NCBI RefSeq assembly: GCF_005405585.1
Contig: NZ_BJEQ01000022.1
Location: 1-64,000 of the forward strand
Source of the DNA: Agarivorans sp. Toyoura001
GTDB taxonomy: Bacteria > Pseudomonadota > Gammaproteobacteria > Enterobacterales > Celerinatantimonadaceae
Length of the DNA: 64,000 nucleotides
Reading direction: 5' to 3'
A model generated the notes under the pieces. It was not told the origin of the DNA, made no database searches, and saw only the letters and a program-made list of their open reading frames with translations. Below are positions 1-64,000 of the stretch, in pieces; position 1 is the stretch's first letter, and every line of letters begins with the position of its first letter. A program made the translations under genes and the position numbers.

Positions 1-181
1 CAAGCCTACCATGTTTTCTGAGCCAAACCAGTAAGGTTGAACGCCCCTGAATGCCAAATCGGGCTTGTGCTTGTTTGTACGTCATTTCGCCTTTTTCGAT
101 GCGCGCTACGACACCTAATTTAAAGGCTAAGGTGTAATCTCGTTGTGTGCGCTTACGGCTTGAGTTAATGGGTGTTGTCAT
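1..181 (-). CDS. IS3-family transposase OrfA, N-terminal part (runs off left edge)
   Basis: The minus strand encodes a start and about 60 residues that continue beyond the window. The segment has a basic N-terminus and a helix-turn-helix with the motif GRSTLLVWLRKHG, which is characteristic of the OrfA (InsE-like) DNA-binding protein of IS3-family elements. OrfA binds the element ends and, by programmed frameshift with OrfB, gives the active transposase. The ATG at 181 has a GAGG ribosome site 8 bases upstream and lies about 40 bases inside the element end. Whether OrfB is intact cannot be seen. Confidence 0.8.
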   Translation of the reverse strand, partial: MTTPINSSRKRTQRDYTLAFKLGVVARIEKGEMTYKQAQARFGIQGRSTLLVWLRKHGRL

Positions 182-222
182 AAAGACGTCCTCTTTATGT
201 CAACCTATTTCCGGACGGGACA
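1..222 (-). mobile_element. End of an IS3-family insertion sequence
   Basis: The orfA fragment is preceded by an element terminus that reads TGTCCCGTCCGGAAATAGG on the minus strand, starting at 222. The TG start and the position just upstream of orfA fit the left inverted repeat of an IS3-family element. The other end and the target duplication are outside the window, so the exact junction is inferred. Confidence 0.7.
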
Positions 223-228
223 GCAGGC

Positions 229-263
229 ATAAAAAAAGCAAAGCTTAAGCTTTGCTTTTTTTC
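229..263. terminator. Bidirectional intrinsic terminator
   Basis: A perfect inverted repeat AGCAAAGCTT/AAGCTTTGCT is flanked by an A-run on the left and a T-run on the right, so it can end transcripts on either strand. It follows the stop of the small gene at 275-574 on the minus strand and separates it from the IS element. Confidence 0.85.
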
Positions 264-274
264 GCTATGGAAAC

Positions 275-574
275 TTACGCTACAGCAGCAATTTGGCGTT
301 GGCTATCTGCAAAAGCAATTGCATTGCGCCATAACGCTTCTACTTGAGACTGCATTGTATCGTCGGTTTCACCGTCGAAATGCGCATCTAATAAAGCAAT
401 GTGCATTTGAGATTTTAAGCAGTGCACCATTGGACGATGGCTTAACTCAGTTTGAGTTGCAACAACACCTAAATGATCATTTAAGTATTGAACCATGTTT
501 TTCGGTGGAGCATTTAGATTAGTGTCGTGACTGTTCAGATAAGTCTGCAGCAGAGTGACATAATTTTTGAGCAT
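275..574 (-). CDS. Small conserved-looking hypothetical protein
   Basis: Not recognised. It encodes about 99 residues without signal peptide or membrane segment and with a mildly acidic middle (DAHFDGETDDTMQSQVEALW). The start at 574 is chosen because GAGG lies 6 bases upstream. An ATG at 586 would add four residues, and one at 496 would avoid overlap but lacks a Shine-Dalgarno site. With the 574 start the gene overlaps the 3' end of the kinase gene by 56 bases, which suggests translational coupling, or else that the shorter start is used. It is followed at once by a strong terminator and is probably the last gene of the epmC-kinase operon. Confidence 0.6.
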   Translation of the reverse strand: MLKNYVTLLQTYLNSHDTNLNAPPKNMVQYLNDHLGVVATQTELSHRPMVHCLKSQMHIALLDAHFDGETDDTMQSQVEALWRNAIAFADSQRQIAAVA

Positions 575-1694
575 CGGTAACCTCATTTTCAGGGTTCGAT
601 ACTCGATACATAATATAATCGCGGTAACCAGTAATTACCTTGATGCTTCCAGATAAAATTTTATCCAGTTCTGTATCGCCAGTATCAACTATCAACGGGC
701 GTCCATGCAAAGATTTAAGTTTAGTTTTAGTCGCTACGACTACAATGTTATCGCGACCTAGTTTGCGAATAAGCGCAGAGCTAAGTTGCTGATTACCTCG
801 ACCAAATAAATGACCTTGGCCACCAATAGGTGTAATCAATAGCTTTGTTTTTACGTGGCTTATTCTATTTATCAGCTCATCTGCGGTCAAATCCTCTTGG
901 ACGATTTGGTGATCTTTAACCAAATCTACTCCTAGAAGAGTATTAGGCAGTGATAACTCCTGCATAATAGCCGCAACAGTGGAGCCAGAACCGGCTATAA
1001 ATTGTTCATCGGCCAACATTTCAATCACTTCAGCGGCAATGTCTTGCAATACCAAGTCTTCTGATTCAATTCCGCCTTGCTTAACCGCTTGTACATACCT
1101 CAGCTCATCGGGCACCATCATTTCGCCAAAACACTTCGCACGCACCCGCCCCTGGCGAAATGCTTGCTCATCAATATCCATCACATCAGCATTTTTTAAA
1201 CTGAGCATTTCACCTTTAATCAGTTTCTCAATGACTAGGCCACTAGCTTTAGGTGTAACCCCATACACACCGGAATGAATCTTACAGCCCGCAGGAATGC
1301 CTAAACAGTTTACTTGCTCACCTACCGCCAACAATACGTCTCGTGCCGTACCATCGCCACCAGCAAACACCAACAAATCAACCTGTAGCTTGGCAATAGC
1401 CATAGCCGCTTGCTGGGTATCTGCGGCGCTGGTAGGCTCTGCTGCGTTATAAACCACTTGATAGGCGAAACCCAGCTGCTCACAGAGATGCTGGCCCATT
1501 TCTCCCGAAGCGGTATACACTTCAAAAGGTTCAGTTAAACGAGTAAGTTGTTGTAATGCTTGCTCTGCACGAAGATTTGCTTTTTTCTCAGCCCCTCTCG
1601 CGAGGGCTTGCTCAACCACACCATCTGAGCCTTTTAAAGCAACACTGCCGCCTACCCCAGCAATCGGATTTATAATTAAACCAAGCTTAATCAC
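519..1694 (-). CDS. ATP-NAD kinase family protein (AcoX/NadK-like)
   Basis: This 391-residue protein has the NAD/diacylglycerol-kinase fold signature: an N-terminal IINPIAGVGG nucleotide loop and the GGDGT motif at residues 112-116, where the catalytic aspartate and phosphate-binding glycines lie. The later segment TPIGGQGHLFGRGNQQLS is typical of the ATP-NAD kinase-like/AcoX family rather than canonical NadK. The likely reaction is phosphorylation of NAD or a related small molecule in the cytoplasm, but the substrate of this subfamily is uncertain. The start overlaps the epmC stop by 4 bases, so the two are co-transcribed. Confidence 0.8.
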   Translation of the reverse strand: MIKLGLIINPIAGVGGSVALKGSDGVVEQALARGAEKKANLRAEQALQQLTRLTEPFEVYTASGEMGQHLCEQLGFAYQVVYNAAEPTSAADTQQAAMAIAKLQVDLLVFAGGDGTARDVLLAVGEQVNCLGIPAGCKIHSGVYGVTPKASGLVIEKLIKGEMLSLKNADVMDIDEQAFRQGRVRAKCFGEMMVPDELRYVQAVKQGGIESEDLVLQDIAAEVIEMLADEQFIAGSGSTVAAIMQELSLPNTLLGVDLVKDHQIVQEDLTADELINRISHVKTKLLITPIGGQGHLFGRGNQQLSSALIRKLGRDNIVVVATKTKLKSLHGRPLIVDTGDTELDKILSGSIKVITGYRDYIMYRVSNPENEVTDAQKLCHSAADLSEQSRH

Positions 1695-2203
1695 AGCACT
1701 TCCTCATAATCATGAACCAAGGTATGTTGACTTAAAGCGGTAATGAACTGCTCTGCTCTAGGAGGGAAACCTATTTTAAGATAGTGCTGATATTGCAACT
1801 CAACGGCTTGGGCAAAGCTATGTCTGTCACTTTGAAAGCCTGACAAATTATCCACACTCACTTGAAATAGCCTGTTTGCTGCCAGCGCAAAAGCATACTC
1901 AATAGCCTGTGGTTTAACTTCAACTTTCTCAAACTCTAATTGCTGACTCTGGTCTCTCCCGTCACCATTATACCAATAACCATAATCTTCAAGCTGTCTA
2001 CGACCTTCACCAGCGATACACCAATGAGCAATTTCGTGTAATGCACTAGCGAAAAAGCCATGGGCAAATATTACTTGGTGCTGCACTAAATGCTGGCTTG
2101 CAGGCAAATAAATAGGCTCGTCCTCACCTGCTACCAACACCGTATTAAAATCAGTGAAAGTGCGATTAAACAAGAGTATTAGTTGCTCTACATCATCAAA
2201 CAT
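1691..2203 (-). CDS. epmC: Elongation factor P hydroxylase EpmC
   Basis: This 170-residue YfcM/EpmC-family protein hydroxylates the beta-lysylated lysine of elongation factor P, the last step of the modification that relieves ribosome stalling at polyproline. The metal-binding segment HEIAHW is at residues 56-61 and the family pattern EDYGYWYNGDGR follows at about 72-83. E. coli EpmC is about 180 residues, so length fits. It sits close to aroC as in E. coli. It is the first gene of a minus-strand operon with the kinase gene. Confidence 0.9.
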   Translation of the reverse strand: MFDDVEQLILLFNRTFTDFNTVLVAGEDEPIYLPASQHLVQHQVIFAHGFFASALHEIAHWCIAGEGRRQLEDYGYWYNGDGRDQSQQLEFEKVEVKPQAIEYAFALAANRLFQVSVDNLSGFQSDRHSFAQAVELQYQHYLKIGFPPRAEQFITALSQHTLVHDYEEVL

Positions 2204-2227
2204 AAACAGTATATTCCATTAAAAAAG

Positions 2228-2267
2228 CTAAAAAAAAGCCCCTAAACACAAACATTTAAGGGCTTTA
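2228..2267 (-). terminator. Intrinsic terminator after aroC
   Basis: On the minus strand, immediately after the aroC stop, a stem AAAGCCCTTAAA pairs with TTTAGGGGCTTT (one G-T wobble) and is followed by a run of T. It separates aroC from epmC. Confidence 0.8.
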
Positions 2268-2282
2268 ATCTAGCATGGTGTT

Positions 2283-3371
2283 TTAACGTAGAACTGGCGT
2301 TTCAGTACTAACAGCGCCATTTTGACCGCGCTGACGCAAGCAATGGTCCATCAACACTATCGCTAACATTGCTTCTGCGATAGGCACTGCACGAATTCCA
2401 ACACAAGGATCGTGACGCCCTTTGGTCACCACCTCAACAGGTTTTCCATATTTATCAATGGTTTGCCCTGGCACTGTAATACTAGACGTTGGCTTTAATG
2501 CGATGTGGGCAACCACATCTTGACCAGAAGAAATACCACCAAGTACGCCGCCGGCGTGATTGGAGCTAAAGCCTTCAGGTGTCATTTCATCTCGGTGCTC
2601 ACTGCCACGTTGATTAACCACCGCAAAACCATCACCAATCTCAACCGCTTTCACCGCATTAATGCCCATTAAAGCATGGGCGATATCGGCGTCTAAACGG
2701 TCAAATACCGGTTCACCTAAACCCACTGGCACTTGCTTAGCCACAATGCTTAAACGCGCACCAATTGAATCACCTTCTTTCTTAAGCGCTCGCATAAACT
2801 CATCAAGCTCTTCTAACTTACCTGCATCAGGGAAGAAGAAAGGGTTTTGCTCTATCTGGTCAAAATCGACAGTTTCAGCTTTAACCGGACCTAATTCACT
2901 AAGGTATCCGTGGATTTCTACACCGTGATGCTGCTTTAAGTACTCTTTAGCAATAACACCAGCCGCTACCCGCATGGCGGTTTCACGCGCCGAAGAACGG
3001 CCGCCGCCACGATAATCACGCGTGCCATACTTTTGATGATAGGTATAATCAGCATGACCAGGGCGGAACATGTCTTTAATGTTAGAGTAGTCTTTAGAGC
3101 GCTGGTCGGTGTTCTCAATCATTAAACCAATTGAAGTACCGGTAGTTCTACCCTCGAATACACCCGCTAAAATTTTCACTTGGTCTGGTTCACGACGCTG
3201 AGTGGTATAACGCGAGGTACCCGGTCTACGGCGATCCAAATCTTTTTGAATCATCTCTTCGGTGATTTCTAATCCCGGAGGACAACCATCAATGATACAA
3301 CCCAGTGCCACACCATGGCTTTCACCAAAGGTGGTCACTCGAAAAAGTTGGCCTATGCTGTTTCCTGCCAT
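2283..3371 (-). CDS. aroC: Chorismate synthase
   Basis: Chorismate synthase converts 5-enolpyruvylshikimate-3-phosphate to chorismate with reduced FMN, the last shared step of aromatic biosynthesis. The N-terminus [20 protein letters not shown] is the family signature, and the conserved [14 protein letters not shown] and [17 protein letters not shown] blocks follow. At 362 residues it is of normal length (E. coli 361). Two ATGs are adjacent; the second, at 3371, gives the family N-terminus. It lies directly after prmB on the same strand, as in E. coli, and is probably co-transcribed with it. Confidence 0.97.
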
Positions 3372-3382
3372 CAACTCTATCC

Positions 3383-4306
3383 TTACTGTTTAAATAGCGA
3401 GCCACAAGCTAATAACTGCTCACGGCTAATAATAAATACCCCATGTCCACCGTTAGTAAACTCTATCCATGTAAATGGCACATCAGGGAACTGCTGTTGC
3501 ATATGCACTTGGCTATTACCAATTTCTACTATTAATAAGCCTTGCGGATTTAAGTGCTCGGCTGCATCAGCCAAAATCTTTTTAGTTAACTCTAAACCGT
3601 CAGAGCCTGAGGCCAAACCTAACTCGGGTTCGTGCATAAACTCATCGGGTAAATTGCCCATATCTTCGGCATCAACATAGGGCGGATTACTTACAATTAA
3701 ATCATAAGTTTGGCCTTTAAGTGCTGTTAAACCATCAGACAATATAGGTGTAACCTGCTGCTCTAAACCGTGCCCTTGAATGTTAATTTCGGCAACGGCT
3801 AGTGCATCTTCTGAAATATCTACCGCGTCAACTTCTGCATCCGGGAAAGCATAAGCACAACCAATAGCTATACAGCCACTGCCAGTGCATAAATCCAAAA
3901 TTCGCGTAGGTTCTTGAGTTAACCACGGTGAAAACTGCGTTTCGATAAGCTCGGCAAAAGGAGAACGCGGCACTAACACGCGCTCGTCTACATAAAACTC
4001 TAAGCCAGCAAACCATGCTTTATTGGTTAAGTAGGCAACCGGTAAACGTTCTTGCACGCGTTTAACCACTAGCTCAACCAACAAACTACGCTCTTGACGA
4101 GTTAAACGTGCGTGCCTAACTTCTGGATCAACATCTAAGGGCAAATGTAAGCTGGGTAAAACAAGCTGTACAGCCTCATCCCACGCATTGTCTGTTCCAT
4201 GACCATAGAAAACGCCTGAAGCATTAAATCGACTCACCGCCCAGCGGATCATATCTTGTATCGTATGTAACTCATCGATTGCTTCTTCGATAAATATCTT
4301 TTCCAA
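3383..4306 (-). CDS. prmB: Ribosomal protein L3 glutamine N5-methyltransferase PrmB (TTG start)
   Basis: PrmB methylates the side-chain amide of a glutamine in ribosomal protein L3. The SAM-binding motif LDLCTGSGC is near residues 137-145 and the catalytic NPPY near 207-210. I place the start at a TTG (4304-4306): GGAGG lies 7 bases upstream and the product then begins [20 protein letters not shown], matching the E. coli N-terminus. The first ATG upstream, at 4381, would add 25 residues not found in the family and would run into divergent smrB. The protein has 307 residues (E. coli 310). Confidence 0.95.
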
Positions 4307-4368
4307 TTTGGCCTCCAGATTAAGTACAATCACCCAATAAATGGCTTCAGGCACAACTGATAATAAAG

Positions 4369-4893
4369 ATGAAAAAACCAACTGACGAAGATTTCGCTGC
4401 TTTCAAAGAAGCACTCAAAGGCGTTCGCCAGATAAAACAAGATAAAATAAGTCTTGAGCCCCCTCGAATCAAGCAAAAAAGCCAACAAAGGGAAAAACAA
4501 CAACAAGCGGCGCTAAATAATAGTCAATTCTTCTTTTCAGATGAGTATCACCCCTTATTACCCAGCGAAGGGCCAATGCGTTGGCAAAGTGATAGCTGCG
4601 ATCCCTACGAGCTAAAAAAGCTTCGCCGCGGTGATTACGATCCAGAGATTTTACTCGATTTGCATGGACTCACTCAAAAACAAGCTAAGCAAGAAATAGC
4701 AGCTTTAATTATAGAGTGTAAACAACAGCACTATCATGTTGCGTCTGTTATGCACGGTCATGGCCAACAAATACTAAAAACCAAAGTGCCACAATGGTTA
4801 GCTCAGCATCCGCAGGTTCTTGCTTTTCACCAAGCTCCCAAAGGGCATGGAGGATCAAGTGCCTTGCTGGTTTTAATAAACTCTCCAAACTAA
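4369..4893 (+). CDS. smrB: Ribosome rescue endonuclease SmrB
   Basis: This 174-residue protein has a C-terminal Smr domain with the active-site motifs DLHG (residues 97-100) and HGHG (129-132) and the GGSSALLVL end. SmrB cleaves mRNA between collided ribosomes and so starts rescue. The N-terminal Gln/Lys-rich segment is a typical ribosome-contacting extension. It is divergent from prmB, as in E. coli, with only about 60 bases between the two start codons. Confidence 0.93.
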
Positions 4894-4919
4894 AAAACCA
4901 CTCCTGAGAGTGGTTTTTA
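4893..4919. terminator. Bidirectional terminator between smrB and the convergent small gene
   Basis: The inverted repeat AAAAACCACTC/GAGTGGTTTTT has a 4-base loop and A/T runs on both sides. It follows the smrB stop on the plus strand and the stop of the 69-residue gene on the minus strand. Confidence 0.85.
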
Positions 4920-4939
4920 TTGCTTAAAAGCCGTTTTAG

Positions 4940-5149
4940 CTACGCTGCTTTATTCTTGAACTGATCAATTTGTTGATTCACTTCAGCCACTGTTTGCCGG
5001 TGTTTAGTGGTCTTGTATTTTGGTAGGGTTTCGAGTTTACCATTTTTGAATTCGTATGCTCCACGTCCTTCGATGTACAAACGTCCTTTAAAGAACGCCT
5101 TAACGTAACGAGCAATTTTTACCGGAGAATAGCGCGAAAATATTTTCAT
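4940..5149 (-). CDS. Small conserved hypothetical protein, 69 residues
   Basis: A basic 69-residue protein (KIFSRYSPVKIARYVKAFF, then GRLYIEGRGAYEFKNGKLE) with no signal peptide or clear membrane span. It resembles a short uncharacterised protein found in many Vibrio and Shewanella genomes, recalled from memory without a family name. No function is proposed. It converges on smrB and shares its terminator. The ribosome site is weak (GGA about 9 bases before the ATG). Confidence 0.7.
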   Translation of the reverse strand: MKIFSRYSPVKIARYVKAFFKGRLYIEGRGAYEFKNGKLETLPKYKTTKHRQTVAEVNQQIDQFKNKAA

Positions 5150-5330
5150 TCGATGTGTCCACTACAGTAATGACACAGCGATACTACAAGGACAGTTGCG
5201 CCATTTCTAAGAAAATCGGCGTAAATTAATGGAACCGCGAAGGAGATCTCAAAAGAACAAAAAACTGGGAACCTATGCAACAAAGCGCAATACACCAGTT
5301 TATACTAAATATTTAGTACAACTCACCAAT

Positions 5331-5798
5331 TTAAGCTAAGGTTACTGGATGTTGCAAAGAGATAAAACTGTTTTCTTCGGCCACATTTACTTCGGCTACT
5401 GCTGCGGTGCTAAATAGCGGAGCACCAGCGTCAGCAACTAAACCTTCAACAATAAACCCAACCAAGGGTAAATGAGAGACCACCAGCAAGCTCCCGTTGG
5501 GAGACTCAAGCGCGAGCTCATTAATTAGAGCCACAACAGCCATTTCATCACCGGAAGGAGTAAGCTCTTTCAACTCGATAACTTGTGCGGCTTCGGGCAA
5601 GCTTTTCGCTAACCGCTGCCAGGTTTGCTGAGCGCGTAAGTAAGGGCTCACCAGTACATAATTCAATTGCTTTAGTTTGCTGGCTAAGTATCCGCCCATT
5701 TTGCCTACTTCGTTTAAGCCAGACTGATTTAATGCTCGCTCACTATCGCTGGCGGCAAACATTTCGGCTTCACCATGGCGCATGATAAATACTTGCAT
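5331..5798 (-). CDS. sixA: Phosphohistidine phosphatase SixA
   Basis: A 155-residue single-domain phosphatase of the phosphoglycerate-mutase/histidine-phosphatase fold. The catalytic RHG is at residues 7-9 and the second conserved histidine is in the segment VVSHLPLVG. In E. coli SixA removes phosphate from histidine-phosphorylated proteins such as PTSNtr NPr. The gene stands near fadJ/fadI and smrB, the same neighbourhood as in E. coli. No obvious terminator follows the stop; a 16-base palindrome lies 13 bases beyond it. Confidence 0.92.
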   Translation of the reverse strand: MQVFIMRHGEAEMFAASDSERALNQSGLNEVGKMGGYLASKLKQLNYVLVSPYLRAQQTWQRLAKSLPEAAQVIELKELTPSGDEMAVVALINELALESPNGSLLVVSHLPLVGFIVEGLVADAGAPLFSTAAVAEVNVAEENSFISLQHPVTLA

Positions 5799-5955
5799 AA
5801 GGGGGCTCTTTTAATAATTAAGGTGTACAAAGCACTTAAGCTTACTAATTTTGGCAGCTAATTTAATTGATATGCCACAAAACATCCATCAGAGTTTGCA
5901 AGACCATCGCAAGCGACTGATAATCATAGTATCGCCCTAATCAAGGATATTTGCC

Positions 5956-8745
5956 TTGCATACCAGCCCCAATGATCCAAAACATTACCGAAACATTACA
6001 TTAGACAATGGTCTCAAAGTATTGTTAGTCCAAGATGATACCGCACAAAAGTCAGCGGCATCGTTGGCGGTAAATATTGGACATTTTCATGACCCAGAAG
6101 GCCGTGAAGGGCTGGCTCACTTTTTAGAGCACATGTTGTTTTTAGGTACTGATTCTTACCCTTCTGCCGGCGAATACCAAAGTTTTATTACGCGTCATGG
6201 TGGCAGCAATAACGCGTGGACAGGCACTGAACATACTAATTACTATTTTGATATCGAAAACGATTGGTTTGATGAAGCCCTAGATCGCTTTAGTCAGTTT
6301 TTTATCTGCCCTTGCTTTAACCCCGAGCTAGTAGAAAGAGAACGCCAAGCGGTTGATTCCGAATATAAGCTAAAACTTAAAGACGACGTGCGTCGAATTT
6401 ATCAGGTACATAAAGAAACCGTTAACCCTGCCCACCCTTTTAGCCAGTTTTCGGTGGGTAGTTTAGATACGCTAAGTGACAACAAAGACCAAACCATTCG
6501 TGACGATTTAATTGCCTTTTACCAACAGCACTATTCTGCTGATTTAATGACGCTAGCCGTATTAAGCCCTCAATCGCTAGATGACATAGAGAGCCATGTT
6601 ATTGCGCTGTTTAAAGCGGTACCCAAAGTGGCAGTGTCTCGCCCCCCATTAGCACCTTTATATTTGCCAGAACATTTAGCCATAGAAACCCATATTCAAC
6701 CGGTTAAAGAACTCAAAAAACTCACCTTATCTTTCGGCTTTGGTGACATGGATGCTCTGTATAAACAAAAACCCTTAACCTATATCGCCCACATTCTTGG
6801 CTATGAAGGTCCCGGTAGTTTAGTGGCTTTATTACGGCATGCGGGCTTGGTTAATTCAATGGCTGCTGGCGGAGGGGTAAACGGCAGTAACTTTAAAGAT
6901 TTTTGCATCAGCTATTCATTAACCGATGAAGGTTTACACTGTATAGATCCGATAATTGACGCCACTTTTAGCTATATAAAGCTAATCCGCGAACAAGGGC
7001 TACAAGCTTGGCGCTATAGTGAAAAGCAGCAAGTATTTGAACGGGCTTTTTTGTATCAAGAAAAGTCTCGCGCCATTGACCTAGTCTCGCACTTGTCCAT
7101 AAACCTACAGCACTATCCTGCAGAAGATGTTATCTATGGCGATTACGCCATGGAGCAATATGACCAAGTACTTATCGCCCAGTGTTTAAAGCAACTATTA
7201 CCTGAAAAAATGCGGATTAATTTAGTCTCCCCGCAGGTAAAAGGTGACAAAATTGCGAAGTGGTACCACACCCCATACTCGGTCAAACCCATCGAAGCAG
7301 AGCGCCTAGCCCGTTGGCAACAACCAGCAGAAATAGAAAGCCTACACCTGCCTGCTAGCAACCCTTTTTTATCGTTTAATGCTTCTCCTTTGGTAGATAC
7401 AGTAGACCAGGAAGTTGTGCCTAAAATGTTGTTTGATAAGCCCGGTTTTCGATTATGGTTTACCAACGAGCCCGAGTTTAAAGTGCCAAAAGGCCATTTA
7501 TATGTATCGGTTGATTCCGCCTATGCGGTTGCCTCGGTGCGCAATATTGTCTGCACTCGCCTAATGGTAGAGCTGATGTTAGACCATTTAAGTGAGATGA
7601 CTTACCAAGCAGAAATTGCTGGAATGTCTTATCAACTTTACGCTCACCAAGGCGGCTATACCCTGCATTTATCAGGCTTTAGTGATAAACAAATTTTGCT
7701 GCTCAAAATGATAATGAATAACCGCTTGTTTGGCCATTTTGAGCGGAAACGCTTTGGCATCATCAAGCAGCAACTGGCTAAACATTGGCAAAACCAGATG
7801 CAGGTTAAACCCATTTCACAACTGTTCAGCGAGTTAACGTCTTTGCTGCAACCTAATAATCCTCCACCATCAGAATTGTTAGACGCTTTAGACGATGTGC
7901 AATTGGAAGATCTGCCCGACTTTGTGAGCAAACTTTATCAGAATATCCATGTTGAGATGCTGGCCTATGGCAACTGGCCTGAACAAAAAATAGTAGAATT
8001 AGGCGAGTTTATTCAACAAGAAATATCGCCTAATACCAGTCCATCGAAAGAAACCCCGCGCAAGCTTATTAGTATTCGAGAACAAGGCACTCTGCTTTAT
8101 GAAGTGGAATGCCAGCAAAGTGACTCAGCGTTAATGATTTATTATCAAAGCAGGGATTTAAGCCCCGAGAGCATTGCCTTGTTTACGCTTACTAATCACA
8201 TTATGACCTCTAATTTTTTCAATGAGTTACGTACCAAGCAACAGCTGGGCTACATTGTGGGAACCGGTAACTTACCCTTGAATCGCCATCCTGGGATTAT
8301 TTTTTATGTACAGTCGCCTCACGGGCAACCGCAAACCCTATTAGATGCTATTAACGACTTTTTGAATGAGTTCCCAGTACTGATGTTTGAGTTAAGTGAT
8401 GCGCAATGGCAACAGAGCAAACAAGGTTTAATTGCCCAAATACTAGAGCGCGAGAGTAATATGCGCACCCGAGCTCAGCGCTTTTGGGTCAGTATTGGCA
8501 ATAAAGATGCCGACTTTAATCAACGCCAACGCGCTGCCGAGTGCATAGATAAACTAGAACGTCATGACTTAGTGCGATTTATGATGAGCTTGAAGAGCAA
8601 GCAGCGAGATCGTGTAGTGGTGTATAACCATGGTGGTGAAGACTTAGACCAAGCGCCGCTGAACACCCATCATTTGGAAACGGGCCGCAATGTAACAAGC
8701 AGAGCAGAGTTTCAGCAACAATCAAAGTTATACAGTTACAACTAA
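5956..8745 (+). CDS. Insulinase-like M16 zinc metallopeptidase (pitrilysin family)
   Basis: A 929-residue M16A peptidase. The inverted zinc motif HFLEH is at residues 55-59 and the third ligand, the Glu of the DSEY segment (about 136), follows at the expected spacing. Four M16 half-domains fit the length (E. coli pitrilysin 962 residues). Unlike pitrilysin there is no signal peptide, so it probably degrades peptides in the cytoplasm. The start is a TTG with AAGGA about 8 bases upstream; there is no in-frame ATG near this point and the M16 homology begins within 15 residues. Confidence 0.9.
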   Translation: MHTSPNDPKHYRNITLDNGLKVLLVQDDTAQKSAASLAVNIGHFHDPEGREGLAHFLEHMLFLGTDSYPSAGEYQSFITRHGGSNNAWTGTEHTNYYFDIENDWFDEALDRFSQFFICPCFNPELVERERQAVDSEYKLKLKDDVRRIYQVHKETVNPAHPFSQFSVGSLDTLSDNKDQTIRDDLIAFYQQHYSADLMTLAVLSPQSLDDIESHVIALFKAVPKVAVSRPPLAPLYLPEHLAIETHIQPVKELKKLTLSFGFGDMDALYKQKPLTYIAHILGYEGPGSLVALLRHAGLVNSMAAGGGVNGSNFKDFCISYSLTDEGLHCIDPIIDATFSYIKLIREQGLQAWRYSEKQQVFERAFLYQEKSRAIDLVSHLSINLQHYPAEDVIYGDYAMEQYDQVLIAQCLKQLLPEKMRINLVSPQVKGDKIAKWYHTPYSVKPIEAERLARWQQPAEIESLHLPASNPFLSFNASPLVDTVDQEVVPKMLFDKPGFRLWFTNEPEFKVPKGHLYVSVDSAYAVASVRNIVCTRLMVELMLDHLSEMTYQAEIAGMSYQLYAHQGGYTLHLSGFSDKQILLLKMIMNNRLFGHFERKRFGIIKQQLAKHWQNQMQVKPISQLFSELTSLLQPNNPPPSELLDALDDVQLEDLPDFVSKLYQNIHVEMLAYGNWPEQKIVELGEFIQQEISPNTSPSKETPRKLISIREQGTLLYEVECQQSDSALMIYYQSRDLSPESIALFTLTNHIMTSNFFNELRTKQQLGYIVGTGNLPLNRHPGIIFYVQSPHGQPQTLLDAINDFLNEFPVLMFELSDAQWQQSKQGLIAQILERESNMRTRAQRFWVSIGNKDADFNQRQRAAECIDKLERHDLVRFMMSLKSKQRDRVVVYNHGGEDLDQAPLNTHHLETGRNVTSRAEFQQQSKLYSYN

Positions 8746-8939
8746 GCCTTAAAGCGTGACTCATTGAAACCTTGGCTTCGCTTTACGTTAAGCTTTTGGT
8801 GAGTCCAAAGAAGTGGCATACACAGCGGGCCAAACAAAAAGCCAGCGATAGTCCAACGCCATCGTGGTAACGAGAATTTAATGGCTTCGATATAGAAGAA
8901 CAAGCCAAAACAAACCGACAACAATAAAACGAAAAACAT
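8742..8939 (-). CDS. Small inner-membrane hypothetical protein
   Basis: About 65 residues with two hydrophobic stretches (FFVLLLSVCFGLFFYIEAI and WTIAGFLFGPLCMPLLW) separated by a basic turn, and a basic C-terminal tail, so probably a two-span membrane protein. The ATG at 8939 is preferred because the membrane span begins there; an ATG at 9035 would add a 32-residue leader without clear meaning. Its 3' end overlaps the peptidase gene by 4 bases on the opposite strand. Function unknown. Confidence 0.6.
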   Translation of the reverse strand: MFFVLLLSVCFGLFFYIEAIKFSLPRWRWTIAGFLFGPLCMPLLWTHQKLNVKRSQGFNESRFKA

Positions 8940-9049
8940 ACAACTCGCTCTACAACAGAAATGGCTGGTGATTTTAGCAGAACACTGCCAAAGAATCTTA
9001 ACCCAAGACAAACTAAATTGTCTTGGGTTTGTCATCGAAGATTTACAAA

Positions 9050-11173
9050 TTAGCTGTAGTAGCTTTCGCCTGTATCAACCATTGCCACTAAAGCCTCACA
9101 GGGTTTAAAACGCTCTCCATGGCTACTTTCTAAGGCTTGCAACTCTTTTACTAAATTGGCAATCCCAATACTGTCCATTGCACGGAATGGTCCACCTAAG
9201 AATGGCGGAAAACCAATACCAAAAATAGCGCCTAAATCGCCGTCACGGGCACTGCGAATAACCCCTTCATCCAAGCATCGAGCAGCTTCATTAAGCATCA
9301 TATAAACACAGCGTTTTGAAATTTTAGCGCCATCAATAGCACTCTTTGGCTTAATACCGAGTACTGAGTAGACTTTTTCATCCACTTGTTTGGCTTTCGC
9401 TTTTTTACCTTTACCATAGAGGTAAAAGCCGCGACCATTTTTCTTGCCTAAACGTTTATCGGCAATTAACTTGTCAAAGGCTTCCGGTGCTTTAAAACGC
9501 TCACCTAATTCAGCTTCCAAAATAGGCGCAATTTTAGACCCAACATCAATCCCCACTTCATCAAGTAAGGTCATTGGCCCAACAGGGAAACCATAATCAA
9601 GTAAGGTTTTATCCAAGTGTTCTATGCTCTGTCCTTCTAACAACAACATAGCCGCTTCATTCATGTATGGCGCCAAAATACGGTTCACATAAAAACCCGC
9701 CCCGTCTTTAACCACAATCGCCGTTTTACCCTGTTTGCGGGCAAACTGCACAGTATCAGCAATGGTTTGTTCATTAGTGCCAGCGTGCGGAATAATCTCA
9801 GCCAAAGGCATTTTTTCTACCGGACTAAAGTAATGTAAACCAATCACCTGCTCAGGGCGCTCTGCCTTCGCGGCAATTTGCGCAATAGGTAACGAGGAAG
9901 TATTACTAGCGAAAATAGTCTGCGGATTACAATTGCTTTCAATATCAGAAACCATTTGCTGCTTCAGCGATAGATCTTCAAACACCGCTTCTATAGCAAT
10001 TTGAGTATTCTGCATACCCACAAAGTCAGTACCACCAGTAATATTGTTGATTTGCTGTTGCAGTTGAGCGTTGCTAATAAAACGGCGCTTACGCTTTTTA
10101 TCTAACAACTTATAAGCATAATTAAGCCCACCTAGCACACCCTTTTCACTAATGTCTTTAATACGCACTTGCGCTTTGGCTTTAGTGGCAGATACAAAGG
10201 CTATGCCCGCCCCCATCAAGCCACCACCTAATACTGCAACCTGGCTAATTTTTTGTGGCTTAACGCCTTCAAACAAGCTTTCTTTTTTAAGCTCATTTGA
10301 AGCAAAAAACAAACCGCGTAAAGCTGCTGACTCTGAGCTTTTAACTAAGCCAGCAAAGCGCTTGGCTTCCTCTTCATAAGCTGCTGCCGAGCTCTTCTCA
10401 ATACCCGCTTTAACACAAGCAATAATTTCTATGGGCGCAGGATAGTTACCACGCGTTTTGCCCAAGGTTTGTTTGGTCACCTGCGAAAACAGCACATTTC
10501 TTCCAACAGGGTTTCCCTCAAGTAGTTTAGAAACAATGCTTAAGTTCGGTTTTGGTTTACGTTTGGCTTTTCCTGCGTATTTTTTAGCGACGTCTAATAG
10601 CACACTGCTTGGCACCATTTCATCAACTAAGCCGCTTTTAAGCGCTTGTTTAGGGCGAAGCTGCTTGCCAGTGAGCATCATTTCTAAGGCTTTTTGCACA
10701 CCAACTAGTTTAGGTAAACGCTGCGTACCGCCACCACCAGGTAACAAACCAAGTTGCACCTCTGGTAAACCTAGGCTGGTTTTATCATCAATACTACATA
10801 CGCGGTAATCACAGGCTAACGCCACTTCTAGCCCACCACCTAAACAGGGACCATGAATAGCGGCAATCACCGGAAAAGGCAGTTTACTTAAGCGAGCAAA
10901 CACTTTGTGACCATCTTGCGACAGTTTTTGTGCATCGGCGGCTGTTTCACAGCTGTCTAACATAGCTATATCGGCACCAGCGATAAATGAATCGGCTTTG
11001 CCGCTATAAACCACTAAACCGCTAAGTTGGGTTTGTTGCTCCAAGTCCGCCAAAATAGTGTCGAGCTCTGGGCCAAATTCTGCTTTTAAGGTGTTCATGG
11101 TTTCGCCATGCACATCAATTTTTAGCAAGGCAATATTATCTTCAGTGGTTAAGGTAAAAGTTTGCTGTTCCAT
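9050..11173 (-). CDS. fadJ: Fatty acid oxidation complex alpha subunit FadJ
   Basis: A 707-residue bifunctional enoyl-CoA hydratase/3-hydroxyacyl-CoA dehydrogenase. The N-terminal crotonase domain shows the oxyanion segment GPCLGGGLEVALACDYR and catalytic glutamates at about 116 and 138. The NAD-binding motif GGGLMGAG begins at about 316 and the HAD active site GLHYFSPVEKM lies downstream. It forms the complex with FadI and overlaps its stop by one base. FadJ rather than FadB is called because the partner is FadI-type and the order fadI-fadJ-sixA matches E. coli. Confidence 0.95.
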   Translation of the reverse strand: MEQQTFTLTTEDNIALLKIDVHGETMNTLKAEFGPELDTILADLEQQTQLSGLVVYSGKADSFIAGADIAMLDSCETAADAQKLSQDGHKVFARLSKLPFPVIAAIHGPCLGGGLEVALACDYRVCSIDDKTSLGLPEVQLGLLPGGGGTQRLPKLVGVQKALEMMLTGKQLRPKQALKSGLVDEMVPSSVLLDVAKKYAGKAKRKPKPNLSIVSKLLEGNPVGRNVLFSQVTKQTLGKTRGNYPAPIEIIACVKAGIEKSSAAAYEEEAKRFAGLVKSSESAALRGLFFASNELKKESLFEGVKPQKISQVAVLGGGLMGAGIAFVSATKAKAQVRIKDISEKGVLGGLNYAYKLLDKKRKRRFISNAQLQQQINNITGGTDFVGMQNTQIAIEAVFEDLSLKQQMVSDIESNCNPQTIFASNTSSLPIAQIAAKAERPEQVIGLHYFSPVEKMPLAEIIPHAGTNEQTIADTVQFARKQGKTAIVVKDGAGFYVNRILAPYMNEAAMLLLEGQSIEHLDKTLLDYGFPVGPMTLLDEVGIDVGSKIAPILEAELGERFKAPEAFDKLIADKRLGKKNGRGFYLYGKGKKAKAKQVDEKVYSVLGIKPKSAIDGAKISKRCVYMMLNEAARCLDEGVIRSARDGDLGAIFGIGFPPFLGGPFRAMDSIGIANLVKELQALESSHGERFKPCEALVAMVDTGESYYS

Positions 11174-12483
11174 TATTCAACCTCCAAAACCATTGCCGCA
11201 CCTAACCCACCGGCCGCACAGGCAGTGGTTAAACCTAGTCCACCACCACGACGGCGTAATTCATTTAGCATTTGAGTAATCATTCGTGCTCCGGTTGCGG
11301 CAAAGGGGTGGCCGTAGGCAATAGAGCTGCCCATTACGTTAAATTTTTCCATATCAATCTCGCCCAAAGCTTTATCGCGACCGATTGATTTAGCAAACTC
11401 GTCACTGGCAAACATTTTTACATTAGCTAAGGTTTGCGCAGCAAAGGCTTCATGCATTTCAATGAGGTCTAAGTCTTGAAGGGTTATGCCCGCTCGGTCT
11501 AAAGCAATTGGCGTGGCGTGAGAAGGGCCCATTAACATGTCTTCCCATACATCGATTCCCGCAAAGGCATAGCTTTTTATGTAGCCTAAAATAGGTAAGC
11601 CTTGTTCTTTGGCTTTGTCTTCGCGCATCAGTAATACCGCTGCGGCGCCGTCAGTAAGTGGGGTGGCATTTGCCGCGGTTACCGAGCCATGTTTACGATC
11701 AAACACCGGTCTTAACTTGGCTAATTTCTCTTCGCTTGAATCACCACGCACATTGTTATCGCGGCTAATAGATGCTTTATAAGGTTCTGGGTAAGCGGTC
11801 ATTACTTCATCATCTAACTTGCCTTCTTCCCATGCCTGATGAGCCAAGCGGTGAGAGCGGGCGGCTAGCTTATCTTGGTCTGCGCGTTTAATGCCATGGG
11901 TTTTCGCCATTTGCTCGGCGGTTTGGCCCATAGAGATGCCAGTAGAATATTCGGCGACCGCTGGCGGTACTGGGGCTAAATCTTTAATCCGCAGTTTCTT
12001 TATCACGTTCCAACGCTGCCCTGCTGTGCGTGCTTTTGATAACTCAAGTAGGCTGCGAGCAAGCTTTTTGCTTACCCCAATAGGCAGTACCGAGGAAGAA
12101 TCTGCACCACCAGCAATACCACAATCAATGGTTCCCGCCATAATAGACTCGGCCACGTTTACGGCAGCTTGAAAGCTCGTTGCACAGGCCCGAGACACAC
12201 TGTATGCATCGGTTGATGGATCCATAGGCGTGCCCAATACAATTTCACGGGCAATATTTGGCGCGGCCGGCATTTGCACCACTTGGCCAAACACTAACTG
12301 TTGAATCTCTTTAACGTCTAAGTCGACACGCTTAATCAACTCATTCACTACCATTTTGCCTAAATCTACAGCAGGCACATCTTGGTAGGCGGTTGACTGT
12401 CGAGCAAATGGAGTACGCAGGCCAGCAACCACTGCTATTCGTGAGCCATTGGCGGTTTGTAAAGATTGTTGTTGGTGGTGCAT
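11173..12483 (-). CDS. fadI: 3-ketoacyl-CoA thiolase FadI
   Basis: A 436-residue thiolase that cleaves 3-ketoacyl-CoA in the last step of beta-oxidation. The acylated cysteine is in [11 protein letters not shown] (about residue 100), and the C-terminal [13 protein letters not shown] contains the second catalytic cysteine. [11 protein letters not shown] supplies the active-site histidine. It is the first gene of the fadIJ operon. A FadR-like palindrome lies 24 bases before the start codon. Confidence 0.95.
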
Positions 12484-12504
12484 TCAAATTATCCTTAACC
12501 AGTT

Positions 12505-12521
12505 AAGAGGTCTGACCTCAT
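12505..12521. promoter_or_regulatory. FadR-like operator upstream of fadIJ
   Basis: A perfect 13-base palindrome GAGGTC-T-GACCTC at 12507-12519 lies in the short space between fadI and the divergent MoxR gene. It shares the GGTC-N-GACC core of E. coli FadR operators. A related sequence with GGTCAGAGGTC precedes fadL at 21311-21323. Assignment to FadR rather than another fatty-acid regulator is inference. Confidence 0.6.
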
Positions 12522-12662
12522 GATTTATATATTAACCATTTCTTCACAAAATTCAAACAAGTGATTAAAACTGCAATTAAGCCGTCAAATTTAAAGGAAA
12601 ATTTTGAGCCATTCGCCAGAGTGTTTTATCATCCCCCAGCGATGAACAATTCAAGGGAAAAA

Positions 12663-13619
12663 ATGAGCAATAACACTTTATCGGCCATTAAAGACTATCT
12701 TAATCAAAGCATTGTTGGCCAAACAGAATTTATTGATCAATTACTTATCGCTTTGTTAGCTGATGGGCACATACTTGTAGAAGGCCCTCCAGGTTTAGCA
12801 AAAACCCGCGCAGTTAAAGCGCTATCAGAATGTATAGAAGGTGACTTTCATCGAGTCCAGTTTACGCCCGACTTGCTGCCAGCAGATTTAACCGGTACCG
12901 ATGTATTCCACCCAGAAACGGCCAGTTTCAGTTTCCAAAAAGGGCCTATCTTTCATAACTTGGTATTGGCTGATGAAATTAACCGTGCCCCCGCCAAGGT
13001 TCAATCGGCCTTGTTAGAAGCCATGGCTGAGCAGCAAATCACCGTAGGTAGCAGCAGTTATGCACTGCCTAAGCTATTCATGGTAATGGCAACCCAAAAC
13101 CCGATTGAACAAGAAGGGACTTACCCTTTACCTGAAGCCCAGCTTGACCGTTTTATGTTTAAATTGTGCTTGAACTACCCTGATGCCGAAAACGAATTAA
13201 AGATCTTAGAACTCACTGAGCGTGAAGCCAAGCAAGTACACTTACGCCAGCCAGAGCCACTCACTCAACAAAAATTATTTGCCTTGCGCCGCGCCATTAT
13301 GGAAGTACATATTGCGCCGCAGCTTAATCAATACATTGTTGATCTAGTCGTTGCCACTCGTGAGCCTGAGCGCTACACCGATGAGTTTAGCCAATGGTTA
13401 GAGTTTGGAGCCAGCCCACGAGCCAGTATTTCTTTGGCCCGTGCCGCTCGCGCAAAAGCCTGGTTAGAAGGTAGGGACTTTGTTAGCCCAGAAGATATTC
13501 AGCAACTTGCCTACCCGGTATTGCGCCACCGCTTGCTACTTAGCTACCAAGCCCAAGCCAAAGGCATTCAAGCCGACGCGGTTATTCAGCGCTTAATTGA
13601 GTTGGTTGCATTTGCCTAA
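12663..13619 (+). CDS. MoxR-family AAA+ ATPase
   Basis: A 318-residue AAA+ ATPase with Walker A GPPGLAKT at about 41-48, Walker B LVLADEIN near 101-107, and the MoxR segment ATQNPIEQEGTYPLPEAQLDRF. MoxR proteins act as chaperone-like ATPases paired with von Willebrand A proteins. I choose the ATG at 12663 because AAGGGA precedes it and homology starts there; an upstream ATG at 12561 would add 34 residues. It heads a six-gene operon whose next start overlaps its stop. Confidence 0.9.
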   Translation: MSNNTLSAIKDYLNQSIVGQTEFIDQLLIALLADGHILVEGPPGLAKTRAVKALSECIEGDFHRVQFTPDLLPADLTGTDVFHPETASFSFQKGPIFHNLVLADEINRAPAKVQSALLEAMAEQQITVGSSSYALPKLFMVMATQNPIEQEGTYPLPEAQLDRFMFKLCLNYPDAENELKILELTEREAKQVHLRQPEPLTQQKLFALRRAIMEVHIAPQLNQYIVDLVVATREPERYTDEFSQWLEFGASPRASISLARAARAKAWLEGRDFVSPEDIQQLAYPVLRHRLLLSYQAQAKGIQADAVIQRLIELVAFA

Positions 13620-14533
13620 TGGATACCATTACGCGGCAGTCGCCAGTTAGTGTAGATATAGAGCAGCTTATTGAAGCGCGTGCCATTCATTTGCAAATGC
13701 CGCCTTGGCGCAATGTATCTAGCAGTCGCCATGGCAATCGCTTAAGTAAAGTACGTGGTCGTGGCATGGAGTTTGATGAAGTGCGCCATTACCAACCCGG
13801 TGACGACATTCGCTGTATTGATTGGCGAGTCACTGCGCGCACAGGTAAAACTCATACCAAGCTGTTTAGAGAAGACCGAGAGCACCCGGTATTTATCTTT
13901 CTCGACTTATCTCACTCCATGTATTTTGGCAGTGGCGAGAAGCTTAAATCTGTGTTTGCCAGTGAGCTGGCCGCTTGTTTAGGTTGGAATGCCCAGCAGC
14001 TTGGCGAACGGGTCGCGTTAATGCTTCATCTAGGTGAGCATAGCCATAACGAAAAACCGGCAGCGAGCAGAACCCATTGGTTAGCCCAGCTACAAACCAT
14101 TGTTGAGCAACATAACCAACAGTTTTCAGCCTTAAACAGTAGCCAAATCATTCAAAGCTCGCCAAACGCTAGCTTAGAAACCTTGTGCCAACTAGTAAAA
14201 ACCGGTTATCAGGTACATTTAATCAGTGATTTCTATCATTTTGATAAAGCCTCTGCGTTGCACTTACAGCGCTTATCTAGCCACAATCAAGTATTTGCTT
14301 GGCAAATAAGCGACCCCTTAGAACAGCAGCTACCTCGCTCCTCTAGTGCTCAGCAGCTGCAAGTAAGTAATGGCAAGCAAGAAGGCTATTTGCAACCCGA
14401 CAACAAAACGTTTCGCCAGCAATTTATGCGCTTAGCGAAGCAGCGTCAGCAATCCATAGATGTCATGCTCCAACAAGCTCGCATTCCTCATCAACATTTT
14501 TCCACAGCTTTCGAGTGGCAGGACTATGCCTGA
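13619..14533 (+). CDS. DUF58 domain protein
   Basis: A 304-residue DUF58 protein with the family core GMEFDEVRHYQPGDDIRCIDWRVTAR (given in part: FDEVRHYQPGDDIRCIDW) near residues 50-75, followed by a VWA-like fold (VFIFLDLSHSMYFG). Members almost always sit beside a MoxR ATPase, as here, and probably link it to the membrane VWA proteins; the biochemical role is unknown. The start codon overlaps the moxR stop (TAATG), which indicates translational coupling. Confidence 0.88.
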   Translation: MDTITRQSPVSVDIEQLIEARAIHLQMPPWRNVSSSRHGNRLSKVRGRGMEFDEVRHYQPGDDIRCIDWRVTARTGKTHTKLFREDREHPVFIFLDLSHSMYFGSGEKLKSVFASELAACLGWNAQQLGERVALMLHLGEHSHNEKPAASRTHWLAQLQTIVEQHNQQFSALNSSQIIQSSPNASLETLCQLVKTGYQVHLISDFYHFDKASALHLQRLSSHNQVFAWQISDPLEQQLPRSSSAQQLQVSNGKQEGYLQPDNKTFRQQFMRLAKQRQQSIDVMLQQARIPHQHFSTAFEWQDYA

Positions 14534-15053
14534 GCAATCAAACCCCTTAGCCCAGTTAAAAGACATTATTTTACCCAGTAACTTTGAAACAGCCTTACCC
14601 GCTGTAGGTTGGTGGGTGCTCGCGGTAGCATTAGTATTGTTACTGGCACTAAGCCTATTTGCTGCTTGGCGTTACCAACAGTTGTGTAAGCCGCGCCAAG
14701 AAGCCCTACAAGCACTAAAACAACAGCCAATGAACTTAGCCGACACCAATCAGCTAATGAAGCGCTTAGCCTTAAGTTATTACCCGCGCCAACAAGTCGC
14801 CTCTTTGAGTGGCAAGGCTTGGCTCAGCTTTTTAGACAGCACTTACAGCGGGAAACAACATGCATTCATTGAATTACAAAGCCAATGGCAGCAACAACTC
14901 TATGCCGCCGATGCGCCCGCATTAGATGAAGATATAGCCAAACTGTGCAAAAAGTGGATCAAACAGTTACGCCCACCACTTACCGCAGCTTCACTATTTG
15001 GCCTTCACACTCCAAGCCCAATAACATCAAAAACAGGAGGCCGGCATGTTTGA
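14526..15053 (+). CDS. DUF4381 single-span membrane protein
   Basis: About 175 residues with one strong membrane helix (WWVLAVALVLLLALSLFAAW, residues about 29-48) and a cytoplasmic domain rich in Gln/Leu, the layout of DUF4381 proteins found between DUF58 and VWA genes. The start at 14526 overlaps the DUF58 stop and has AGGA upstream; an upstream in-frame ATG lies inside the previous gene. It is presumably a membrane adaptor of the MoxR-VWA complex (inference from context). Confidence 0.8.
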   Translation: MPEQSNPLAQLKDIILPSNFETALPAVGWWVLAVALVLLLALSLFAAWRYQQLCKPRQEALQALKQQPMNLADTNQLMKRLALSYYPRQQVASLSGKAWLSFLDSTYSGKQHAFIELQSQWQQQLYAADAPALDEDIAKLCKKWIKQLRPPLTAASLFGLHTPSPITSKTGGRHV

Positions 15054-16053
15054 GTTTATTTGGCCTTATGTATTTGTTGCCCTGCCGCTGCTTTGGTTAG
15101 TAGAGCGTTTTAGTGGCTCCCAACAAGAACAACAAAACGAGCAACTGCTTAATACCAGCTTACCCTTTACCCAACAACAAGCCGTATTAGAGAAAACCAA
15201 CAGCCCGCTAAAACAAGGCTTGAAATGGCTAGTTTGGCTACTTTGTTTAGTGGCGTTTGCTCGCCCTGTTTGGCTCGACGACCAAGTGCAAGGCATTAAC
15301 GAGCAAGGGCGCGATTTACTGTTATCCGTCGATATGTCGGGCAGTATGCAAATTAAAGACATGCAACTTAATGACGAAGCGGTAGATCGTTTAACCGCCT
15401 TAAAAGTATTGCTCAAAGGGTTTATTGACCAACGCCGAGGTGATCGCGTAGGCATGATATTGTTTGCCGACCACGCCTACCTCTCTTCACCTTTAAGTTT
15501 TGACATGGACTCCTTGTTAATTCAGGTGGATGAATTAGTGCATGGTTTGGTGGGTGACAGAACAGCGATTGGTGAAGGCATTGGCCTTGGCATAAAACAA
15601 TTAATGAACCACCCTGCCGAGCAGCGCATACTCATTTTGCTTACCGACGGGCAAAACACCTCTGGCACAGTAGACCCAATGCAAGCGGCCGAGATGGCAG
15701 CAAAAAACCAAGTCGTGATTTACACCATTGGGGTCGGCGCTGATGAGCTGCTGCAACAAACTTTGTTTGGTACACGCAAAGTCAATCCTTCACATGATTT
15801 AGACGAGGAGTCACTGCAAAAAATCGCGGATATGACCGGCGGCCAGTATTATCGGGCGCGCAGCACCGATGAGCTAGCCCAGATTTATGAAGAAATTAAC
15901 GCACTCAACCCTATCTCTGAAGCAGAGCAATACTATCGCCCGCAATATGAACTGTATTATTGGCCACTGGCTCTAGCGGCTTTAGTGTTGTTAATTAGCC
16001 TGGCAGCTCCGCTCATTAGCCAGCGGTTCAGCGCTACAAAGGAGGTTCAATAA
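15046..16053 (+). CDS. batA: VWA-domain membrane protein (BatA type)
   Basis: A 335-residue protein with N-terminal membrane helices (residues about 5-20 and 60-76), a von Willebrand A domain starting with the metal-site motif DMSGS at about 96-100, and a C-terminal membrane helix (YYWPLALAALVLLISLAAPL). The loop LLTDGQNTSG supplies the later metal ligand. It overlaps the DUF4381 gene by 8 bases and ends on the start codon of the next gene. BatA-type proteins are linked to stress tolerance in other bacteria. Confidence 0.88.
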   Translation: MFEFIWPYVFVALPLLWLVERFSGSQQEQQNEQLLNTSLPFTQQQAVLEKTNSPLKQGLKWLVWLLCLVAFARPVWLDDQVQGINEQGRDLLLSVDMSGSMQIKDMQLNDEAVDRLTALKVLLKGFIDQRRGDRVGMILFADHAYLSSPLSFDMDSLLIQVDELVHGLVGDRTAIGEGIGLGIKQLMNHPAEQRILILLTDGQNTSGTVDPMQAAEMAAKNQVVIYTIGVGADELLQQTLFGTRKVNPSHDLDEESLQKIADMTGGQYYRARSTDELAQIYEEINALNPISEAEQYYRPQYELYYWPLALAALVLLISLAAPLISQRFSATKEVQ

Positions 16054-17780
16054 TGCAAGATATCAGTTTATTGCGTCCCGAGTGGTTATTGCTGAGCCCG
16101 CTATTACTGCTGCTATTGTTTAAAAAGCATCGCCGAGAACAATCTGCTTGGAGCCAATTGCTCAGTCCAAACATTGCCAAGTATTTAGTGAGCTCGCCCA
16201 AACAACACAAGCATTCACAATGGCCGCTTGCAGCCTTGTTTGCATTAATTCTATTCGCCTTAAGTGGGCCCAGCATTGTCAGTGATAATGTGCCCCTGTA
16301 CCGCGAGGGAAGTGCCCGCGTTTTAATCATGGACATGTCTTACTCTATGCGTGCTCGCGATGTAAAACCCGACCGCGTAGAGCTGGCTAAATACAAGGCG
16401 CTGGATTTACTTAAACAATGGCGCGATGGTGAAACAGCATTAATTGCCTTTGCCGGAGATGCATTTGTACTCAGCCCCTTAAGCAGTGATACCAATACAT
16501 TGGCTAATTTAGTACCGCATTTAAAACCAGAGTTAATGCCAGCTCATGGATCGGCGCTTAATCTAGCCATAGAACAAGCCGCTCAGCTAGTTAAACAAGC
16601 GGGTTATGCCAAAGGCGATGTAATAGTTATCGGTGATGGCATCAACCAACAACAAATGGACTTAAGCCTCGCCAGCTTGCAAGACAATAATTTGCGGTTT
16701 TCGATGCTAGCCCTTGGCACTGAAGAAGGCGCGCCAATCCCGCTTGAAGACGGCAGTATGCTTAAAGATCAATACGGCAGCATTGTTATTCCAAAGTTAC
16801 AAGCCGAGTTCTTTTTGCCGCTCTGCCAATCAACTGGCGGTATTTGTCAGCTCATTTCAGCCGATAATAGCGACATTGAAAAACTGGCCTCTTTACGCAG
16901 CCGTAAAGCAGATAATGAGCAACAAAGTGCCCAACAAGGGCAAATACGCAAAGACGTCGGTTACTTCTTACTACCCCTCATTTTATTGCTTTTGCTTAAC
17001 AGCGTTCGCCGCGCCGATTTATTGATTGTTTGCTTAACCGTAACCAGCTTCATTTCTATACAACCCGCTAGTGCCGCTGACATTTGGAAAAACCAAGCAC
17101 AACAGGCCCAACAGGCTTTTGAACAAGAACAATTTAAAGACGCTGCTGAGTTATTTACCGATCCCAATTGGCAAGCATCGGCACACTATAAAGCCGGCGA
17201 ATATCAACAGGCTCAGCAACTTTTTGCCCAAGATGACAGTGCTGAAGGTTGGTACAATCAAGGAAATGCCTTAAGTCAGTTAGAAAAATACCCCGAAGCT
17301 ATTTCAGCCTACGAGCAAGCTCTACAACGAAACCCCGAGCTAGAAGCTGCAGCGCACAATAAATCAGTAATAGAACAACTGTTGGAGCAACAGCAAAACC
17401 AACAGCAACAATCTCAACAATCATCAGATGATTCTGAGCAACAAGACTCTAACGACCAGCAGGAACAGCAATCAGAGCAAGGTGAAGGTGAGCAATCTCC
17501 GCCAGAATCAGAAGAACAACAGGCGAGTGAGCAAGAGTCGGAGCAGCAAGCGGGCGAAGATGAACAACAGCAAGCTCAAGCCGAAGAACCTAGTGAGTCC
17601 CAAGAAGATGCCGAACAGCAACAAGCGACTCAAGCAGGCTCGCCAGAAGATCTCAATCAAGACGAATTACAGCAGTGGCTAGAAAACTTGCCCAACGACC
17701 CGAGCTTACTGTTGCGAAATAAAATGTATCTCGAGTATCAAAAACGTCGCCGTCAAGCCAGCAATCAGGAGAATTGGTAA
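16053..17780 (+). CDS. batB: VWA and TPR membrane protein (BatB-BatC fusion type)
   Basis: A 575-residue protein. Order of parts: N-terminal membrane helices, VWA domain with a variant metal motif DMSYS at about 94-98, a membrane segment near 305-335, TPR repeats at about 350-440 (GWYNQGNALSQLEKYPEAIS is a clear unit), a Gln/Glu/Ser-rich stretch of roughly 100 residues, and a short conserved tail with WLENLPNDPSLLLRNKM. This joins functions that are separate batB and batC genes in some phyla. The low-complexity segment has strings of CAA/CAG and is probably disordered. Confidence 0.87.
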   Translation: MQDISLLRPEWLLLSPLLLLLLFKKHRREQSAWSQLLSPNIAKYLVSSPKQHKHSQWPLAALFALILFALSGPSIVSDNVPLYREGSARVLIMDMSYSMRARDVKPDRVELAKYKALDLLKQWRDGETALIAFAGDAFVLSPLSSDTNTLANLVPHLKPELMPAHGSALNLAIEQAAQLVKQAGYAKGDVIVIGDGINQQQMDLSLASLQDNNLRFSMLALGTEEGAPIPLEDGSMLKDQYGSIVIPKLQAEFFLPLCQSTGGICQLISADNSDIEKLASLRSRKADNEQQSAQQGQIRKDVGYFLLPLILLLLLNSVRRADLLIVCLTVTSFISIQPASAADIWKNQAQQAQQAFEQEQFKDAAELFTDPNWQASAHYKAGEYQQAQQLFAQDDSAEGWYNQGNALSQLEKYPEAISAYEQALQRNPELEAAAHNKSVIEQLLEQQQNQQQQSQQSSDDSEQQDSNDQQEQQSEQGEGEQSPPESEEQQASEQESEQQAGEDEQQQAQAEEPSESQEDAEQQQATQAGSPEDLNQDELQQWLENLPNDPSLLLRNKMYLEYQKRRRQASNQENW

Positions 17781-19370
17781 GTGAAAGCGCTCAGCCTATT
17801 GTTTATTCTTTTACTTAGCCTAAATAGCTACGCCACCACCGAAGTTACCGCTACAGTTAGCCAAAACCCAGTCGCGGTTAATCAAGCCTTTACCTTAGAA
17901 ATTGTGGCTAACGATACCTTACCAGCCAGCGAATTCGATTCCTCGGTGCTGTTAAGGCAAAAATTTGTAGTGGGCGGCACGTCAACTAGTCGCCAGCACT
18001 CAAGCATTAACGGCGTATCGTCTACTCAAACTCGTTGGACAACCACCTTATTAGTGAGAGACGAAGGGACCTATCTTATCCCTTCCTTTAACATTGGTGG
18101 TGAGCAAACTATTCCTATTCAGCTGCAAGCCAAAGTAATAGAAGCCATTGAACCGAGTAAAGATCAGGTTCGAATGGAAGTAAGCTTAGACAACGCTGAA
18201 GTTTACATTGGTCAGCCAGTGCGCTTTACCGCCAAAATTTGGGTCGCCAATAGCCTCGATCAGGCCAACATTATTGCGCCAAGCATGTTAGGAGCAAAAA
18301 TAGAAAAACTGGGTGACGATAAACAAGATTTAGAGGTAATAGACGGTAAGCGCTACCGCACGCTAATTCGACAATGGCTGATTACGCCAGAAAAAGCCGG
18401 TCAGTTTGAAGTAAGAGGCCCACGTTTGAGTGGACTGGCTAATGATATTAATCGCCGAGCCCGCCCGGTAGACATTGCCGCGCAAACTTTGTCATTAGAA
18501 GTAAAAGCCCCACCAGCAGATTTCCCTGGAACTTGGCTACCCTCTACTGATTTGCTGCTATACGAAGAAGTACAACCCCTGCAAAGTGACTACGAACAAG
18601 GCCAAGCCTTTACCCGAATTATCAACTTAACTGTGGCAGGCATTACCGAAGACCAATTGCCCGACATCACACTCGACTACGGTGATGACTTTCGCGTATA
18701 CCCTGAAGCCTATCAAGACCGTACCATTGTAAAAGACGGTATTGTTTTCGCTCAACGCAGCTTGAATGTAGCGCTTATTCCGGTAAACCCTGGTGAAATC
18801 ACCCTACCCGGCTGGTCATTGGCATGGTGGGATTTAGGCAAAGATGCACAAGCTTTAGCGAAAGTCGCAGAGCGCACTATCACTGTGGTGCCTGCGCCTG
18901 TTAACCAACAATTGGCGCCGATTCAAACAAACCTAGCTGCGCAAGCCATTACCGTAACGGAGCCTGCGACTTCCTTATGGACATGGTTTTTTGCAATAGC
19001 GTGGTTAATCACTCTTGCGCTATTAATCGCAATTTTCACCCGTATACAAAAGCAAAAAACTAATGTTCATTCACCGGTAAACACTGATTTCCCACCCGCA
19101 GTGGATGATAACTGGCAACAATTTGCTGATGCCTGTAAACAGCAACAAGGCAAACAAGCTGAACAAGCGCTGCAAAAATGGTTGGCTCAACAAGCTCCTT
19201 CAAAGCAGTTTGCTTCACTACTACGGATTCTTAGCAAGTCTAATTGGGGTGGAGAGCAAGAGCAGAGATTGAATTTAGCAGATTTTTATCAGCGTTGTGC
19301 TGCACTAAAAAGCACCTTGGCAAAAATAAAAGAGCAAGAACAGCCAGCGCTATCCTCACTCAATCCATAA
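17781..19370 (+). CDS. batD: BatD-family protein, exported
   Basis: A 529-residue protein starting at GTG directly after the previous stop. It has a signal peptide (MKALSLLFILLLSLNSYA), repeated beta-rich domains as in BatD/BamD-like oxygen-tolerance proteins, and a C-terminal membrane helix (WTWFFAIAWLITLALLIAIF) before a cytoplasmic tail. It is the last gene of the MoxR operon and presumably the periplasmic part of the complex. Its stop lies 2 bases from the convergent yfcZ gene. Confidence 0.85.
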   Translation: MKALSLLFILLLSLNSYATTEVTATVSQNPVAVNQAFTLEIVANDTLPASEFDSSVLLRQKFVVGGTSTSRQHSSINGVSSTQTRWTTTLLVRDEGTYLIPSFNIGGEQTIPIQLQAKVIEAIEPSKDQVRMEVSLDNAEVYIGQPVRFTAKIWVANSLDQANIIAPSMLGAKIEKLGDDKQDLEVIDGKRYRTLIRQWLITPEKAGQFEVRGPRLSGLANDINRRARPVDIAAQTLSLEVKAPPADFPGTWLPSTDLLLYEEVQPLQSDYEQGQAFTRIINLTVAGITEDQLPDITLDYGDDFRVYPEAYQDRTIVKDGIVFAQRSLNVALIPVNPGEITLPGWSLAWWDLGKDAQALAKVAERTITVVPAPVNQQLAPIQTNLAAQAITVTEPATSLWTWFFAIAWLITLALLIAIFTRIQKQKTNVHSPVNTDFPPAVDDNWQQFADACKQQQGKQAEQALQKWLAQQAPSKQFASLLRILSKSNWGGEQEQRLNLADFYQRCAALKSTLAKIKEQEQPALSSLNP

Positions 19371-19372
19371 GC

Positions 19373-19657
19373 TTAGCGGTTTAAGCCTAGTTGAAAGATT
19401 AGGCTTTCTGCTTGGCAAGCAAATGTGAAAGAAGCGGCCAGCTTAAAGCCGCCTTCAACTGCACTAATCTCACTGCTAATCTCACAAGGATCAGATTCAG
19501 CTTTGCGGGCTTTCTCAACTAAATTGCTTAGGCGCGTTTCAGCTTGCTGTTGCTCGGTAAATAACTCTTCGACTACTGCGGTAAGTTCTTCGCCATCGAT
19601 CACAGCGCCAACATCAACACAACAACAAGTTTCAGATTCTTCTAACTTGGTTTTCAT
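19373..19657 (-). CDS. yfcZ: YfcZ/YiiS family protein (DUF406)
   Basis: A 94-residue cysteine-containing protein with the family pattern CCCVDVGAVID near the N-terminus, KARKAESDPCEI in the middle and FTFACQAESLIFQLGL at the end, closely like E. coli YfcZ. The function of the family is unknown. In E. coli yfcZ lies between fadL and fadI; here it is still between them but is separated from fadI by the MoxR operon. It converges on batD with almost no space. Confidence 0.9.
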   Translation of the reverse strand: MKTKLEESETCCCVDVGAVIDGEELTAVVEELFTEQQQAETRLSNLVEKARKAESDPCEISSEISAVEGGFKLAASFTFACQAESLIFQLGLNR

Positions 19658-19741
19658 CTATTTTCCTTTAATTTACAACAGGCCTTAGTTATAACTCTTC
19701 AATCTAAACCAAGGCGAAATCAGGTGTATAGTGTGTAACAT

Positions 19742-19757
19742 AGACCAAAGCAGGTCT
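19742..19757. promoter_or_regulatory. Inverted repeat AGACC-N6-GGTCT, possible operator
   Basis: The half-sites AGACC and GGTCT are separated by six bases in the 153-base space between divergent yfcZ and the sigma factor gene, about 55 bases before the latter's start. The regulator is unknown. Confidence 0.35.
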
Positions 19758-19810
19758 CTTTGATGCGTATCATAACAGATTAGCCTAATGCCTTTTATCT
19801 AGGAATTTAC

Positions 19811-20377
19811 ATGGTTGTTGATTTTTTTCGAAAGAAAAACCAAACCGACTCGGTCATGTCGGATATGGAAGCAAAACAAAAACGTTACGAAGCCTTAGTT
19901 CAGGCTTACAACCGGGATGTTTATCGTTACGCCTATTGGCTAGTAAAGGATAAACATATTGCCGAAGACATAGTTCAGGAGACGTTCCTTAGAGCTTGGC
20001 GTTCACTCGACAGCCTTAAAGATGAAAAGGCCGCTAAAGCATGGTTAATAACCATTCTAAGGCGTGAGAATGCTCGCCGCTTCGAGCGTAAGCAGTTTAA
20101 CTTGGTAGATATCGAAGACCATTCTGTTGCTGATGTGAATGCCACATCAACCGAGCAGCAAATCGAGAATGAATGGTTACGCCGCCAAATAGATAAGCTC
20201 GCTCCCGAGTACAAAGAACCTTTGCTCCTACAAGTAATTGGTGGATTTAGTGGGGACGAAATAGCCGACATGTTAGAACTCAATAAAAATACAGTGATGA
20301 CTCGGCTATTTAGAGCACGTAACCAGCTAAAAGAAGCCCTAGAAGATGACCAGAATCGAGGACAAAGTAATGGATGA
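19811..20377 (+). CDS. ECF-family RNA polymerase sigma factor
   Basis: A 188-residue sigma-70 family protein with region 2 (VYRYAYWLVKDKHIAEDIVQ, residues about 36-60, binding core polymerase and the -10 element) and region 4 with a helix-turn-helix (FSGDEIADMLELNKNTVMTR, about 140-165). Length and lack of regions 1 and 3 mark it as ECF. The DUF3379 gene overlaps its stop and fadL follows, so anti-sigma control and a link to fatty-acid uptake or the Bat operon are plausible. AGGAA precedes the ATG. Confidence 0.9.
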   Translation: MVVDFFRKKNQTDSVMSDMEAKQKRYEALVQAYNRDVYRYAYWLVKDKHIAEDIVQETFLRAWRSLDSLKDEKAAKAWLITILRRENARRFERKQFNLVDIEDHSVADVNATSTEQQIENEWLRRQIDKLAPEYKEPLLLQVIGGFSGDEIADMLELNKNTVMTRLFRARNQLKEALEDDQNRGQSNG

Positions 20378-21092
20378 GCTAGAGTTTCGCCGCCAGTTGT
20401 ATACCAATCCTCGTGAGCGTAGTGATGCGCTCATAGAGGAAGCAACTAGGACGCCGAAAAACAAAAAACTGTTCGACGACATGCAACAATTTGAATGCAA
20501 ATTAGAACAAGCACTAAACGTTGAGGTTCCAGACGCCCTAGCCGAGCGTTTAATATTGAGCCAAAGCTTTGATGATTCGCAAGTGCAATATCGTCGAAAA
20601 ACACGCGTGCACATTGCTATGGCCGCCTCAATCGCTTTTGTTATCGGGCTAAGTTTTAGCTTGGTAAATTGGCAAGTGCCTGCTGGCTATGATGATATGG
20701 GGCAAGTTGCTTTGCAGCATGTCTACCATGAAATGCCTTATACCAGCGGTGTTGATGAGCAACCAAGCTTACAAACCATTAACGCCAAGTTGGCGCGTTA
20801 CGGGGCAAGTTTTGATGAGTTGCCAGGTGATGTAGTGTATGTGAATCATTGTGCCTACGCTGGCAGCCCAGCGTTTCATATGATTATGAAAGGTAAAATG
20901 GGTTCAAATGTTAATGTATTTGTAGTGCCTAAAACTACTGAACTACAAGCAGTACAAAGCTTTGCCGACAAGAAAATGCACGGCATGGTTGGCAGCTTAT
21001 CTCATGCCAGTTTAGTTGTGGTGGGTGAGCGTAATGAACCGATTGAGAAAACCTTGGCGTTTTTAACCGCAGATCTCAACCAAGCGATTTAA
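20370..21092 (+). CDS. DUF3379 membrane protein, putative anti-sigma factor
   Basis: About 240 residues: an N-terminal cytoplasmic part of 78 residues that begins MDELEFRRQLYTNPRE, one membrane helix (VHIAMAASIAFVIGLSFSLV, about 80-99) and a periplasmic domain. This is the plan of single-span anti-sigma factors, and DUF3379 genes regularly follow an ECF gene. The start at 20370 has GAGG upstream and overlaps the sigma gene by 8 bases; an in-frame ATG at 20346 is less well placed. Anti-sigma function is inferred. Confidence 0.85.
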   Translation: MDELEFRRQLYTNPRERSDALIEEATRTPKNKKLFDDMQQFECKLEQALNVEVPDALAERLILSQSFDDSQVQYRRKTRVHIAMAASIAFVIGLSFSLVNWQVPAGYDDMGQVALQHVYHEMPYTSGVDEQPSLQTINAKLARYGASFDELPGDVVYVNHCAYAGSPAFHMIMKGKMGSNVNVFVVPKTTELQAVQSFADKKMHGMVGSLSHASLVVVGERNEPIEKTLAFLTADLNQAI

Positions 21093-21105
21093 GTGTTAAC
21101 ATCTA

Positions 21106-21144
21106 CAACGCCACCTGATCCTTCAGGTGGCGTTGATTATTTTT
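21106..21144 (+). terminator. Intrinsic terminator after the ECF-DUF3379 pair
   Basis: A stem CAACGCCACCTGA/TCAGGTGGCGTTG with a 4-base loop is followed by a T-rich tract (TTATTTTT). It ends the sigma factor operon before the fadL promoter region. Confidence 0.88.
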
Positions 21145-21308
21145 AAAGCGAACAGCTAAGTCTTTCAATTCATTACTTGATTAATCTCTATCCTCCCTTA
21201 TATTGCTCTACGACTAAAGATTAAACACTTGTTTAACTTTTGTGCAGCAGCTCCAACTTTTGAAATAAACCGTTAACAGCACCTTAACATTTGAGCGATT
21301 TGCTTTTA

Positions 21309-21325
21309 ATCTGGTCAGAGGTCTA
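21309..21325. promoter_or_regulatory. FadR-like site upstream of fadL
   Basis: The sequence ATCTGGTCAGAGGTCTAAT begins about 65 bases before the fadL start. It has the TGGTC half of a FadR operator and shares GGTCAGA with the palindrome before fadI, but the second half-site is imperfect. The 230-base leader also holds AT-rich stretches that could carry the promoter. Confidence 0.45.
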
Positions 21326-21374
21326 ATCAAGACTTCGAATGATAATAAACTCCACCCGTATTAGAGAGGGAACG

Positions 21375-22628
21375 ATGAAAATAAGGAAATTGCCACTCGC
21401 GCTACTTGCCGCGTCAGCTACACTCACTGCCGGCCATGTAAACGCTGCAGGTTTTCAATTGGTAGAACACTCTGCTACGGGACTTGGCCGTTCATTTGCT
21501 GGTGAAGCCGCTATTGCTGACAATGCTTCGGTAATGGCACGTAACCCTGCCGCCATGTCTATGTTTGATACCATCGCGGTGTCAGGCGCATTAACCTATA
21601 TTTCTCCTGACGTTTACGTAAAAGGTAATACAGGCGTAGACGAAATAGATAAAGCCCTAACCAACGATGATGTAGTTCCTGGTGCAGCTGTGCCAGCGGG
21701 TTATTTTATTCAACCACTAAGTGACAAGTGGGCTTGGGGTGTAGGTATGTTTACAAACTTTGGTTTGTCTACAGATTACCCTGCGGATTACGCAGCAGGC
21801 GCTTTAGCCGGTCAGACTGAGCTTATTACGCTAAATCTAAACCCGAATGTATCATATAGAATCAATCAGCAATTTAGTGTTGGTGCTGGCGTAAATGCGG
21901 TTTACGGAACAGCCAAATTAGTCCGTAACTTTGGCACTGGAGGCCCATTTCCAGCAGGCGGTACAGCAGCGTCACTAGAAGGTGATGGTTGGGGCTTTGG
22001 TTGGAACATCGGCGGTATGTGGGAAGTAAATGAAGATCACCGCTTTGGCATGAGTTACCGCTCTAAAGTTGATTTGAAATTTAAAGGCGACTACCACTCA
22101 GACATTCCTTCTGGATTAAGTGATAACCCATACGGTACTAGTGGTGACACTATTCCTGGTGAGTTAACCCTAAATTTACCTGATATTTTTGAAGTATCTG
22201 GCTACAACCGCTTAAACGACTCTGTCGCGGTTCACTATAGCTATGTATGGACAGGTTGGAGCACCTTCCAAGAGATAGATGCTACCTCTGAAGGCATTGG
22301 CAGTGTCTTGAATAAACAAGAGCAGTTTAGTGATTCTTACCGTGTATCCTTTGGCGGTACCTGGTATCTAAATCAAGCTTGGGAACTACGTGCTGGTATG
22401 GCCTTTGACCAAAGCCCATCACGCACCCACAAAACCATTAGTATTCCAGATAACGACCGTTACAACTACGGCGTTGGCTTTACTTATCACCTAAGCGATA
22501 AAGGCAGTATTGATACCGGCTTTACTTACATTCAAGGTAAAGAAGGCGGCTTTAACGAAGAAGGCGTTGAGTTTGTATCGAAAGGCGATGCCTACATCGC
22601 TGCAATTCAATATAACCATAGCTTTTAA
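21375..22628 (+). CDS. fadL: Long-chain fatty acid outer-membrane transporter FadL
   Basis: A 417-residue beta-barrel of the FadL/OmpP1/TodX family. A signal peptide (MKIRKLPLALLAASATLTAG...) is followed by the mature N-terminus AGFQLVEHSATGLGRSFAGE, the plug-hatch signature of FadL, and NPAAMSMF. The barrel ends in phenylalanine (AIQYNHSF), the usual outer-membrane assembly signal. The ATG at 21375 has GAGGGA upstream; an earlier ATG at 21339 would put 12 residues before the signal peptide. It supplies fatty acids to FadIJ. Confidence 0.93.
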   Translation: MKIRKLPLALLAASATLTAGHVNAAGFQLVEHSATGLGRSFAGEAAIADNASVMARNPAAMSMFDTIAVSGALTYISPDVYVKGNTGVDEIDKALTNDDVVPGAAVPAGYFIQPLSDKWAWGVGMFTNFGLSTDYPADYAAGALAGQTELITLNLNPNVSYRINQQFSVGAGVNAVYGTAKLVRNFGTGGPFPAGGTAASLEGDGWGFGWNIGGMWEVNEDHRFGMSYRSKVDLKFKGDYHSDIPSGLSDNPYGTSGDTIPGELTLNLPDIFEVSGYNRLNDSVAVHYSYVWTGWSTFQEIDATSEGIGSVLNKQEQFSDSYRVSFGGTWYLNQAWELRAGMAFDQSPSRTHKTISIPDNDRYNYGVGFTYHLSDKGSIDTGFTYIQGKEGGFNEEGVEFVSKGDAYIAAIQYNHSF

Positions 22629-22634
22629 CGCTGA

Positions 22635-22667
22635 TAGCAACCGGCCTAGCGCCGGTTGCTATTTCTC
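22635..22667 (+). terminator. Intrinsic terminator after fadL
   Basis: A stem TAGCAACCGG/CCGGTTGCTA with a 7-base loop is followed by ATTTCT. It lies 6 bases after the fadL stop. Confidence 0.75.
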
Positions 22668-22731
22668 TAACTTGACCAAGCCGACACTATCACCCACTCT
22701 TCAGTGAGCAAGCATTTTACTGAGGGACGCC

Positions 22732-23127
22732 ATGGCTAATACCAAAACACCATTTACGATTAGCGACTTAGCTAAAGAATTTTCCATCAGTACCCGCAGC
22801 ATTCGCTTTTATGAAGACCAAGGTTTGATTCAACCATTAAGGGTGGGAACTAAACGCCTTTACAGCAAACACGACAAATTGCGCCTCAAGCTCACCCTGC
22901 GTGGCAAACGTTTAGGTTTTTCCTTAACCGAAATAAAAGAGTTATTTGATTTGTACGACGCCAAACTCACTAACACAGATGAGGTTTTTGACTTAATCGA
23001 TAATATAAAATTAAAAAAACAGAGTTTGTTGCAGCAGTTAGAAGATATTCAAGTGGTATTAATGGAGCTAAAATCGGCAGAGCGCCGCTGTAACGACGCC
23101 CTTAACGATCTTTCAAACAAACACTAA
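22732..23127 (+). CDS. MerR-family transcriptional regulator, LiuR-like
   Basis: A 131-residue regulator with an N-terminal MerR winged helix-turn-helix (FTISDLAKEFSISTRSIRFY, residues 12-31) and a helical dimerisation region. The text EDQGLIQPLR and KLTLRGKRLGFSLTEIKELF is close to LiuR, which controls branched-chain amino-acid and fatty-acid catabolism in Shewanella and relatives. No metal-binding cysteines are seen at the C-terminus. No liu operon lies in the window, so the target is elsewhere. GAGGGAC precedes the ATG. Its 3' end overlaps tdk by 4 bases. Confidence 0.8.
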   Translation: MANTKTPFTISDLAKEFSISTRSIRFYEDQGLIQPLRVGTKRLYSKHDKLRLKLTLRGKRLGFSLTEIKELFDLYDAKLTNTDEVFDLIDNIKLKKQSLLQQLEDIQVVLMELKSAERRCNDALNDLSNKH

Positions 23128-23708
23128 GCTTCGCCAGCATTGCCTTGAATAAAGTGTTTACGGCATAATGAAACGTAACGATCATTGCCACCTATTTCAA
23201 TTTGTTGCCCTTCGCTAACCACTTGCCCGTGTTGATCAATACGCGCATTAAAGTGCCCTTTATTGCCACACCAGCAAATAGTTTTAAGCTCTTCTAGCTT
23301 GTCAGCCAAACACAGTAAGTGATAAGCACCTTCAAACAACTCGCCCATAAAATCAGTTTTAAGGCCATAAACCATCACTGGAATATTTAACTCATCGACA
23401 ATTTTTGCCAATTGATACACCTGCTCGCGGCTTAAAAACTGACCTTCATCTACGATCACTACGTCTTGTTTAGTCTGTTGCTGCTTTTGCTGCAATAGCT
23501 CAAACAAGTTTTGCTGTTTACAAAAGGTTTCAGCTTCTAGCGATAACCCTACCCGCGCTTTAATAATCCCTATTCCGTCACGAGTATCCATAGCAGGTAT
23601 AAGCGCTAAAGGGTTCATGCCGCGCTCTTGGTAATTAAAGTGAGCTTGAATCAATTGGGTGGATTTACCCGAATTCATAGCGGCATATTTAAAGTGTAGT
23701 GAAGCCAT
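23124..23708 (-). CDS. tdk: Thymidine kinase
   Basis: A 194-residue type II thymidine kinase that phosphorylates thymidine for salvage. The P-loop is AAMNSGKST (residues 9-17), the Walker B-like segment is VVIVDEGQF, and the zinc lasso is formed by CWCGNKG plus the later CRKH. The C-terminal substrate loop GGNDRYVSLCRKHF is well conserved. Length matches E. coli (205). It is convergent with the MerR gene. Confidence 0.95.
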   Translation of the reverse strand: MASLHFKYAAMNSGKSTQLIQAHFNYQERGMNPLALIPAMDTRDGIGIIKARVGLSLEAETFCKQQNLFELLQQKQQQTKQDVVIVDEGQFLSREQVYQLAKIVDELNIPVMVYGLKTDFMGELFEGAYHLLCLADKLEELKTICWCGNKGHFNARIDQHGQVVSEGQQIEIGGNDRYVSLCRKHFIQGNAGEA

Positions 23709-23730
23709 TTACTGCGATTGTCCCGACTTG

Positions 23731-25305
23731 TTAGCTATTTACAGCGATTACAGATGTTTGTTGGCGATGGTACAAAGCCGCGCTAATAATCGCAAATAAT
23801 AGTAAGCCAATAGCTAACGCTGCGATCACACTTCCACTCATCCCCATCACCAAATAACTAGCGATGCTAATAAAGGCTACCAATAAAGCATAAGGTAGCT
23901 GCGTGGCTACGTGGTCAATATGATGACAAGCCGCACCAGTAGAAGACAAAATAGTCGTGTCGGAAATAGGCGAACAATGGTCACCAAATACCGCTCCCGC
24001 TAACACTGCCGACAACATAGGTAAAATTAAGCTCACTTCGCTGGCTACTGCCATATCTGCTGCAATAGGTAGCATGATACCAAAGGTACCCCAACTGGTG
24101 CCTGTGGCAAAGGCCATTACGCCAGCTAATACAAAAATAAGCACTGGTAACATTGCTGGGTTAATTGCACCGTCTAATTTAGCGGCCAAGTATTTACCCG
24201 TTTCCATATCACCAATAACACCACTAATAGACCAAGCAAATAGCAGAATAATAATTGCCGGGCTCATTGCTTTTAAACCTAACCAAATAGCATTTGATAA
24301 CTGTGTAAGGCTAAGTTGTTGCTTTAATGCGAAACCAATAGTAACCAACAAACCTACTATGCCACCCGTTACCAAAGACAAGGTGACATCAGTATTTTCC
24401 AATGCTGCCAACAAACCAAAAGCTTGGCCATCTTCAATAGCATTCGCACCAGTAACAACAAAGCTTGCGAAAGTAACCGCAGTGAGTAGCACAATTGGCA
24501 GCACCAAACCTAAAGGTGAGCCATTTTCCGCCTGGAAGTCATGATTAACACTGCCCGCTGGAATCCCCTTGGTTTTATCAAACAATTCGCCATCTGACGC
24601 TGCTTTTTCGTGTTGCGTCATTGGGCCAATGTTTAGATTAAAATAAGCGACCGTTAGTGCCATTAACAAAGCAAAAATGGCGTAGAAGTTAAGTGGAATC
24701 ATTGCGGCGAAGGCTGCTAATGGGCTGATGTCGGTAATTCCGTGTGTCACCAAAATACCGCCAATTAAGGCAATAATATAAGCACCCCAGCTAGATAAAG
24801 GCATAAGTACACACATGGGTGCGGCGGTCGAATCGAGCAGGTAAGCTAGTTTTGCTCGAGACACACCAGCTTGATCTGTCAGCGGGCGCGCTACACTGCC
24901 CACAGCAAGACTATGGAAATAATCATCTACAAACACCACAAAGCTTAAGAGTGCCGTAGTAACCGTTGCGTGGCGCTTAGTTTTAATGCGCTTTTGTGCC
25001 CAATGAGCAAAAGCAGATGTAGCCCCGGTTGCTGTCATTAAACTGGTCATACCGCCTAATAGCAGTAAGAAAAGAATGATTTGTAGATTCCATAGGTTTA
25101 GTCCGTCGTCCCACACCAGGCCGCTAGCCAGTTCGGTAAGATAAACCGCGCTAGCCCCAAAGGAAAAATTACTTAACAACAATGCACCGGTTAAAATACC
25201 GCAGCTTAACGCCACAACCACGCGGCGAGTAGCTAGTGCCACTAAAAGGGCTATAACTGGGGGTAAGATAGACAATATGGAATCTGTATATGAAATAGTT
25301 TGCAT
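23731..25305 (-). CDS. NhaC-family transporter, likely lysine transporter (LysW type)
   Basis: A 524-residue integral membrane protein with about 12 hydrophobic helices and the NhaC antiporter signatures (SSWGAYIIALIGGILVTHGI; FATGTSWGTFGIMLP; GDHCSPISDTTILSSTGA). By family alone it is a Na+/H+ antiporter. However, the leader carries a lysine riboswitch, and NhaC proteins under such control in Vibrio and Shewanella are taken to be lysine transporters. The direction of transport is not known. The gene stands alone, with its own sigma-70 promoter. Confidence 0.85.
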   Translation of the reverse strand: MQTISYTDSILSILPPVIALLVALATRRVVVALSCGILTGALLLSNFSFGASAVYLTELASGLVWDDGLNLWNLQIILFLLLLGGMTSLMTATGATSAFAHWAQKRIKTKRHATVTTALLSFVVFVDDYFHSLAVGSVARPLTDQAGVSRAKLAYLLDSTAAPMCVLMPLSSWGAYIIALIGGILVTHGITDISPLAAFAAMIPLNFYAIFALLMALTVAYFNLNIGPMTQHEKAASDGELFDKTKGIPAGSVNHDFQAENGSPLGLVLPIVLLTAVTFASFVVTGANAIEDGQAFGLLAALENTDVTLSLVTGGIVGLLVTIGFALKQQLSLTQLSNAIWLGLKAMSPAIIILLFAWSISGVIGDMETGKYLAAKLDGAINPAMLPVLIFVLAGVMAFATGTSWGTFGIMLPIAADMAVASEVSLILPMLSAVLAGAVFGDHCSPISDTTILSSTGAACHHIDHVATQLPYALLVAFISIASYLVMGMSGSVIAALAIGLLLFAIISAALYHRQQTSVIAVNS

Positions 25306-25367
25306 GTTTTCTCTGTTATTGTTGTTTAGAGAGCAAACTGAGTGATAGCCATACTTTGAACGTATGC

Positions 25368-25537
25368 ACCCTGTAGCTCTCCATAGTGTGTACTATGACA
25401 ATGCAGCATTTATTAAACACTGCACCAGTAACAAGTTTAGATGGTACTTGTTACTTCGGCGCGGGCCCCTTTCGTACAGAATCATTGGCATCACCCCATT
25501 CCACACTACTTTTGACCAGCGCTCCTCTACAATTTAG
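25368..25537 (-). promoter_or_regulatory. Lysine riboswitch (L box)
   Basis: Read on the minus strand from about 25535, the leader shows the conserved lysine aptamer blocks in order: TGTAGAGGAGCGC, AAAAGTAG, CGAAAGGGG then GCGCCGAAGTAAC, TTTAATAAATGCTGCATTGTC, and GGAGAGCTACAGGG. The P1 helix closes perfectly (TGTAG with CTACA). The expression platform to the ATG holds a hairpin CATAC/GTATG without a U-run, so control may be translational. It should sense lysine and control the NhaC-family gene 60 bases downstream. Confidence 0.92.
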
Positions 25538-25550
25538 CGTTAGTAGCTGG

Positions 25551-25578
25551 ATTATACCCACAAAAGCAGAGCTTTCAA
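25551..25578 (-). promoter_or_regulatory. Sigma-70 promoter of the lysine riboswitch transcript
   Basis: On the minus strand TTGAAA (25578-25573) and TATAAT (25556-25551) are separated by 16 bases. The predicted start point, near 25543, is just upstream of the riboswitch P1 helix. Confidence 0.8.
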
Positions 25579-25717
25579 CCCATTGAGTTGATTTCGTATT
25601 AATCGAAAATTAAATATCAATTCAGTTATTTACTGTGACTTAATTGACAAGGCTTAATAAGTAATTAGAATTTAAATGTTGATTGATTAAAACTTAATAA
25701 AATATAACAGGATTAAC
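25579..25717. other. Intergenic region before the H-NS gene
   Basis: The remaining part of the 412-base gap between the transporter and the H-NS gene is very AT-rich (for example TTAATAAAATATAACAGGATT before the start). It should contain the hns promoter. AGGATT about 8 bases before the ATG is the ribosome site. I see no further structured element. Confidence 0.5.
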
Positions 25718-26125
25718 ATGAGCGATTTCATCAAGGTATTTCTAAACGCAAGAAGTCTTAAAGCCGCTACAAAAGAATTATCGATAGAACAGCTAGAAGA
25801 AAGCTTTAATAAATTAAAAGTCATTCTAGATGAGCGTTACACTCTAAAAGCTGAAGAAGATAAACTACAGCGAGAAAAACGCGAAAAGTTAGAAAAATAT
25901 AAAACTTTGCTTGAGCAAGATGGAATCGACCCAAGCGAACTCTTATCAATTATTGAAGATACTCCTGTTAAAGAGCGTAAAAAACGTGAGCCTCTTCCAG
26001 CTAAATACAAGTTTGTTGATGAAAATGGCGAAGATAAAACCTGGACTGGTCAAGGAAGAACACCCTCACCAATTCAGCGTGCCATAAAAAATGAAGGAAA
26101 ATCTAAAGAAGACTTCCTTATTTAA
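25718..26125 (+). CDS. hns: H-NS family nucleoid protein
   Basis: A 135-residue H-NS-like DNA-binding protein. The N-terminal part (residues 1-65) is a charged coiled coil for oligomerisation, followed by a linker and the C-terminal DNA-binding domain with the AT-hook-like motif TWTGQGRTPSPI (about 108-119), the QGR loop that enters the minor groove. H-NS silences AT-rich and acquired DNA. It is monocistronic with its own terminator. Confidence 0.92.
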   Translation: MSDFIKVFLNARSLKAATKELSIEQLEESFNKLKVILDERYTLKAEEDKLQREKREKLEKYKTLLEQDGIDPSELLSIIEDTPVKERKKREPLPAKYKFVDENGEDKTWTGQGRTPSPIQRAIKNEGKSKEDFLI

Positions 26126-26138
26126 TTAGCATTACGCA

Positions 26139-26170
26139 TAAAAAAAGGAGCCTAGCGGCTCCTTTTTTTA
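26139..26170. terminator. Bidirectional terminator between hns and galE
   Basis: A stem AAAAAAAGGAGCC/GGCTCCTTTTTTT with a 4-base loop lies between the convergent hns and galE stops and has the required T-run on either strand. Confidence 0.92.
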
Positions 26171-26183
26171 TCATTATGTATTA

Positions 26184-27197
26184 TTAAGATGCAAATCCAT
26201 TGGGATTGCCTTGTTGCCATCGCCAAGAGTCCTCGGCCATATCATCTAAATTTAATTCAGCTTGCCAGTTTAATTCTTGTTTAGCCAAACTTGGGTCAGA
26301 ATAACAAGCGGCGATGTCACCCGGCCTACGAGGTGATATTTGATAAGCAATCGTTTTCCCAGACACCTTCTCAAACGCTTTAAGCATTTCTAGTACACTG
26401 TAACCTTGGCCGGTACCTAGGTTATAGGTTACTAGTCCCGCTTTTGCATCCAATTTAGCTAAGGCTTTTAAGTGACCTTTGGCTAAATCAACAACGTGGA
26501 TATAATCGCGTACACCAGTGCCATCAACAGTATTGTAATCATCGCCGAACACGCTAAGTTGAGCCAAACGTCCTACTGCAACTTGAGTAATATAAGGTAT
26601 CAAGTTATTAGGAATACCATTTGGATCTTCGCCAATTAACCCAGATTTATGTGCCCCTACCGGATTAAAATAACGTAGCAGAGCGATATTCCATTCGTTA
26701 TCTGACTTATATAAATCGCCAAGCATTTCTTCAACAATAAGTTTTGAACGACCATAAGGGTTGGTCGCACCAGTAGGAAAGCTTTCTACAATCGGTACAG
26801 TATGAGGGTCACCGTATACCGTTGCCGAAGAACTAAACACTAAATTTTTTACGCCATGCTCAGCCATTACTTCACAAAGCACTAAAGTACCCGCAACGTT
26901 ATTCTGATAATAGTGTAAAGGGATAGTCGTAGATTCACCCACCGCTTTTAAACCAGCAAAGTGAATAACCGACGTGAAGCTATGTTTTGAAAACACTTCA
27001 ACCAAGGCATTTTTATCGCGAATATCAGCCTGATAAAAAATTGGCCTTCTTTGACAAATTTGTTCAACTCTATCAATAGAAACAGGGTGTGAATTACAAA
27101 GATTATCGACAATAACAACATCTTCGCCTTGCGCTAATAATTCTACAACAGTGTGGCTACCAATATACCCGGCTCCACCAGTGACCAAAATCGCCAT
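26184..27197 (-). CDS. galE: UDP-glucose 4-epimerase
   Basis: A 337-residue extended short-chain dehydrogenase that interconverts UDP-glucose and UDP-galactose. The NAD motif GGAGYIGSH is at residues 7-15, the catalytic YGRSK follows at about 148-152, and [20 protein letters not shown] is the substrate region typical of GalE. Length equals E. coli (338). No gal operon is adjacent, so it probably serves polysaccharide or LPS synthesis. Confidence 0.95.
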
Positions 27198-27247
27198 AAC
27201 AATCCTTAATTAAGTAAAATAAACATCACCACTCAATAGCGGGAGTT

Positions 27248-27922
27248 TTATTCTATTCCGATATATTTGTGGGTTTGCAAAGACAAACGCCAGTTATTTT
27301 TAATACAAGCTTCAATACACAACTCTGTGGCTCGAGGTTGTTGGCTAATAGGCTGTAAACAGACTAATGCGTGATGCTCTTCTGGCAAACGAGCCAATAG
27401 CTCGTTTAAATTCTCTAGATCGCGTTCACGTGCAACAGGATGCTTTATTTCATTCGCCCTTTGTAGAGCTTCAATCAAAATTTCTTTTTCGCCTTTCATC
27501 GCCACTTTAGGTGAAACGGTTACCCACGTTTTTCCATTTGCTTTAACGGGATAAGTACCACTAGTTTCTATTTGTACCGATTTCCCGTGACTAATTAATG
27601 CGCTAGTAAGCGGTTCTAAATCATAAATGCACGGTTCACCGCCAGTTATAACGATATGTGTACCACTGTACTGAGTTAATACTTTCAGTAGCTGCTCTAC
27701 ACTATAGCCAGCCCAACGCGCAGTATCACCACTCACCCCGATAATTTGCTCTACCTGAACCTTATCCGCAGCCAACACCTCCCAAGTATGTTTAGTATCG
27801 CACCAAGAACAACCAACGTCGCAGCCTTGCAAACGAATAAAAACAGCAGGCACCCCAGTGTGAAAGCCTTCACCTTGTATCGTTTCAAAAATTTCATTAA
27901 TCGGTAAAGTGGGCTGTGGCAT
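27248..27922 (-). CDS. queE: 7-carboxy-7-deazaguanine synthase QueE
   Basis: A 224-residue radical SAM enzyme of queuosine synthesis that converts 6-carboxytetrahydropterin to 7-carboxy-7-deazaguanine. The cluster cysteines are C34, C38 and C41 in LQGCDVGCSWC. The substrate segment NEIFETIQGEGFHTGVPAVF is at the N-terminus, and VITGGEPC is the SAM-binding loop. It is divergent from queC with only 66 bases between them, as expected for a shared promoter region. Confidence 0.95.
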   Translation of the reverse strand: MPQPTLPINEIFETIQGEGFHTGVPAVFIRLQGCDVGCSWCDTKHTWEVLAADKVQVEQIIGVSGDTARWAGYSVEQLLKVLTQYSGTHIVITGGEPCIYDLEPLTSALISHGKSVQIETSGTYPVKANGKTWVTVSPKVAMKGEKEILIEALQRANEIKHPVARERDLENLNELLARLPEEHHALVCLQPISQQPRATELCIEACIKNNWRLSLQTHKYIGIE

Positions 27923-27988
27923 TTGTATCCTAAATCATAATAAGCGAAAATCGACATCAGTATTAGAACATATTTTAAAGAGCAAAAA

Positions 27989-28645
27989 ATGAAAGAAAAG
28001 GCCGTCGTTATATATTCAGGTGGTATGGATTCTTACACCGTATTACATAAAACACTGCAACTTGGGCTGCAACCCTTTGCTCTAAGCTTTAACTATGGTC
28101 AACGTCACATCAAAGAACTCGAATATGCTAAAAACGTATGTGATGAACTGTCTGTTGGACACAAAATTGTTGATATTAGTAGTATCAATCAGCTGCTCGA
28201 AGGCTCTTCATTAACGTCTGACATTGATATTCCAGAAGGCGATTATCAAGAAGAATCAATGAAATCGACCGTAGTACCTAACCGCAATATGATTTTGTTA
28301 TCTTTAGCTATTGGTTACGCAGTGTCGATAGGCGCAAAAAAAGTATTCTATGGTGCGCATTCTGGAGACCACGCTATTTACCCTGACTGCCGACCAGAGT
28401 TTGTAAGAAAGATGAACGAGGTTAGCCTTATTGCCAATTACGAGGCCGTTGAAGTCATCAGCCCCTATCTAGAGCAATCTAAAATAGATATTTTAAGTGA
28501 TGGTTTAGCCATGAACTTAGATTACGCTAAAACTTGGACTTGCTATAACGGTCGAGACTTAGCCTGTGGAAAATGTGGTGCTTGCCAAGAACGCCTAGAG
28601 GCTTTCAAGCTGAATGAAGTCAACGATCCTCTTAGTTACGAATAA
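27989..28645 (+). CDS. queC: 7-cyano-7-deazaguanine synthase QueC
   Basis: A 218-residue ATP-dependent enzyme that converts 7-carboxy-7-deazaguanine to preQ0 in queuosine synthesis. The PP-loop SGGMDS is at residues 10-15. The zinc-binding cysteines lie in the C-terminal part ([18 protein letters not shown]). Length is normal (E. coli 231). It lies 2 bases upstream of the rhombosortase gene. Confidence 0.95.
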
Positions 28646-28647
28646 AC

Positions 28648-29226
28648 ATGTTTAATTATTTACTCAAGCAATTTTGGTTTATTTGGTTAACGCTAGCGCT
28701 AAGCTGGGTATTACTGGCCCATACTGAACTAGCCAGTTGGAACAAGCACTTAATCATCGAAGGCGAGTACTGGCGAGTATTAAGCGGCAACTTTTGCCAC
28801 AATAATCTGATTCATTGGCTAATGAACATCGCCACCTTAACCCTGATCTATTTTGTTTATGATGACCGACTATCTAATCGGCACTTTCTAGCCTTGAGTA
28901 TCTTGCTTGGCTTAGTGGGCGGGCTTGCTCTTTTATTGGCTAAGTATGATGAGTATGTAGGCTTATCGGGAATCATTCATGGTTTACTAGCTTACGCTGC
29001 ACTTATTGATCTAATGAAAGGCAAAATCAAACTAGGTTTCATTGTGCTGACAGGTTTAGGCATTAAGCTTGTGATAGAGCAGATATACGGCGGAGATCCA
29101 TGGGTAACCGAAATGATAGGCATCGATGTAGCAACCGATGCCCACCTAATCTTCACTTTGTTAGGGTTAACTATTGCCTTAGTAGTATGGTGTCCTTTAT
29201 GGAATCGCCAGCCATTAAGCAGTTAA
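28648..29226 (+). CDS. rrtA: Rhombosortase (rhomboid family intramembrane protease)
   Basis: A 192-residue membrane protein with six predicted helices. The catalytic serine is S107 in GLSGIIHG and the histidine is H166 in [17 protein letters not shown] matches the rhomboid HxxxN region. This short form is the rhombosortase group, which cleaves proteins with a C-terminal GlyGly-CTERM tail before they leave through type II secretion. None of the proteins in this window shows such a tail. Its 3' end overlaps pyrF by 12 bases. Confidence 0.85.
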
Positions 29227-29913
29227 CTCTTGGTTAATTTGGGTTAATACTGCGGCTGGAGAAGCCGCTTGAGTAATTGGTCGCCCAATAACTAAATAAT
29301 CGGAACCTGCAGCAATCGCTTCAACCGGCGTCATAACTCGTCGCTGGTCACCTTGAGCGCTTCCAGTTGGGCGAATACCAGGAGTGATTAAGGCAAACTC
29401 TTCACCTAACAAAGATTTTAAAGCCCTTGCTTCGTGAGCAGAACACACCACTCCATCTAAACCACATTGTTTAGTTAAACTCGCTAAACGCTCTACCTGC
29501 TGCTGAGGGCTTAACTCAATGCCTAAATCTAACAAATCAGACTCATCCATGCTGGTTAGCACAGTCACAGCAATCAATTTAGGGCGTTTATCACCATAGG
29601 GCGCTAAAGCGGCCTTAGCAGCTTCCATCATTCGTCGACCACCGCTGGCATGCACATTCACCATCCACACGCCTAACTCTGCTGCAGCTACAACAGCTTT
29701 GGCAACCGTGTTAGGAATATCATGAAACTTTAGGTCTAGAAAAACCTCAAACCCACGCTTATGCAAGCTTTCCACTAGATGAGGTCCAAACAAGGTAAAC
29801 ATTTCTTTGCCTACTTTAAGGCGACAAGAGCCTGGTTCTAATTGCTCAACAAACGCCATACATTGATCTAAATCTGCATAATCAAGGGCGACTAATACCT
29901 TAGGGTCTTGCAT
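29215..29913 (-). CDS. pyrF: Orotidine 5'-phosphate decarboxylase
   Basis: A 232-residue TIM-barrel enzyme that makes UMP from OMP. The catalytic lysine lies in [13 protein letters not shown] (about residues 58-70), and the phosphate-binding end is ITPGIRP plus [10 protein letters not shown]. coli PyrF is 245 residues. It lies 4 bases after lapB on the same strand, the same order (lapA-lapB-pyrF) as in E. coli. Confidence 0.96.
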
Positions 29914-29917
29914 CTCA

Positions 29918-31087
29918 CTATTCTCCGTCGAGCCCCACTATCGGTTTTACTGTGCCCCAACTTTTACAAGATGGGCAGTGCCAGTAAATAGAATGCGACG
30001 AAAATCCGCATCGACGACATTGATAATGGGGTTTTATTTTTAGTTGTTGGGTAACTAGTCCTCGTAATACTTGAAGACTTTGCTTAGCTTGACCTTCTTC
30101 AGCTGATTCCAAGTGAAGGCCCATTAAATGATGAAATCCTTTCATGGTGGGGTTACGTTTGAGTTCATCCACCAATAAATCCTGAGCTTGCTCTGCGCCA
30201 TGCGCCTCGCGATAAATAGCCGAGAGCTCGACTAGCACACTAGCAATGCTTTTTAACGATAAACAATATTCGAGAAACTGTTGATAATACTCAGGCTTAT
30301 CTAATCCTTCGGCGCATAACTTGTAGAGCGTTAACGCATCAGAAGCAAAATCGATATCTTGCTCTGGGATGCGGTTAAGATTCTTAAGAGCAGCCTTAAA
30401 ATCACCTTCTGCGCTTTGTAGTTGCGCTAAGTGAAGGCTAGCTCGCACACAGTTCTTGTCTACAGTTAGTGCTTTTTTAAGCAAACCAATACTTTTACTT
30501 AGCTTACCCGCTGTTTCTAACTCTTGCGCTTGTTCGCAATAAAAATGGGCAATTTGGGTTGCGACATCGGTGAGTTCTTTGGGGTCGATTTTCTTCGCCA
30601 CAGCAATCGCTTGCGGCCATTCTCGAGTTTGCTGGTAAATACTTAATAATTGTTTTAGAGCTAACTGGCGATACTCAGGCTCATCTTGTAGCTCTATCAG
30701 TAATGCTTCGGCTCTATCAAATAAACCGGCAGCCAAGTAATCTTTGGCCAGTTGTTGCAAAGCTAGATTACGCTGTTCGATATCGATGCCTTCGCGGGCA
30801 ATAAGGTTTTGATGAATACGAATGGCGCGATCCACTTCACCACGTTGGCGAAACAAGTTGCCCAAGGCTAAGTGAGTATCGATGGTTTCAGAATCTACTT
30901 GTAACAGTTCTACAAATAGATCGACAGCTTTGTCAGATTGATTAGAAAGGAGAAGATTTAAACCTTCAACATATTGCTTTGAAACATGGTTAGCTTGCTG
31001 CTGTTGATTTTGTCTAACACTGCGTTGCCCCATATACCAACCGTAAGCGGCGGCAACAGGCAATAACAAGAACAACAAGCCCAGCAT
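29918..31087 (-). CDS. lapB: Lipopolysaccharide assembly protein LapB (YciM)
   Basis: A 389-residue protein with an N-terminal membrane anchor ([19 protein letters not shown]), about nine TPR units across residues 35-340 and a C-terminal rubredoxin-like zinc knuckle (CRRC and CPSC). LapB recruits FtsH to degrade LpxC and so limits LPS synthesis. The length equals E. coli LapB (389). The start overlaps the lapA stop by one base. Confidence 0.95.
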
Positions 31088-31398
31088 TAACTATCCTTGA
31101 CCATCTCATCTTGCAATTTATTAAGTTGTTTTTGTTGTTTAGCTAAACGCCTTTTTAAACCGGCACTTTCGAGTCTAATGCGAGTATAAAAAGCCAATAA
31201 AAACAGTAAACAGGATATGAAGCCGGCAATGAACAAGCCAGCCATTAACCAAGATAAACGCATGTCAGATTCAGCAATAAGATAGTTTACTCCAACGATT
31301 TCATCGTTTTGAGCCCCTATCGCTAACGCTGTTACAAACAGTACGATCAAAATTAATGTAGAAAATATTGCTTTCACATAACCTCCGAAGCCAAACAA
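31087..31398 (-). CDS. lapA: Lipopolysaccharide assembly protein LapA (YciS)
   Basis: A 103-residue inner-membrane protein with two helices (ATLILIVLFVTALAIGA-like at the N-terminus and WLMAGLFIAGFISCLLFLLAF at 50-70) and a basic coiled-coil tail. It pairs with LapB. The operon lapAB-pyrF follows ihfB, as in many gammaproteobacteria. Confidence 0.9.
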   Translation of the reverse strand: MFGFGGYVKAIFSTLILIVLFVTALAIGAQNDEIVGVNYLIAESDMRLSWLMAGLFIAGFISCLLFLLAFYTRIRLESAGLKRRLAKQQKQLNKLQDEMVKDS

Positions 31399-31470
31399 AA
31401 GCTAGGGAAATTATGCAGCAATCACGTTAATTAAACCAGCCAAGAACACCTAATTGTAAAAGAAACAATA

Positions 31471-31755
31471 CTATAGGCCAGAATTCACGCGTTCTCTTAA
31501 TTCTTTACCAGGTTTAAAGTGGGGAACGTACTTCCCAGACAACTCAACCTTCTCGCCAGTTTTGGGATTGCGGCCTACACGCGGCGCTCTAAAATGTAAG
31601 GAAAAACTACCAAAACCGCGAATTTCAATTCTGTCGCCTTCCTGTAAAGAACCAGTCATTTGCTCAAGAATTTCTTTAATTGCCGACTCAATTTCTTTAC
31701 TGGTAAATTGAATATGTTTACTAGCGAGTATTTCAATCAAATCAGATTTAGTCAT
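31471..31755 (-). CDS. ihfB: Integration host factor subunit beta
   Basis: A 94-residue HU/IHF-family DNA-bending protein beginning [33 protein letters not shown] and [12 protein letters not shown] form the beta arm that enters the minor groove. The ATG at 31755 has GGAG upstream and matches E. coli IhfB (94 residues); upstream in-frame codons are leader. IHF also bends DNA at sigma-54 promoters such as the flagellar ones in this window. It follows rpsA as in E. coli. Confidence 0.95.
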
Positions 31756-31807
31756 GGATTCTCCAAGCCATTGATAAAGGGAACTAATACCAGTGTAGAT
31801 AAAGAAC

Positions 31808-31831
31808 TTGGGGGGGACAAGTCCCCCCCAA
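31808..31831. repeat. GC-rich near-perfect palindrome between rpsA and ihfB
   Basis: TTGGGGGGGAC/GTCCCCCCCAA forms an 11-base-pair stem with seven consecutive G-C pairs and a two-base centre. On the transcribed (minus) strand it is followed by TTCTTTAT, a poor U-run. It may act as attenuator or as a block to 3' exonucleases between the rpsA and ihfB messages. Confidence 0.7.
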
Positions 31832-31867
31832 TATTCAATCACATAAATCTAAAAAAAGATTTAGAGA

Positions 31868-33541
31868 TTATTCGCCTTTAAGGGCTGATTTGAATGCATC
31901 TGCCATAGCGTTACCAATCTGAGCATCTTCTTTCTTGTTCAGAGTAGCCATTGCTTCTTTCTCGTCCGCTTCGTCTTTAGCACGGATAGAAAGGCTGATT
32001 ACACGGTTCTTGCGGTCAACACCAACAAACTTAGCTTCAAGTTTATCGCCAACAGAAAGAACAAGTGAAGCGTCTTCAACACGGTCACGGCTAACATCGC
32101 CAGCGCGTAAGTAACCTTCAACGCCATTTGCTAATTCAATTGTTGCGCCTTTAGCATCAACTTCAGAAACAGTACCGTTAACTAAGGCACCTTTCTTAAG
32201 GTCAGCAAGGTAGTTGTTGAACGGGTCTTCAGCAAGCTGTTTAACACCTAGGCTAATACGCTCACGTTCTGCGTCAACTTGTAGTACAACAGCTTCGATT
32301 TCGTCGCCTTTCTTAAAGTCGCGAACCGCTTCTTCACCTTGAGCATCCCAAGAGATGTCAGATAGGTGAACAAGACCGTCAATACCGCCGTCAAGGCCGA
32401 TGAAGATACCGAAGTCAGTGATAGACTTGATCTTACCAGAAACTTTGTCGTTCTTATCGTGAGTGCTAGCGAATAGCTCCCATGGATTAACTTTACACTG
32501 TTTCAAACCAAGCGAGATACGACGACGTTCTTCGTCAATATCCAATACCATAACTTCAACAAGATCACCCACGTTAACCACTTTAGATGGGTGGATGTTT
32601 TTGTTAGTCCAATCCATTTCAGAAACGTGAACTAGACCTTCAACACCGTCTTCGATCTCAACGAAACAACCGTAGTCAGTAAGGTTAGTTACGCGACCTT
32701 CTAGACGAGCACCTTCTGGGTAACGGTTAGCAATTGCTACCCATGGATCTTCACCCAGTTGCTTAAGACCTAGAGATACACGAGTGCGCTCACGGTCAAA
32801 CTTAAGTACTTTAACGTTGATTTCATCGCCAACATTAACAATTTCGCTTGGGTGCTTAACGCGTTTCCAAGCCATGTCAGTGATGTGTAGTAGACCGTCA
32901 ACACCGCCAAGATCAACGAATGCACCGTAGTCAGTAAGGTTCTTAACGATACCTTTAACTTCTTGGCCTTCTTGAAGGTTCTCAAGAAGTTGATCACGTT
33001 CAACACTGTTTTCAGTTTCGATAACAGCACGACGAGATACCACTACGTTGTTACGTTTCTGGTCAAGCTTGATAACTTTAAATTCAAGCTCTTTGCCTTC
33101 TAGGTGAGCAGTATCGCGAACAGGGCGAACGTCAACTAGTGAACCAGGCAAGAATGCACGGATGGTGTTAACTTCAACCGTAAAGCCACCTTTAACTTTA
33201 CCATTGATGATACCAACAACCGTTGCTTGCTCTTCGTAAGCACTCTCAAGTTGGATCCACGCTTCGTGACGTTTAGCTTTCTCGCGAGAAAGAACAGTTT
33301 CACCGAAACCATCTTCAACAGCGTCAAGGGCTACGTCTACTTCAGCGCCTACTTCAATTTCTAATTCACCAGCAGCATTTTTAAACTGCTCGGCAGGGAT
33401 TGCAGATTCTGACTTAAGGCCAGCGTCTACTAGTACCATACCGTTTTCGATACCTACTACAGTACCTTTAACAATAGAACCAGAACGGAATTCCAAATTC
33501 TGTAGAGACTCTTCAAAGAGTTGAGCAAAAGATTCAGTCAT
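31868..33541 (-). CDS. rpsA: 30S ribosomal protein S1
   Basis: A 557-residue protein of six S1 RNA-binding domains (recurring pattern [20 protein letters not shown] and variants). Domains 1-2 bind the 30S subunit and 3-6 bind mRNA. E. coli S1 has 557 residues. The order cmk-rpsA-ihfB is the standard one. Confidence 0.98.
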
Positions 33542-33597
33542 TTTTTAATTTACACATATAGAAACGTCCACTCAGCAATCCGGCTAAATGGGGTTAA
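33542..33597 (-). promoter_or_regulatory. rpsA leader without Shine-Dalgarno sequence
   Basis: The bases before the rpsA ATG read GTGTAAATTAAAAA and contain no purine-rich Shine-Dalgarno. This agrees with E. coli rpsA, whose leader lacks a strong one and folds into hairpins bound by S1 for autoregulation. Detailed structure was not computed. Confidence 0.5.
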
Positions 33598-33630
33598 TAA
33601 AAAACACCTATTTCATCCATGTTATAGGTG
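33598..33630 (-). terminator. Terminator or attenuator between cmk and rpsA
   Basis: On the minus strand CACCTATAAC...ATAGGTG forms a short stem directly followed by TTTTTTA, after the cmk stop. Some read-through into rpsA is likely, as in E. coli. Confidence 0.65.
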
Positions 33631-33646
33631 AGCTAATTCCCAGTGA

Positions 33647-34327
33647 TTACTGGGTTAATTTTTCGTCGATAAACGCTATCGACATTGATACGACTTCATT
33701 AATAGAAAGAGAAGTTGAATCAATTACTAACGCATCTTGAGCGGGAACTAAAGGAGCAACCGAACGGTTTCTATCTCGTTGGTCTCGTTCTTCAATTTCG
33801 CTCAAAAGGTGGTCAAAACTAACATCAAAGCCTTTATCTTGCAACTGATTATAGCGCCGTTGGGCGCGTTCCGCCGCACTCGCATCCAAAAAAATCTTGG
33901 CTGGGGCGTCAACAAAAACAACCGTTCCCATGTCTCTGCCATCGGCAATTAACCCTGGCTCAGCTCTAAATCCACGCTGGCGACGAAGCAATGCTTCTCT
34001 TACTCGAGGAAAAGCGGCGACTTTAGACGCTGCGTTACCGGCTGTTTCTTGGCGTATCTCAAGCGATACGTCTTCGCCTTCTAAAATAACAACGGTACTA
34101 CCATCTCGCGCTTCAAAGCGCACATCTAAATGAGCAGCTAGTAGGCTTAACGCATCTTCATTGTCTAGTGCAACTTCATGGTGAATTGCTGCTAAGGCTA
34201 AGACTCTATAGATCGCCCCACTATCGAGAAGTTGCCAATTGTAATGCTGGGCAAGTTTTTGGCACAACGTACCTTTCCCTGCGCCACTTGGCCCGTCGAT
34301 GGTTACCACTGGAACGTGTTGAGTCAT
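33647..34327 (-). CDS. cmk: Cytidylate kinase
   Basis: A 226-residue CMP/dCMP kinase with the P-loop [10 protein letters not shown] (residues 11-20) and the substrate-binding [11 protein letters not shown]. The start at 34327 has GGAGG 6 bases upstream; an in-frame ATG at 34360 would add 11 residues without match in the family. E. coli Cmk is 227 residues. Confidence 0.95.
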
Positions 34328-34484
34328 GAGTCCTCCATAATGTCCAAAAGCATAATGCAAGTTCTCATCTAGCCATATATGAGAACTAAAAATTCGGCCG
34401 CATTATACGTGAATAGGCTACGATTCGCCTCATTAAATTATTAATAAAAAACAAAATACAGCGAACGCTTATCGCATTTTTGAA

Positions 34485-34519
34485 CAAAAAAGCAGTATAT
34501 CGTACTGACATACTGCTTT
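34485..34519 (-). terminator. Terminator after flrC
   Basis: A stem AAAGCAGTAT/ATACTGCTTT followed by a T-run on the minus strand lies 27 bases after the flrC stop. Confidence 0.88.
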
Positions 34520-34545
34520 ATATCACCCTTGTCTGCTGCCAACTA

Positions 34546-35880
34546 TCAAGCTGGAAGCTGCACTCCTGAGTCTTTTATACGCGCTAGTTTGTAACGTAAA
34601 GTGCGTGGACTTATACCCAGTTTTTCGGCAACATCTTTACGTTTTCCGTGACAAGCCTTGAGTGTTTCTAAAATGATCTGCTGCTCTTGTTGGCGAAGTT
34701 CATTGCCAAGAGGTTCGGGAGTTAAACTTTGCTCTTCCAAAATAGGGGCAACACTTAGCGGCTCTAATTGATTTTCTATCACTAAACAGTCGCTATCGAT
34801 TGTAGACACGTTTGCCAAAATTAGCGCTCGTTGCATCACATTATCTAATTCACGCACATTACCCGGCCACGTATGGTTCATCAACTTATGCTGAGCACTT
34901 AAACTAAGTTCGTGAGTTTTGGGGCTGTGGCGGCTAAGTAAGTGATTAGCCAGTGGGAGGATATCGCCCTTACGTTGATTGAGTGGTTGCCACGCTAAAG
35001 GAAAAACGTTTAAGCGATAATACAGGTCTTCTCTAAACAAGCCTTGGCGAACAATTTCACGCATGTCTCGGTTGCTAGTAGCAATAACTCGAACATCCAA
35101 TTGAATCATTTTCCTGCTACCCAAACGCTCTACTTCTTTCTCTTGTAGCACCCGCAAAAGTTTAGCCTGTAAGCCCAAATCCATTTCGCTAATTTCATCA
35201 AGTAATATGGTACCGCCCTGCGCTTGTTCAAACTTACCCGGACACGCTTTAATAGCACCGGTAAAGGCTCCTTTTTCGTAACCAAATAACGTTGCCTCAA
35301 GCATATTCTCAGGTATTGCCGCACAGTTAATCGCAATGAATGCTTGCTCGCTTCGCGGGGAGCAATCATGGATATAGCGAGATAATACTTCTTTGCCGGC
35401 ACCACTAGGCCCACTTATTAGAACGGAAGCTTCTGAAGCTGCAACTTTTTGGCTCAATTTTAGCAGCGCCTCCGTAGAAGGGTCTCCATATATAGGCTCA
35501 CGCTTTTCTACTTTGATCGAAGGTGCATAGCGCCCTACTTGATTGAGCAGAACTTCAGGAGAAAATGGTTTAGACAGATAATCAATTGCACCATCTCGCA
35601 TCGCAGACACTGCATCGTCTATTTTTGCGTAGGCTGTCATTAATAATACGGGGGTTTGCGGCCATTTTTGCTTAATATTTTTAAGCAAACTTAAGCCATC
35701 CATTCCGCTCATTTGCACATCGCTAACCACTAAATCTACTTGCAGGTCGTTAAGGCTTAATAACGCAGCTTCAGCACTATCAGCTTGTTCGCATAAATAG
35801 CCAGCTAAAGACAAAGTGTCGACTAATGCCTCTCTTAATCCAGCATCGTCTTCTACAATTAAAATCGTTGATTGGCTCAT
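34546..35880 (-). CDS. flrC: Sigma-54-dependent flagellar response regulator FlrC
   Basis: A 444-residue NtrC-type regulator: receiver domain with phospho-acceptor D54 (VVSDVQMSG), AAA+ domain with Walker A GPSGAGKE and the sigma-54 contact loop GAFTGA, and a C-terminal Fis-type helix-turn-helix (RKDVAEKLGISPRTLRYKL). In Vibrio and Shewanella, FlrC activated by FlrB turns on class III sigma-54 genes (hook-basal body and a flagellin). Here the targets should include the sigma-54 promoters before flgB and flgF and probably the small RNA. It follows flrB after one base. Confidence 0.92.
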   Translation of the reverse strand: MSQSTILIVEDDAGLREALVDTLSLAGYLCEQADSAEAALLSLNDLQVDLVVSDVQMSGMDGLSLLKNIKQKWPQTPVLLMTAYAKIDDAVSAMRDGAIDYLSKPFSPEVLLNQVGRYAPSIKVEKREPIYGDPSTEALLKLSQKVAASEASVLISGPSGAGKEVLSRYIHDCSPRSEQAFIAINCAAIPENMLEATLFGYEKGAFTGAIKACPGKFEQAQGGTILLDEISEMDLGLQAKLLRVLQEKEVERLGSRKMIQLDVRVIATSNRDMREIVRQGLFREDLYYRLNVFPLAWQPLNQRKGDILPLANHLLSRHSPKTHELSLSAQHKLMNHTWPGNVRELDNVMQRALILANVSTIDSDCLVIENQLEPLSVAPILEEQSLTPEPLGNELRQQEQQIILETLKACHGKRKDVAEKLGISPRTLRYKLARIKDSGVQLPA

Positions 35881-35881
35881 C

Positions 35882-36925
35882 TTAATGCCCTCCTACAGCA
35901 AGGTCTTGGTGCTGCACTTCCGGCAACGGTAATGTCACGACAAAGCGGCTACCAAGTTCAGTGCCAGTGAGCTCAATGGAACCATGGTGAGCACTCACCA
36001 CTGATTTGACCACCGCTAGCCCTAAACCTGTTCCATTCTGTTTAGTGGTATAAAAAGGTTCGAATACTTTATGTTGTTGTGCTTTGTCTATTCCGCCAGC
36101 TTGATCTTCAACCTCAATAACAACTTCACTCTCAGAGGTAGTGACTGAAACGGATATAGGTTTGTCACTACCACTTAGTTGAGCAGCATTTTCAACTAAG
36201 TTCGACAGCGCTGATACTAAAGCGCTAGCATTTACCAACAGCTCGGTATTTGGATTTACAACCGACAAACGCAGCTCTACATTGTGTTGACGAACACAAG
36301 CATCTGTAGCGGCTTTAAGTTGCTCAATCAGTTGACCAATCGGCACATAGTTAACCACCATTTGTTCGCCACTTTTGGCGAACAACAACATATCGTTTAC
36401 TTGAATTTCTAAATCTTCAAGTCTTGCCATCATCTTGGTTCGAAAGCTGTCTCGCGCATTCTCTGACAAAGTTTTATTCGACAGGTTAGAGCCGTACAAC
36501 ATCGCCGCAGACAAAGGGGTTCTAATTTGATGCGCCAACGACGCCACCATGTTCCCTAGCGCAGACATACGCTGTAGTTTGGCAACATTTGCTTGAAGTT
36601 GACGAGTATGCGTCATATCGGTAAGAACGATTAGCTGGCCTTGGGTATCTTGTAAAGGCGATAAACTTAGTTTTACTCGCCTACCATCAACTAACGAAAG
36701 CTCATGGCCGTCATCAGCTTTAGGAGAGAATAAACGAGGCACCGCGTCTAACCAACGTTGCTGCTCAATGTCCTTACCCAGTAAATTTTTAGCAATAGGG
36801 TTGGCGCGCGCGACATAACCTTTATTGTCGAGTAGTACTAAACCTGAAGGCATAACATCAAATATCTGAGCAAGGTTATGCTCCGATAAGCTGGTAGGCT
36901 GTTGTTGTAAAAGCACTGAAGGCAT
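35882..36925 (-). CDS. flrB: Flagellar sensor histidine kinase FlrB
   Basis: A 347-residue soluble kinase: PAS domain (about 15-105), HisKA with phospho-histidine in SLAHQIRTPLSAAML (about 135), and ATPase domain with N box LVENAAQL and G boxes DQAGGID and GTGLGLAV. There is no membrane segment, as expected for FlrB, which phosphorylates FlrC. GGAG precedes the start. It is separated from flrA by a terminator, so flrBC has its own promoter or depends on read-through. Confidence 0.92.
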   Translation of the reverse strand: MPSVLLQQQPTSLSEHNLAQIFDVMPSGLVLLDNKGYVARANPIAKNLLGKDIEQQRWLDAVPRLFSPKADDGHELSLVDGRRVKLSLSPLQDTQGQLIVLTDMTHTRQLQANVAKLQRMSALGNMVASLAHQIRTPLSAAMLYGSNLSNKTLSENARDSFRTKMMARLEDLEIQVNDMLLFAKSGEQMVVNYVPIGQLIEQLKAATDACVRQHNVELRLSVVNPNTELLVNASALVSALSNLVENAAQLSGSDKPISVSVTTSESEVVIEVEDQAGGIDKAQQHKVFEPFYTTKQNGTGLGLAVVKSVVSAHHGSIELTGTELGSRFVVTLPLPEVQHQDLAVGGH

Positions 36926-36983
36926 GAATAAAGCTCCGCGTCATAAAACCGTTAACAGTGCTTACTTAATCAATTTTCATGCC

Positions 36984-37013
36984 ATAAAAAAGGCCATGTA
37001 TTTCATGGCCTTA
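36984..37013 (-). terminator. Terminator after flrA
   Basis: A stem AAGGCCATG/CATGGCCTT followed by a T-run on the minus strand lies 27 bases after the flrA stop. Confidence 0.9.
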
Positions 37014-37039
37014 AACAAACTAAGTTCGAGACTCTAGAT

Positions 37040-38518
37040 TCAGCTATCTTTGTTCAACCCATACTTGCGCATTTTTTCTACTAGCGTCGTTCTGCGCATA
37101 CTCAGTTGCTCAGCAGCTCTAGCTACAATACCATCTTGTTGTTCGAGTGCTTGACGAATCAAATCAACTTCTAGCTCGGCCAGTAGCTCTTTTAAGTTAA
37201 CCCCTTCGTCGGGAAGTTGCTGAACACCACCCCAACCATCATCAAGAGATTCTTCTGGTTCGCCCTCTGGGAATAGGGCTTCTGGGCTTGGATCTGAAAA
37301 TACTGACGCATCTTCATCATTAAAAATCGCCAGTAAAGCATCACGTTCCGCTAATGCGGGACTATAGTTGGGTTCAAATGCTTCTGCATCTATGTGCCTA
37401 TATTTAGGCGGTAAATCATGTACATCAACAATTTGGTCGGGATGCAAGATAAGTAAACGCTCAACTAGGTTAGATAGTTCGCGAACATTACCTGGCCATT
37501 GGTGCTGCATTAGTGATTCAACAGCGCGCTGCGTAAAGCGAACCACAGCCGAATGCTCTTCCTCATGGCGATTAACTAACTCTTGCAGCAATAAAGGAAT
37601 GTCATCTTGGCGCTCTCGCAACGATGGCATCTCAATAGGGAATACATTTAATCTATAGTATAAATCTTCACGAAACTTCTCTTGCTCTATCATTCTCTCT
37701 AGCTGTCGGTGAGTAGCTGCCACAACTCGCACATTGGCGTTAATTGCTTTGCTCCCCCCAACACGCTCAAATTGGCGCTCTTGCAATACGCGAAGCAACT
37801 TAACTTGCATCGGCATTGGCATATCGCCAATTTCATCTAAGAACAACGTGCCGCCTTCAGCTAACTCAAAACGCCCTTTGCGCATAGCAAACGCGCCGGT
37901 AAAAGCGCCCTTTTCATGGCCAAACAATTCGCTTTCAAGTAAGTCTGGAGGAATAGCACCACAGTTAATTGGAACAAAAGGCCCGCCGTTTCTTGTGGAA
38001 TGGTCATGAATTGCTTTTGCAACGACCTCTTTACCTGTGCCAGATTCACCCAAAATCAGTACATTGGCTTCTTTAACAGCTACTTGCTCGATTAAATGAC
38101 GAACCTCTTGAATAGCAATGCCCTTGCCTATCAAGTTTTGTCTTAAACGTTCACTCTTTGCTGGAGCAATCTTGCCAGGAAGATGAGTAAGGTAGGCATC
38201 GCAGTGGTGTAATAACTGAGTTAGCTGCTCATAACTAAACGGTAAATCTAAATGGCCAATAAGATTAGGTAAAGGCTCAACGGTATGCCCCTCTCCTACA
38301 CTTAAAAAAGGACAAAGTGGATACTTAGCAATCAAACTACCAACATCGGTAATTTGCTTACTAATGAGTACTACGCGGCTAGTGTTTGACACTTCATTAG
38401 CAAAATTTTCGTTATCACAAACGCTAAACTGTTGCCCAATAAACCCCAGTACCGTTTCAAGTTGCTTAGCTCTCTCTGCGTCGTTTTCAAAAACTAAAAC
38501 ACTTTTGGATGCTTGCAT
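37040..38518 (-). CDS. flrA: Master flagellar regulator FlrA (sigma-54 activator)
   Basis: A 492-residue activator: N-terminal FleQ-type domain (1-120), AAA+ domain with Walker A GESGTGKE, GAFTGA loop and DEIGDMPM, and C-terminal Fis-type helix-turn-helix. It is the class I master regulator that turns on flrBC and other class II genes and in relatives responds to cyclic di-GMP. The ATG at 38518 has AGGGG upstream; one at 38554 lacks a ribosome site. Confidence 0.92.
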   Translation of the reverse strand: MQASKSVLVFENDAERAKQLETVLGFIGQQFSVCDNENFANEVSNTSRVVLISKQITDVGSLIAKYPLCPFLSVGEGHTVEPLPNLIGHLDLPFSYEQLTQLLHHCDAYLTHLPGKIAPAKSERLRQNLIGKGIAIQEVRHLIEQVAVKEANVLILGESGTGKEVVAKAIHDHSTRNGGPFVPINCGAIPPDLLESELFGHEKGAFTGAFAMRKGRFELAEGGTLFLDEIGDMPMPMQVKLLRVLQERQFERVGGSKAINANVRVVAATHRQLERMIEQEKFREDLYYRLNVFPIEMPSLRERQDDIPLLLQELVNRHEEEHSAVVRFTQRAVESLMQHQWPGNVRELSNLVERLLILHPDQIVDVHDLPPKYRHIDAEAFEPNYSPALAERDALLAIFNDEDASVFSDPSPEALFPEGEPEESLDDGWGGVQQLPDEGVNLKELLAELEVDLIRQALEQQDGIVARAAEQLSMRRTTLVEKMRKYGLNKDS

Positions 38519-40990
<2,472 letters not shown>

Positions 40991-40994
<4 letters not shown>

Positions 40995-41680
40995 GCACTG
41001 TAGCAATAATTCCAGCACGCGGCGGAAGTAAACGTATTCCGAGGAAAAACATTAAGCTTTTTAATGGCAAACCCATTATCGCTTACAGTATAGAAAGCGC
41101 ATTACAAAGCCAGTGTTTTGATCGTGTTATTGTATCCACGGATGATACAGAGATAGCGAGTATTGCTAAGCAGTACGGTGCTGAAGTCCCTTTTATAAGA
41201 CCCGCAAACATCTCTAACGATTACGCAACAACACTTGATGTTATACATCATGCCGTTGCGACCTTAAGTACTGAACAACAATTCAGAGATGTATGCTGTA
41301 TTTACGCAACAGCGCCTTTTATCACTCCATCTCAATTGCTTGAAGGAAAAAAACTATTTGCAGATAAAAATGCCGATTACCTTTTTCCAGTTGCCGAATA
41401 TCCAAGTGCAGTGCAGCGCTCTTTGCTTAGAGAAAAGAGTGGTTTTTTGACAATGGCCTATCCAGAGTATCTAAATAGCAGAAGCCAAGATCTTCAAACA
41501 GCATTTTACGATACAGGTCAGTTTTACTGGGGAAAAGCCTCTGCTTTCTTAAACAGAACCCCCATTTACAGCGATAAATCTGTGGGCCTCCCCGTGGAGA
41601 AAAATAGTTGCGTGGATATCGATGACTTACAAGACTGGGCGTTGGCTGAGTTTTTATATAAGTACAGGCAACAATTGTGA
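40991..41680 (+). CDS. pseF: Pseudaminic acid cytidylyltransferase PseF
   Basis: A 229-residue nucleotidyltransferase of the CMP-NeuA family that activates pseudaminic acid with CTP. The N-terminal motif IIPARGGSKRIPRKNIK (residues 5-21) binds CTP, and a downstream DTGQFYW fits PseF. It makes the CMP-sugar donor used by the flagellin glycosyltransferase. Confidence 0.93.
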
Positions 41681-43221
41681 AAGTCGCTTTTAGAGTTGAC
41701 TCCTCAACGGTCATAGGCAGCGGCCATGTTTACCGCTGCTTGTCATTAGCAATCCAACTTATCAAGCAAGATTATCAAGTCACTTTTATCTGTACAAACC
41801 ATGTGGGTAACGTAAATAGGATAATTCAAGAAGCGGGTTTCAAGCTATTGTGTTTAGGCGAACCAGCCGTAGAACTCGTTCCTGAAGACACAAGCACCTG
41901 GTTAGGAACCACTTATAGTGAGGATGCTGCAAACACTATAACAGCGCTAAACTCGCTTGGTGTGCTCGATTACCTAATTGTTGATCATTACGGAATTGAT
42001 AGTCGATGGGAGTCACTGTTAACACCTTATTCAGCTCAAATAGTTGTTATCGACGACCTTGCTAATCGCGCGCACAAGTGCGATATCCTATTAGACCAAA
42101 CCTACGGCAGGCTTCCTTCAGACTATTCTTCCTACGTAACACCAGGAACAAAGCTACTGCTGGGAACAGAATATGCTTTGTTAAGGGAAGAGTTTCTTAT
42201 TGCTATTCCTACTGCGCGTCACAAAAGACTGTTGAACAAGTCAATAAAACACGTCCTCATTAGTTTAGGAGGAACAGATCGAACTAATGTAAGCAAAACA
42301 CTTATAGACCTACTGAACCAAAGTCCTTTAGAAAATACGACCCAGCTAACTATAATTGCAGGCCCAAACAACCCACATTACCCAGCGCTAATTGACGCCA
42401 GCGTGCAATCCCGTTTTGTCAATTGCAGGGTTTTACGTTCAATATCCAATATGGCTGAAGTATTAACTGAATCAGATTTAGCTATTGGTGCTAGTGGAGC
42501 GAGCGCTTGGGAACGATGCTCATTAGGTTTACCAAGTATCAACATTGAATTAGCCAGCAATCAAAAAGACATTTGCCGCATTTTATCGAAAAAAGGTGCC
42601 GCATTATCTTTGGGGACACCAGATAAACTAAATGCTCTAGCCCTAACGACCGCAATAAAAAATATACAGATGAACTACCAAACGATGGTTGAAAATGCGG
42701 TGTCTATTGTTGATGGCAAGGGGACTTTAAGAGCATCTACAGCACTAATAAATAAACCGTTAAACGATGGAAACATAGCTTATTTGAAGTTGGCCGGTCG
42801 GAATGATTGTCACCAGTTTTATTTGTGGCAATTAGAACCAGCTACACGCGCTAATTCCTTAAACCCAGCAGTTCCTACCTGGACAGAGCATCAACAATGG
42901 TTTAGCAAGCAAATCAGTAATCAGAATAACAAGCTCTATCTGGTTGTTAGTAATGGCGAGCCATTAGGTATGCTTAGGCTTGATCTTATAGCCCCTTTAA
43001 GTTACGAGATATCCATAGTGACTGCGCAAGAAAAAGTGAGAACAGGAGTGGCGAGCGCTGCACTTAAATTAGCGAGAGCGTTGTTACCTAAAGCAAAGCT
43101 TTATGCCACTATATTGGCAAAGAATCATGCCTCAATTGGCTTATTTATAAATCAAGGTTTTGAGCGTATAGAACAAAATCGTTACTTACAAAAAGCTCAT
43201 GGAATGCCCAATGACAAATAG
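41677..43221 (+). CDS. pseG: PseG-PseH fusion: UDP-sugar hydrolase with C-terminal GNAT acetyltransferase
   Basis: A 514-residue protein. Residues 1 to about 350 match PseG, which removes UDP from the diacetamido-altrose intermediate (MKVAFRVDSSTVIGSGHVYRC at the start, given in part: VDSSTVIGSGHVYR; GASGASAWERCSLGLPSI is the UDP-binding end). Residues about 365-510 form a GNAT domain (ITPW-type start replaced by VPTWTEHQQWF; VRTGVASAALKLARALL as acetyl-CoA loop). A separate pseH is absent from the operon, so the tail very probably does the PseH N-acetylation. The usual PseG is about 350 residues. Confidence 0.88.
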   Translation: MKVAFRVDSSTVIGSGHVYRCLSLAIQLIKQDYQVTFICTNHVGNVNRIIQEAGFKLLCLGEPAVELVPEDTSTWLGTTYSEDAANTITALNSLGVLDYLIVDHYGIDSRWESLLTPYSAQIVVIDDLANRAHKCDILLDQTYGRLPSDYSSYVTPGTKLLLGTEYALLREEFLIAIPTARHKRLLNKSIKHVLISLGGTDRTNVSKTLIDLLNQSPLENTTQLTIIAGPNNPHYPALIDASVQSRFVNCRVLRSISNMAEVLTESDLAIGASGASAWERCSLGLPSINIELASNQKDICRILSKKGAALSLGTPDKLNALALTTAIKNIQMNYQTMVENAVSIVDGKGTLRASTALINKPLNDGNIAYLKLAGRNDCHQFYLWQLEPATRANSLNPAVPTWTEHQQWFSKQISNQNNKLYLVVSNGEPLGMLRLDLIAPLSYEISIVTAQEKVRTGVASAALKLARALLPKAKLYATILAKNHASIGLFINQGFERIEQNRYLQKAHGMPNDK

Positions 43222-44266
43222 TATCAGCCTTGGTGGTCGACTCATCGGCCCCAGTCAAGCGCCGTATATCATCGCTGAAGTTTCAGCAAATCATAATGGT
43301 AGTATTGATAATGCTTTAGCGTTGATTAAAGCAGCTAAACTTTCAGGCGCTGATGCAGTAAAAATACAAACTTATCGAGCAGATACAATTACTTTAAATA
43401 GTGACAAAGAAGACTTTCAGATTAACGGCGGCTTATGGAATGGAAAAACTCTCTACGAGCTTTATGAGTCAGCGTATACGCCTTGGGAATGGCATCAGCA
43501 ATTATTCGAGTACGCAAAATCCATTGATATTACACTTTTTAGTTCCCCTTTCGATAACAGCGCAGTAGATTTACTAGAGAGTTTAGACACTCCCGCTTAT
43601 AAAATAGCATCATTCGAAGCGATTGACTTACCCCTTATTAAGTATGTAGCGTCAACCGGTAAACCAATGATCATATCTACCGGTATGGCAGATAAAAATG
43701 AAATAGAAGAGGCCATACTCACAGCAAAATCTGCCGGTTGTCATCAATTAGCTGTTTTGCATTGCGTTAGTGGTTACCCTGCTCCTGCATCAGATTACAA
43801 TCTAAAAACAATGGTAGACATGCAGAGTGAGTTCAATGTCATCACCGGGCTATCAGACCATACCATCGACAATACTACTGCTTTAACAGCTGTCGCTCTG
43901 GGAGCATCTATAGTAGAAAAACATGTCACTTTAAACCGCTTGGGCGGTGGCCCGGATGACAGTTTTTCTATAGAACCTAACGAACTATCAGCGCTTTGTA
44001 AATCAGCAAAAACAGCTTGGTCTGCGCTAGGAAGAGTTTCCTATTCTCGAGCGTCAAGTGAGCAGCAGAATACACAATTTCGTCGTTCGCTTTACATAAG
44101 TAAACCAGTTAAAAAAGGTGAAACATTTACCGTTGAAAACATTCGTAGTGTTAGACCAGGTTTCGGTTTAGCGCCAAAACACCTTGATGACGTTCTTGGT
44201 AAAACCGCATTAATAGATTTAGATTTCGCTACGCCCCTATCTTGGGAAGTGGTTAGCAAAATTTAA
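43211..44266 (+). CDS. pseI: Pseudaminic acid synthase PseI
   Basis: A 351-residue NeuB-family synthase that condenses the altrose intermediate with phosphoenolpyruvate to give pseudaminic acid. IIAEVSANHNGSIDNAL (about residues 20-36) and the C-terminal SAF/antifreeze-like domain (RRSLYISKPVKKGETFT) are typical. The ATG at 43211 overlaps the pseG stop; an in-frame ATG at 43199 is possible. It is the last gene of the pse operon. Confidence 0.93.
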   Translation: MTNSISLGGRLIGPSQAPYIIAEVSANHNGSIDNALALIKAAKLSGADAVKIQTYRADTITLNSDKEDFQINGGLWNGKTLYELYESAYTPWEWHQQLFEYAKSIDITLFSSPFDNSAVDLLESLDTPAYKIASFEAIDLPLIKYVASTGKPMIISTGMADKNEIEEAILTAKSAGCHQLAVLHCVSGYPAPASDYNLKTMVDMQSEFNVITGLSDHTIDNTTALTAVALGASIVEKHVTLNRLGGGPDDSFSIEPNELSALCKSAKTAWSALGRVSYSRASSEQQNTQFRRSLYISKPVKKGETFTVENIRSVRPGFGLAPKHLDDVLGKTALIDLDFATPLSWEVVSKI

Positions 44267-44349
44267 CTCGCTTATAGGTACGTTACTTGTGAACAATAAA
44301 AATTATTTTTAGTATTAGCGCTATAAACTACATTTAAGGATCATAAACA

Positions 44350-44739
44350 ATGGATAACCAACAGTTTTCTACTCTTATGGCAGAGACTGCCGAAGATGCG
44401 GTGAACTTTATCGAGAGTACGAGTAGTGAACGACCTGATTACTCATTAACTAGTTTAGCACTCGTCGATCAGCTTATTGAGTCATTGAGTACACAGCATT
44501 TAGATGAAAAAGAAATGTTCACATACTCATACATGCTAGGTGCTTATCTAGGTGAAGTTTACAAAAAGCAAGCTGGTGGTGAATGGCTATTCATCGAAGA
44601 AACGGAAGATGAACCTCCCCAGACTTTTTTCAAAAATGGTGAACGCTCAATTGCATTTCCAGGAAAAGTTTACCATGCGTTATTTGGACAAGAAGAGATC
44701 ACTATGTCTGAGTATATAGAGCAATTATTAGAGGATTAA
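44350..44739 (+). CDS. Hypothetical acidic protein with LGAYLGEV motif
   Basis: A 129-residue acidic cytoplasmic protein. The segment MLGAYLGEVYKKQAGGEWLF (about residues 59-78) and the later FPGKVYHALF resemble a widespread domain of unknown function (DUF3806/DUF6278-like, from memory). AAGGA precedes the start. It follows the pse operon after 83 bases on the same strand and converges on the Maf gene, so a role near flagellin modification is possible but not shown. Confidence 0.75.
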   Translation: MDNQQFSTLMAETAEDAVNFIESTSSERPDYSLTSLALVDQLIESLSTQHLDEKEMFTYSYMLGAYLGEVYKKQAGGEWLFIEETEDEPPQTFFKNGERSIAFPGKVYHALFGQEEITMSEYIEQLLED

Positions 44740-44744
44740 TAACT

Positions 44745-44773
44745 CGGTGTTAATCTTAATAAGCTTAACACCG
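44745..44773. terminator. Hairpin between the convergent LGAYLGEV gene and maf
   Basis: A 9-base-pair stem CGGTGTTAA/TTAACACCG with an 11-base loop lies just after the stop of the plus-strand gene and before the maf stop. The following bases (ATTTAGTT) are only weakly T-rich. Confidence 0.55.
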
Positions 44774-44779
44774 ATTTAG

Positions 44780-47713
44780 TTACCCTACTTTTGATGCTTG
44801 CTTTCTTTCATTAAGAATGTCTAATGCAGGCATAGAATTAAAGTCATTATCAGGTACTGGCCTCGGCGTTTGGTCGAATTCGCCAAAGTTGTTTAGGGCC
44901 TTGTCTCTCATTTCAGTGATATATTCAACCCAAATAGCTTTACCTTCATTGAAGCGCTGCATACACAAGTCTTCATCTTCCGAGGAATAGGCTAACCGAG
45001 TGAGATAAGTCAAACAAAAAGATGCACTCCCTCTCATCAAGTAGAAGAATAAAGAATGAGGATCTGCGGCAGAGGTTTTTACTAGGTAAACCTGTCTATC
45101 TAAAATACTGAGTACATCTTCCCAGCTGTTTGCTTCTTCATTAATAATTTCAAGTAACTCATTACAATGGCGTTCTAAGTGCTCAGCAAGATAGGTATTA
45201 TCAAATTTCTCAACAATCTGAGCAGTTTGGTTATTATACGCCTCTGATTTGATTCTTTGTTTAAAAGCTGTTTTATCAAGATCTTCGCCTAACAGAAGAA
45301 CTTGCTCAATGGGTAGTGGAGTGGCTCCCTCAATTAACGCGCCATTGGAGGTATTATAAACTTCAGCATCGCTAAACTCATTAATAGCCTTTCCAAGTAT
45401 TTCTGCCGAATACCTAAACTCATGCTTAGTAAATACATAGTCTTCAAAGTTTCCAGGCACTCTTAAACCCGTGCCATGAGTAGCATAATCATAAAGCTCT
45501 TTGCCATCTTCTGTAGCATTGTAATAGGCAGAGTGTTTACTATGGTGCTGTTTAGGGTCAACAAAGCCTAAATCAACCCCAAATAAATACACTTGTCTAA
45601 ATCCGAGTTGCAATACATATGAAAGCGCACAATTTGAAACCGTAGGGTAGGAGTAAAGTATGCTATCCAACTCTTCAAACTCTTCTGATGCCTCCAAGAA
45701 ACTCAATGAACCAGCTTCACCCGTTTTCAAACAATACAAAGTATCACCAAACATGTCGGATACTTCAGGGTGCAAACCATTAACACTAATCATGTCAATT
45801 TGTTTTAACCAATCGGGATCAGGAACTTGGCATACCCAGTGAAGCGTCGCCCTAGTCTGCTCTACTTCAGCATGAAAATCAGGTTTAATTCCTAGTTGAT
45901 AAAGGGCCTTCAAGCTAGTTCCTACAGAAATAACAATCGCTTTCCCTTGATGCTGCTTAATAACCTCAGCACTACTATCTAAAGAAGGGCCATTACCTAC
46001 GATAAAGACAGGTACCTTAGCGAGCTGCTTACTTAAGTCCTCTGGTTTGTACTTAAGCATGTAGTGCTTGTTTTTTAGTAACGAATCACGAGTATGATTC
46101 AGGTTATAAAAAGCGTGGTCAAAAAACTCGCTTATGTTTAGAAGAACTTTAAATTGATCTCTGGTTAAATGTATATTTTTGTTCATTTCATGTTGAAAAT
46201 AACTCACATAAAAGAACGTATATGAAAGAATATGAATTCCGTAGCTTTGCAAACGTGAGTGAATATCATCGAACATATGAGTACCATCATCACCAATATT
46301 CAAGTAAAGCTTAGTCCCTTGCTTATCAGCAGTCTGCAGAATATCACTCCAGTTAATAGTAGATAAAGACGCATAGAAGAAATCAATATTTGGTTCATAT
46401 AAGATAAAGTTATCAACAACATGATTGTTGAATAACATCTCTACTTGGTAGCCTAGTGAACATCCATACATGATGAAAGAAGGCAACTTGTAGGGTAACT
46501 TGCTTTGCTTAGACTCAGGAATAGCTTGTACTAAGCTTTTCAACTGAGCTGATTTTTCATAATGAATAAACGGGCTAGGTTTATGAAAGGTTTTTCTAGC
46601 ATCTAGCGGATCTATTTTGGGGTTAGCGGAATAATGCTCAAAATACTCGACGCTTGCATCATGTATTTCCTGATTACTAAACATAACGCCTTGCTCTAAA
46701 TCAAATAGGTTGAGTTGCCCTTCTCCAATACTGACTAACTGCCACCGGTTAACCTTGTATTCAATTGCAAACGCGTGAATTTCTGGGAAAAATTGCTTGA
46801 AAGCCTCAACATTACTGGAAAACTGCTCTTCCAAGTTTCGAATGTTTTTTGCTTCTATACGTGAGGCAAGTTTAGGATCTTGAATAAAATAGTAACTTAG
46901 GGAGTGGCTTAGTTCGTAGCTACTCTCACTTTCAAATTTCTCAGCTTGTTCGATTAATTCATTTGAAAACGGGTCCAAACCTAATGCTAAATGGTATTCG
47001 AAACAGTTAAACACAGAGTAATCATAATGACGAAAGATTTGAAAAGAACTTAAATCATGCTCATTCTTCCAATCTTGTATCGCATGTATTGACTCAGCCC
47101 CCTTAACTCCAGCAACAATATTAAGCTTAATTCCGTTAGCTGATACATGCCCCAACATTTCACGCCACTCAGCACTAAGTAACGATACATGTAAAAGATC
47201 CATTTCAGGCTCAACAATGAGAATACGTTTCCACTGACCGGCTGTAGCGAGCTGCTTTAAATGAAGTCCTAAACCACAGCCTAAAATAACAAGGTTTTCA
47301 GAAGTCTCATCTAGAGCTTGATAGCGCTGATTACCACTAGGAATAAGTGAATTAAGTGAAGCGCCTTGTTTTGGAATAACACTTAATGGATCACCTTGAA
47401 TACCTACATTGTAAGTGAGTGCTTGTTGAACAAAATGTGCGACCTGTATAGATACATGTCGCTCCGGTATTAGGTCGTAAAGCGACCGACCTTTACCAAT
47501 ACTCATTACGCTGACACGCTTGGATTTGGTAACAAAAGGTGAGAAAGTCACTGAATGATGAGATGAGAGTGCTTTGGCCAATTCTAAGTCAAAGCTGGCA
47601 AAGGCTTCTAAATTTCGAGCTAATCGCCGCTGAATTAGTGGTGAAAGTTGAGACTCGTTTTGCTTTTGAATAGTCTCGTCCGATGAAGTTTGAAAATCAA
47701 TATTCTTTAGCAT
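44780..47713 (-). CDS. Motility-associated factor (Maf) flagellin glycosyltransferase, long form
   Basis: A 977-residue protein of the Maf/DUF115 family, which transfers nonulosonic acids such as pseudaminic acid to flagellin. The core MAF_flag10 domain begins at about residue 575 (VFIVGNGPSLDSSAEVIK; GTSLKALYQLGIKPDFHAEV). Before it the N-terminal region contains two related copies: LVILGCGLGLHLKQL with RILIVEPEMDLL near 143, and FIMYGCSLGYQVEML with FILYEPNIDFF near 420. Ordinary Maf proteins have 600-700 residues. It lies with fliS and fliD, opposite the pse operon. Confidence 0.88.
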   Translation of the reverse strand: MLKNIDFQTSSDETIQKQNESQLSPLIQRRLARNLEAFASFDLELAKALSSHHSVTFSPFVTKSKRVSVMSIGKGRSLYDLIPERHVSIQVAHFVQQALTYNVGIQGDPLSVIPKQGASLNSLIPSGNQRYQALDETSENLVILGCGLGLHLKQLATAGQWKRILIVEPEMDLLHVSLLSAEWREMLGHVSANGIKLNIVAGVKGAESIHAIQDWKNEHDLSSFQIFRHYDYSVFNCFEYHLALGLDPFSNELIEQAEKFESESSYELSHSLSYYFIQDPKLASRIEAKNIRNLEEQFSSNVEAFKQFFPEIHAFAIEYKVNRWQLVSIGEGQLNLFDLEQGVMFSNQEIHDASVEYFEHYSANPKIDPLDARKTFHKPSPFIHYEKSAQLKSLVQAIPESKQSKLPYKLPSFIMYGCSLGYQVEMLFNNHVVDNFILYEPNIDFFYASLSTINWSDILQTADKQGTKLYLNIGDDGTHMFDDIHSRLQSYGIHILSYTFFYVSYFQHEMNKNIHLTRDQFKVLLNISEFFDHAFYNLNHTRDSLLKNKHYMLKYKPEDLSKQLAKVPVFIVGNGPSLDSSAEVIKQHQGKAIVISVGTSLKALYQLGIKPDFHAEVEQTRATLHWVCQVPDPDWLKQIDMISVNGLHPEVSDMFGDTLYCLKTGEAGSLSFLEASEEFEELDSILYSYPTVSNCALSYVLQLGFRQVYLFGVDLGFVDPKQHHSKHSAYYNATEDGKELYDYATHGTGLRVPGNFEDYVFTKHEFRYSAEILGKAINEFSDAEVYNTSNGALIEGATPLPIEQVLLLGEDLDKTAFKQRIKSEAYNNQTAQIVEKFDNTYLAEHLERHCNELLEIINEEANSWEDVLSILDRQVYLVKTSAADPHSLFFYLMRGSASFCLTYLTRLAYSSEDEDLCMQRFNEGKAIWVEYITEMRDKALNNFGEFDQTPRPVPDNDFNSMPALDILNERKQASKVG

Positions 47714-47733
47714 TTGTATTCCTAAACGGACAC

Positions 47734-48063
47734 TTAAGTATTTTGAAAATAGGCCCCTACAACTTTCTGCCCTCGTCTGATCGAACCCAGTTTAGCGCTT
47801 GTTTCTGAACGCTGCCCCTCAATAGTGTTAAACACCATTCTTATCTCGTTTAAATAACCAGTAAGTAATGATAATTCATCAGATGAAAATGTAAGAGATT
47901 CTTTACCTTCAAAAATAGTCGTCAAAATAGCTTGATGCTCATCAAGGCTTTTGTTGACTAACTGCATATCTATTTCATCGCCCGTCAACAAAAGCTGAAG
48001 AGACTCTAATAAGAGCCTGGCACTAGAGACCTTAGATGATAGTTCGTTATTAGATGAGTTCAT
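47734..48063 (-). CDS. Small flagellar-operon protein, possibly FliT-like
   Basis: A 109-residue helical, charged protein without membrane span. It occupies the position after fliS where FliT or FlaI-type export chaperones are found; the length (about 110-120) and helical character agree, but sequence resemblance is too weak for a firm name. One base separates its start from the fliS stop, so it is co-translated in the flaG-fliD-fliS-maf operon. Confidence 0.65.
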   Translation of the reverse strand: MNSSNNELSSKVSSARLLLESLQLLLTGDEIDMQLVNKSLDEHQAILTTIFEGKESLTFSSDELSLLTGYLNEIRMVFNTIEGQRSETSAKLGSIRRGQKVVGAYFQNT

Positions 48064-48064
48064 C

Positions 48065-48472
48065 TTACTTTTGCTGATAAGCTTCTTGTTTTGCCGACTC
48101 TGGAATTTGGTCCCAGGCTGATTTTATTGGCAGTAGTAGCTCTATAACTTCTGCAACTTGGCTGGCATTGTTAGTTACTGAAGCTTCAGATAGTAACTCA
48201 AGCATGTAAGTATAAAGGTCATCTAGATTGGTAGATATCTCCCCACCGCGTTCATGGTCGAGGGTATCTTTCAAAGAGGTAATAATTGAAGTGGCTTTAG
48301 CAATAGGTTTGCCTTTATTGGCCATATCATTACGTTCAATACAGCCCTTAGCAACCGCTAAATTCTCAAGAGCCGTTTGCATTAATATTTGAGTAACACC
48401 GTGCGGATCGGCGGTGGCGATTTGGTCTTTCACACCGACCTGACGATATTGATTAATGCCTTTTTGATACAT
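48065..48472 (-). CDS. fliS: Flagellin export chaperone FliS
   Basis: A 135-residue helical protein that binds the C-terminus of flagellin and keeps it unpolymerised until export. The N-terminal pattern YQKGINQYRQVGVKDQIATA, with ADPHGVTQILMQTALENLAVAKG, and the four-helix arrangement match FliS. It follows fliD after 12 bases. Confidence 0.92.
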   Translation of the reverse strand: MYQKGINQYRQVGVKDQIATADPHGVTQILMQTALENLAVAKGCIERNDMANKGKPIAKATSIITSLKDTLDHERGGEISTNLDDLYTYMLELLSEASVTNNASQVAEVIELLLPIKSAWDQIPESAKQEAYQQK

Positions 48473-48484
48473 TTTTCACATCCG

Positions 48485-49897
48485 TTAACTATTCAACTGT
48501 GCTAGTTGCCCCGTAATATAGGACATCTGGCTATTTAGGTTACCCATGGCTACGTCAAACGCTGTATATTTTGCCCGCAGGGTCTTTTCATAAGAAGCCA
48601 TACGTTCTTCAAAATCGAGCTTGTCGTGTTCATAATCACGTAATTGGCTATTTATAGACTCTTCTCTAGAAGCTAGAATACCATCAGACTTCTCATAACT
48701 AGAGACGATTCCAGAGAAAGACTCTGCAATACCTCCAGACATTGCAAAAACCTCGCCAATACCGTCCATGTCATTAGCTAAATTTGCTTTAAACTTCGTC
48801 TCGTCTAGCTGTAACATGCCGTCATTATCGACTTCAACACCAATACCATACAGAGTTTTAAAACCCGGCGCGGCATTATCATAACCGTTACTTGCGATGC
48901 TGCCTAAAGAGAAGCGAAGAGAGCGGAACATAGCATCGCCACTGAGTTCTTTCCGATTTGATTCACCGTCTTCCCCCTGAATCACCGTTTCAGGTTTAGA
49001 GTACTTATCGATTTCTGAAATAACTTTGTTGTAAGCGTCAACAAACTCTTTCATATTCTCTAAAGCTTTCTCTTCACTTGGGGCTATATTCAAGCTAACA
49101 GCTGAAGACGTCACTTTATTGGCGGTAATTGTCATACCTGACACGACATTATCGAACTTATTGGTTTCGCTAGTCGCCTGAATACCATCAATGGTGATAA
49201 TTGCTGATGAAGCATCTACTACTGCCATTTTTCCGCCGGCGTTTGTAAAGTTATCTAGCTCAGCGTTAGCGCCAGTATTGGTGACAGTTAAAGTGTTTCC
49301 GTCTCCCGTTTCTTCAGATGTCATAGCCAAGCGAATCTCGGTACCGGTATCAATTAGGTTTACCGATATCCCAAAATTATCATCATGGTCATTTATTTGC
49401 TCACGTAATTGCTTCAGTGTGGTGCCAGCCGCAACATCCAACACCATTGATTCTCCGCTTGCAGTAGCAAAAGTTAGTTGCCCATCAGTGGTAGCTACAA
49501 CATCATTGTCTGAGCTATATAAAGGTGTGCCGCCATTAGCGGTTGCATCTATTGACGTTAAAGAAGAACCTTGTGCTAGCTGTTGCACTTCAATTGCATA
49601 ATTGCCGTTAGTTGCGTCGTCGGCTAAATCGACAGTGACAGACTCGTTGCCTTCGGATTCACCAGTAGAAGCTACCCTAGGTATAAAAGTGGAAGGTTCT
49701 TGGGCTTTTTCAAGTATGCTAAGAAAGGAGCTCAAAGCTGACTTAACTGAGCCCACAGCAGAAAGACTAACATCTAAAGTATTTTTTGTTGTCTCGAAAC
49801 GAGCATCTTTACCTGCTCGCTCGGCGTTAATTGATACCTCAATCAAAGCCTCTAAATCTAAGCCACTACCAATACCTGCTGCTGTAATTCCAGTCAT
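48485..49897 (-). CDS. fliD: Flagellar filament capping protein FliD
   Basis: A 470-residue hook-associated protein 2. The N-terminal ITAAGIGSGLDLEALIE is the FliD signature, and the C-terminal helical domain (YEKTLRAKYTAFDVAMGNLN) completes the cap subunit. It caps the growing filament and folds exported flagellin. E. coli FliD has 468 residues. Confidence 0.95.
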   Translation of the reverse strand: MTGITAAGIGSGLDLEALIEVSINAERAGKDARFETTKNTLDVSLSAVGSVKSALSSFLSILEKAQEPSTFIPRVASTGESEGNESVTVDLADDATNGNYAIEVQQLAQGSSLTSIDATANGGTPLYSSDNDVVATTDGQLTFATASGESMVLDVAAGTTLKQLREQINDHDDNFGISVNLIDTGTEIRLAMTSEETGDGNTLTVTNTGANAELDNFTNAGGKMAVVDASSAIITIDGIQATSETNKFDNVVSGMTITANKVTSSAVSLNIAPSEEKALENMKEFVDAYNKVISEIDKYSKPETVIQGEDGESNRKELSGDAMFRSLRFSLGSIASNGYDNAAPGFKTLYGIGVEVDNDGMLQLDETKFKANLANDMDGIGEVFAMSGGIAESFSGIVSSYEKSDGILASREESINSQLRDYEHDKLDFEERMASYEKTLRAKYTAFDVAMGNLNSQMSYITGQLAQLNS

Positions 49898-49917
49898 AAC
49901 TTGTTACTCACATTTGT

Positions 49918-50346
49918 TTATACCAATTGATCTACAAACAACCCTGTGGTTTGACCAATAGCATCTTGAAATTTTCTTAAACGTTCTTCTAACTGACGAT
50001 ACTCTTCGGTAGGAATCTCACGTATTAACTCATCGGTACTGCGATTGAGCACCGAAGTGAAAAACTGACCATCTCGCTCGTCAACAACAAATTTCACATC
50101 ACGGTCATGCACTTCTAGCATCTGATTGAGTGACGCAACCACGTCCTCAATTTGAGACTTGTCTTCGACCTGACGTTCTTCTTGTTCTACCTGTTGCTGA
50201 GCTTTAACCTTCTGTTGTTCTTTTTGAAGCGATATCTGTGCCACTTCCATTTTCTCAGCGGCTGTCACCTCTTTCTCTTGGCCTGCTTTTAAGGCAGAAC
50301 TAACAGCAGAAGAGGAGGATACTGAACTAACATTACCACCATCCAT
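49918..50346 (-). CDS. flaG: FlaG family flagellar protein
   Basis: A 142-residue protein. The first half is low-complexity and Glu/Gln/Ser-rich; the second half (LEVHDRDVKFVVDERDGQFF, then IREIPTEEYRQL) is the FlaG domain. FlaG limits filament length in Vibrio and Pseudomonas. It lies between flagellin and fliD as in Vibrio. Confidence 0.9.
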   Translation of the reverse strand: MDGGNVSSVSSSSAVSSALKAGQEKEVTAAEKMEVAQISLQKEQQKVKAQQQVEQEERQVEDKSQIEDVVASLNQMLEVHDRDVKFVVDERDGQFFTSVLNRSTDELIREIPTEEYRQLEERLRKFQDAIGQTTGLFVDQLV

Positions 50347-50368
50347 ATACCAAACTCCCTAAATCAAG

Positions 50369-50397
50369 CAAGCCACACTTACATAGTATAAGTGTGG
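50369..50397 (-). terminator. Hairpin after flagellin 1, partial terminator
   Basis: An 11-base-pair stem AGCCACACTTA/TAAGTGTGGCT lies 28 bases after the flagellin stop. The following TGCTTGATTT is a poor U-run, so partial read-through into flaG-fliD-fliS is likely. Confidence 0.65.
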
Positions 50398-50425
50398 CTG
50401 CGTCTTTCTTCACTATTCTTAACGA

Positions 50426-51241
50426 TTAAACTAGAGCTAACGCAGCCTGTGGGCGTTGGTTTGCTTGAGCAAGAATTGAAGTACTAGTTTGCTGTAGAAT
50501 TTGCGCTTTAGTTAAGTCAGCAGTTTCTTTGGCAAAATCAGTATCTTTAATTCGTGAACGCGCACCAGAGATGTTCTCTGAAATGTTAGACAAGTTACGA
50601 ATCGTAGATTGGAAACGGTTTTGAACCGCACCTAAAGAAGCTCGTTCTGAGTCAACTTGTTTAATAGCTGAGTCAATCAAAGCCATTGCACCACTCGCAC
50701 CGCCAGCAGATAATACGCTCACACCAGTAATACCTAGGCCTGCTTGGCTAATTGTTTGACCAATCTTAAGCAAGATGTTCTCACCAGCGTTCGCTCCTAC
50801 TAAAAAGTTAGAGCTATATGCGCCATCAAGTAGCGCGGTGCCACCAAACTTAGTAGTTGTACCTACTCGAGAAATCTCCGCTTTAAGTTGAGATACTTCC
50901 GCTTGAAGAGCAATACGGTCATCAGTGTTGTTCACACCATCTTGAGACTGAACCGCTAAAACACGCATACGTTGAAGCATGTTGGTTACTTCATCCATTG
51001 CACCTTCAGCAGTTTGGGCCACCGAGATACCATCTTGAGCGTTCATTACAGCACGATCAAGACCCTGGATTTGAGAAGTCATACGGTTAGAGATTTGTAG
51101 ACCAGCCGCATCATCTTTTGCACTGTTAATTCTGAAACCAGAACTTAAGCGTTGATAGGCAGTATCTAAAGAGTTACCAGAATTATATAACTGGCGCTGT
51201 GCGTTCAATGACGACGTATTTGTGTTGACAACTAATGCCAT
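50426..51241 (-). CDS. fliC: Flagellin (copy 1, downstream)
   Basis: A 271-residue flagellin. The conserved N-terminal D0/D1 domain (about 1-140, [38 protein letters not shown]) and C-terminal D1/D0 (about 185-271, [16 protein letters not shown]) flank a very short variable centre, typical of the short marine polar flagellins. It differs from copy 2 mainly in the centre. The ribosome site TAGGAGG is exceptionally strong and is complementary to the small RNA described here. A sigma-28 promoter lies about 145 bases upstream. Confidence 0.96.
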
Positions 51242-51244
51242 AAT

Positions 51245-51256
51245 TTGAGCCTCCTA
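51245..51256 (-). promoter_or_regulatory. Ribosome site of flagellin 1, predicted small-RNA target
   Basis: The minus-strand bases TAGGAGGCTCAA contain a full Shine-Dalgarno 8 bases before the ATG. All 12 are perfectly complementary to bases 51717-51728 of the plus-strand small RNA. The other flagellin's ribosome site matches that segment over only 6 bases. Confidence 0.65.
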
Positions 51257-51387
51257 AGAAATCGCTCATCCTGATTGAACTGTGTCAGGACGACCTAAAC
51301 CATTCGTTAGTTGTTGAACCCCTGATTTATGAACCGTAAACCAAGACAACTTAAAAATGGACCAAAGTTTTATTAACTTCATATTAG

Positions 51388-51414
51388 TTAGCGGCAAGCT
51401 AGGAAAAAGCTTTA
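51388..51414 (-). promoter_or_regulatory. Sigma-28 (FliA) promoter of flagellin 1
   Basis: On the minus strand TAAA (51414-51411), 15 bases, GCCGCTAA (51395-51388) fits the FliA consensus TAAA-N15-GCCGATAA with one difference. The predicted 5' UTR is about 140 bases. Confidence 0.85.
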
Positions 51415-51433
51415 GAGAAAAAGAGGGAAAAAC

Positions 51434-51460
51434 GGAAAAAAATTGCCGCTTTTACGGCAA
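51434..51460 (-). terminator. Intrinsic terminator, minus strand, between the flagellin genes
   Basis: A stem TTGCCG/CGGCAA with a 6-base loop is followed by seven T on the minus strand. It is the first good minus-strand terminator after flagellin 2, some 340 bases beyond that stop, so the flagellin 2 message would have a long 3' UTR. Confidence 0.8.
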
Positions 51461-51572
51461 GCCTTGCTATCAAAGGCTTCGTAGCTGAAAATATTGTAAG
51501 ATAAAGCTGGCTAAAGGTAGAGGTTTTATCTACTTATTTTATTTTTTGATGCCAATTATCTGTCACTAAAAC

Positions 51573-51590
51573 TTGGCACAAGCATTGCTT
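51573..51590 (+). promoter_or_regulatory. Sigma-54 promoter, plus strand, between the flagellin genes
   Basis: TTGGCACAAGCATTGCTT is an almost perfect sigma-54 promoter (TGGCAC, 5 bases, TTGCT), with GG at 51575-51576 and GC at 51587-51588 spaced by exactly 10 bases. No protein gene follows on this strand before the terminator at 51758-51795, so it most likely drives a small RNA that starts near 51600. Confidence 0.85.
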
Positions 51591-51599
51591 TATTACAAG

Positions 51600-51793
51600 T
51601 GCAGTCTGAACCGCTGCGAAAAAAGGCCAAGTGAGTATACATCACTTGACCGTATCGCTCGAAACGATAGGAGATTGAGAGCGAAACTAAAAGCGCAACT
51701 TATTATTGGTATGGAATTGAGCCTCCTAGGAGTACTAATTGCGCTATTACAGTCTGAGGACGGTGGATTGAACCCCCACCGTCCTTTTCTTTT
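51600..51793 (+). ncRNA. Candidate sigma-54-dependent small RNA, putative flagellin regulator
   Basis: About 190 bases between a sigma-54 promoter and an intrinsic terminator, without a credible protein frame. Visible stems: GCAG/CTGC (51601-51617); CAAGTGA/TCACTTG (51628-51648, extended by GG/CC); TATCG/CGATA (51653-51669); AGCGCAA/TTGCGCT (51692-51698 with 51739-51745), which encloses a 40-base loop; and the terminator stem. The loop holds TTGAGCCTCCTA, perfectly complementary to the ribosome site of flagellin 1. The U-rich end (TTTTCTTTTTT) would suit Hfq. It lies antisense to the predicted 3' UTR of flagellin 2. I do not recognise it as a known RNA family. Confidence 0.7.
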
Positions 51794-51795
51794 TT
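51758..51795 (+). terminator. Intrinsic terminator of the candidate small RNA
   Basis: The 9-base-pair stem GGACGGTGG/CCACCGTCC with a 9-base loop is followed by TTTTCTTTTTT on the plus strand. There is no T-run on the minus strand side, so it is oriented for the plus-strand RNA. It ends 1 base before the flagellin 2 stop codon. Confidence 0.9.
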
Positions 51796-51796
51796 C

Positions 51797-52615
51797 TTAT
51801 CCAAGTAGAGACAGTGCAGCCTGAGGACGTTGGTTCGCTTGAGCCAAAATCGTCGTCGAGGTTTGCTGAATAATTTGGTTTCTGGTTAACTCAGCAGTTT
51901 CTTTTGCAAAATCAGTATCTTTAATTCGAGAACGTGCAGCCGTTACATTTTCAGAAATGTTAGACAAGTTACGAATGGTAGATTGGAATCGGTTTTGAAC
52001 CGCACCCAATTGCGCTCGTTCACCGTCAATTTTCTTCACCGCTGAATCAATCGCGGCCATTGCGGCACTAGCTGCAGCTGGAGTTGACACAGTCAAGCCG
52101 TTAATACCTAAACCTGCTTGAGTAACTGTAGTGGCAATAGTCACAGCAATATTTTCGCCGGCATTTGCACCCACTAAGAAGTTTTCATTATAGTTACCAT
52201 CTAATAAGGTGATGTTACCAAACTTAGTGGTTGTACCTACTCGGCTAATCTCTGCCTTAAGCTGGGAAACCTCTGCTTGCAAGGCAAGTCTGTCGTCAGA
52301 GTTGTTAATACCATCTTGAGATTGGATGGCTAAAGTACGCATACGTTGAAGCATATTTGTTACTTCGTCCATCGCGCCTTCAGCGGTTTGCGCTAACGAG
52401 ATACCATCTTGAGCATTCATTACTGCGCGGTCTAGACCTTGAATTTGCGAAGTCATACGGTTTGAAATTTGAAGACCAGCGGCATCGTCCTTTGCACTAT
52501 TAATACGCAAACCCGATGACAAGCGTTGGAATGATGTATCTAAAGACCAGCCAGATTGAGTTAACTGACGTTGGGCATTTAGTGATGACACATTTGTATT
52601 TACGTATAAAGCCAT
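51797..52615 (-). CDS. fliC: Flagellin (copy 2, upstream)
   Basis: A 272-residue flagellin closely similar to copy 1 (near-identical through [20 protein letters not shown], for example), differing in the short centre (residues about 140-190) and at scattered sites such as a tryptophan in SGWSLDTSF. Several Ser/Thr in the centre could carry pseudaminic acid. Its ribosome site, TAGGAGAAATATC before the ATG, differs from that of copy 1. A sigma-28 promoter lies about 80 bases upstream. Its transcript probably continues through the small-RNA region before terminating. Confidence 0.96.
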   Translation of the reverse strand: MALYVNTNVSSLNAQRQLTQSGWSLDTSFQRLSSGLRINSAKDDAAGLQISNRMTSQIQGLDRAVMNAQDGISLAQTAEGAMDEVTNMLQRMRTLAIQSQDGINNSDDRLALQAEVSQLKAEISRVGTTTKFGNITLLDGNYNENFLVGANAGENIAVTIATTVTQAGLGINGLTVSTPAAASAAMAAIDSAVKKIDGERAQLGAVQNRFQSTIRNLSNISENVTAARSRIKDTDFAKETAELTRNQIIQQTSTTILAQANQRPQAALSLLG

Positions 52616-52694
52616 GATATTTCTCCTATCTATATTTTAACCATTTATAGGTTTTATTAGTTGTCAGTTATTATTTTCTTCTGACTTACCCTAT

Positions 52695-52721
52695 ATAACG
52701 GCGGCGCTTCAATATTCTTTA
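52695..52721 (-). promoter_or_regulatory. Sigma-28 (FliA) promoter of flagellin 2
   Basis: On the minus strand TAAA (52721-52718), 15 bases, GCCGTTAT (52702-52695) fits the FliA consensus with differences only at the end of the -10 box. Confidence 0.8.
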
Positions 52722-52761
52722 GCAATTATTTAAATTTATTTTCAGAACGAAACATTAAAAC

Positions 52762-52794
52762 AAAAAAGGTTGCTTCATTATTGAAGCAACCTTT
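52762..52794 (-). terminator. Terminator after flgL
   Basis: A 12-base-pair stem AAGGTTGCTTCA/TGAAGCAACCTT followed by a T-run on the minus strand lies 30 bases after the flgL stop. Confidence 0.92.
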
Positions 52795-52824
52795 ATAACG
52801 GCAGACTAAGAATAAACTTTAGCG

Positions 52825-54039
52825 TTATAGATAATTAAATAGTGATAACTGGCTTATTCGGCTATAAGATGAATAAGAAGTATTGAGTGCGAGCTCTGCT
52901 TTCTGTAAGTTGCTCACAGCTTCAGCAAAGTCGACCTCACTCAAAGAAGCGCGAGATTTTTGATTAATGAGATCCATCGAAGAAGCTGCTGATCGCACGG
53001 CCTCCAAGGAGTTACCCCTTGCGCCAATAGACCCTAAAGTTAAATTTACACTTTCTAATGAATTGTCCAAACCTACCAAAAAGTCTGATTGTTTCTCGAC
53101 GTAAGCATCGCCAACTAAAGACGGGTCTTCTAGAGCAACAATATATTCTGACAACATGTTTAAAACATTATCTTTTTCTGGTGGTGCTAATTCAAATGAT
53201 TCATTGGCACTACCTGCAGGAGTAGACACATTAATATCAATCCCGTTAAAATTTATAGATTGCCCTGGCACATAATCACCTGTTTCAGGAGGAACTAAAG
53301 ATGCCCCACCACTATCAAGTATTTCATAGGTATCTGGTGCGCCAGCCGTTGTTTGAACTTGAAATGTGTTATTAGCTGGCGTAATAGGGTCATAATTTAA
53401 TTTATGAAAACTATCGTAAGCTTTCTGATCGGTAATGGTTGTATTTATATTACCCGACAGATCATTAGTCACAAAACGTTTAAATACATTATCAAATACT
53501 TCTTGGCCAGTATCATTACTTTGAATATACACCGACGATGATACCTTTAGCTCGTTAACCCCAGCATCACCTTGGTAATTATAATTGGTGCCGTCGAATA
53601 CATATGGCTGTTTCTGGGTTTGAAACCCAGAGAATACATAACTACCATCCGCGTTCTGGCTATTCATAAAATCAACCATTTGCGCTTGAATTTGCCTTAA
53701 CTCCTGAGCTAATGACTTACGTTCAGCTTCGCCATTTAAGCCATCACCGGATTGAACACCTAGCACCCTCGCCCGCTGCATCGCGTTGATCATCCCATCT
53801 AAAGTGGATTCTTCGAAATTAAGCGCGTTTTCGAGCAAAGTACCGTTCTTAAGGTGTTGCTCCGTTAAGGTAATCTCGGTCGTCAAAAACATGGTTTTAC
53901 TCATGTCAGACGGACCATCAGCCGCGGTAAGCAACTTCTTATTGGTAATCAAGTGTTGGTTCATTTTCTCAACTTGTTGTTGAGAATTAAGCACACCGTT
54001 CAGTGAACTTTGATACAAATTAATACTAGATACTCGCAT
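52825..54039 (-). CDS. flgL: Flagellar hook-filament junction protein FlgL
   Basis: A 404-residue hook-associated protein 3. The flagellin-like N-terminus (MRVSSINLYQSSLNGVLNSQ) and C-terminal helix (SSMDLINQKSRASLSEVDFA) match FlgL. Together with FlgK it joins hook and filament. It is 7 bases after flgK. Confidence 0.94.
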   Translation of the reverse strand: MRVSSINLYQSSLNGVLNSQQQVEKMNQHLITNKKLLTAADGPSDMSKTMFLTTEITLTEQHLKNGTLLENALNFEESTLDGMINAMQRARVLGVQSGDGLNGEAERKSLAQELRQIQAQMVDFMNSQNADGSYVFSGFQTQKQPYVFDGTNYNYQGDAGVNELKVSSSVYIQSNDTGQEVFDNVFKRFVTNDLSGNINTTITDQKAYDSFHKLNYDPITPANNTFQVQTTAGAPDTYEILDSGGASLVPPETGDYVPGQSINFNGIDINVSTPAGSANESFELAPPEKDNVLNMLSEYIVALEDPSLVGDAYVEKQSDFLVGLDNSLESVNLTLGSIGARGNSLEAVRSAASSMDLINQKSRASLSEVDFAEAVSNLQKAELALNTSYSSYSRISQLSLFNYL

Positions 54040-54046
54040 AATTTGA

Positions 54047-56020
54047 TTACCTCACTGAACTTAATAGCGTTTGAAAGGTTTCTTGCGCTGCACTAATCAC
54101 CTGAGCAGACGCCGCATAAGCTTGTTGGAAACGAATAAGGTTTGACGCTTCTTCATCAAGGTTAACACCCGAAATAGAATTGTGTCGCTGGGTACTTTGC
54201 TCAAGTAAAGACGTCGCCGCAGATACGGCCACCCTCGCTTCACTGGTTTTACCACCCACAAAACTCACTACGCTGGCGTAAGCATCGTTCATGGTCATTT
54301 TATTGTCGCCGCCAGTTGCAAGGCTTTTGCGCACAAGATCTTTTTGCTGCAAATCTACCAAGCGCAGAGCATTGTAGTTGTCATTGAAACCGTCGGTATT
54401 ATAATCCATGGTGAAAACATCACCTTCTTGCACATCGCCGTCAATATTTATTTCATAACCCGGTGTTAAAGCAGGTACTGCGTTAGCAAACAATTGTTGA
54501 CCAGCACTCGCGGCGGGCGCTGTCGCCATTAAGGCCCCTACACCATTGTAAATCTCATAATCACCAGCGTTATTAATACGTACCTCATGCGGGCCGTTAG
54601 GATCATACCCACCAGGCGCGGTGAAGTTAGACGTAGCTGGGTCGGTATCGTAAATGGAATCGATAGACACCGTCGCATTACCGCGGTTATTAAGTTCCCG
54701 CTCTACGCGAATTGGCGAGGCTAGCGCGAGTTTCTCTGGCTGGCTCATGCTCACCGTCATTTGAGCTGCGGCATCTCTTACTGGTTGAATAAGATGTTTG
54801 TCACCCGCTGCAAAAGGGCCTGAAGAAAAATCCCAATCTATACCATCGAGTTGGAAATTGGTGGGAGGTATTGTCCCAGATATAGCGGTTTCTATTGGAC
54901 TATCACCGTCAAAACGCTGCATTTCAAAAGTGGTTGGCGAAGTAAAGGTAACTCGGTAATCATAAGGCGTTACTTCACTGCCGCTGCCGGCAATAAAGCT
55001 ACCGCTAATTGTGCCAGCCGTAGTATTGGTCGAGAACTCTTTGCCGTTAAACGTTGGTAGAGTAAATATATCTCCACCAATATCGCCGTTTAAATCCATG
55101 CCTAAACGGTTTTGAGTATTAAAAGCATCAGTCATCGCAATTGACAGCTGACCTAGCTGGTTGCGGCTAGTATCCAATGTGGTTTTACGGTATTCCATCA
55201 ATCCACCGATAGTCGCACCAATATCATCGCGGCCAATAATACGGGTAGAACCGGCTAACGAAAGCGTCATTTCTTTTTGAGTACTATCAGGGTCACCATC
55301 TACAATGGCCAACTTAGTATGGTCATCTTGCAACACTAAAGCTTGACCAGAGCGCATAAACACCAGAGTTGAACCGTCATCTTGGACAATGGTGTTAATA
55401 TCTATCAATTCCGCTAGCTCTTTAATTGCTTGGTCACGTTTATCACCAAGAATTGCGGTATTACCATCTAAAGGACTACCGCCAGCAGCCACAATCTCCT
55501 TATTGATTTCAGCAATATTGCGAATTAAGGCATTGGCTTCATCCGCTTTTTCTACAATATCTTGGCTAAGATTTTTTTCTTGTACGCTGTACTGCTCATT
55601 CAAAGTTCGATAACGGTCAGTTAACGCATTAAACTGTGACAAGGATAATTCACGAGTAGATAAAGCAGTTGGGTTATCGGTTGTTGCGTGAAGCTGGGTG
55701 AAGGTATCGTCAAACTTACTACTTAAAGATAAGGAATCATCACTTAGAATCGCGTCAATATTACTCACCGATTCTAAATAAGCGTCACGGTTAGCTAATG
55801 TAGAAGTATCGCGAAACATTTGTGCTTGAGCAAAACCGTTTAACACACGCTCTGTATAACCTTCTCGAACGCCACCTAAGGTATCTGCTGTATAAAATGT
55901 ACGTTGTAAGCTGTAGCCCGGAGTATTTACATTGGCAATGTTATTACCGGTGGTCATCAACAGGCGCTGGTGTGCTGCAACCCCTGATGAACCAATGGTT
56001 AGTAGATCATTCATAGCCAT
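54047..56020 (-). CDS. flgK: Flagellar hook-associated protein FlgK
   Basis: A 657-residue hook-associated protein 1 with the rod/hook N-terminal motif SSGVAAHQRLLMTTGNNIAN and the C-terminal NLDEEASNLIRFQQAYAASA motif. The central region is longer than in E. coli FlgK (547 residues), as in Vibrio. It is 7 bases after flgJ. Confidence 0.95.
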   Translation of the reverse strand: MAMNDLLTIGSSGVAAHQRLLMTTGNNIANVNTPGYSLQRTFYTADTLGGVREGYTERVLNGFAQAQMFRDTSTLANRDAYLESVSNIDAILSDDSLSLSSKFDDTFTQLHATTDNPTALSTRELSLSQFNALTDRYRTLNEQYSVQEKNLSQDIVEKADEANALIRNIAEINKEIVAAGGSPLDGNTAILGDKRDQAIKELAELIDINTIVQDDGSTLVFMRSGQALVLQDDHTKLAIVDGDPDSTQKEMTLSLAGSTRIIGRDDIGATIGGLMEYRKTTLDTSRNQLGQLSIAMTDAFNTQNRLGMDLNGDIGGDIFTLPTFNGKEFSTNTTAGTISGSFIAGSGSEVTPYDYRVTFTSPTTFEMQRFDGDSPIETAISGTIPPTNFQLDGIDWDFSSGPFAAGDKHLIQPVRDAAAQMTVSMSQPEKLALASPIRVERELNNRGNATVSIDSIYDTDPATSNFTAPGGYDPNGPHEVRINNAGDYEIYNGVGALMATAPAASAGQQLFANAVPALTPGYEINIDGDVQEGDVFTMDYNTDGFNDNYNALRLVDLQQKDLVRKSLATGGDNKMTMNDAYASVVSFVGGKTSEARVAVSAATSLLEQSTQRHNSISGVNLDEEASNLIRFQQAYAASAQVISAAQETFQTLLSSVR

Positions 56021-56027
56021 AAATTAA

Positions 56028-57038
56028 TTACTCCCCTACAACTTGTGTATCACGAAACTCTGAAAAGTGACGGCTATCTAAAATCTGGCCTATTTTATTT
56101 GCATACTGAGGGTCGGTGGCATAACCCGCCGCCTGTAGCTCTTTGGCATATTGCTTAGCATCCATACCTTTTGCTAAAGCCTCTTGATAGCGTGGCCCTT
56201 CTACAAACGATAAGTAGTCTTTTACACTTTCTTCGAAAGAATCATACGAACGGAATGCGGCGCGTTCTTGCTGTGCTTGTCCGTTTCTGTACTCTAAAGT
56301 GTTCACTACTGCCTTATCTCCTTGCCAACGACTATCCGCTTTAATTCCAAACAAATTATGGCTACTAGAGCCGTCTCCGTTTGCAATCACTTTTTTACCC
56401 CAGCCTGACTCCAATGCCGCTTGCGCTACAATAGCCATTGGTTCAATGCCTTTATCTGCAGCCCATTTTTTTGCAACTGGCAAAATGGCTTCAATAAATT
56501 CACTAGGAGAGGAAAAACCTTGCCGTTTTATTGCCGCCGGCTTTGCTACTTCGTCCTTAATTGGCTCGCTAACGCTATCTTTTACTAAAGGTTTGCTTAT
56601 TGCGGCCGTTACACTAGTCGATACAGCAATATTCTTGCCATCTGTTGCCAGTGCATTTAAAGAACGCTGTTGTAAATCAATGTTTTGTCCACCTCGTAAT
56701 ACTGATGCGGGTGTTACGTTGGCAGCAGCGGGATCTAATTGGGCCACAATTAAGTCGGCTAAACCTAAAGCACCTGAAGACGACAGCTCCAAAGCCATTT
56801 GGTTATCGTGCATATCTCGATAAGTTTGGGTATGACGGTTATTTAACGGGGTATCACTTTCAAACAATTCGTTACTTTTACGCATCTGTTTCATCAACAT
56901 TTGCATAAACAGCGATTCGAACTGACTAGCTACTTGCTTCAGCGCTTTATCCGGATCTTTTTGCGCAGCACTCCTTAGCTCATCTAAACTAGCTAAGTCA
57001 TGGTAATTGGCTGATTGCTTTACCGCGTCCATAGTCAT
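56028..57038 (-). CDS. flgJ: Flagellar rod assembly protein and muramidase FlgJ
   Basis: A 336-residue two-domain protein: N-terminal rod-capping domain (about 25-100, FESLFMQMLMKQMRKSNELF) and C-terminal glucosaminidase domain (about 170-330, IVAQAALESGWGKKVI with the catalytic glutamate; SSHNLFGIKAD). It opens the peptidoglycan for the rod. The two-domain form is the one usual in gammaproteobacteria. GGTGA precedes the ATG by 7 bases. Confidence 0.95.
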   Translation of the reverse strand: MTMDAVKQSANYHDLASLDELRSAAQKDPDKALKQVASQFESLFMQMLMKQMRKSNELFESDTPLNNRHTQTYRDMHDNQMALELSSSGALGLADLIVAQLDPAAANVTPASVLRGGQNIDLQQRSLNALATDGKNIAVSTSVTAAISKPLVKDSVSEPIKDEVAKPAAIKRQGFSSPSEFIEAILPVAKKWAADKGIEPMAIVAQAALESGWGKKVIANGDGSSSHNLFGIKADSRWQGDKAVVNTLEYRNGQAQQERAAFRSYDSFEESVKDYLSFVEGPRYQEALAKGMDAKQYAKELQAAGYATDPQYANKIGQILDSRHFSEFRDTQVVGE

Positions 57039-57040
57039 AC

Positions 57041-58141
57041 TTAAATCACCAACAGCTCGCCTTGAATAGCGCCAGCCTGTTTTAAGGCTTCTAAAATGGA
57101 AACCAAATCACCAGGTGCTACTCCAACACGGTTAACCGCACGTACTAAATCATCTAAAGAAGCTCCCGGGTCAAAGTTAAACATTCTTGAGTCTTCTTCG
57201 GTTGTCTCAATAGTGCTCACCGTTGTTTCAACAGTTTCGCCATCAGAGAAAGGATTAGGCTGAGAAATCAAAGGTGTTTCAGAAATTTTCACTGTTAATC
57301 CGCCATGGGTAATTGCTGCGGGTAACAAACGAACATCTTTGCCAATCACAATGGTTCCGGTTCGCGAATTAATTATAATTTTGGCGGATTCAGAAGCCGG
57401 CTCAAAAGTTAGGTTCTCTAGAGTAGAAAGATAGGCGACTCGTTGGCCTGGATCTCGCGGCGCGAATACTTGTACTGACGCAGCATCCATCGGCGTTGCT
57501 GTATTTGGCCCAACTAAGCTATTAATGGTATCGGCTAAACGCTTCGCGGTAGTGAAATCTGAACGCTTCAAGTTAAAGGTAATGGTATCGCCATTCATAA
57601 ATGGTGATGGTACCGAGCGCTCTACAATTGCTCCATTTGGAATACGACCAACCGTAGGTGTGTTTGAAATAACTTTAGAGCCATCAGCACCTTCGGCACC
57701 AAAGCCACCAACAATTAAGCTACCTTGAGCTAGGGCATATACTTCGCCATCAGCACCTTTCAAAAAGGTTTGTACTAAACTACCACCGCGTAAGCTTTTA
57801 GCTTCACCAATGGCTGATATTGTAATGTCGATAGTTTGACCTGGTTTAATAAAAGCAGGTAACTCGGCATGAACTGCTACTGGCGCGACATTTTTAATTT
57901 TTAAGTTAGTGCCTGGCGGCACAGTAATACCAAAGTTACGTAACATGGTGGCAAAAGACTGCTTAGCAAAATCACTGTTTTTCTCACCGGTGCCCGGTAA
58001 ACCCACCACTAAACCGTAACCCGTTAATTGGTTAGATCTCACTCCGGCAACGTTTGCTACGTCTTTTACCCGCGCAGCATTAGCAGTGTTTGCTAACAAA
58101 CATAAGCCGATACTGATTAACACAATGCTACGTTTTAACAT
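57041..58141 (-). CDS. flgI: Flagellar P-ring protein FlgI
   Basis: A 366-residue periplasmic protein with signal peptide ([17 protein letters not shown]) that forms the P ring around the rod. [20 protein letters not shown] and [14 protein letters not shown] are the family hallmark, and [15 protein letters not shown] lies further on. Length matches E. coli FlgI (365). Confidence 0.96.
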
Positions 58142-58165
58142 GATACTACTCCTAGAAATCAGGGC

Positions 58166-58840
58166 TTAGAATGGCCAAACAGGACCATTAAAGAACTTAG
58201 ATAACCAACCCTGGTCAGTGGTATTAGCAAAATCGCCAGTGCCACCATATTGAATTCTTGCATTGGCAATACGCAGCGATGTAATCGAGTTATCGGGCGC
58301 TACATCTTCCGGGCGAATAATGCCCGTTAAGCGAATATACTCATTGCCATTGTTTAACATTAGCCACTTCTCGCCGCTAATAATTAAGTTGCCATTTGCC
58401 AATACCTGCACCACATTCACCGAGATATTGCCGTTTAAACTGTTACTTTGTGCAGCATCGGCTTCACCGGTAAAATCGCTGCTTTGGCTTAACCCTAGTT
58501 CAATAGGATTGCCTTTTACGGTAGCAACTCCGCCTGGCACGGTAATTTGGTTAAGGTTAAAGTTTTTATCCTTAGCTAACTCGTTACTCGCCGATTTACT
58601 GGCTTGAGTACTCTCTGCAAGTGTTACCACGATAATGTCGCCCACTCGGTGGGCTTTTTTATCTGAGTACAAGTTGTTAGCACGATCTTCTGTAAACAGC
58701 GAGCCAGTAATACGGGCTTCCACTGCTACATCTTCTGGGTAAACAGGTGCAAACTCTGGGTCGTCGGGTACCACTGCAGTATTCACGCTGGCACACCCGA
58801 CCATTGCCATACAGGTTGCTACTACCATTAGTTTATTCAT
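58166..58840 (-). CDS. flgH: Flagellar L-ring lipoprotein FlgH
   Basis: A 224-residue outer-membrane lipoprotein. The lipobox is in MAMVGCAS, so the mature protein begins at that cysteine. SLFTEDRANNLYSDKKAHRV and GDIIVVTLAE are FlgH patterns. The ATG at 58840 has GAGGGA upstream; the codon at 58846 is an alternative. It forms the L ring. Confidence 0.95.
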   Translation of the reverse strand: MNKLMVVATCMAMVGCASVNTAVVPDDPEFAPVYPEDVAVEARITGSLFTEDRANNLYSDKKAHRVGDIIVVTLAESTQASKSASNELAKDKNFNLNQITVPGGVATVKGNPIELGLSQSSDFTGEADAAQSNSLNGNISVNVVQVLANGNLIISGEKWLMLNNGNEYIRLTGIIRPEDVAPDNSITSLRIANARIQYGGTGDFANTTDQGWLSKFFNGPVWPF

Positions 58841-58866
58841 GAGCAATCCCTCTCTCTAAACTTTAT

Positions 58867-59655
58867 CTACAGTTGTTGTGTAGCGAAGGTCAACATTTGG
58901 TCTACGGTTGAGATAACTTTAGAGTTCATCTCATAAACACGTTGAGCTTCAATCAAATTAACTAGTTCTTCGGTTACGTTAACGTTTGAGGTTTCTAACG
59001 AACCTTGGCGAATTGCGCCTAAGCCGTTTTCTGATGCGATACCATTTTGCGGTGCGCCACTCGCGCCAGTTTCTAGATATAAGTTTTGACCACGCGGCTC
59101 TAAGCCCGATGGGTTAACAAAATCAGTAATCGTAATTTGACCAATAACTTGATTGTCGGTTTGCCCAGGTAAGCGAACACTTACCTCGCCGTCTTCACCT
59201 ACGGTAAAGCTTTGAGCATCTTCAGGAACTTGAATTTCTGGCTGTAAGGGGTAACCCGCGCCAGGAGTTACAATGGTTCCTTCGTCGTTAAGGCCAAATT
59301 GGCCGTTACGTGTATAAGCCGTGGTACCGTCTGGCATTAAAATCTCAAAAAAGCCACGGCCATCAACCATTAAGTCAAAAGCGTTATCAGTAGTTTGCAC
59401 GTTACCTTGATCGTGGTTCTTCTGGGTGGCAATAACTTTGGCACCAGCACCAATCATTAAACCAGAGGGCATATTGGTGTTTTGAGATGAACGGCCACCC
59501 GGCTGATTAATTGTTTGATACAACAAATCTTCAAATACCGCGCGACTTTTTTTGTAACCAATAGTGCTGGCGTTAGCGAGGTTATTAGAAATAACCGAAA
59601 CGTTTGTTTGTTGGGCATCTAAGCCAGTTTTACTTATCCATAATGCGGGATGCAT
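58867..59655 (-). CDS. flgG: Flagellar distal rod protein FlgG
   Basis: A 262-residue rod protein. HPALWISKTGLDAQQTNVSV and the NNLANASTIGYKKSRAVFED motif mark the N-terminus, and the C-terminal SNVNVTEELVNLIEAQRVYE motif is complete. E. coli FlgG has 260 residues. Confidence 0.97.
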   Translation of the reverse strand: MHPALWISKTGLDAQQTNVSVISNNLANASTIGYKKSRAVFEDLLYQTINQPGGRSSQNTNMPSGLMIGAGAKVIATQKNHDQGNVQTTDNAFDLMVDGRGFFEILMPDGTTAYTRNGQFGLNDEGTIVTPGAGYPLQPEIQVPEDAQSFTVGEDGEVSVRLPGQTDNQVIGQITITDFVNPSGLEPRGQNLYLETGASGAPQNGIASENGLGAIRQGSLETSNVNVTEELVNLIEAQRVYEMNSKVISTVDQMLTFATQQL

Positions 59656-59671
59656 AGTACGCTCCTTATTC

Positions 59672-60418
59672 CTAGCTCAATCGCAACAAGCTGTTGGTTG
59701 CTTTTTCGTTTTCTTCAGCGGTTTTCATCATTTTAATTTGCATTTCAAATTGACGCTGCATGCTGATCATATGTGTCATTTCTTGCACAGGGTTCACATT
59801 ACTCCCTTCCAGTGCACCCTTGGTGAGCTCAACCGTTGCGTCGGGTTGAAATGCTTGACCAATGGTTGATCTAAATAGGCCGTCGTCACCTTTTGTTAGA
59901 TCGCCGGCAAACGGTTTACTTAGCTTAATTCTGTTAATTTCTTCCAAGGCATCAGCAGGCGCGCCTTCAGGGCGAATTTGGATGGTGCCATCTTCGTTAA
60001 TCTCTAGCTTCTCAACAGGTAAAGGAATAATGATAGGCGCATCTTGGTTGCCTAACACTGCTTGCCCTTGCATGGTTTGTAATACACCCGCTGCAGACAC
60101 AGTGAAATTACCGTTACGCGATAACGCTTCTGTACCATCTTTATCTTGAACCGAAATCCAACCTTCGCCTTTAATCGCCACATCTAAATCTCTGCCGGTG
60201 GTTTTTAGTAATCCATCGGTAAAATTTTGGGTAGGACGTTCGGTCATGGCAAATACACGAGACGGCATGCCGGGTCCAAAGGCTTGCATTGAGCGAGCAT
60301 TCTCTAGATCAGCTTTAAAGCCAGTAGTGTTAGCATTTGCTAGGTTGTTTCCGCGTACCGCGATCGAATGCATATTTTGTTTTGCACCGGTCATCGATAT
60401 GTAGAGTAATTGGTCCAT
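59672..60418 (-). CDS. flgF: Flagellar proximal rod protein FlgF
   Basis: A 248-residue rod protein with NNLANANTTGFKADLENARS and the C-terminal SNVNPVQEMTHMISMQRQFE motif. The ATG at 60418 is chosen because AAGGAA lies 6 bases upstream and because family members begin MDQLLYISMTGAK; an in-frame start at 60436 lacks support. A sigma-54 promoter lies 41 bases upstream, so flgFGHIJ can be transcribed separately from flgBCDE. Confidence 0.96.
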   Translation of the reverse strand: MDQLLYISMTGAKQNMHSIAVRGNNLANANTTGFKADLENARSMQAFGPGMPSRVFAMTERPTQNFTDGLLKTTGRDLDVAIKGEGWISVQDKDGTEALSRNGNFTVSAAGVLQTMQGQAVLGNQDAPIIIPLPVEKLEINEDGTIQIRPEGAPADALEEINRIKLSKPFAGDLTKGDDGLFRSTIGQAFQPDATVELTKGALEGSNVNPVQEMTHMISMQRQFEMQIKMMKTAEENEKATNSLLRLS

Positions 60419-60458
60419 TTCTATTTCCTTCGTCAATTAGCTGACTCAAAGGAAATAA

Positions 60459-60476
60459 GAGCAAATTTAATGCCAA
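60459..60476 (-). promoter_or_regulatory. Sigma-54 promoter of flgFGHIJ(KL)
   Basis: The minus-strand sequence TTGGCATTAAATTTGCTC has GG and GC 10 bases apart and matches the -24 and -12 boxes at all main positions. It lies between the flgE terminator and flgF. Confidence 0.85.
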
Positions 60477-60526
60477 AGAAAAATAAAGGTAAGCATTAGT
60501 ACGATAAGTTCATATAAATCAATAAA

Positions 60527-60556
60527 TTAAAAAGGCAGCTAATGCTGCCTTTTTAT
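60527..60556 (-). terminator. Terminator after flgE
   Basis: A stem AAAAAGGCAGC/GCTGCCTTTTT with a T-run on the minus strand lies 20 bases after the flgE stop. Confidence 0.9.
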
Positions 60557-60574
60557 CATTACCGATTTCATTGA

Positions 60575-61912
60575 TTAACGAATTTGGATAATGGTTTGCT
60601 GTAGTGTTGAGTTAACTTCTAAAGCTCGAGAGTTAGCTTGGAAGTTACGTTGTGCACTGATTAAATTAACCAGCTGTTCAGTAAGGTTAACGTTCGCTTG
60701 CTCTAAAGAAGCGGAGTTAATTTTACCAAAAGTACCTGTATTACCTTCACCCGCAATGGCCTCGCCACTTAACTGGGTTTGCTGCCAAGCGGTATCACCG
60801 ATTTGTGCCAAACCTTGGTTATTAGCAAAGTTAGCCACCGATACTTTAGAAATATTGGTTGTTTCACCATTACTATAAGACGCCACAACTAAGCCATCAG
60901 GGCCGATATCAATACCTGTCAGTTTACCCACGGTAGAACCATCTTGAGACAGCGCTGATACTTCAAAGGCAGAGTTGTATTGAGTTGGACCATTTAAGTT
61001 AAAGGTAATCACTTGAGTCGGGTCAACCGAACCTGTTACTGGATCCCACACTCCACCAGGGCCACTTGGCGGAGCCGTGCCTAGTGGCACTGTTTCAATA
61101 ATTGCTGGCGCAGTAGAGGCTAAAGCACCAGTATTATCAAAGGTCAAAGTAGCCGAGGCTGGAATATTTGGGTTAGCATTACCGGCATTTGGCGTATTGG
61201 CGGTACCACCAGCGACGTCGGTTGGCTGACCATCAATGTAAATTAACTTGTGCCAAGTATTTGCCGTGGTTGCATCTTTAATAAAGAAAGTTTCGGCGAC
61301 GTGTGAACCACCTTGAGAGTCATATACCGTTACCGATGTTGCAGAGGTATAGGTATTACTGTCTGATGGGTCAAAGTCACCAATATCATGAGTGGTTCCG
61401 CTAGACGGCAAGTTAAAGCTCATATCCACTTGGCTGGTCATAGTAGGGTTACCGACTTCAGCACTAATTTGGATAGCTTTAGTTGCAGCCATACTCACTG
61501 CTGAAGGCGTGCCACTGTTGTTAACCGTGTAGCCTTGTAAGTATTGACCTTGCGAGTTAACAATAAAGTTATCGGCATTAAGCTTAAATGCTCCAGCACG
61601 GGTGAACTCACGAGTTTGGGTGGTTAAATCTGAAGCCGTAACAAAGAAGCCTTCACCACTAATCGCCAAATCTAATGCGTTTTGGGTAAAGTTAAGACTA
61701 CCTTGGTGGAATTGCTGCGCAACATCCACGGTTTTTACACCATTACCAACTGCAGTTCGAGCGTTAGCAAAAATCGATGTTGCATACACATCGGCAAATT
61801 CTGCACGAGACTCTTTAAAACCAATGGTGTTGACGTTAGCAATGTTGTTCGCTGTTACGTCAAGATCCTTTTGCGAGGCATTGATGCCGCTCAGAGCGAT
61901 ATTAAATGACAT
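60575..61912 (-). CDS. flgE: Flagellar hook protein FlgE
   Basis: A 445-residue hook protein. MSFNIALSGINASQKDLDVT and NNIANVNTIGFKESRAEFAD lie at the N-terminus, and NVNLTEQLVNLISAQRNFQA at the end. The middle is longer than in E. coli (402), which is normal for polar systems. It is the last gene of flgBCDE and is followed by a terminator. Confidence 0.96.
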   Translation of the reverse strand: MSFNIALSGINASQKDLDVTANNIANVNTIGFKESRAEFADVYATSIFANARTAVGNGVKTVDVAQQFHQGSLNFTQNALDLAISGEGFFVTASDLTTQTREFTRAGAFKLNADNFIVNSQGQYLQGYTVNNSGTPSAVSMAATKAIQISAEVGNPTMTSQVDMSFNLPSSGTTHDIGDFDPSDSNTYTSATSVTVYDSQGGSHVAETFFIKDATTANTWHKLIYIDGQPTDVAGGTANTPNAGNANPNIPASATLTFDNTGALASTAPAIIETVPLGTAPPSGPGGVWDPVTGSVDPTQVITFNLNGPTQYNSAFEVSALSQDGSTVGKLTGIDIGPDGLVVASYSNGETTNISKVSVANFANNQGLAQIGDTAWQQTQLSGEAIAGEGNTGTFGKINSASLEQANVNLTEQLVNLISAQRNFQANSRALEVNSTLQQTIIQIR

Positions 61913-61944
61913 CTCTCAATCTCCTATCGTTTTACTATTCTTTG

Positions 61945-62616
61945 TTAGGCTTTGGCAACTTCAAGTACATCGCTCATCGCGATACCACCCAAGCCTTCTA
62001 AATTGACGATTACGCCAGATGTACCGCCTGCTAAGCTTACGCTACCAACGCTTGCATAGGTTGCAGTGGGTAAACTGATCTCTTGACCGCCTTGAACACC
62101 ATTAACCTTAATGTTGTACTTACCTTCAGGCATCGCATTCCCATTAGAATCGGTGCCATCCCAAGAGAATGGCATGTTGCCGCTTCCCTCTCCTAAATCG
62201 ATAACTTTCACCACTTCACCGGCTGCGTTCTCGACAGAAACTTTTACATTAGTGGTCGCTGCACCAGTAACGGCAACACCTTCAAATCCATTACCACCGT
62301 TATGGCCATAATCTAAAGGTACCAATACTTTCTGCCCCACTAAGGTGGATGCTTGTAGCGCAGCAGACGAATTCATGATCGAATTCATTGTGTCGAACTT
62401 GGTGCCGAGTTCAGCAATACCTTCTGAGGTTTGAAAAGATGCCATTTGGGCAATCATTTCGGCATTGTCGACCGGCTTACTTGGGTCTTGATATTGCAAC
62501 TGGGTCGTTAATAGCGAGAAGAAATCTTCTTGCCCTAAGGACTGATTATTGTTGCTTTCAGGAACCACTGATTCCGGCTGCCAATAATTACTCTGTAGTG
62601 GATCAATAGTAGACAC
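61945..62616 (-). CDS. flgD: Flagellar hook-capping protein FlgD
   Basis: A 223-residue hook scaffold protein. LGQEDFFSLLTTQLQYQDPS with DPSKPVDNAEMIAQMASF is the FlgD signature, followed by a FlgD Ig-like domain with SWDGTDSNGNAMPEGKYNIK. It caps the hook while FlgE subunits are added. Confidence 0.95.
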   Translation of the reverse strand: MSTIDPLQSNYWQPESVVPESNNNQSLGQEDFFSLLTTQLQYQDPSKPVDNAEMIAQMASFQTSEGIAELGTKFDTMNSIMNSSAALQASTLVGQKVLVPLDYGHNGGNGFEGVAVTGAATTNVKVSVENAAGEVVKVIDLGEGSGNMPFSWDGTDSNGNAMPEGKYNIKVNGVQGGQEISLPTATYASVGSVSLAGGTSGVIVNLEGLGGIAMSDVLEVAKA

Positions 62617-62626
62617 GTGCTACTCC

Positions 62627-63046
62627 TTAACTTTTACCCAGATTAAGTGTGCTATTTAGCATTTGTTTGGCTGCTTCAGTAACTTGAACATTTGCTTGAT
62701 AGGAGCGTGAAGCGCTCATCATATCGGCCATTTCTTCAATCACATTAACGTTAGGTTTAAAAATATAACCTTCTTCGTTAGCCATTGGGTGCTCTGGATA
62801 GTATTCCTTGCGCAAAGGCGCATCGGATTCAACGATTCCTGCCACCTTAACCTGAGCAGAGTCACCTTGAAATTGAGTGGCTTTAGTAAACTCAGCCGCA
62901 AATACAGGTTTTCTCGCTCGATAAGTTTGATCGATGCTTGAACTGATACTGTCGGCATTGGCTAAGTTGCTAGCGGTGGTATTTAAACGTACCGACTGCG
63001 CTTTCATTGCCGAAGCAGTAACATCAAAGACATTAAAAAAGCTCAT
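62627..63046 (-). CDS. flgC: Flagellar proximal rod protein FlgC
   Basis: A 139-residue rod protein starting MSFFNVFDVTASAMKAQSVR with the SNLANADS motif and ending in the SASRSYQANVQVTEAAKQML helix. It begins one base into the flgB stop. Confidence 0.96.
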   Translation of the reverse strand: MSFFNVFDVTASAMKAQSVRLNTTASNLANADSISSSIDQTYRARKPVFAAEFTKATQFQGDSAQVKVAGIVESDAPLRKEYYPEHPMANEEGYIFKPNVNVIEEMADMMSASRSYQANVQVTEAAKQMLNSTLNLGKS

Positions 63047-63444
63047 TATTGACCTCCCTTAATTGCATTACGTAAACCACTAAACTTGCTAGATAGAAAG
63101 CCAATGCCCGCTTGGTATTCTAAGCCGTTTTGCATAAAGGCTGCTTTTTCTTTTTGTACATCAACAGTATTGCCATCGCCCGTATCAGGCTGGTCTGGAA
63201 TTTGGAAACCCAATTCAGAGAACTGGCTGTTTCCACCACCAATATGGCGCTCGTTAGTTAACTGCATTCCACCACTTTGCTTACTTTTAGCGGCTGCGAA
63301 TGCTTTATTAAAATCTAAGTCTCGTGCTTTATAGTTAGGTGTATCTGCGTTAGCAATATTACTTGCGATCACTTCAGAACGGCGAGCTCTCACTCCCACG
63401 GTATGCTGATGAACACCTAATGCTTTATCAAAAGTAATTGCCAT
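63046..63444 (-). CDS. flgB: Flagellar rod protein FlgB
   Basis: A 132-residue rod protein beginning MAITFDKALGVHQHTVGVRA, with SNIANADTPNYKARDLDF. The ATG at 63444 has AGAGGTG upstream and matches family N-termini. It opens the flgBCDE operon behind a sigma-54 promoter. Confidence 0.96.
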   Translation of the reverse strand: MAITFDKALGVHQHTVGVRARRSEVIASNIANADTPNYKARDLDFNKAFAAAKSKQSGGMQLTNERHIGGGNSQFSELGFQIPDQPDTGDGNTVDVQKEKAAFMQNGLEYQAGIGFLSSKFSGLRNAIKGGQ

Positions 63445-63475
63445 ATACACCTCTAAACACTTTCACAAAAATTAT

Positions 63476-63494
63476 TTTGCAAAAGCTATGCCAG
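63476..63494 (-). promoter_or_regulatory. Sigma-54 promoter of flgBCDE
   Basis: The minus-strand sequence CTGGCATAGCTTTTGCAA has GG and GC separated by 10 bases and consensus TGGCA and TTGCA boxes. It lies about 35 bases before flgB and is a predicted FlrC target. Confidence 0.85.
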
Positions 63495-63626
63495 AGTTTT
63501 TTTGACACTTTTAATTCAGTTAACTAAAGGACTTAGTTACTTCAACCAGCGAAAGGTAAGGAGTGCTGATAGTTTGACGGCAAGTAAAGCGGCAACTATT
63601 GCCCTTTACTGCCGCTATCTATTTTT

Positions 63627-64000
63627 TTACTTTAATTGGTAAACGATGCCTGGGTTGCAACGTAACATATTAAATCGGTCGGTTAAGCCGGTGATTGATT
63701 CAGAAGCGCCAAGCATCAAATAACCATTTGGATTTAAAGCCTGAGCAAACTGATTAAGAATTTTCGACTTAACATCTGCGTTAAAGTAAATAAGTACATT
63801 ACGGCAGAAAATAATGTCAAATTTCCCCATTAGTGCATAACTATCAAGCAAGTTTAAGGGTCTAAAGCTAACATTTTTACGTACTTTGTCATTCACCCGA
63901 AAACTACCATCGGTAGTAGCTTCAAAAAATTGGCGTTTTCGTTCCGGGGATAAACCACGAGCGAGGGCTAATGAATCGTATTCTCCGCGTTTACAGTGTT
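63627..64000 (-). CDS. cheR: Chemotaxis methyltransferase CheR, C-terminal part (runs off right edge)
   Basis: About 124 C-terminal residues of CheR, which methylates chemoreceptor glutamates with SAM. CKRGEYDSLALARGLSPERK is at the window edge, then FRPLNLLDSY and the SAM-domain motif FDIIFCRNVLIYF with YLMLGASESI near the end. The frame is open to the last base, so the gene begins outside. It lies upstream of flgB, as in Vibrio and Shewanella. Confidence 0.95.
   Translation of the reverse strand, partial: HCKRGEYDSLALARGLSPERKRQFFEATTDGSFRVNDKVRKNVSFRPLNLLDSYALMGKFDIIFCRNVLIYFNADVKSKILNQFAQALNPNGYLMLGASESITGLTDRFNMLRCNPGIVYQLK

Follow-up and report, generated by a model that had tools for sequence, protein, structure and literature searches.

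A candidate sigma-54-dependent base-pairing RNA gene between the flagellin genes of Agarivorans sp. Toyoura001

In the OxyS-fhlA kissing complex, the small RNA (sRNA) pairs with its target by loops, and one of the contact sites lies at the target SD. The Qrr sRNAs of Vibrio are encoded by stand-alone, sigma-54-dependent genes with a U-tailed terminator and act in quorum sensing. Among flagellar systems, Campylobacter jejuni has the sRNAs FlmE (CJnc230) and FlmR (CJnc170); FlmE is RpoN-dependent, operates in the flagellar cascade, carries a putative anti-SD motif and represses mRNAs, its reported direct targets being flgM and a flagella-interaction regulator (PMC11187230). The E. coli sRNAs UhpU, MotR, FliX and FlgO are embedded in flagellar regulation and are UTR-derived and sigma-28-dependent (PMC10578931; named in PMC11187230). 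In Shewanella, which has tandem flagellins, flaB is reported to be sigma-28-dependent and flaA FliA-independent (PMC6299084, PMC3120886), and the hypothesis has been put forward that, as flaB sets in, flaA is restricted at the transcriptional and post-transcriptional levels in an unknown way (PMC6299084). A TSS study of Alteromonas macleodii reports 127 chromosomal sRNAs (PMC5864184). Our search of the open PMC literature returned no recognisable sRNA encoded between flagellin genes and pairing with a flagellin leader. For the ordering and proportioning of several flagellins, an sRNA gene between them that matches the RBS of one and is antisense to the 3'UTR of the other would offer a concrete mechanism.

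Promoter, terminator and conservation of the candidate sRNA gene

The window (the whole 64,000-nucleotide stretch analysed) encodes two flagellins with Flagellin_N/C domains on the minus strand: a flaA-like protein (51797-52615), so named as the upstream gene, and a flaB-like protein (50426-51241). A preliminary description placed a candidate sigma-54-driven flagellar sRNA on the plus strand between them, at 51573-51795. The -24/-12 promoter, described there as near-perfect, is in fact an exact consensus (TGGCACAAGCATTGCT, 51574-51589, plus strand). No other exact match to TGGCACN5TTGCT occurs in the window, and shuffled versions of the window contained a mean of 0.05 (4 of 100 had at least one). 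The predicted sRNA extends over 51601-51793, as judged from its fold, its conservation and the alignment of its copies, with a 5' end deduced at about 51600 and a 3' end in a U-tract. The strong same-strand terminator that had been proposed is likewise present (51758-51796, plus strand): a stem at 51758-51784 with the loop UUGAACCCC (51768-51776) is followed by TTTTCTTTTTT, as read from the sequence, which gives the sRNA a U-rich 3' tail. A simple terminator scan of the window did not have this element among its matches, probably because the loop has nine bases and the scan allows eight. The locus combines the two hallmarks expected of a sigma-54-dependent sRNA gene, a -24/-12 promoter at the proper distance and a Rho-independent terminator.

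The segment of about 190 bases had also been said to contain no credible coding frame. Its longest ATG frame has 26 codons in the window copy, where it stays open to 51824, past the sRNA terminator, and at most 33 codons in any copy of the family; no ATG frame is common to the 12 copies. Nor does the RNA belong to a recognised family, as the preliminary description had suspected. A search of the whole window with Rfam 15 returned only a Lysine riboswitch elsewhere, with no family at the sRNA locus, and a search of 51240-51800 gave two matches far below the gathering threshold (E 0.43 and 9). The riboswitch (25366-25537, minus strand, 125 bits) lies upstream of a 524-aa ORF (23731-25305).

Conservation among relatives that keep the flagellin pair had been set beforehand as a test on which the reading should stand or fall. 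We analysed 12 genomes of the window's own family (that of the window, six more of the genus and five of the family). The sRNA segment is kept in all 12, from the promoter (as TGGCA[CT]-N5-[TCA]TGC) through the region of the stems to the terminator. A core-motif scan of genomes yielded five matches, four of which, in Aliagarivorans (two), Alginatibacterium and Celerinatantimonas, have sRNA stretches identical to family copies already counted. The fifth, in a Cyanothece MAG (L047), lacks both the sRNA context and a flagellin start. A covariance model built from the 12 copies and run against 394 genomes of the order recovered all of these, each at E 1e-39 or better, along with four weak matches. 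Three of the weak matches fall in a single other family (f7), between flagellin genes and on the antisense strand; the fourth, L043 (G245), lies in an unrelated coding region and was taken as chance.

The window also encodes candidates for the activator that a sigma-54 promoter needs, as had been noted. Pfam domains identify a FlrA/FleQ-like sigma-54 activator (37040-38554; PF06490, the FleQ domain, and PF00158, sigma-54 AAA+), an FlrC-like response regulator and sigma-54 activator (34546-35880; PF00072, PF00158 and PF02954) and an FlrB-like histidine kinase (35882-36925; PF02518 and PF00512), all on the minus strand; among the NCBIfam models shown for these three proteins, none reached its cut-off. 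Taken with the conservation of promoter, body and terminator, the evidence points to a sigma-54-driven flagellar sRNA gene outside Rfam, presumably transcribed under the control of FlrC or FlrA. A Maf-type flagellin glycosyltransferase (44780-47713, minus strand; PF20157 and PF01973) is encoded downstream of the flagellin genes, and the ORF at 43199-44266 looks NeuB-like by eye.

Complementarity to the flaB leader

The preliminary description named no target; comparison among the genomes supplies one. The anti-SD seed of the sRNA, UUGAGCCUCCUA (51717-51728, plus strand), is the exact complement of the flaB SD region (51256-51245, minus strand). The flaB leader (51242-51380, minus strand, with a predicted 5' end) follows a sigma-28-like promoter, TAAAGCTT-N11-GCCGCTAA (51388-51414, minus strand), and all 12 family genomes have TAAAG-N14-GCCG at -168 to -173 from the flaB ATG. 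The seed region of the family reads UUGAGCCUCCUA(A/G)GA and is complementary to the flaB SD region. The longest Watson-Crick run between sRNA and flaB leader is 12-16 nt in the 12 genomes. It measures 12 nt in the window, or 16 nt when G.U is counted, and 14-16 nt in the remaining eleven genomes. Shuffled sRNAs matched the observed run in only 2, 0 and 0 of 300 trials in L002, L008 and L013, respectively, and the same test on flaA leaders gave background values (67, 187 and 154 of 300). In the 4.65-Mb genome, the exact 12-mer target occurs only in the flaB leader and in the sRNA itself, with 12 one-mismatch copies elsewhere, and flaB ranks first among the 60 SD-preceded start candidates of the window. 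Global duplex energies between sRNA and flaB leader were no better than those of shuffles; this method favours long, loose duplexes, so that only the contiguous-run statistic supports the pairing. Because the seed is nearly invariant in the family, compensatory evidence within it is slight: one pair is changed on both sides in L008, and L013 has one extra pair.

Additional contacts are suggested by the loops of the sRNA. The motif UGAACC is present in the apical loop of hairpin 1 (51607-51612) and in the terminator loop, where its predicted unpaired probabilities are 0.90-1.0 and 0.99-1.0, respectively. The flaB leader contains GGUUCA twice in all 12 genomes (51335-51330 and 51320-51315 in the window, minus strand). 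A third site (AGUUCA at 51281-51276 in the window, minus strand) reads A/GGUUCA in 11 of the 12 genomes and UGUUCA in L011. This third site, which is AGUUCA in several genomes, is less open in L005, L006 and L013 (0.31-0.51 unpaired). The main invariant blocks of the leader are the SD target, two of the three GGUUCA-type sites and UUGUCU. Short as these motifs are, in the predicted folds the UGAACC loops and GGUUCA sites suit kissing contacts.

The flaB SD is partly paired in the predicted leader folds (mean unpaired 0.21-0.67), which leaves an outside chance that the sRNA is an activator, releasing the flaB SD from a leader structure that conceals it. However, the seed lies over the SD and would block ribosomes too, and the target in family f7 likewise overlaps an SD. 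We therefore favour repression of flaB as the outcome of the predicted pairing. Further targets are possible: at 16053 (plus strand), 11 nt in the RBS region of a VWA/TPR (BatB-like) gene are complementary to sRNA hairpin 1 (CTGAACCGCTG), a match that may be due to chance.

Related loci in two other families

We checked 20 tandem-flagellin loci from other genomes for antisense sigma-54 sites between the flagellins and found clear ones in four, three in family f7 (L054, L056 and L057) and one in family f25 (L067). Thirteen of the other 16 loci had none. The sites in L050, L058 and L061 were weak, outside the flagellin gap or unplaced (the L061 site scored 5.0), and the script recognised no flagellin start in L050 and L061.

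RNA matches in f7 occur in 69 of 246 genomes and 21 of 52 genera, with up to four per genome; three matches, the weakest of all, have E values of 3.5e-4 to 9e-4 and could have arisen by chance. Two to four matches lie close together in G412, G443, G469 and G291 and are probably tandem copies. The f7 seed, CUUCUACACUCUCAGUCC, is present in 29 of 30 loci, 28 of them with a sigma-54 site upstream, and complements a flagellin SD; in the three clusters read from end to end, this SD belongs to the first flagellin. The corresponding 14-mer target element occurs in 52 of the 246 genomes, all of them among the 69 that bear the RNA (14.6 expected). It sits directly before a flagellin start in 28 of the 30 places examined, the exceptions being L107 and L117, where it is not in a flagellin leader. 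Twenty of the 28 genomes with the element in a flagellin leader also have a seed locus. In 19 of these 20, seed and SD pair contiguously over 17-19 nt when G.U is counted; G458 has 13 nt and an A x C mismatch. Watson-Crick pairs number 15 in 11 of the 20 and only 9-10 in six. One pair is changed on both sides in each of G403 and G592, and G126, which has a seed deletion and stands outside the 20, pairs over 10 nt. A conserved seed complementary to the RBS beyond chance, as expected of an sRNA acting at the SD, is thus found both in the window's family and in f7. The f7 clusters also contain a second antisense sigma-54 unit with CACUACCUCCUGG (L054 at about 3380, L056 at about 4874 and L057 at about 4624, mRNA-strand coordinates). 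To the eye, part of it is complementary to the last flagellin's SD (8-10 nt), with longest runs not above those of shuffles.

In f25, RNA matches were found in 27 of 75 genomes, and 26 of 30 loci, from 25 genomes, have an antisense sigma-54 site. In each of the 26, 11-15 nt are complementary to a flagellin leader that had not been selected for such a match; L134 and L135 have an A/T-rich run with the other leader that is longer than the seed match. The f25 target sits upstream in the leader rather than at the SD. Compared across 23 loci, the pairs flanking the core change type together: one side is U-A in 16, C-G in six and G/A in one, and the other is C-G in 16, A-U in one, U-A in one and U/U in five.

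The mean seed/leader run is 12.3-14.7 nt within families and 6.6-7.8 nt, or background, between them (up to eight leaders per family), where the within-family means are biased upward because the leaders were picked by target motifs (in f7 for the pairing and swap tests and in f25 for the swap test). Genomes within a family are not independent. The shuffle-tested run lengths and the count of 26 of 26 in f25 are free of this bias. Among 192 swapped pairs of f25 seeds and f1 leaders (those of the window's family), four reached at least 11 nt. The two other families follow the same plan; their seeds differ from that of the window's family, each complementing a flagellin leader of its own, and some compensatory changes are seen.

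A probable antisense flaA transcript and a putative order of flagellins

The sRNA segment is strongly structured. Its fold (51602-51793) has an energy of -59.8 kcal/mol, compared with -43.6 +- 4.2 among 200 shuffled sequences, none of which was as low (z -3.9). We counted pairs in hairpins 1, 2 and 3 and in the terminator, leaving out hairpin 4 (GCGCAA/UUGCGC; 51693-51744, plus strand), which contains the anti-SD in predicted folds and which, from the alignment read by eye, alternates in relatives with GCGCUA/UAGCGC. Across the 12 copies, 96% of the cells in the four helices are paired and five pairs are changed on both sides (at least as many were seen in 15 of 500 shuffles), with a covariation score of 0.134 versus 0.078 in shuffles (0 of 500 as high); the number of further pair types was not outstanding (140 of 500). 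Four of the double-sided changes fall in helix 2 and one in helix 1, whereas helix 3 is invariant and 9 of the 11 terminator pairs never vary. In hairpin 1 (51601-51617, plus strand), an A-U pair becomes G-C in two of the 12 rows, and the inner pair is U.G, U-A or C-G, which suits the plus strand, with C x A in two rows. This hairpin appears in the lowest-energy fold of eight of the 12 copies and is missing from four.

These results uphold only in part the four internal stems of the preliminary description and the covariation it had proposed to look for among relatives: the fold is strong, and double-sided changes are present, but stem 2 is better read on the other strand. In hairpin 2 (51625-51651), eight of 12 rows have C x A on the plus strand where the minus strand has G.U, and a U-run follows on the minus strand. 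This hairpin is most likely the intrinsic terminator of the flaA mRNA, although it folds in the sRNA too, and its covariation can therefore not be counted for the sRNA, whose own structural covariation is reduced to one pair. The same pattern makes it probable that the flaA mRNA covers the greater part of the sRNA gene in antisense. The flaA gene has a sigma-28-like promoter by eye (TAAAGAAT-N11-GCCGTTAT, 52695-52721, minus strand), and visual inspection of 11 flaA leaders recognised TAAAG-N14-GCCG in at least 10.

Hairpin 3 (51655-51684, plus strand) also relates to flaA. The loop on its invariant stem, GAUAGGAGA (51666-51674), is identical to the flaA SD over 9-10 nt in all 12 family genomes, so that an element of the flaA 3'UTR, on the minus strand, is complementary to the SD of flaA itself. 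In the 27 f7 loci with both SDs, the hairpin-3 loop shares a mean of 8.7 nt with the SD of the upstream flagellin versus 5.3 nt with that of the downstream one. When own and swapped combinations of loop and upstream SD were compared, none of 5000 permutations was as high across families, the signal was weak within f7 (59 of 5000), and the comparison within the window's family gave no support (4707 of 5000). With the signal absent there, we treat the shared identity of hairpin 3 and the flaA SD as a lead.

With its terminator holding four of the five covarying pairs and an anti-SD element in hairpin 3, the segment could be merely the structured 3'UTR and terminator of flaA, its plus-strand promoter and terminator being incidental. 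This is quite improbable, as an incidental sigma-54 promoter would hardly be conserved in all 12 genomes of the window's family, in 28 of 29 seed loci of f7 and in 26 of 30 loci of f25. Furthermore, hairpin 1 lies beyond the flaA terminator, with an inner pair that mostly suits the plus strand, and the plus strand has a U-tailed terminator of its own. A slimmer chance still is that the RNA is a CsrA/RsmA sponge, whose hairpin-3 loop (AUAGGAGA) mimics the flaA RBS and titrates CsrA off flagellin mRNAs. The loop is invariant, bears GGA and shares its 9-10 nt with the flaA SD, and CsrA control of flagella is described for Pseudoalteromonas (PMC11882849). Yet each sRNA copy has 3-5 GGA and 0-1 ANGGA, compared with 9-25 GGA given there for the Pseudoalteromonas Csr sRNAs (PMC11882849), and a sponge leaves the 12-16 nt complement to flaB and the seeds of f7 and f25 unexplained. 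A conserved small protein has a negligible prospect and was rejected, for although an 83-codon TTG frame is open across the segment and the six closest copies share a 26-codon ATG frame, no ATG frame is kept throughout the 12, lengths and frames shift, two copies have none in the frame concerned, and indels are not multiples of three.

We consider it likely, then, that 51573-51795 is the gene of a regulatory RNA that belongs to the flagellin cluster, depends on sigma-54 and acts by base pairing; its seed would block the flaB RBS with the help of loop contacts. The anatomy of the gene, its conservation, its complementarity and the co-change of seed and target in the other families are computed observations; from them we infer transcription, control by FlrC or FlrA, repression and an ordering of the flagellins. 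Sigma-54 with FlrC (or FlrA) would make the sRNA during hook-basal-body assembly. The anti-SD seed would then cover the RBS of the downstream, sigma-28-promoted flaB, and the two UGAACC loops would contact the GGUUCA sites of its leader and aid the seed pairing. For as long as the sigma-54 flagellar genes are active, translation of flaB would in this way be blocked. The sRNA and the flaA 3'UTR come from opposite strands of the same DNA, so the sRNA is able to pair with the flaA mRNA, and the overlap suggests that the two could pair over some 170 nt and titrate or remove each other. FlaB would thus be made to wait for FlaA. Both flagellin genes have apparent sigma-28-like promoters, so the RNA could supply an order that the promoters do not. 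Our best reading of the sequences is that the sRNA represses flaB and may unmask flaA.

A more speculative extension, which we put at rather less than an even chance, is a two-handed order switch. The sRNA would cover the flaB SD and, as an antisense to the flaA 3'UTR, hide the anti-SD element there and free flaA; rising flaB (or flaA) mRNA would titrate the sRNA and flip the order. The same logic would apply, with family-specific seeds and tandem copies, in the multi-flagellin clusters of the three families. With or without this extension, these swimming marine bacteria may use an RNA to choose which flagellin is made when, and an architecture found in three families with different seeds would represent a widespread RNA layer in polar flagellar hierarchies.

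The OxyS-fhlA complex resembles the present candidate in its loop pairing, the SD included, and differs in regulon and promoter. The Qrr sRNAs share the predicted sigma-54 dependence, a stand-alone gene and a U-tailed terminator, but they serve quorum sensing, and the present locus has no Rfam match. In Shewanella, flaA is reported to be FliA-independent, whereas the flaA-like gene here has a sigma-28-like promoter too. The E. coli sRNAs UhpU, MotR, FliX and FlgO are UTR-derived and sigma-28-dependent, unlike the present sRNA gene with its own sigma-54 promoter. FlmE is the nearest in logic, being an RpoN-dependent flagellar sRNA with a putative anti-SD; its reported direct targets include flgM, whereas the predicted target of the present sRNA is a flagellin RBS.
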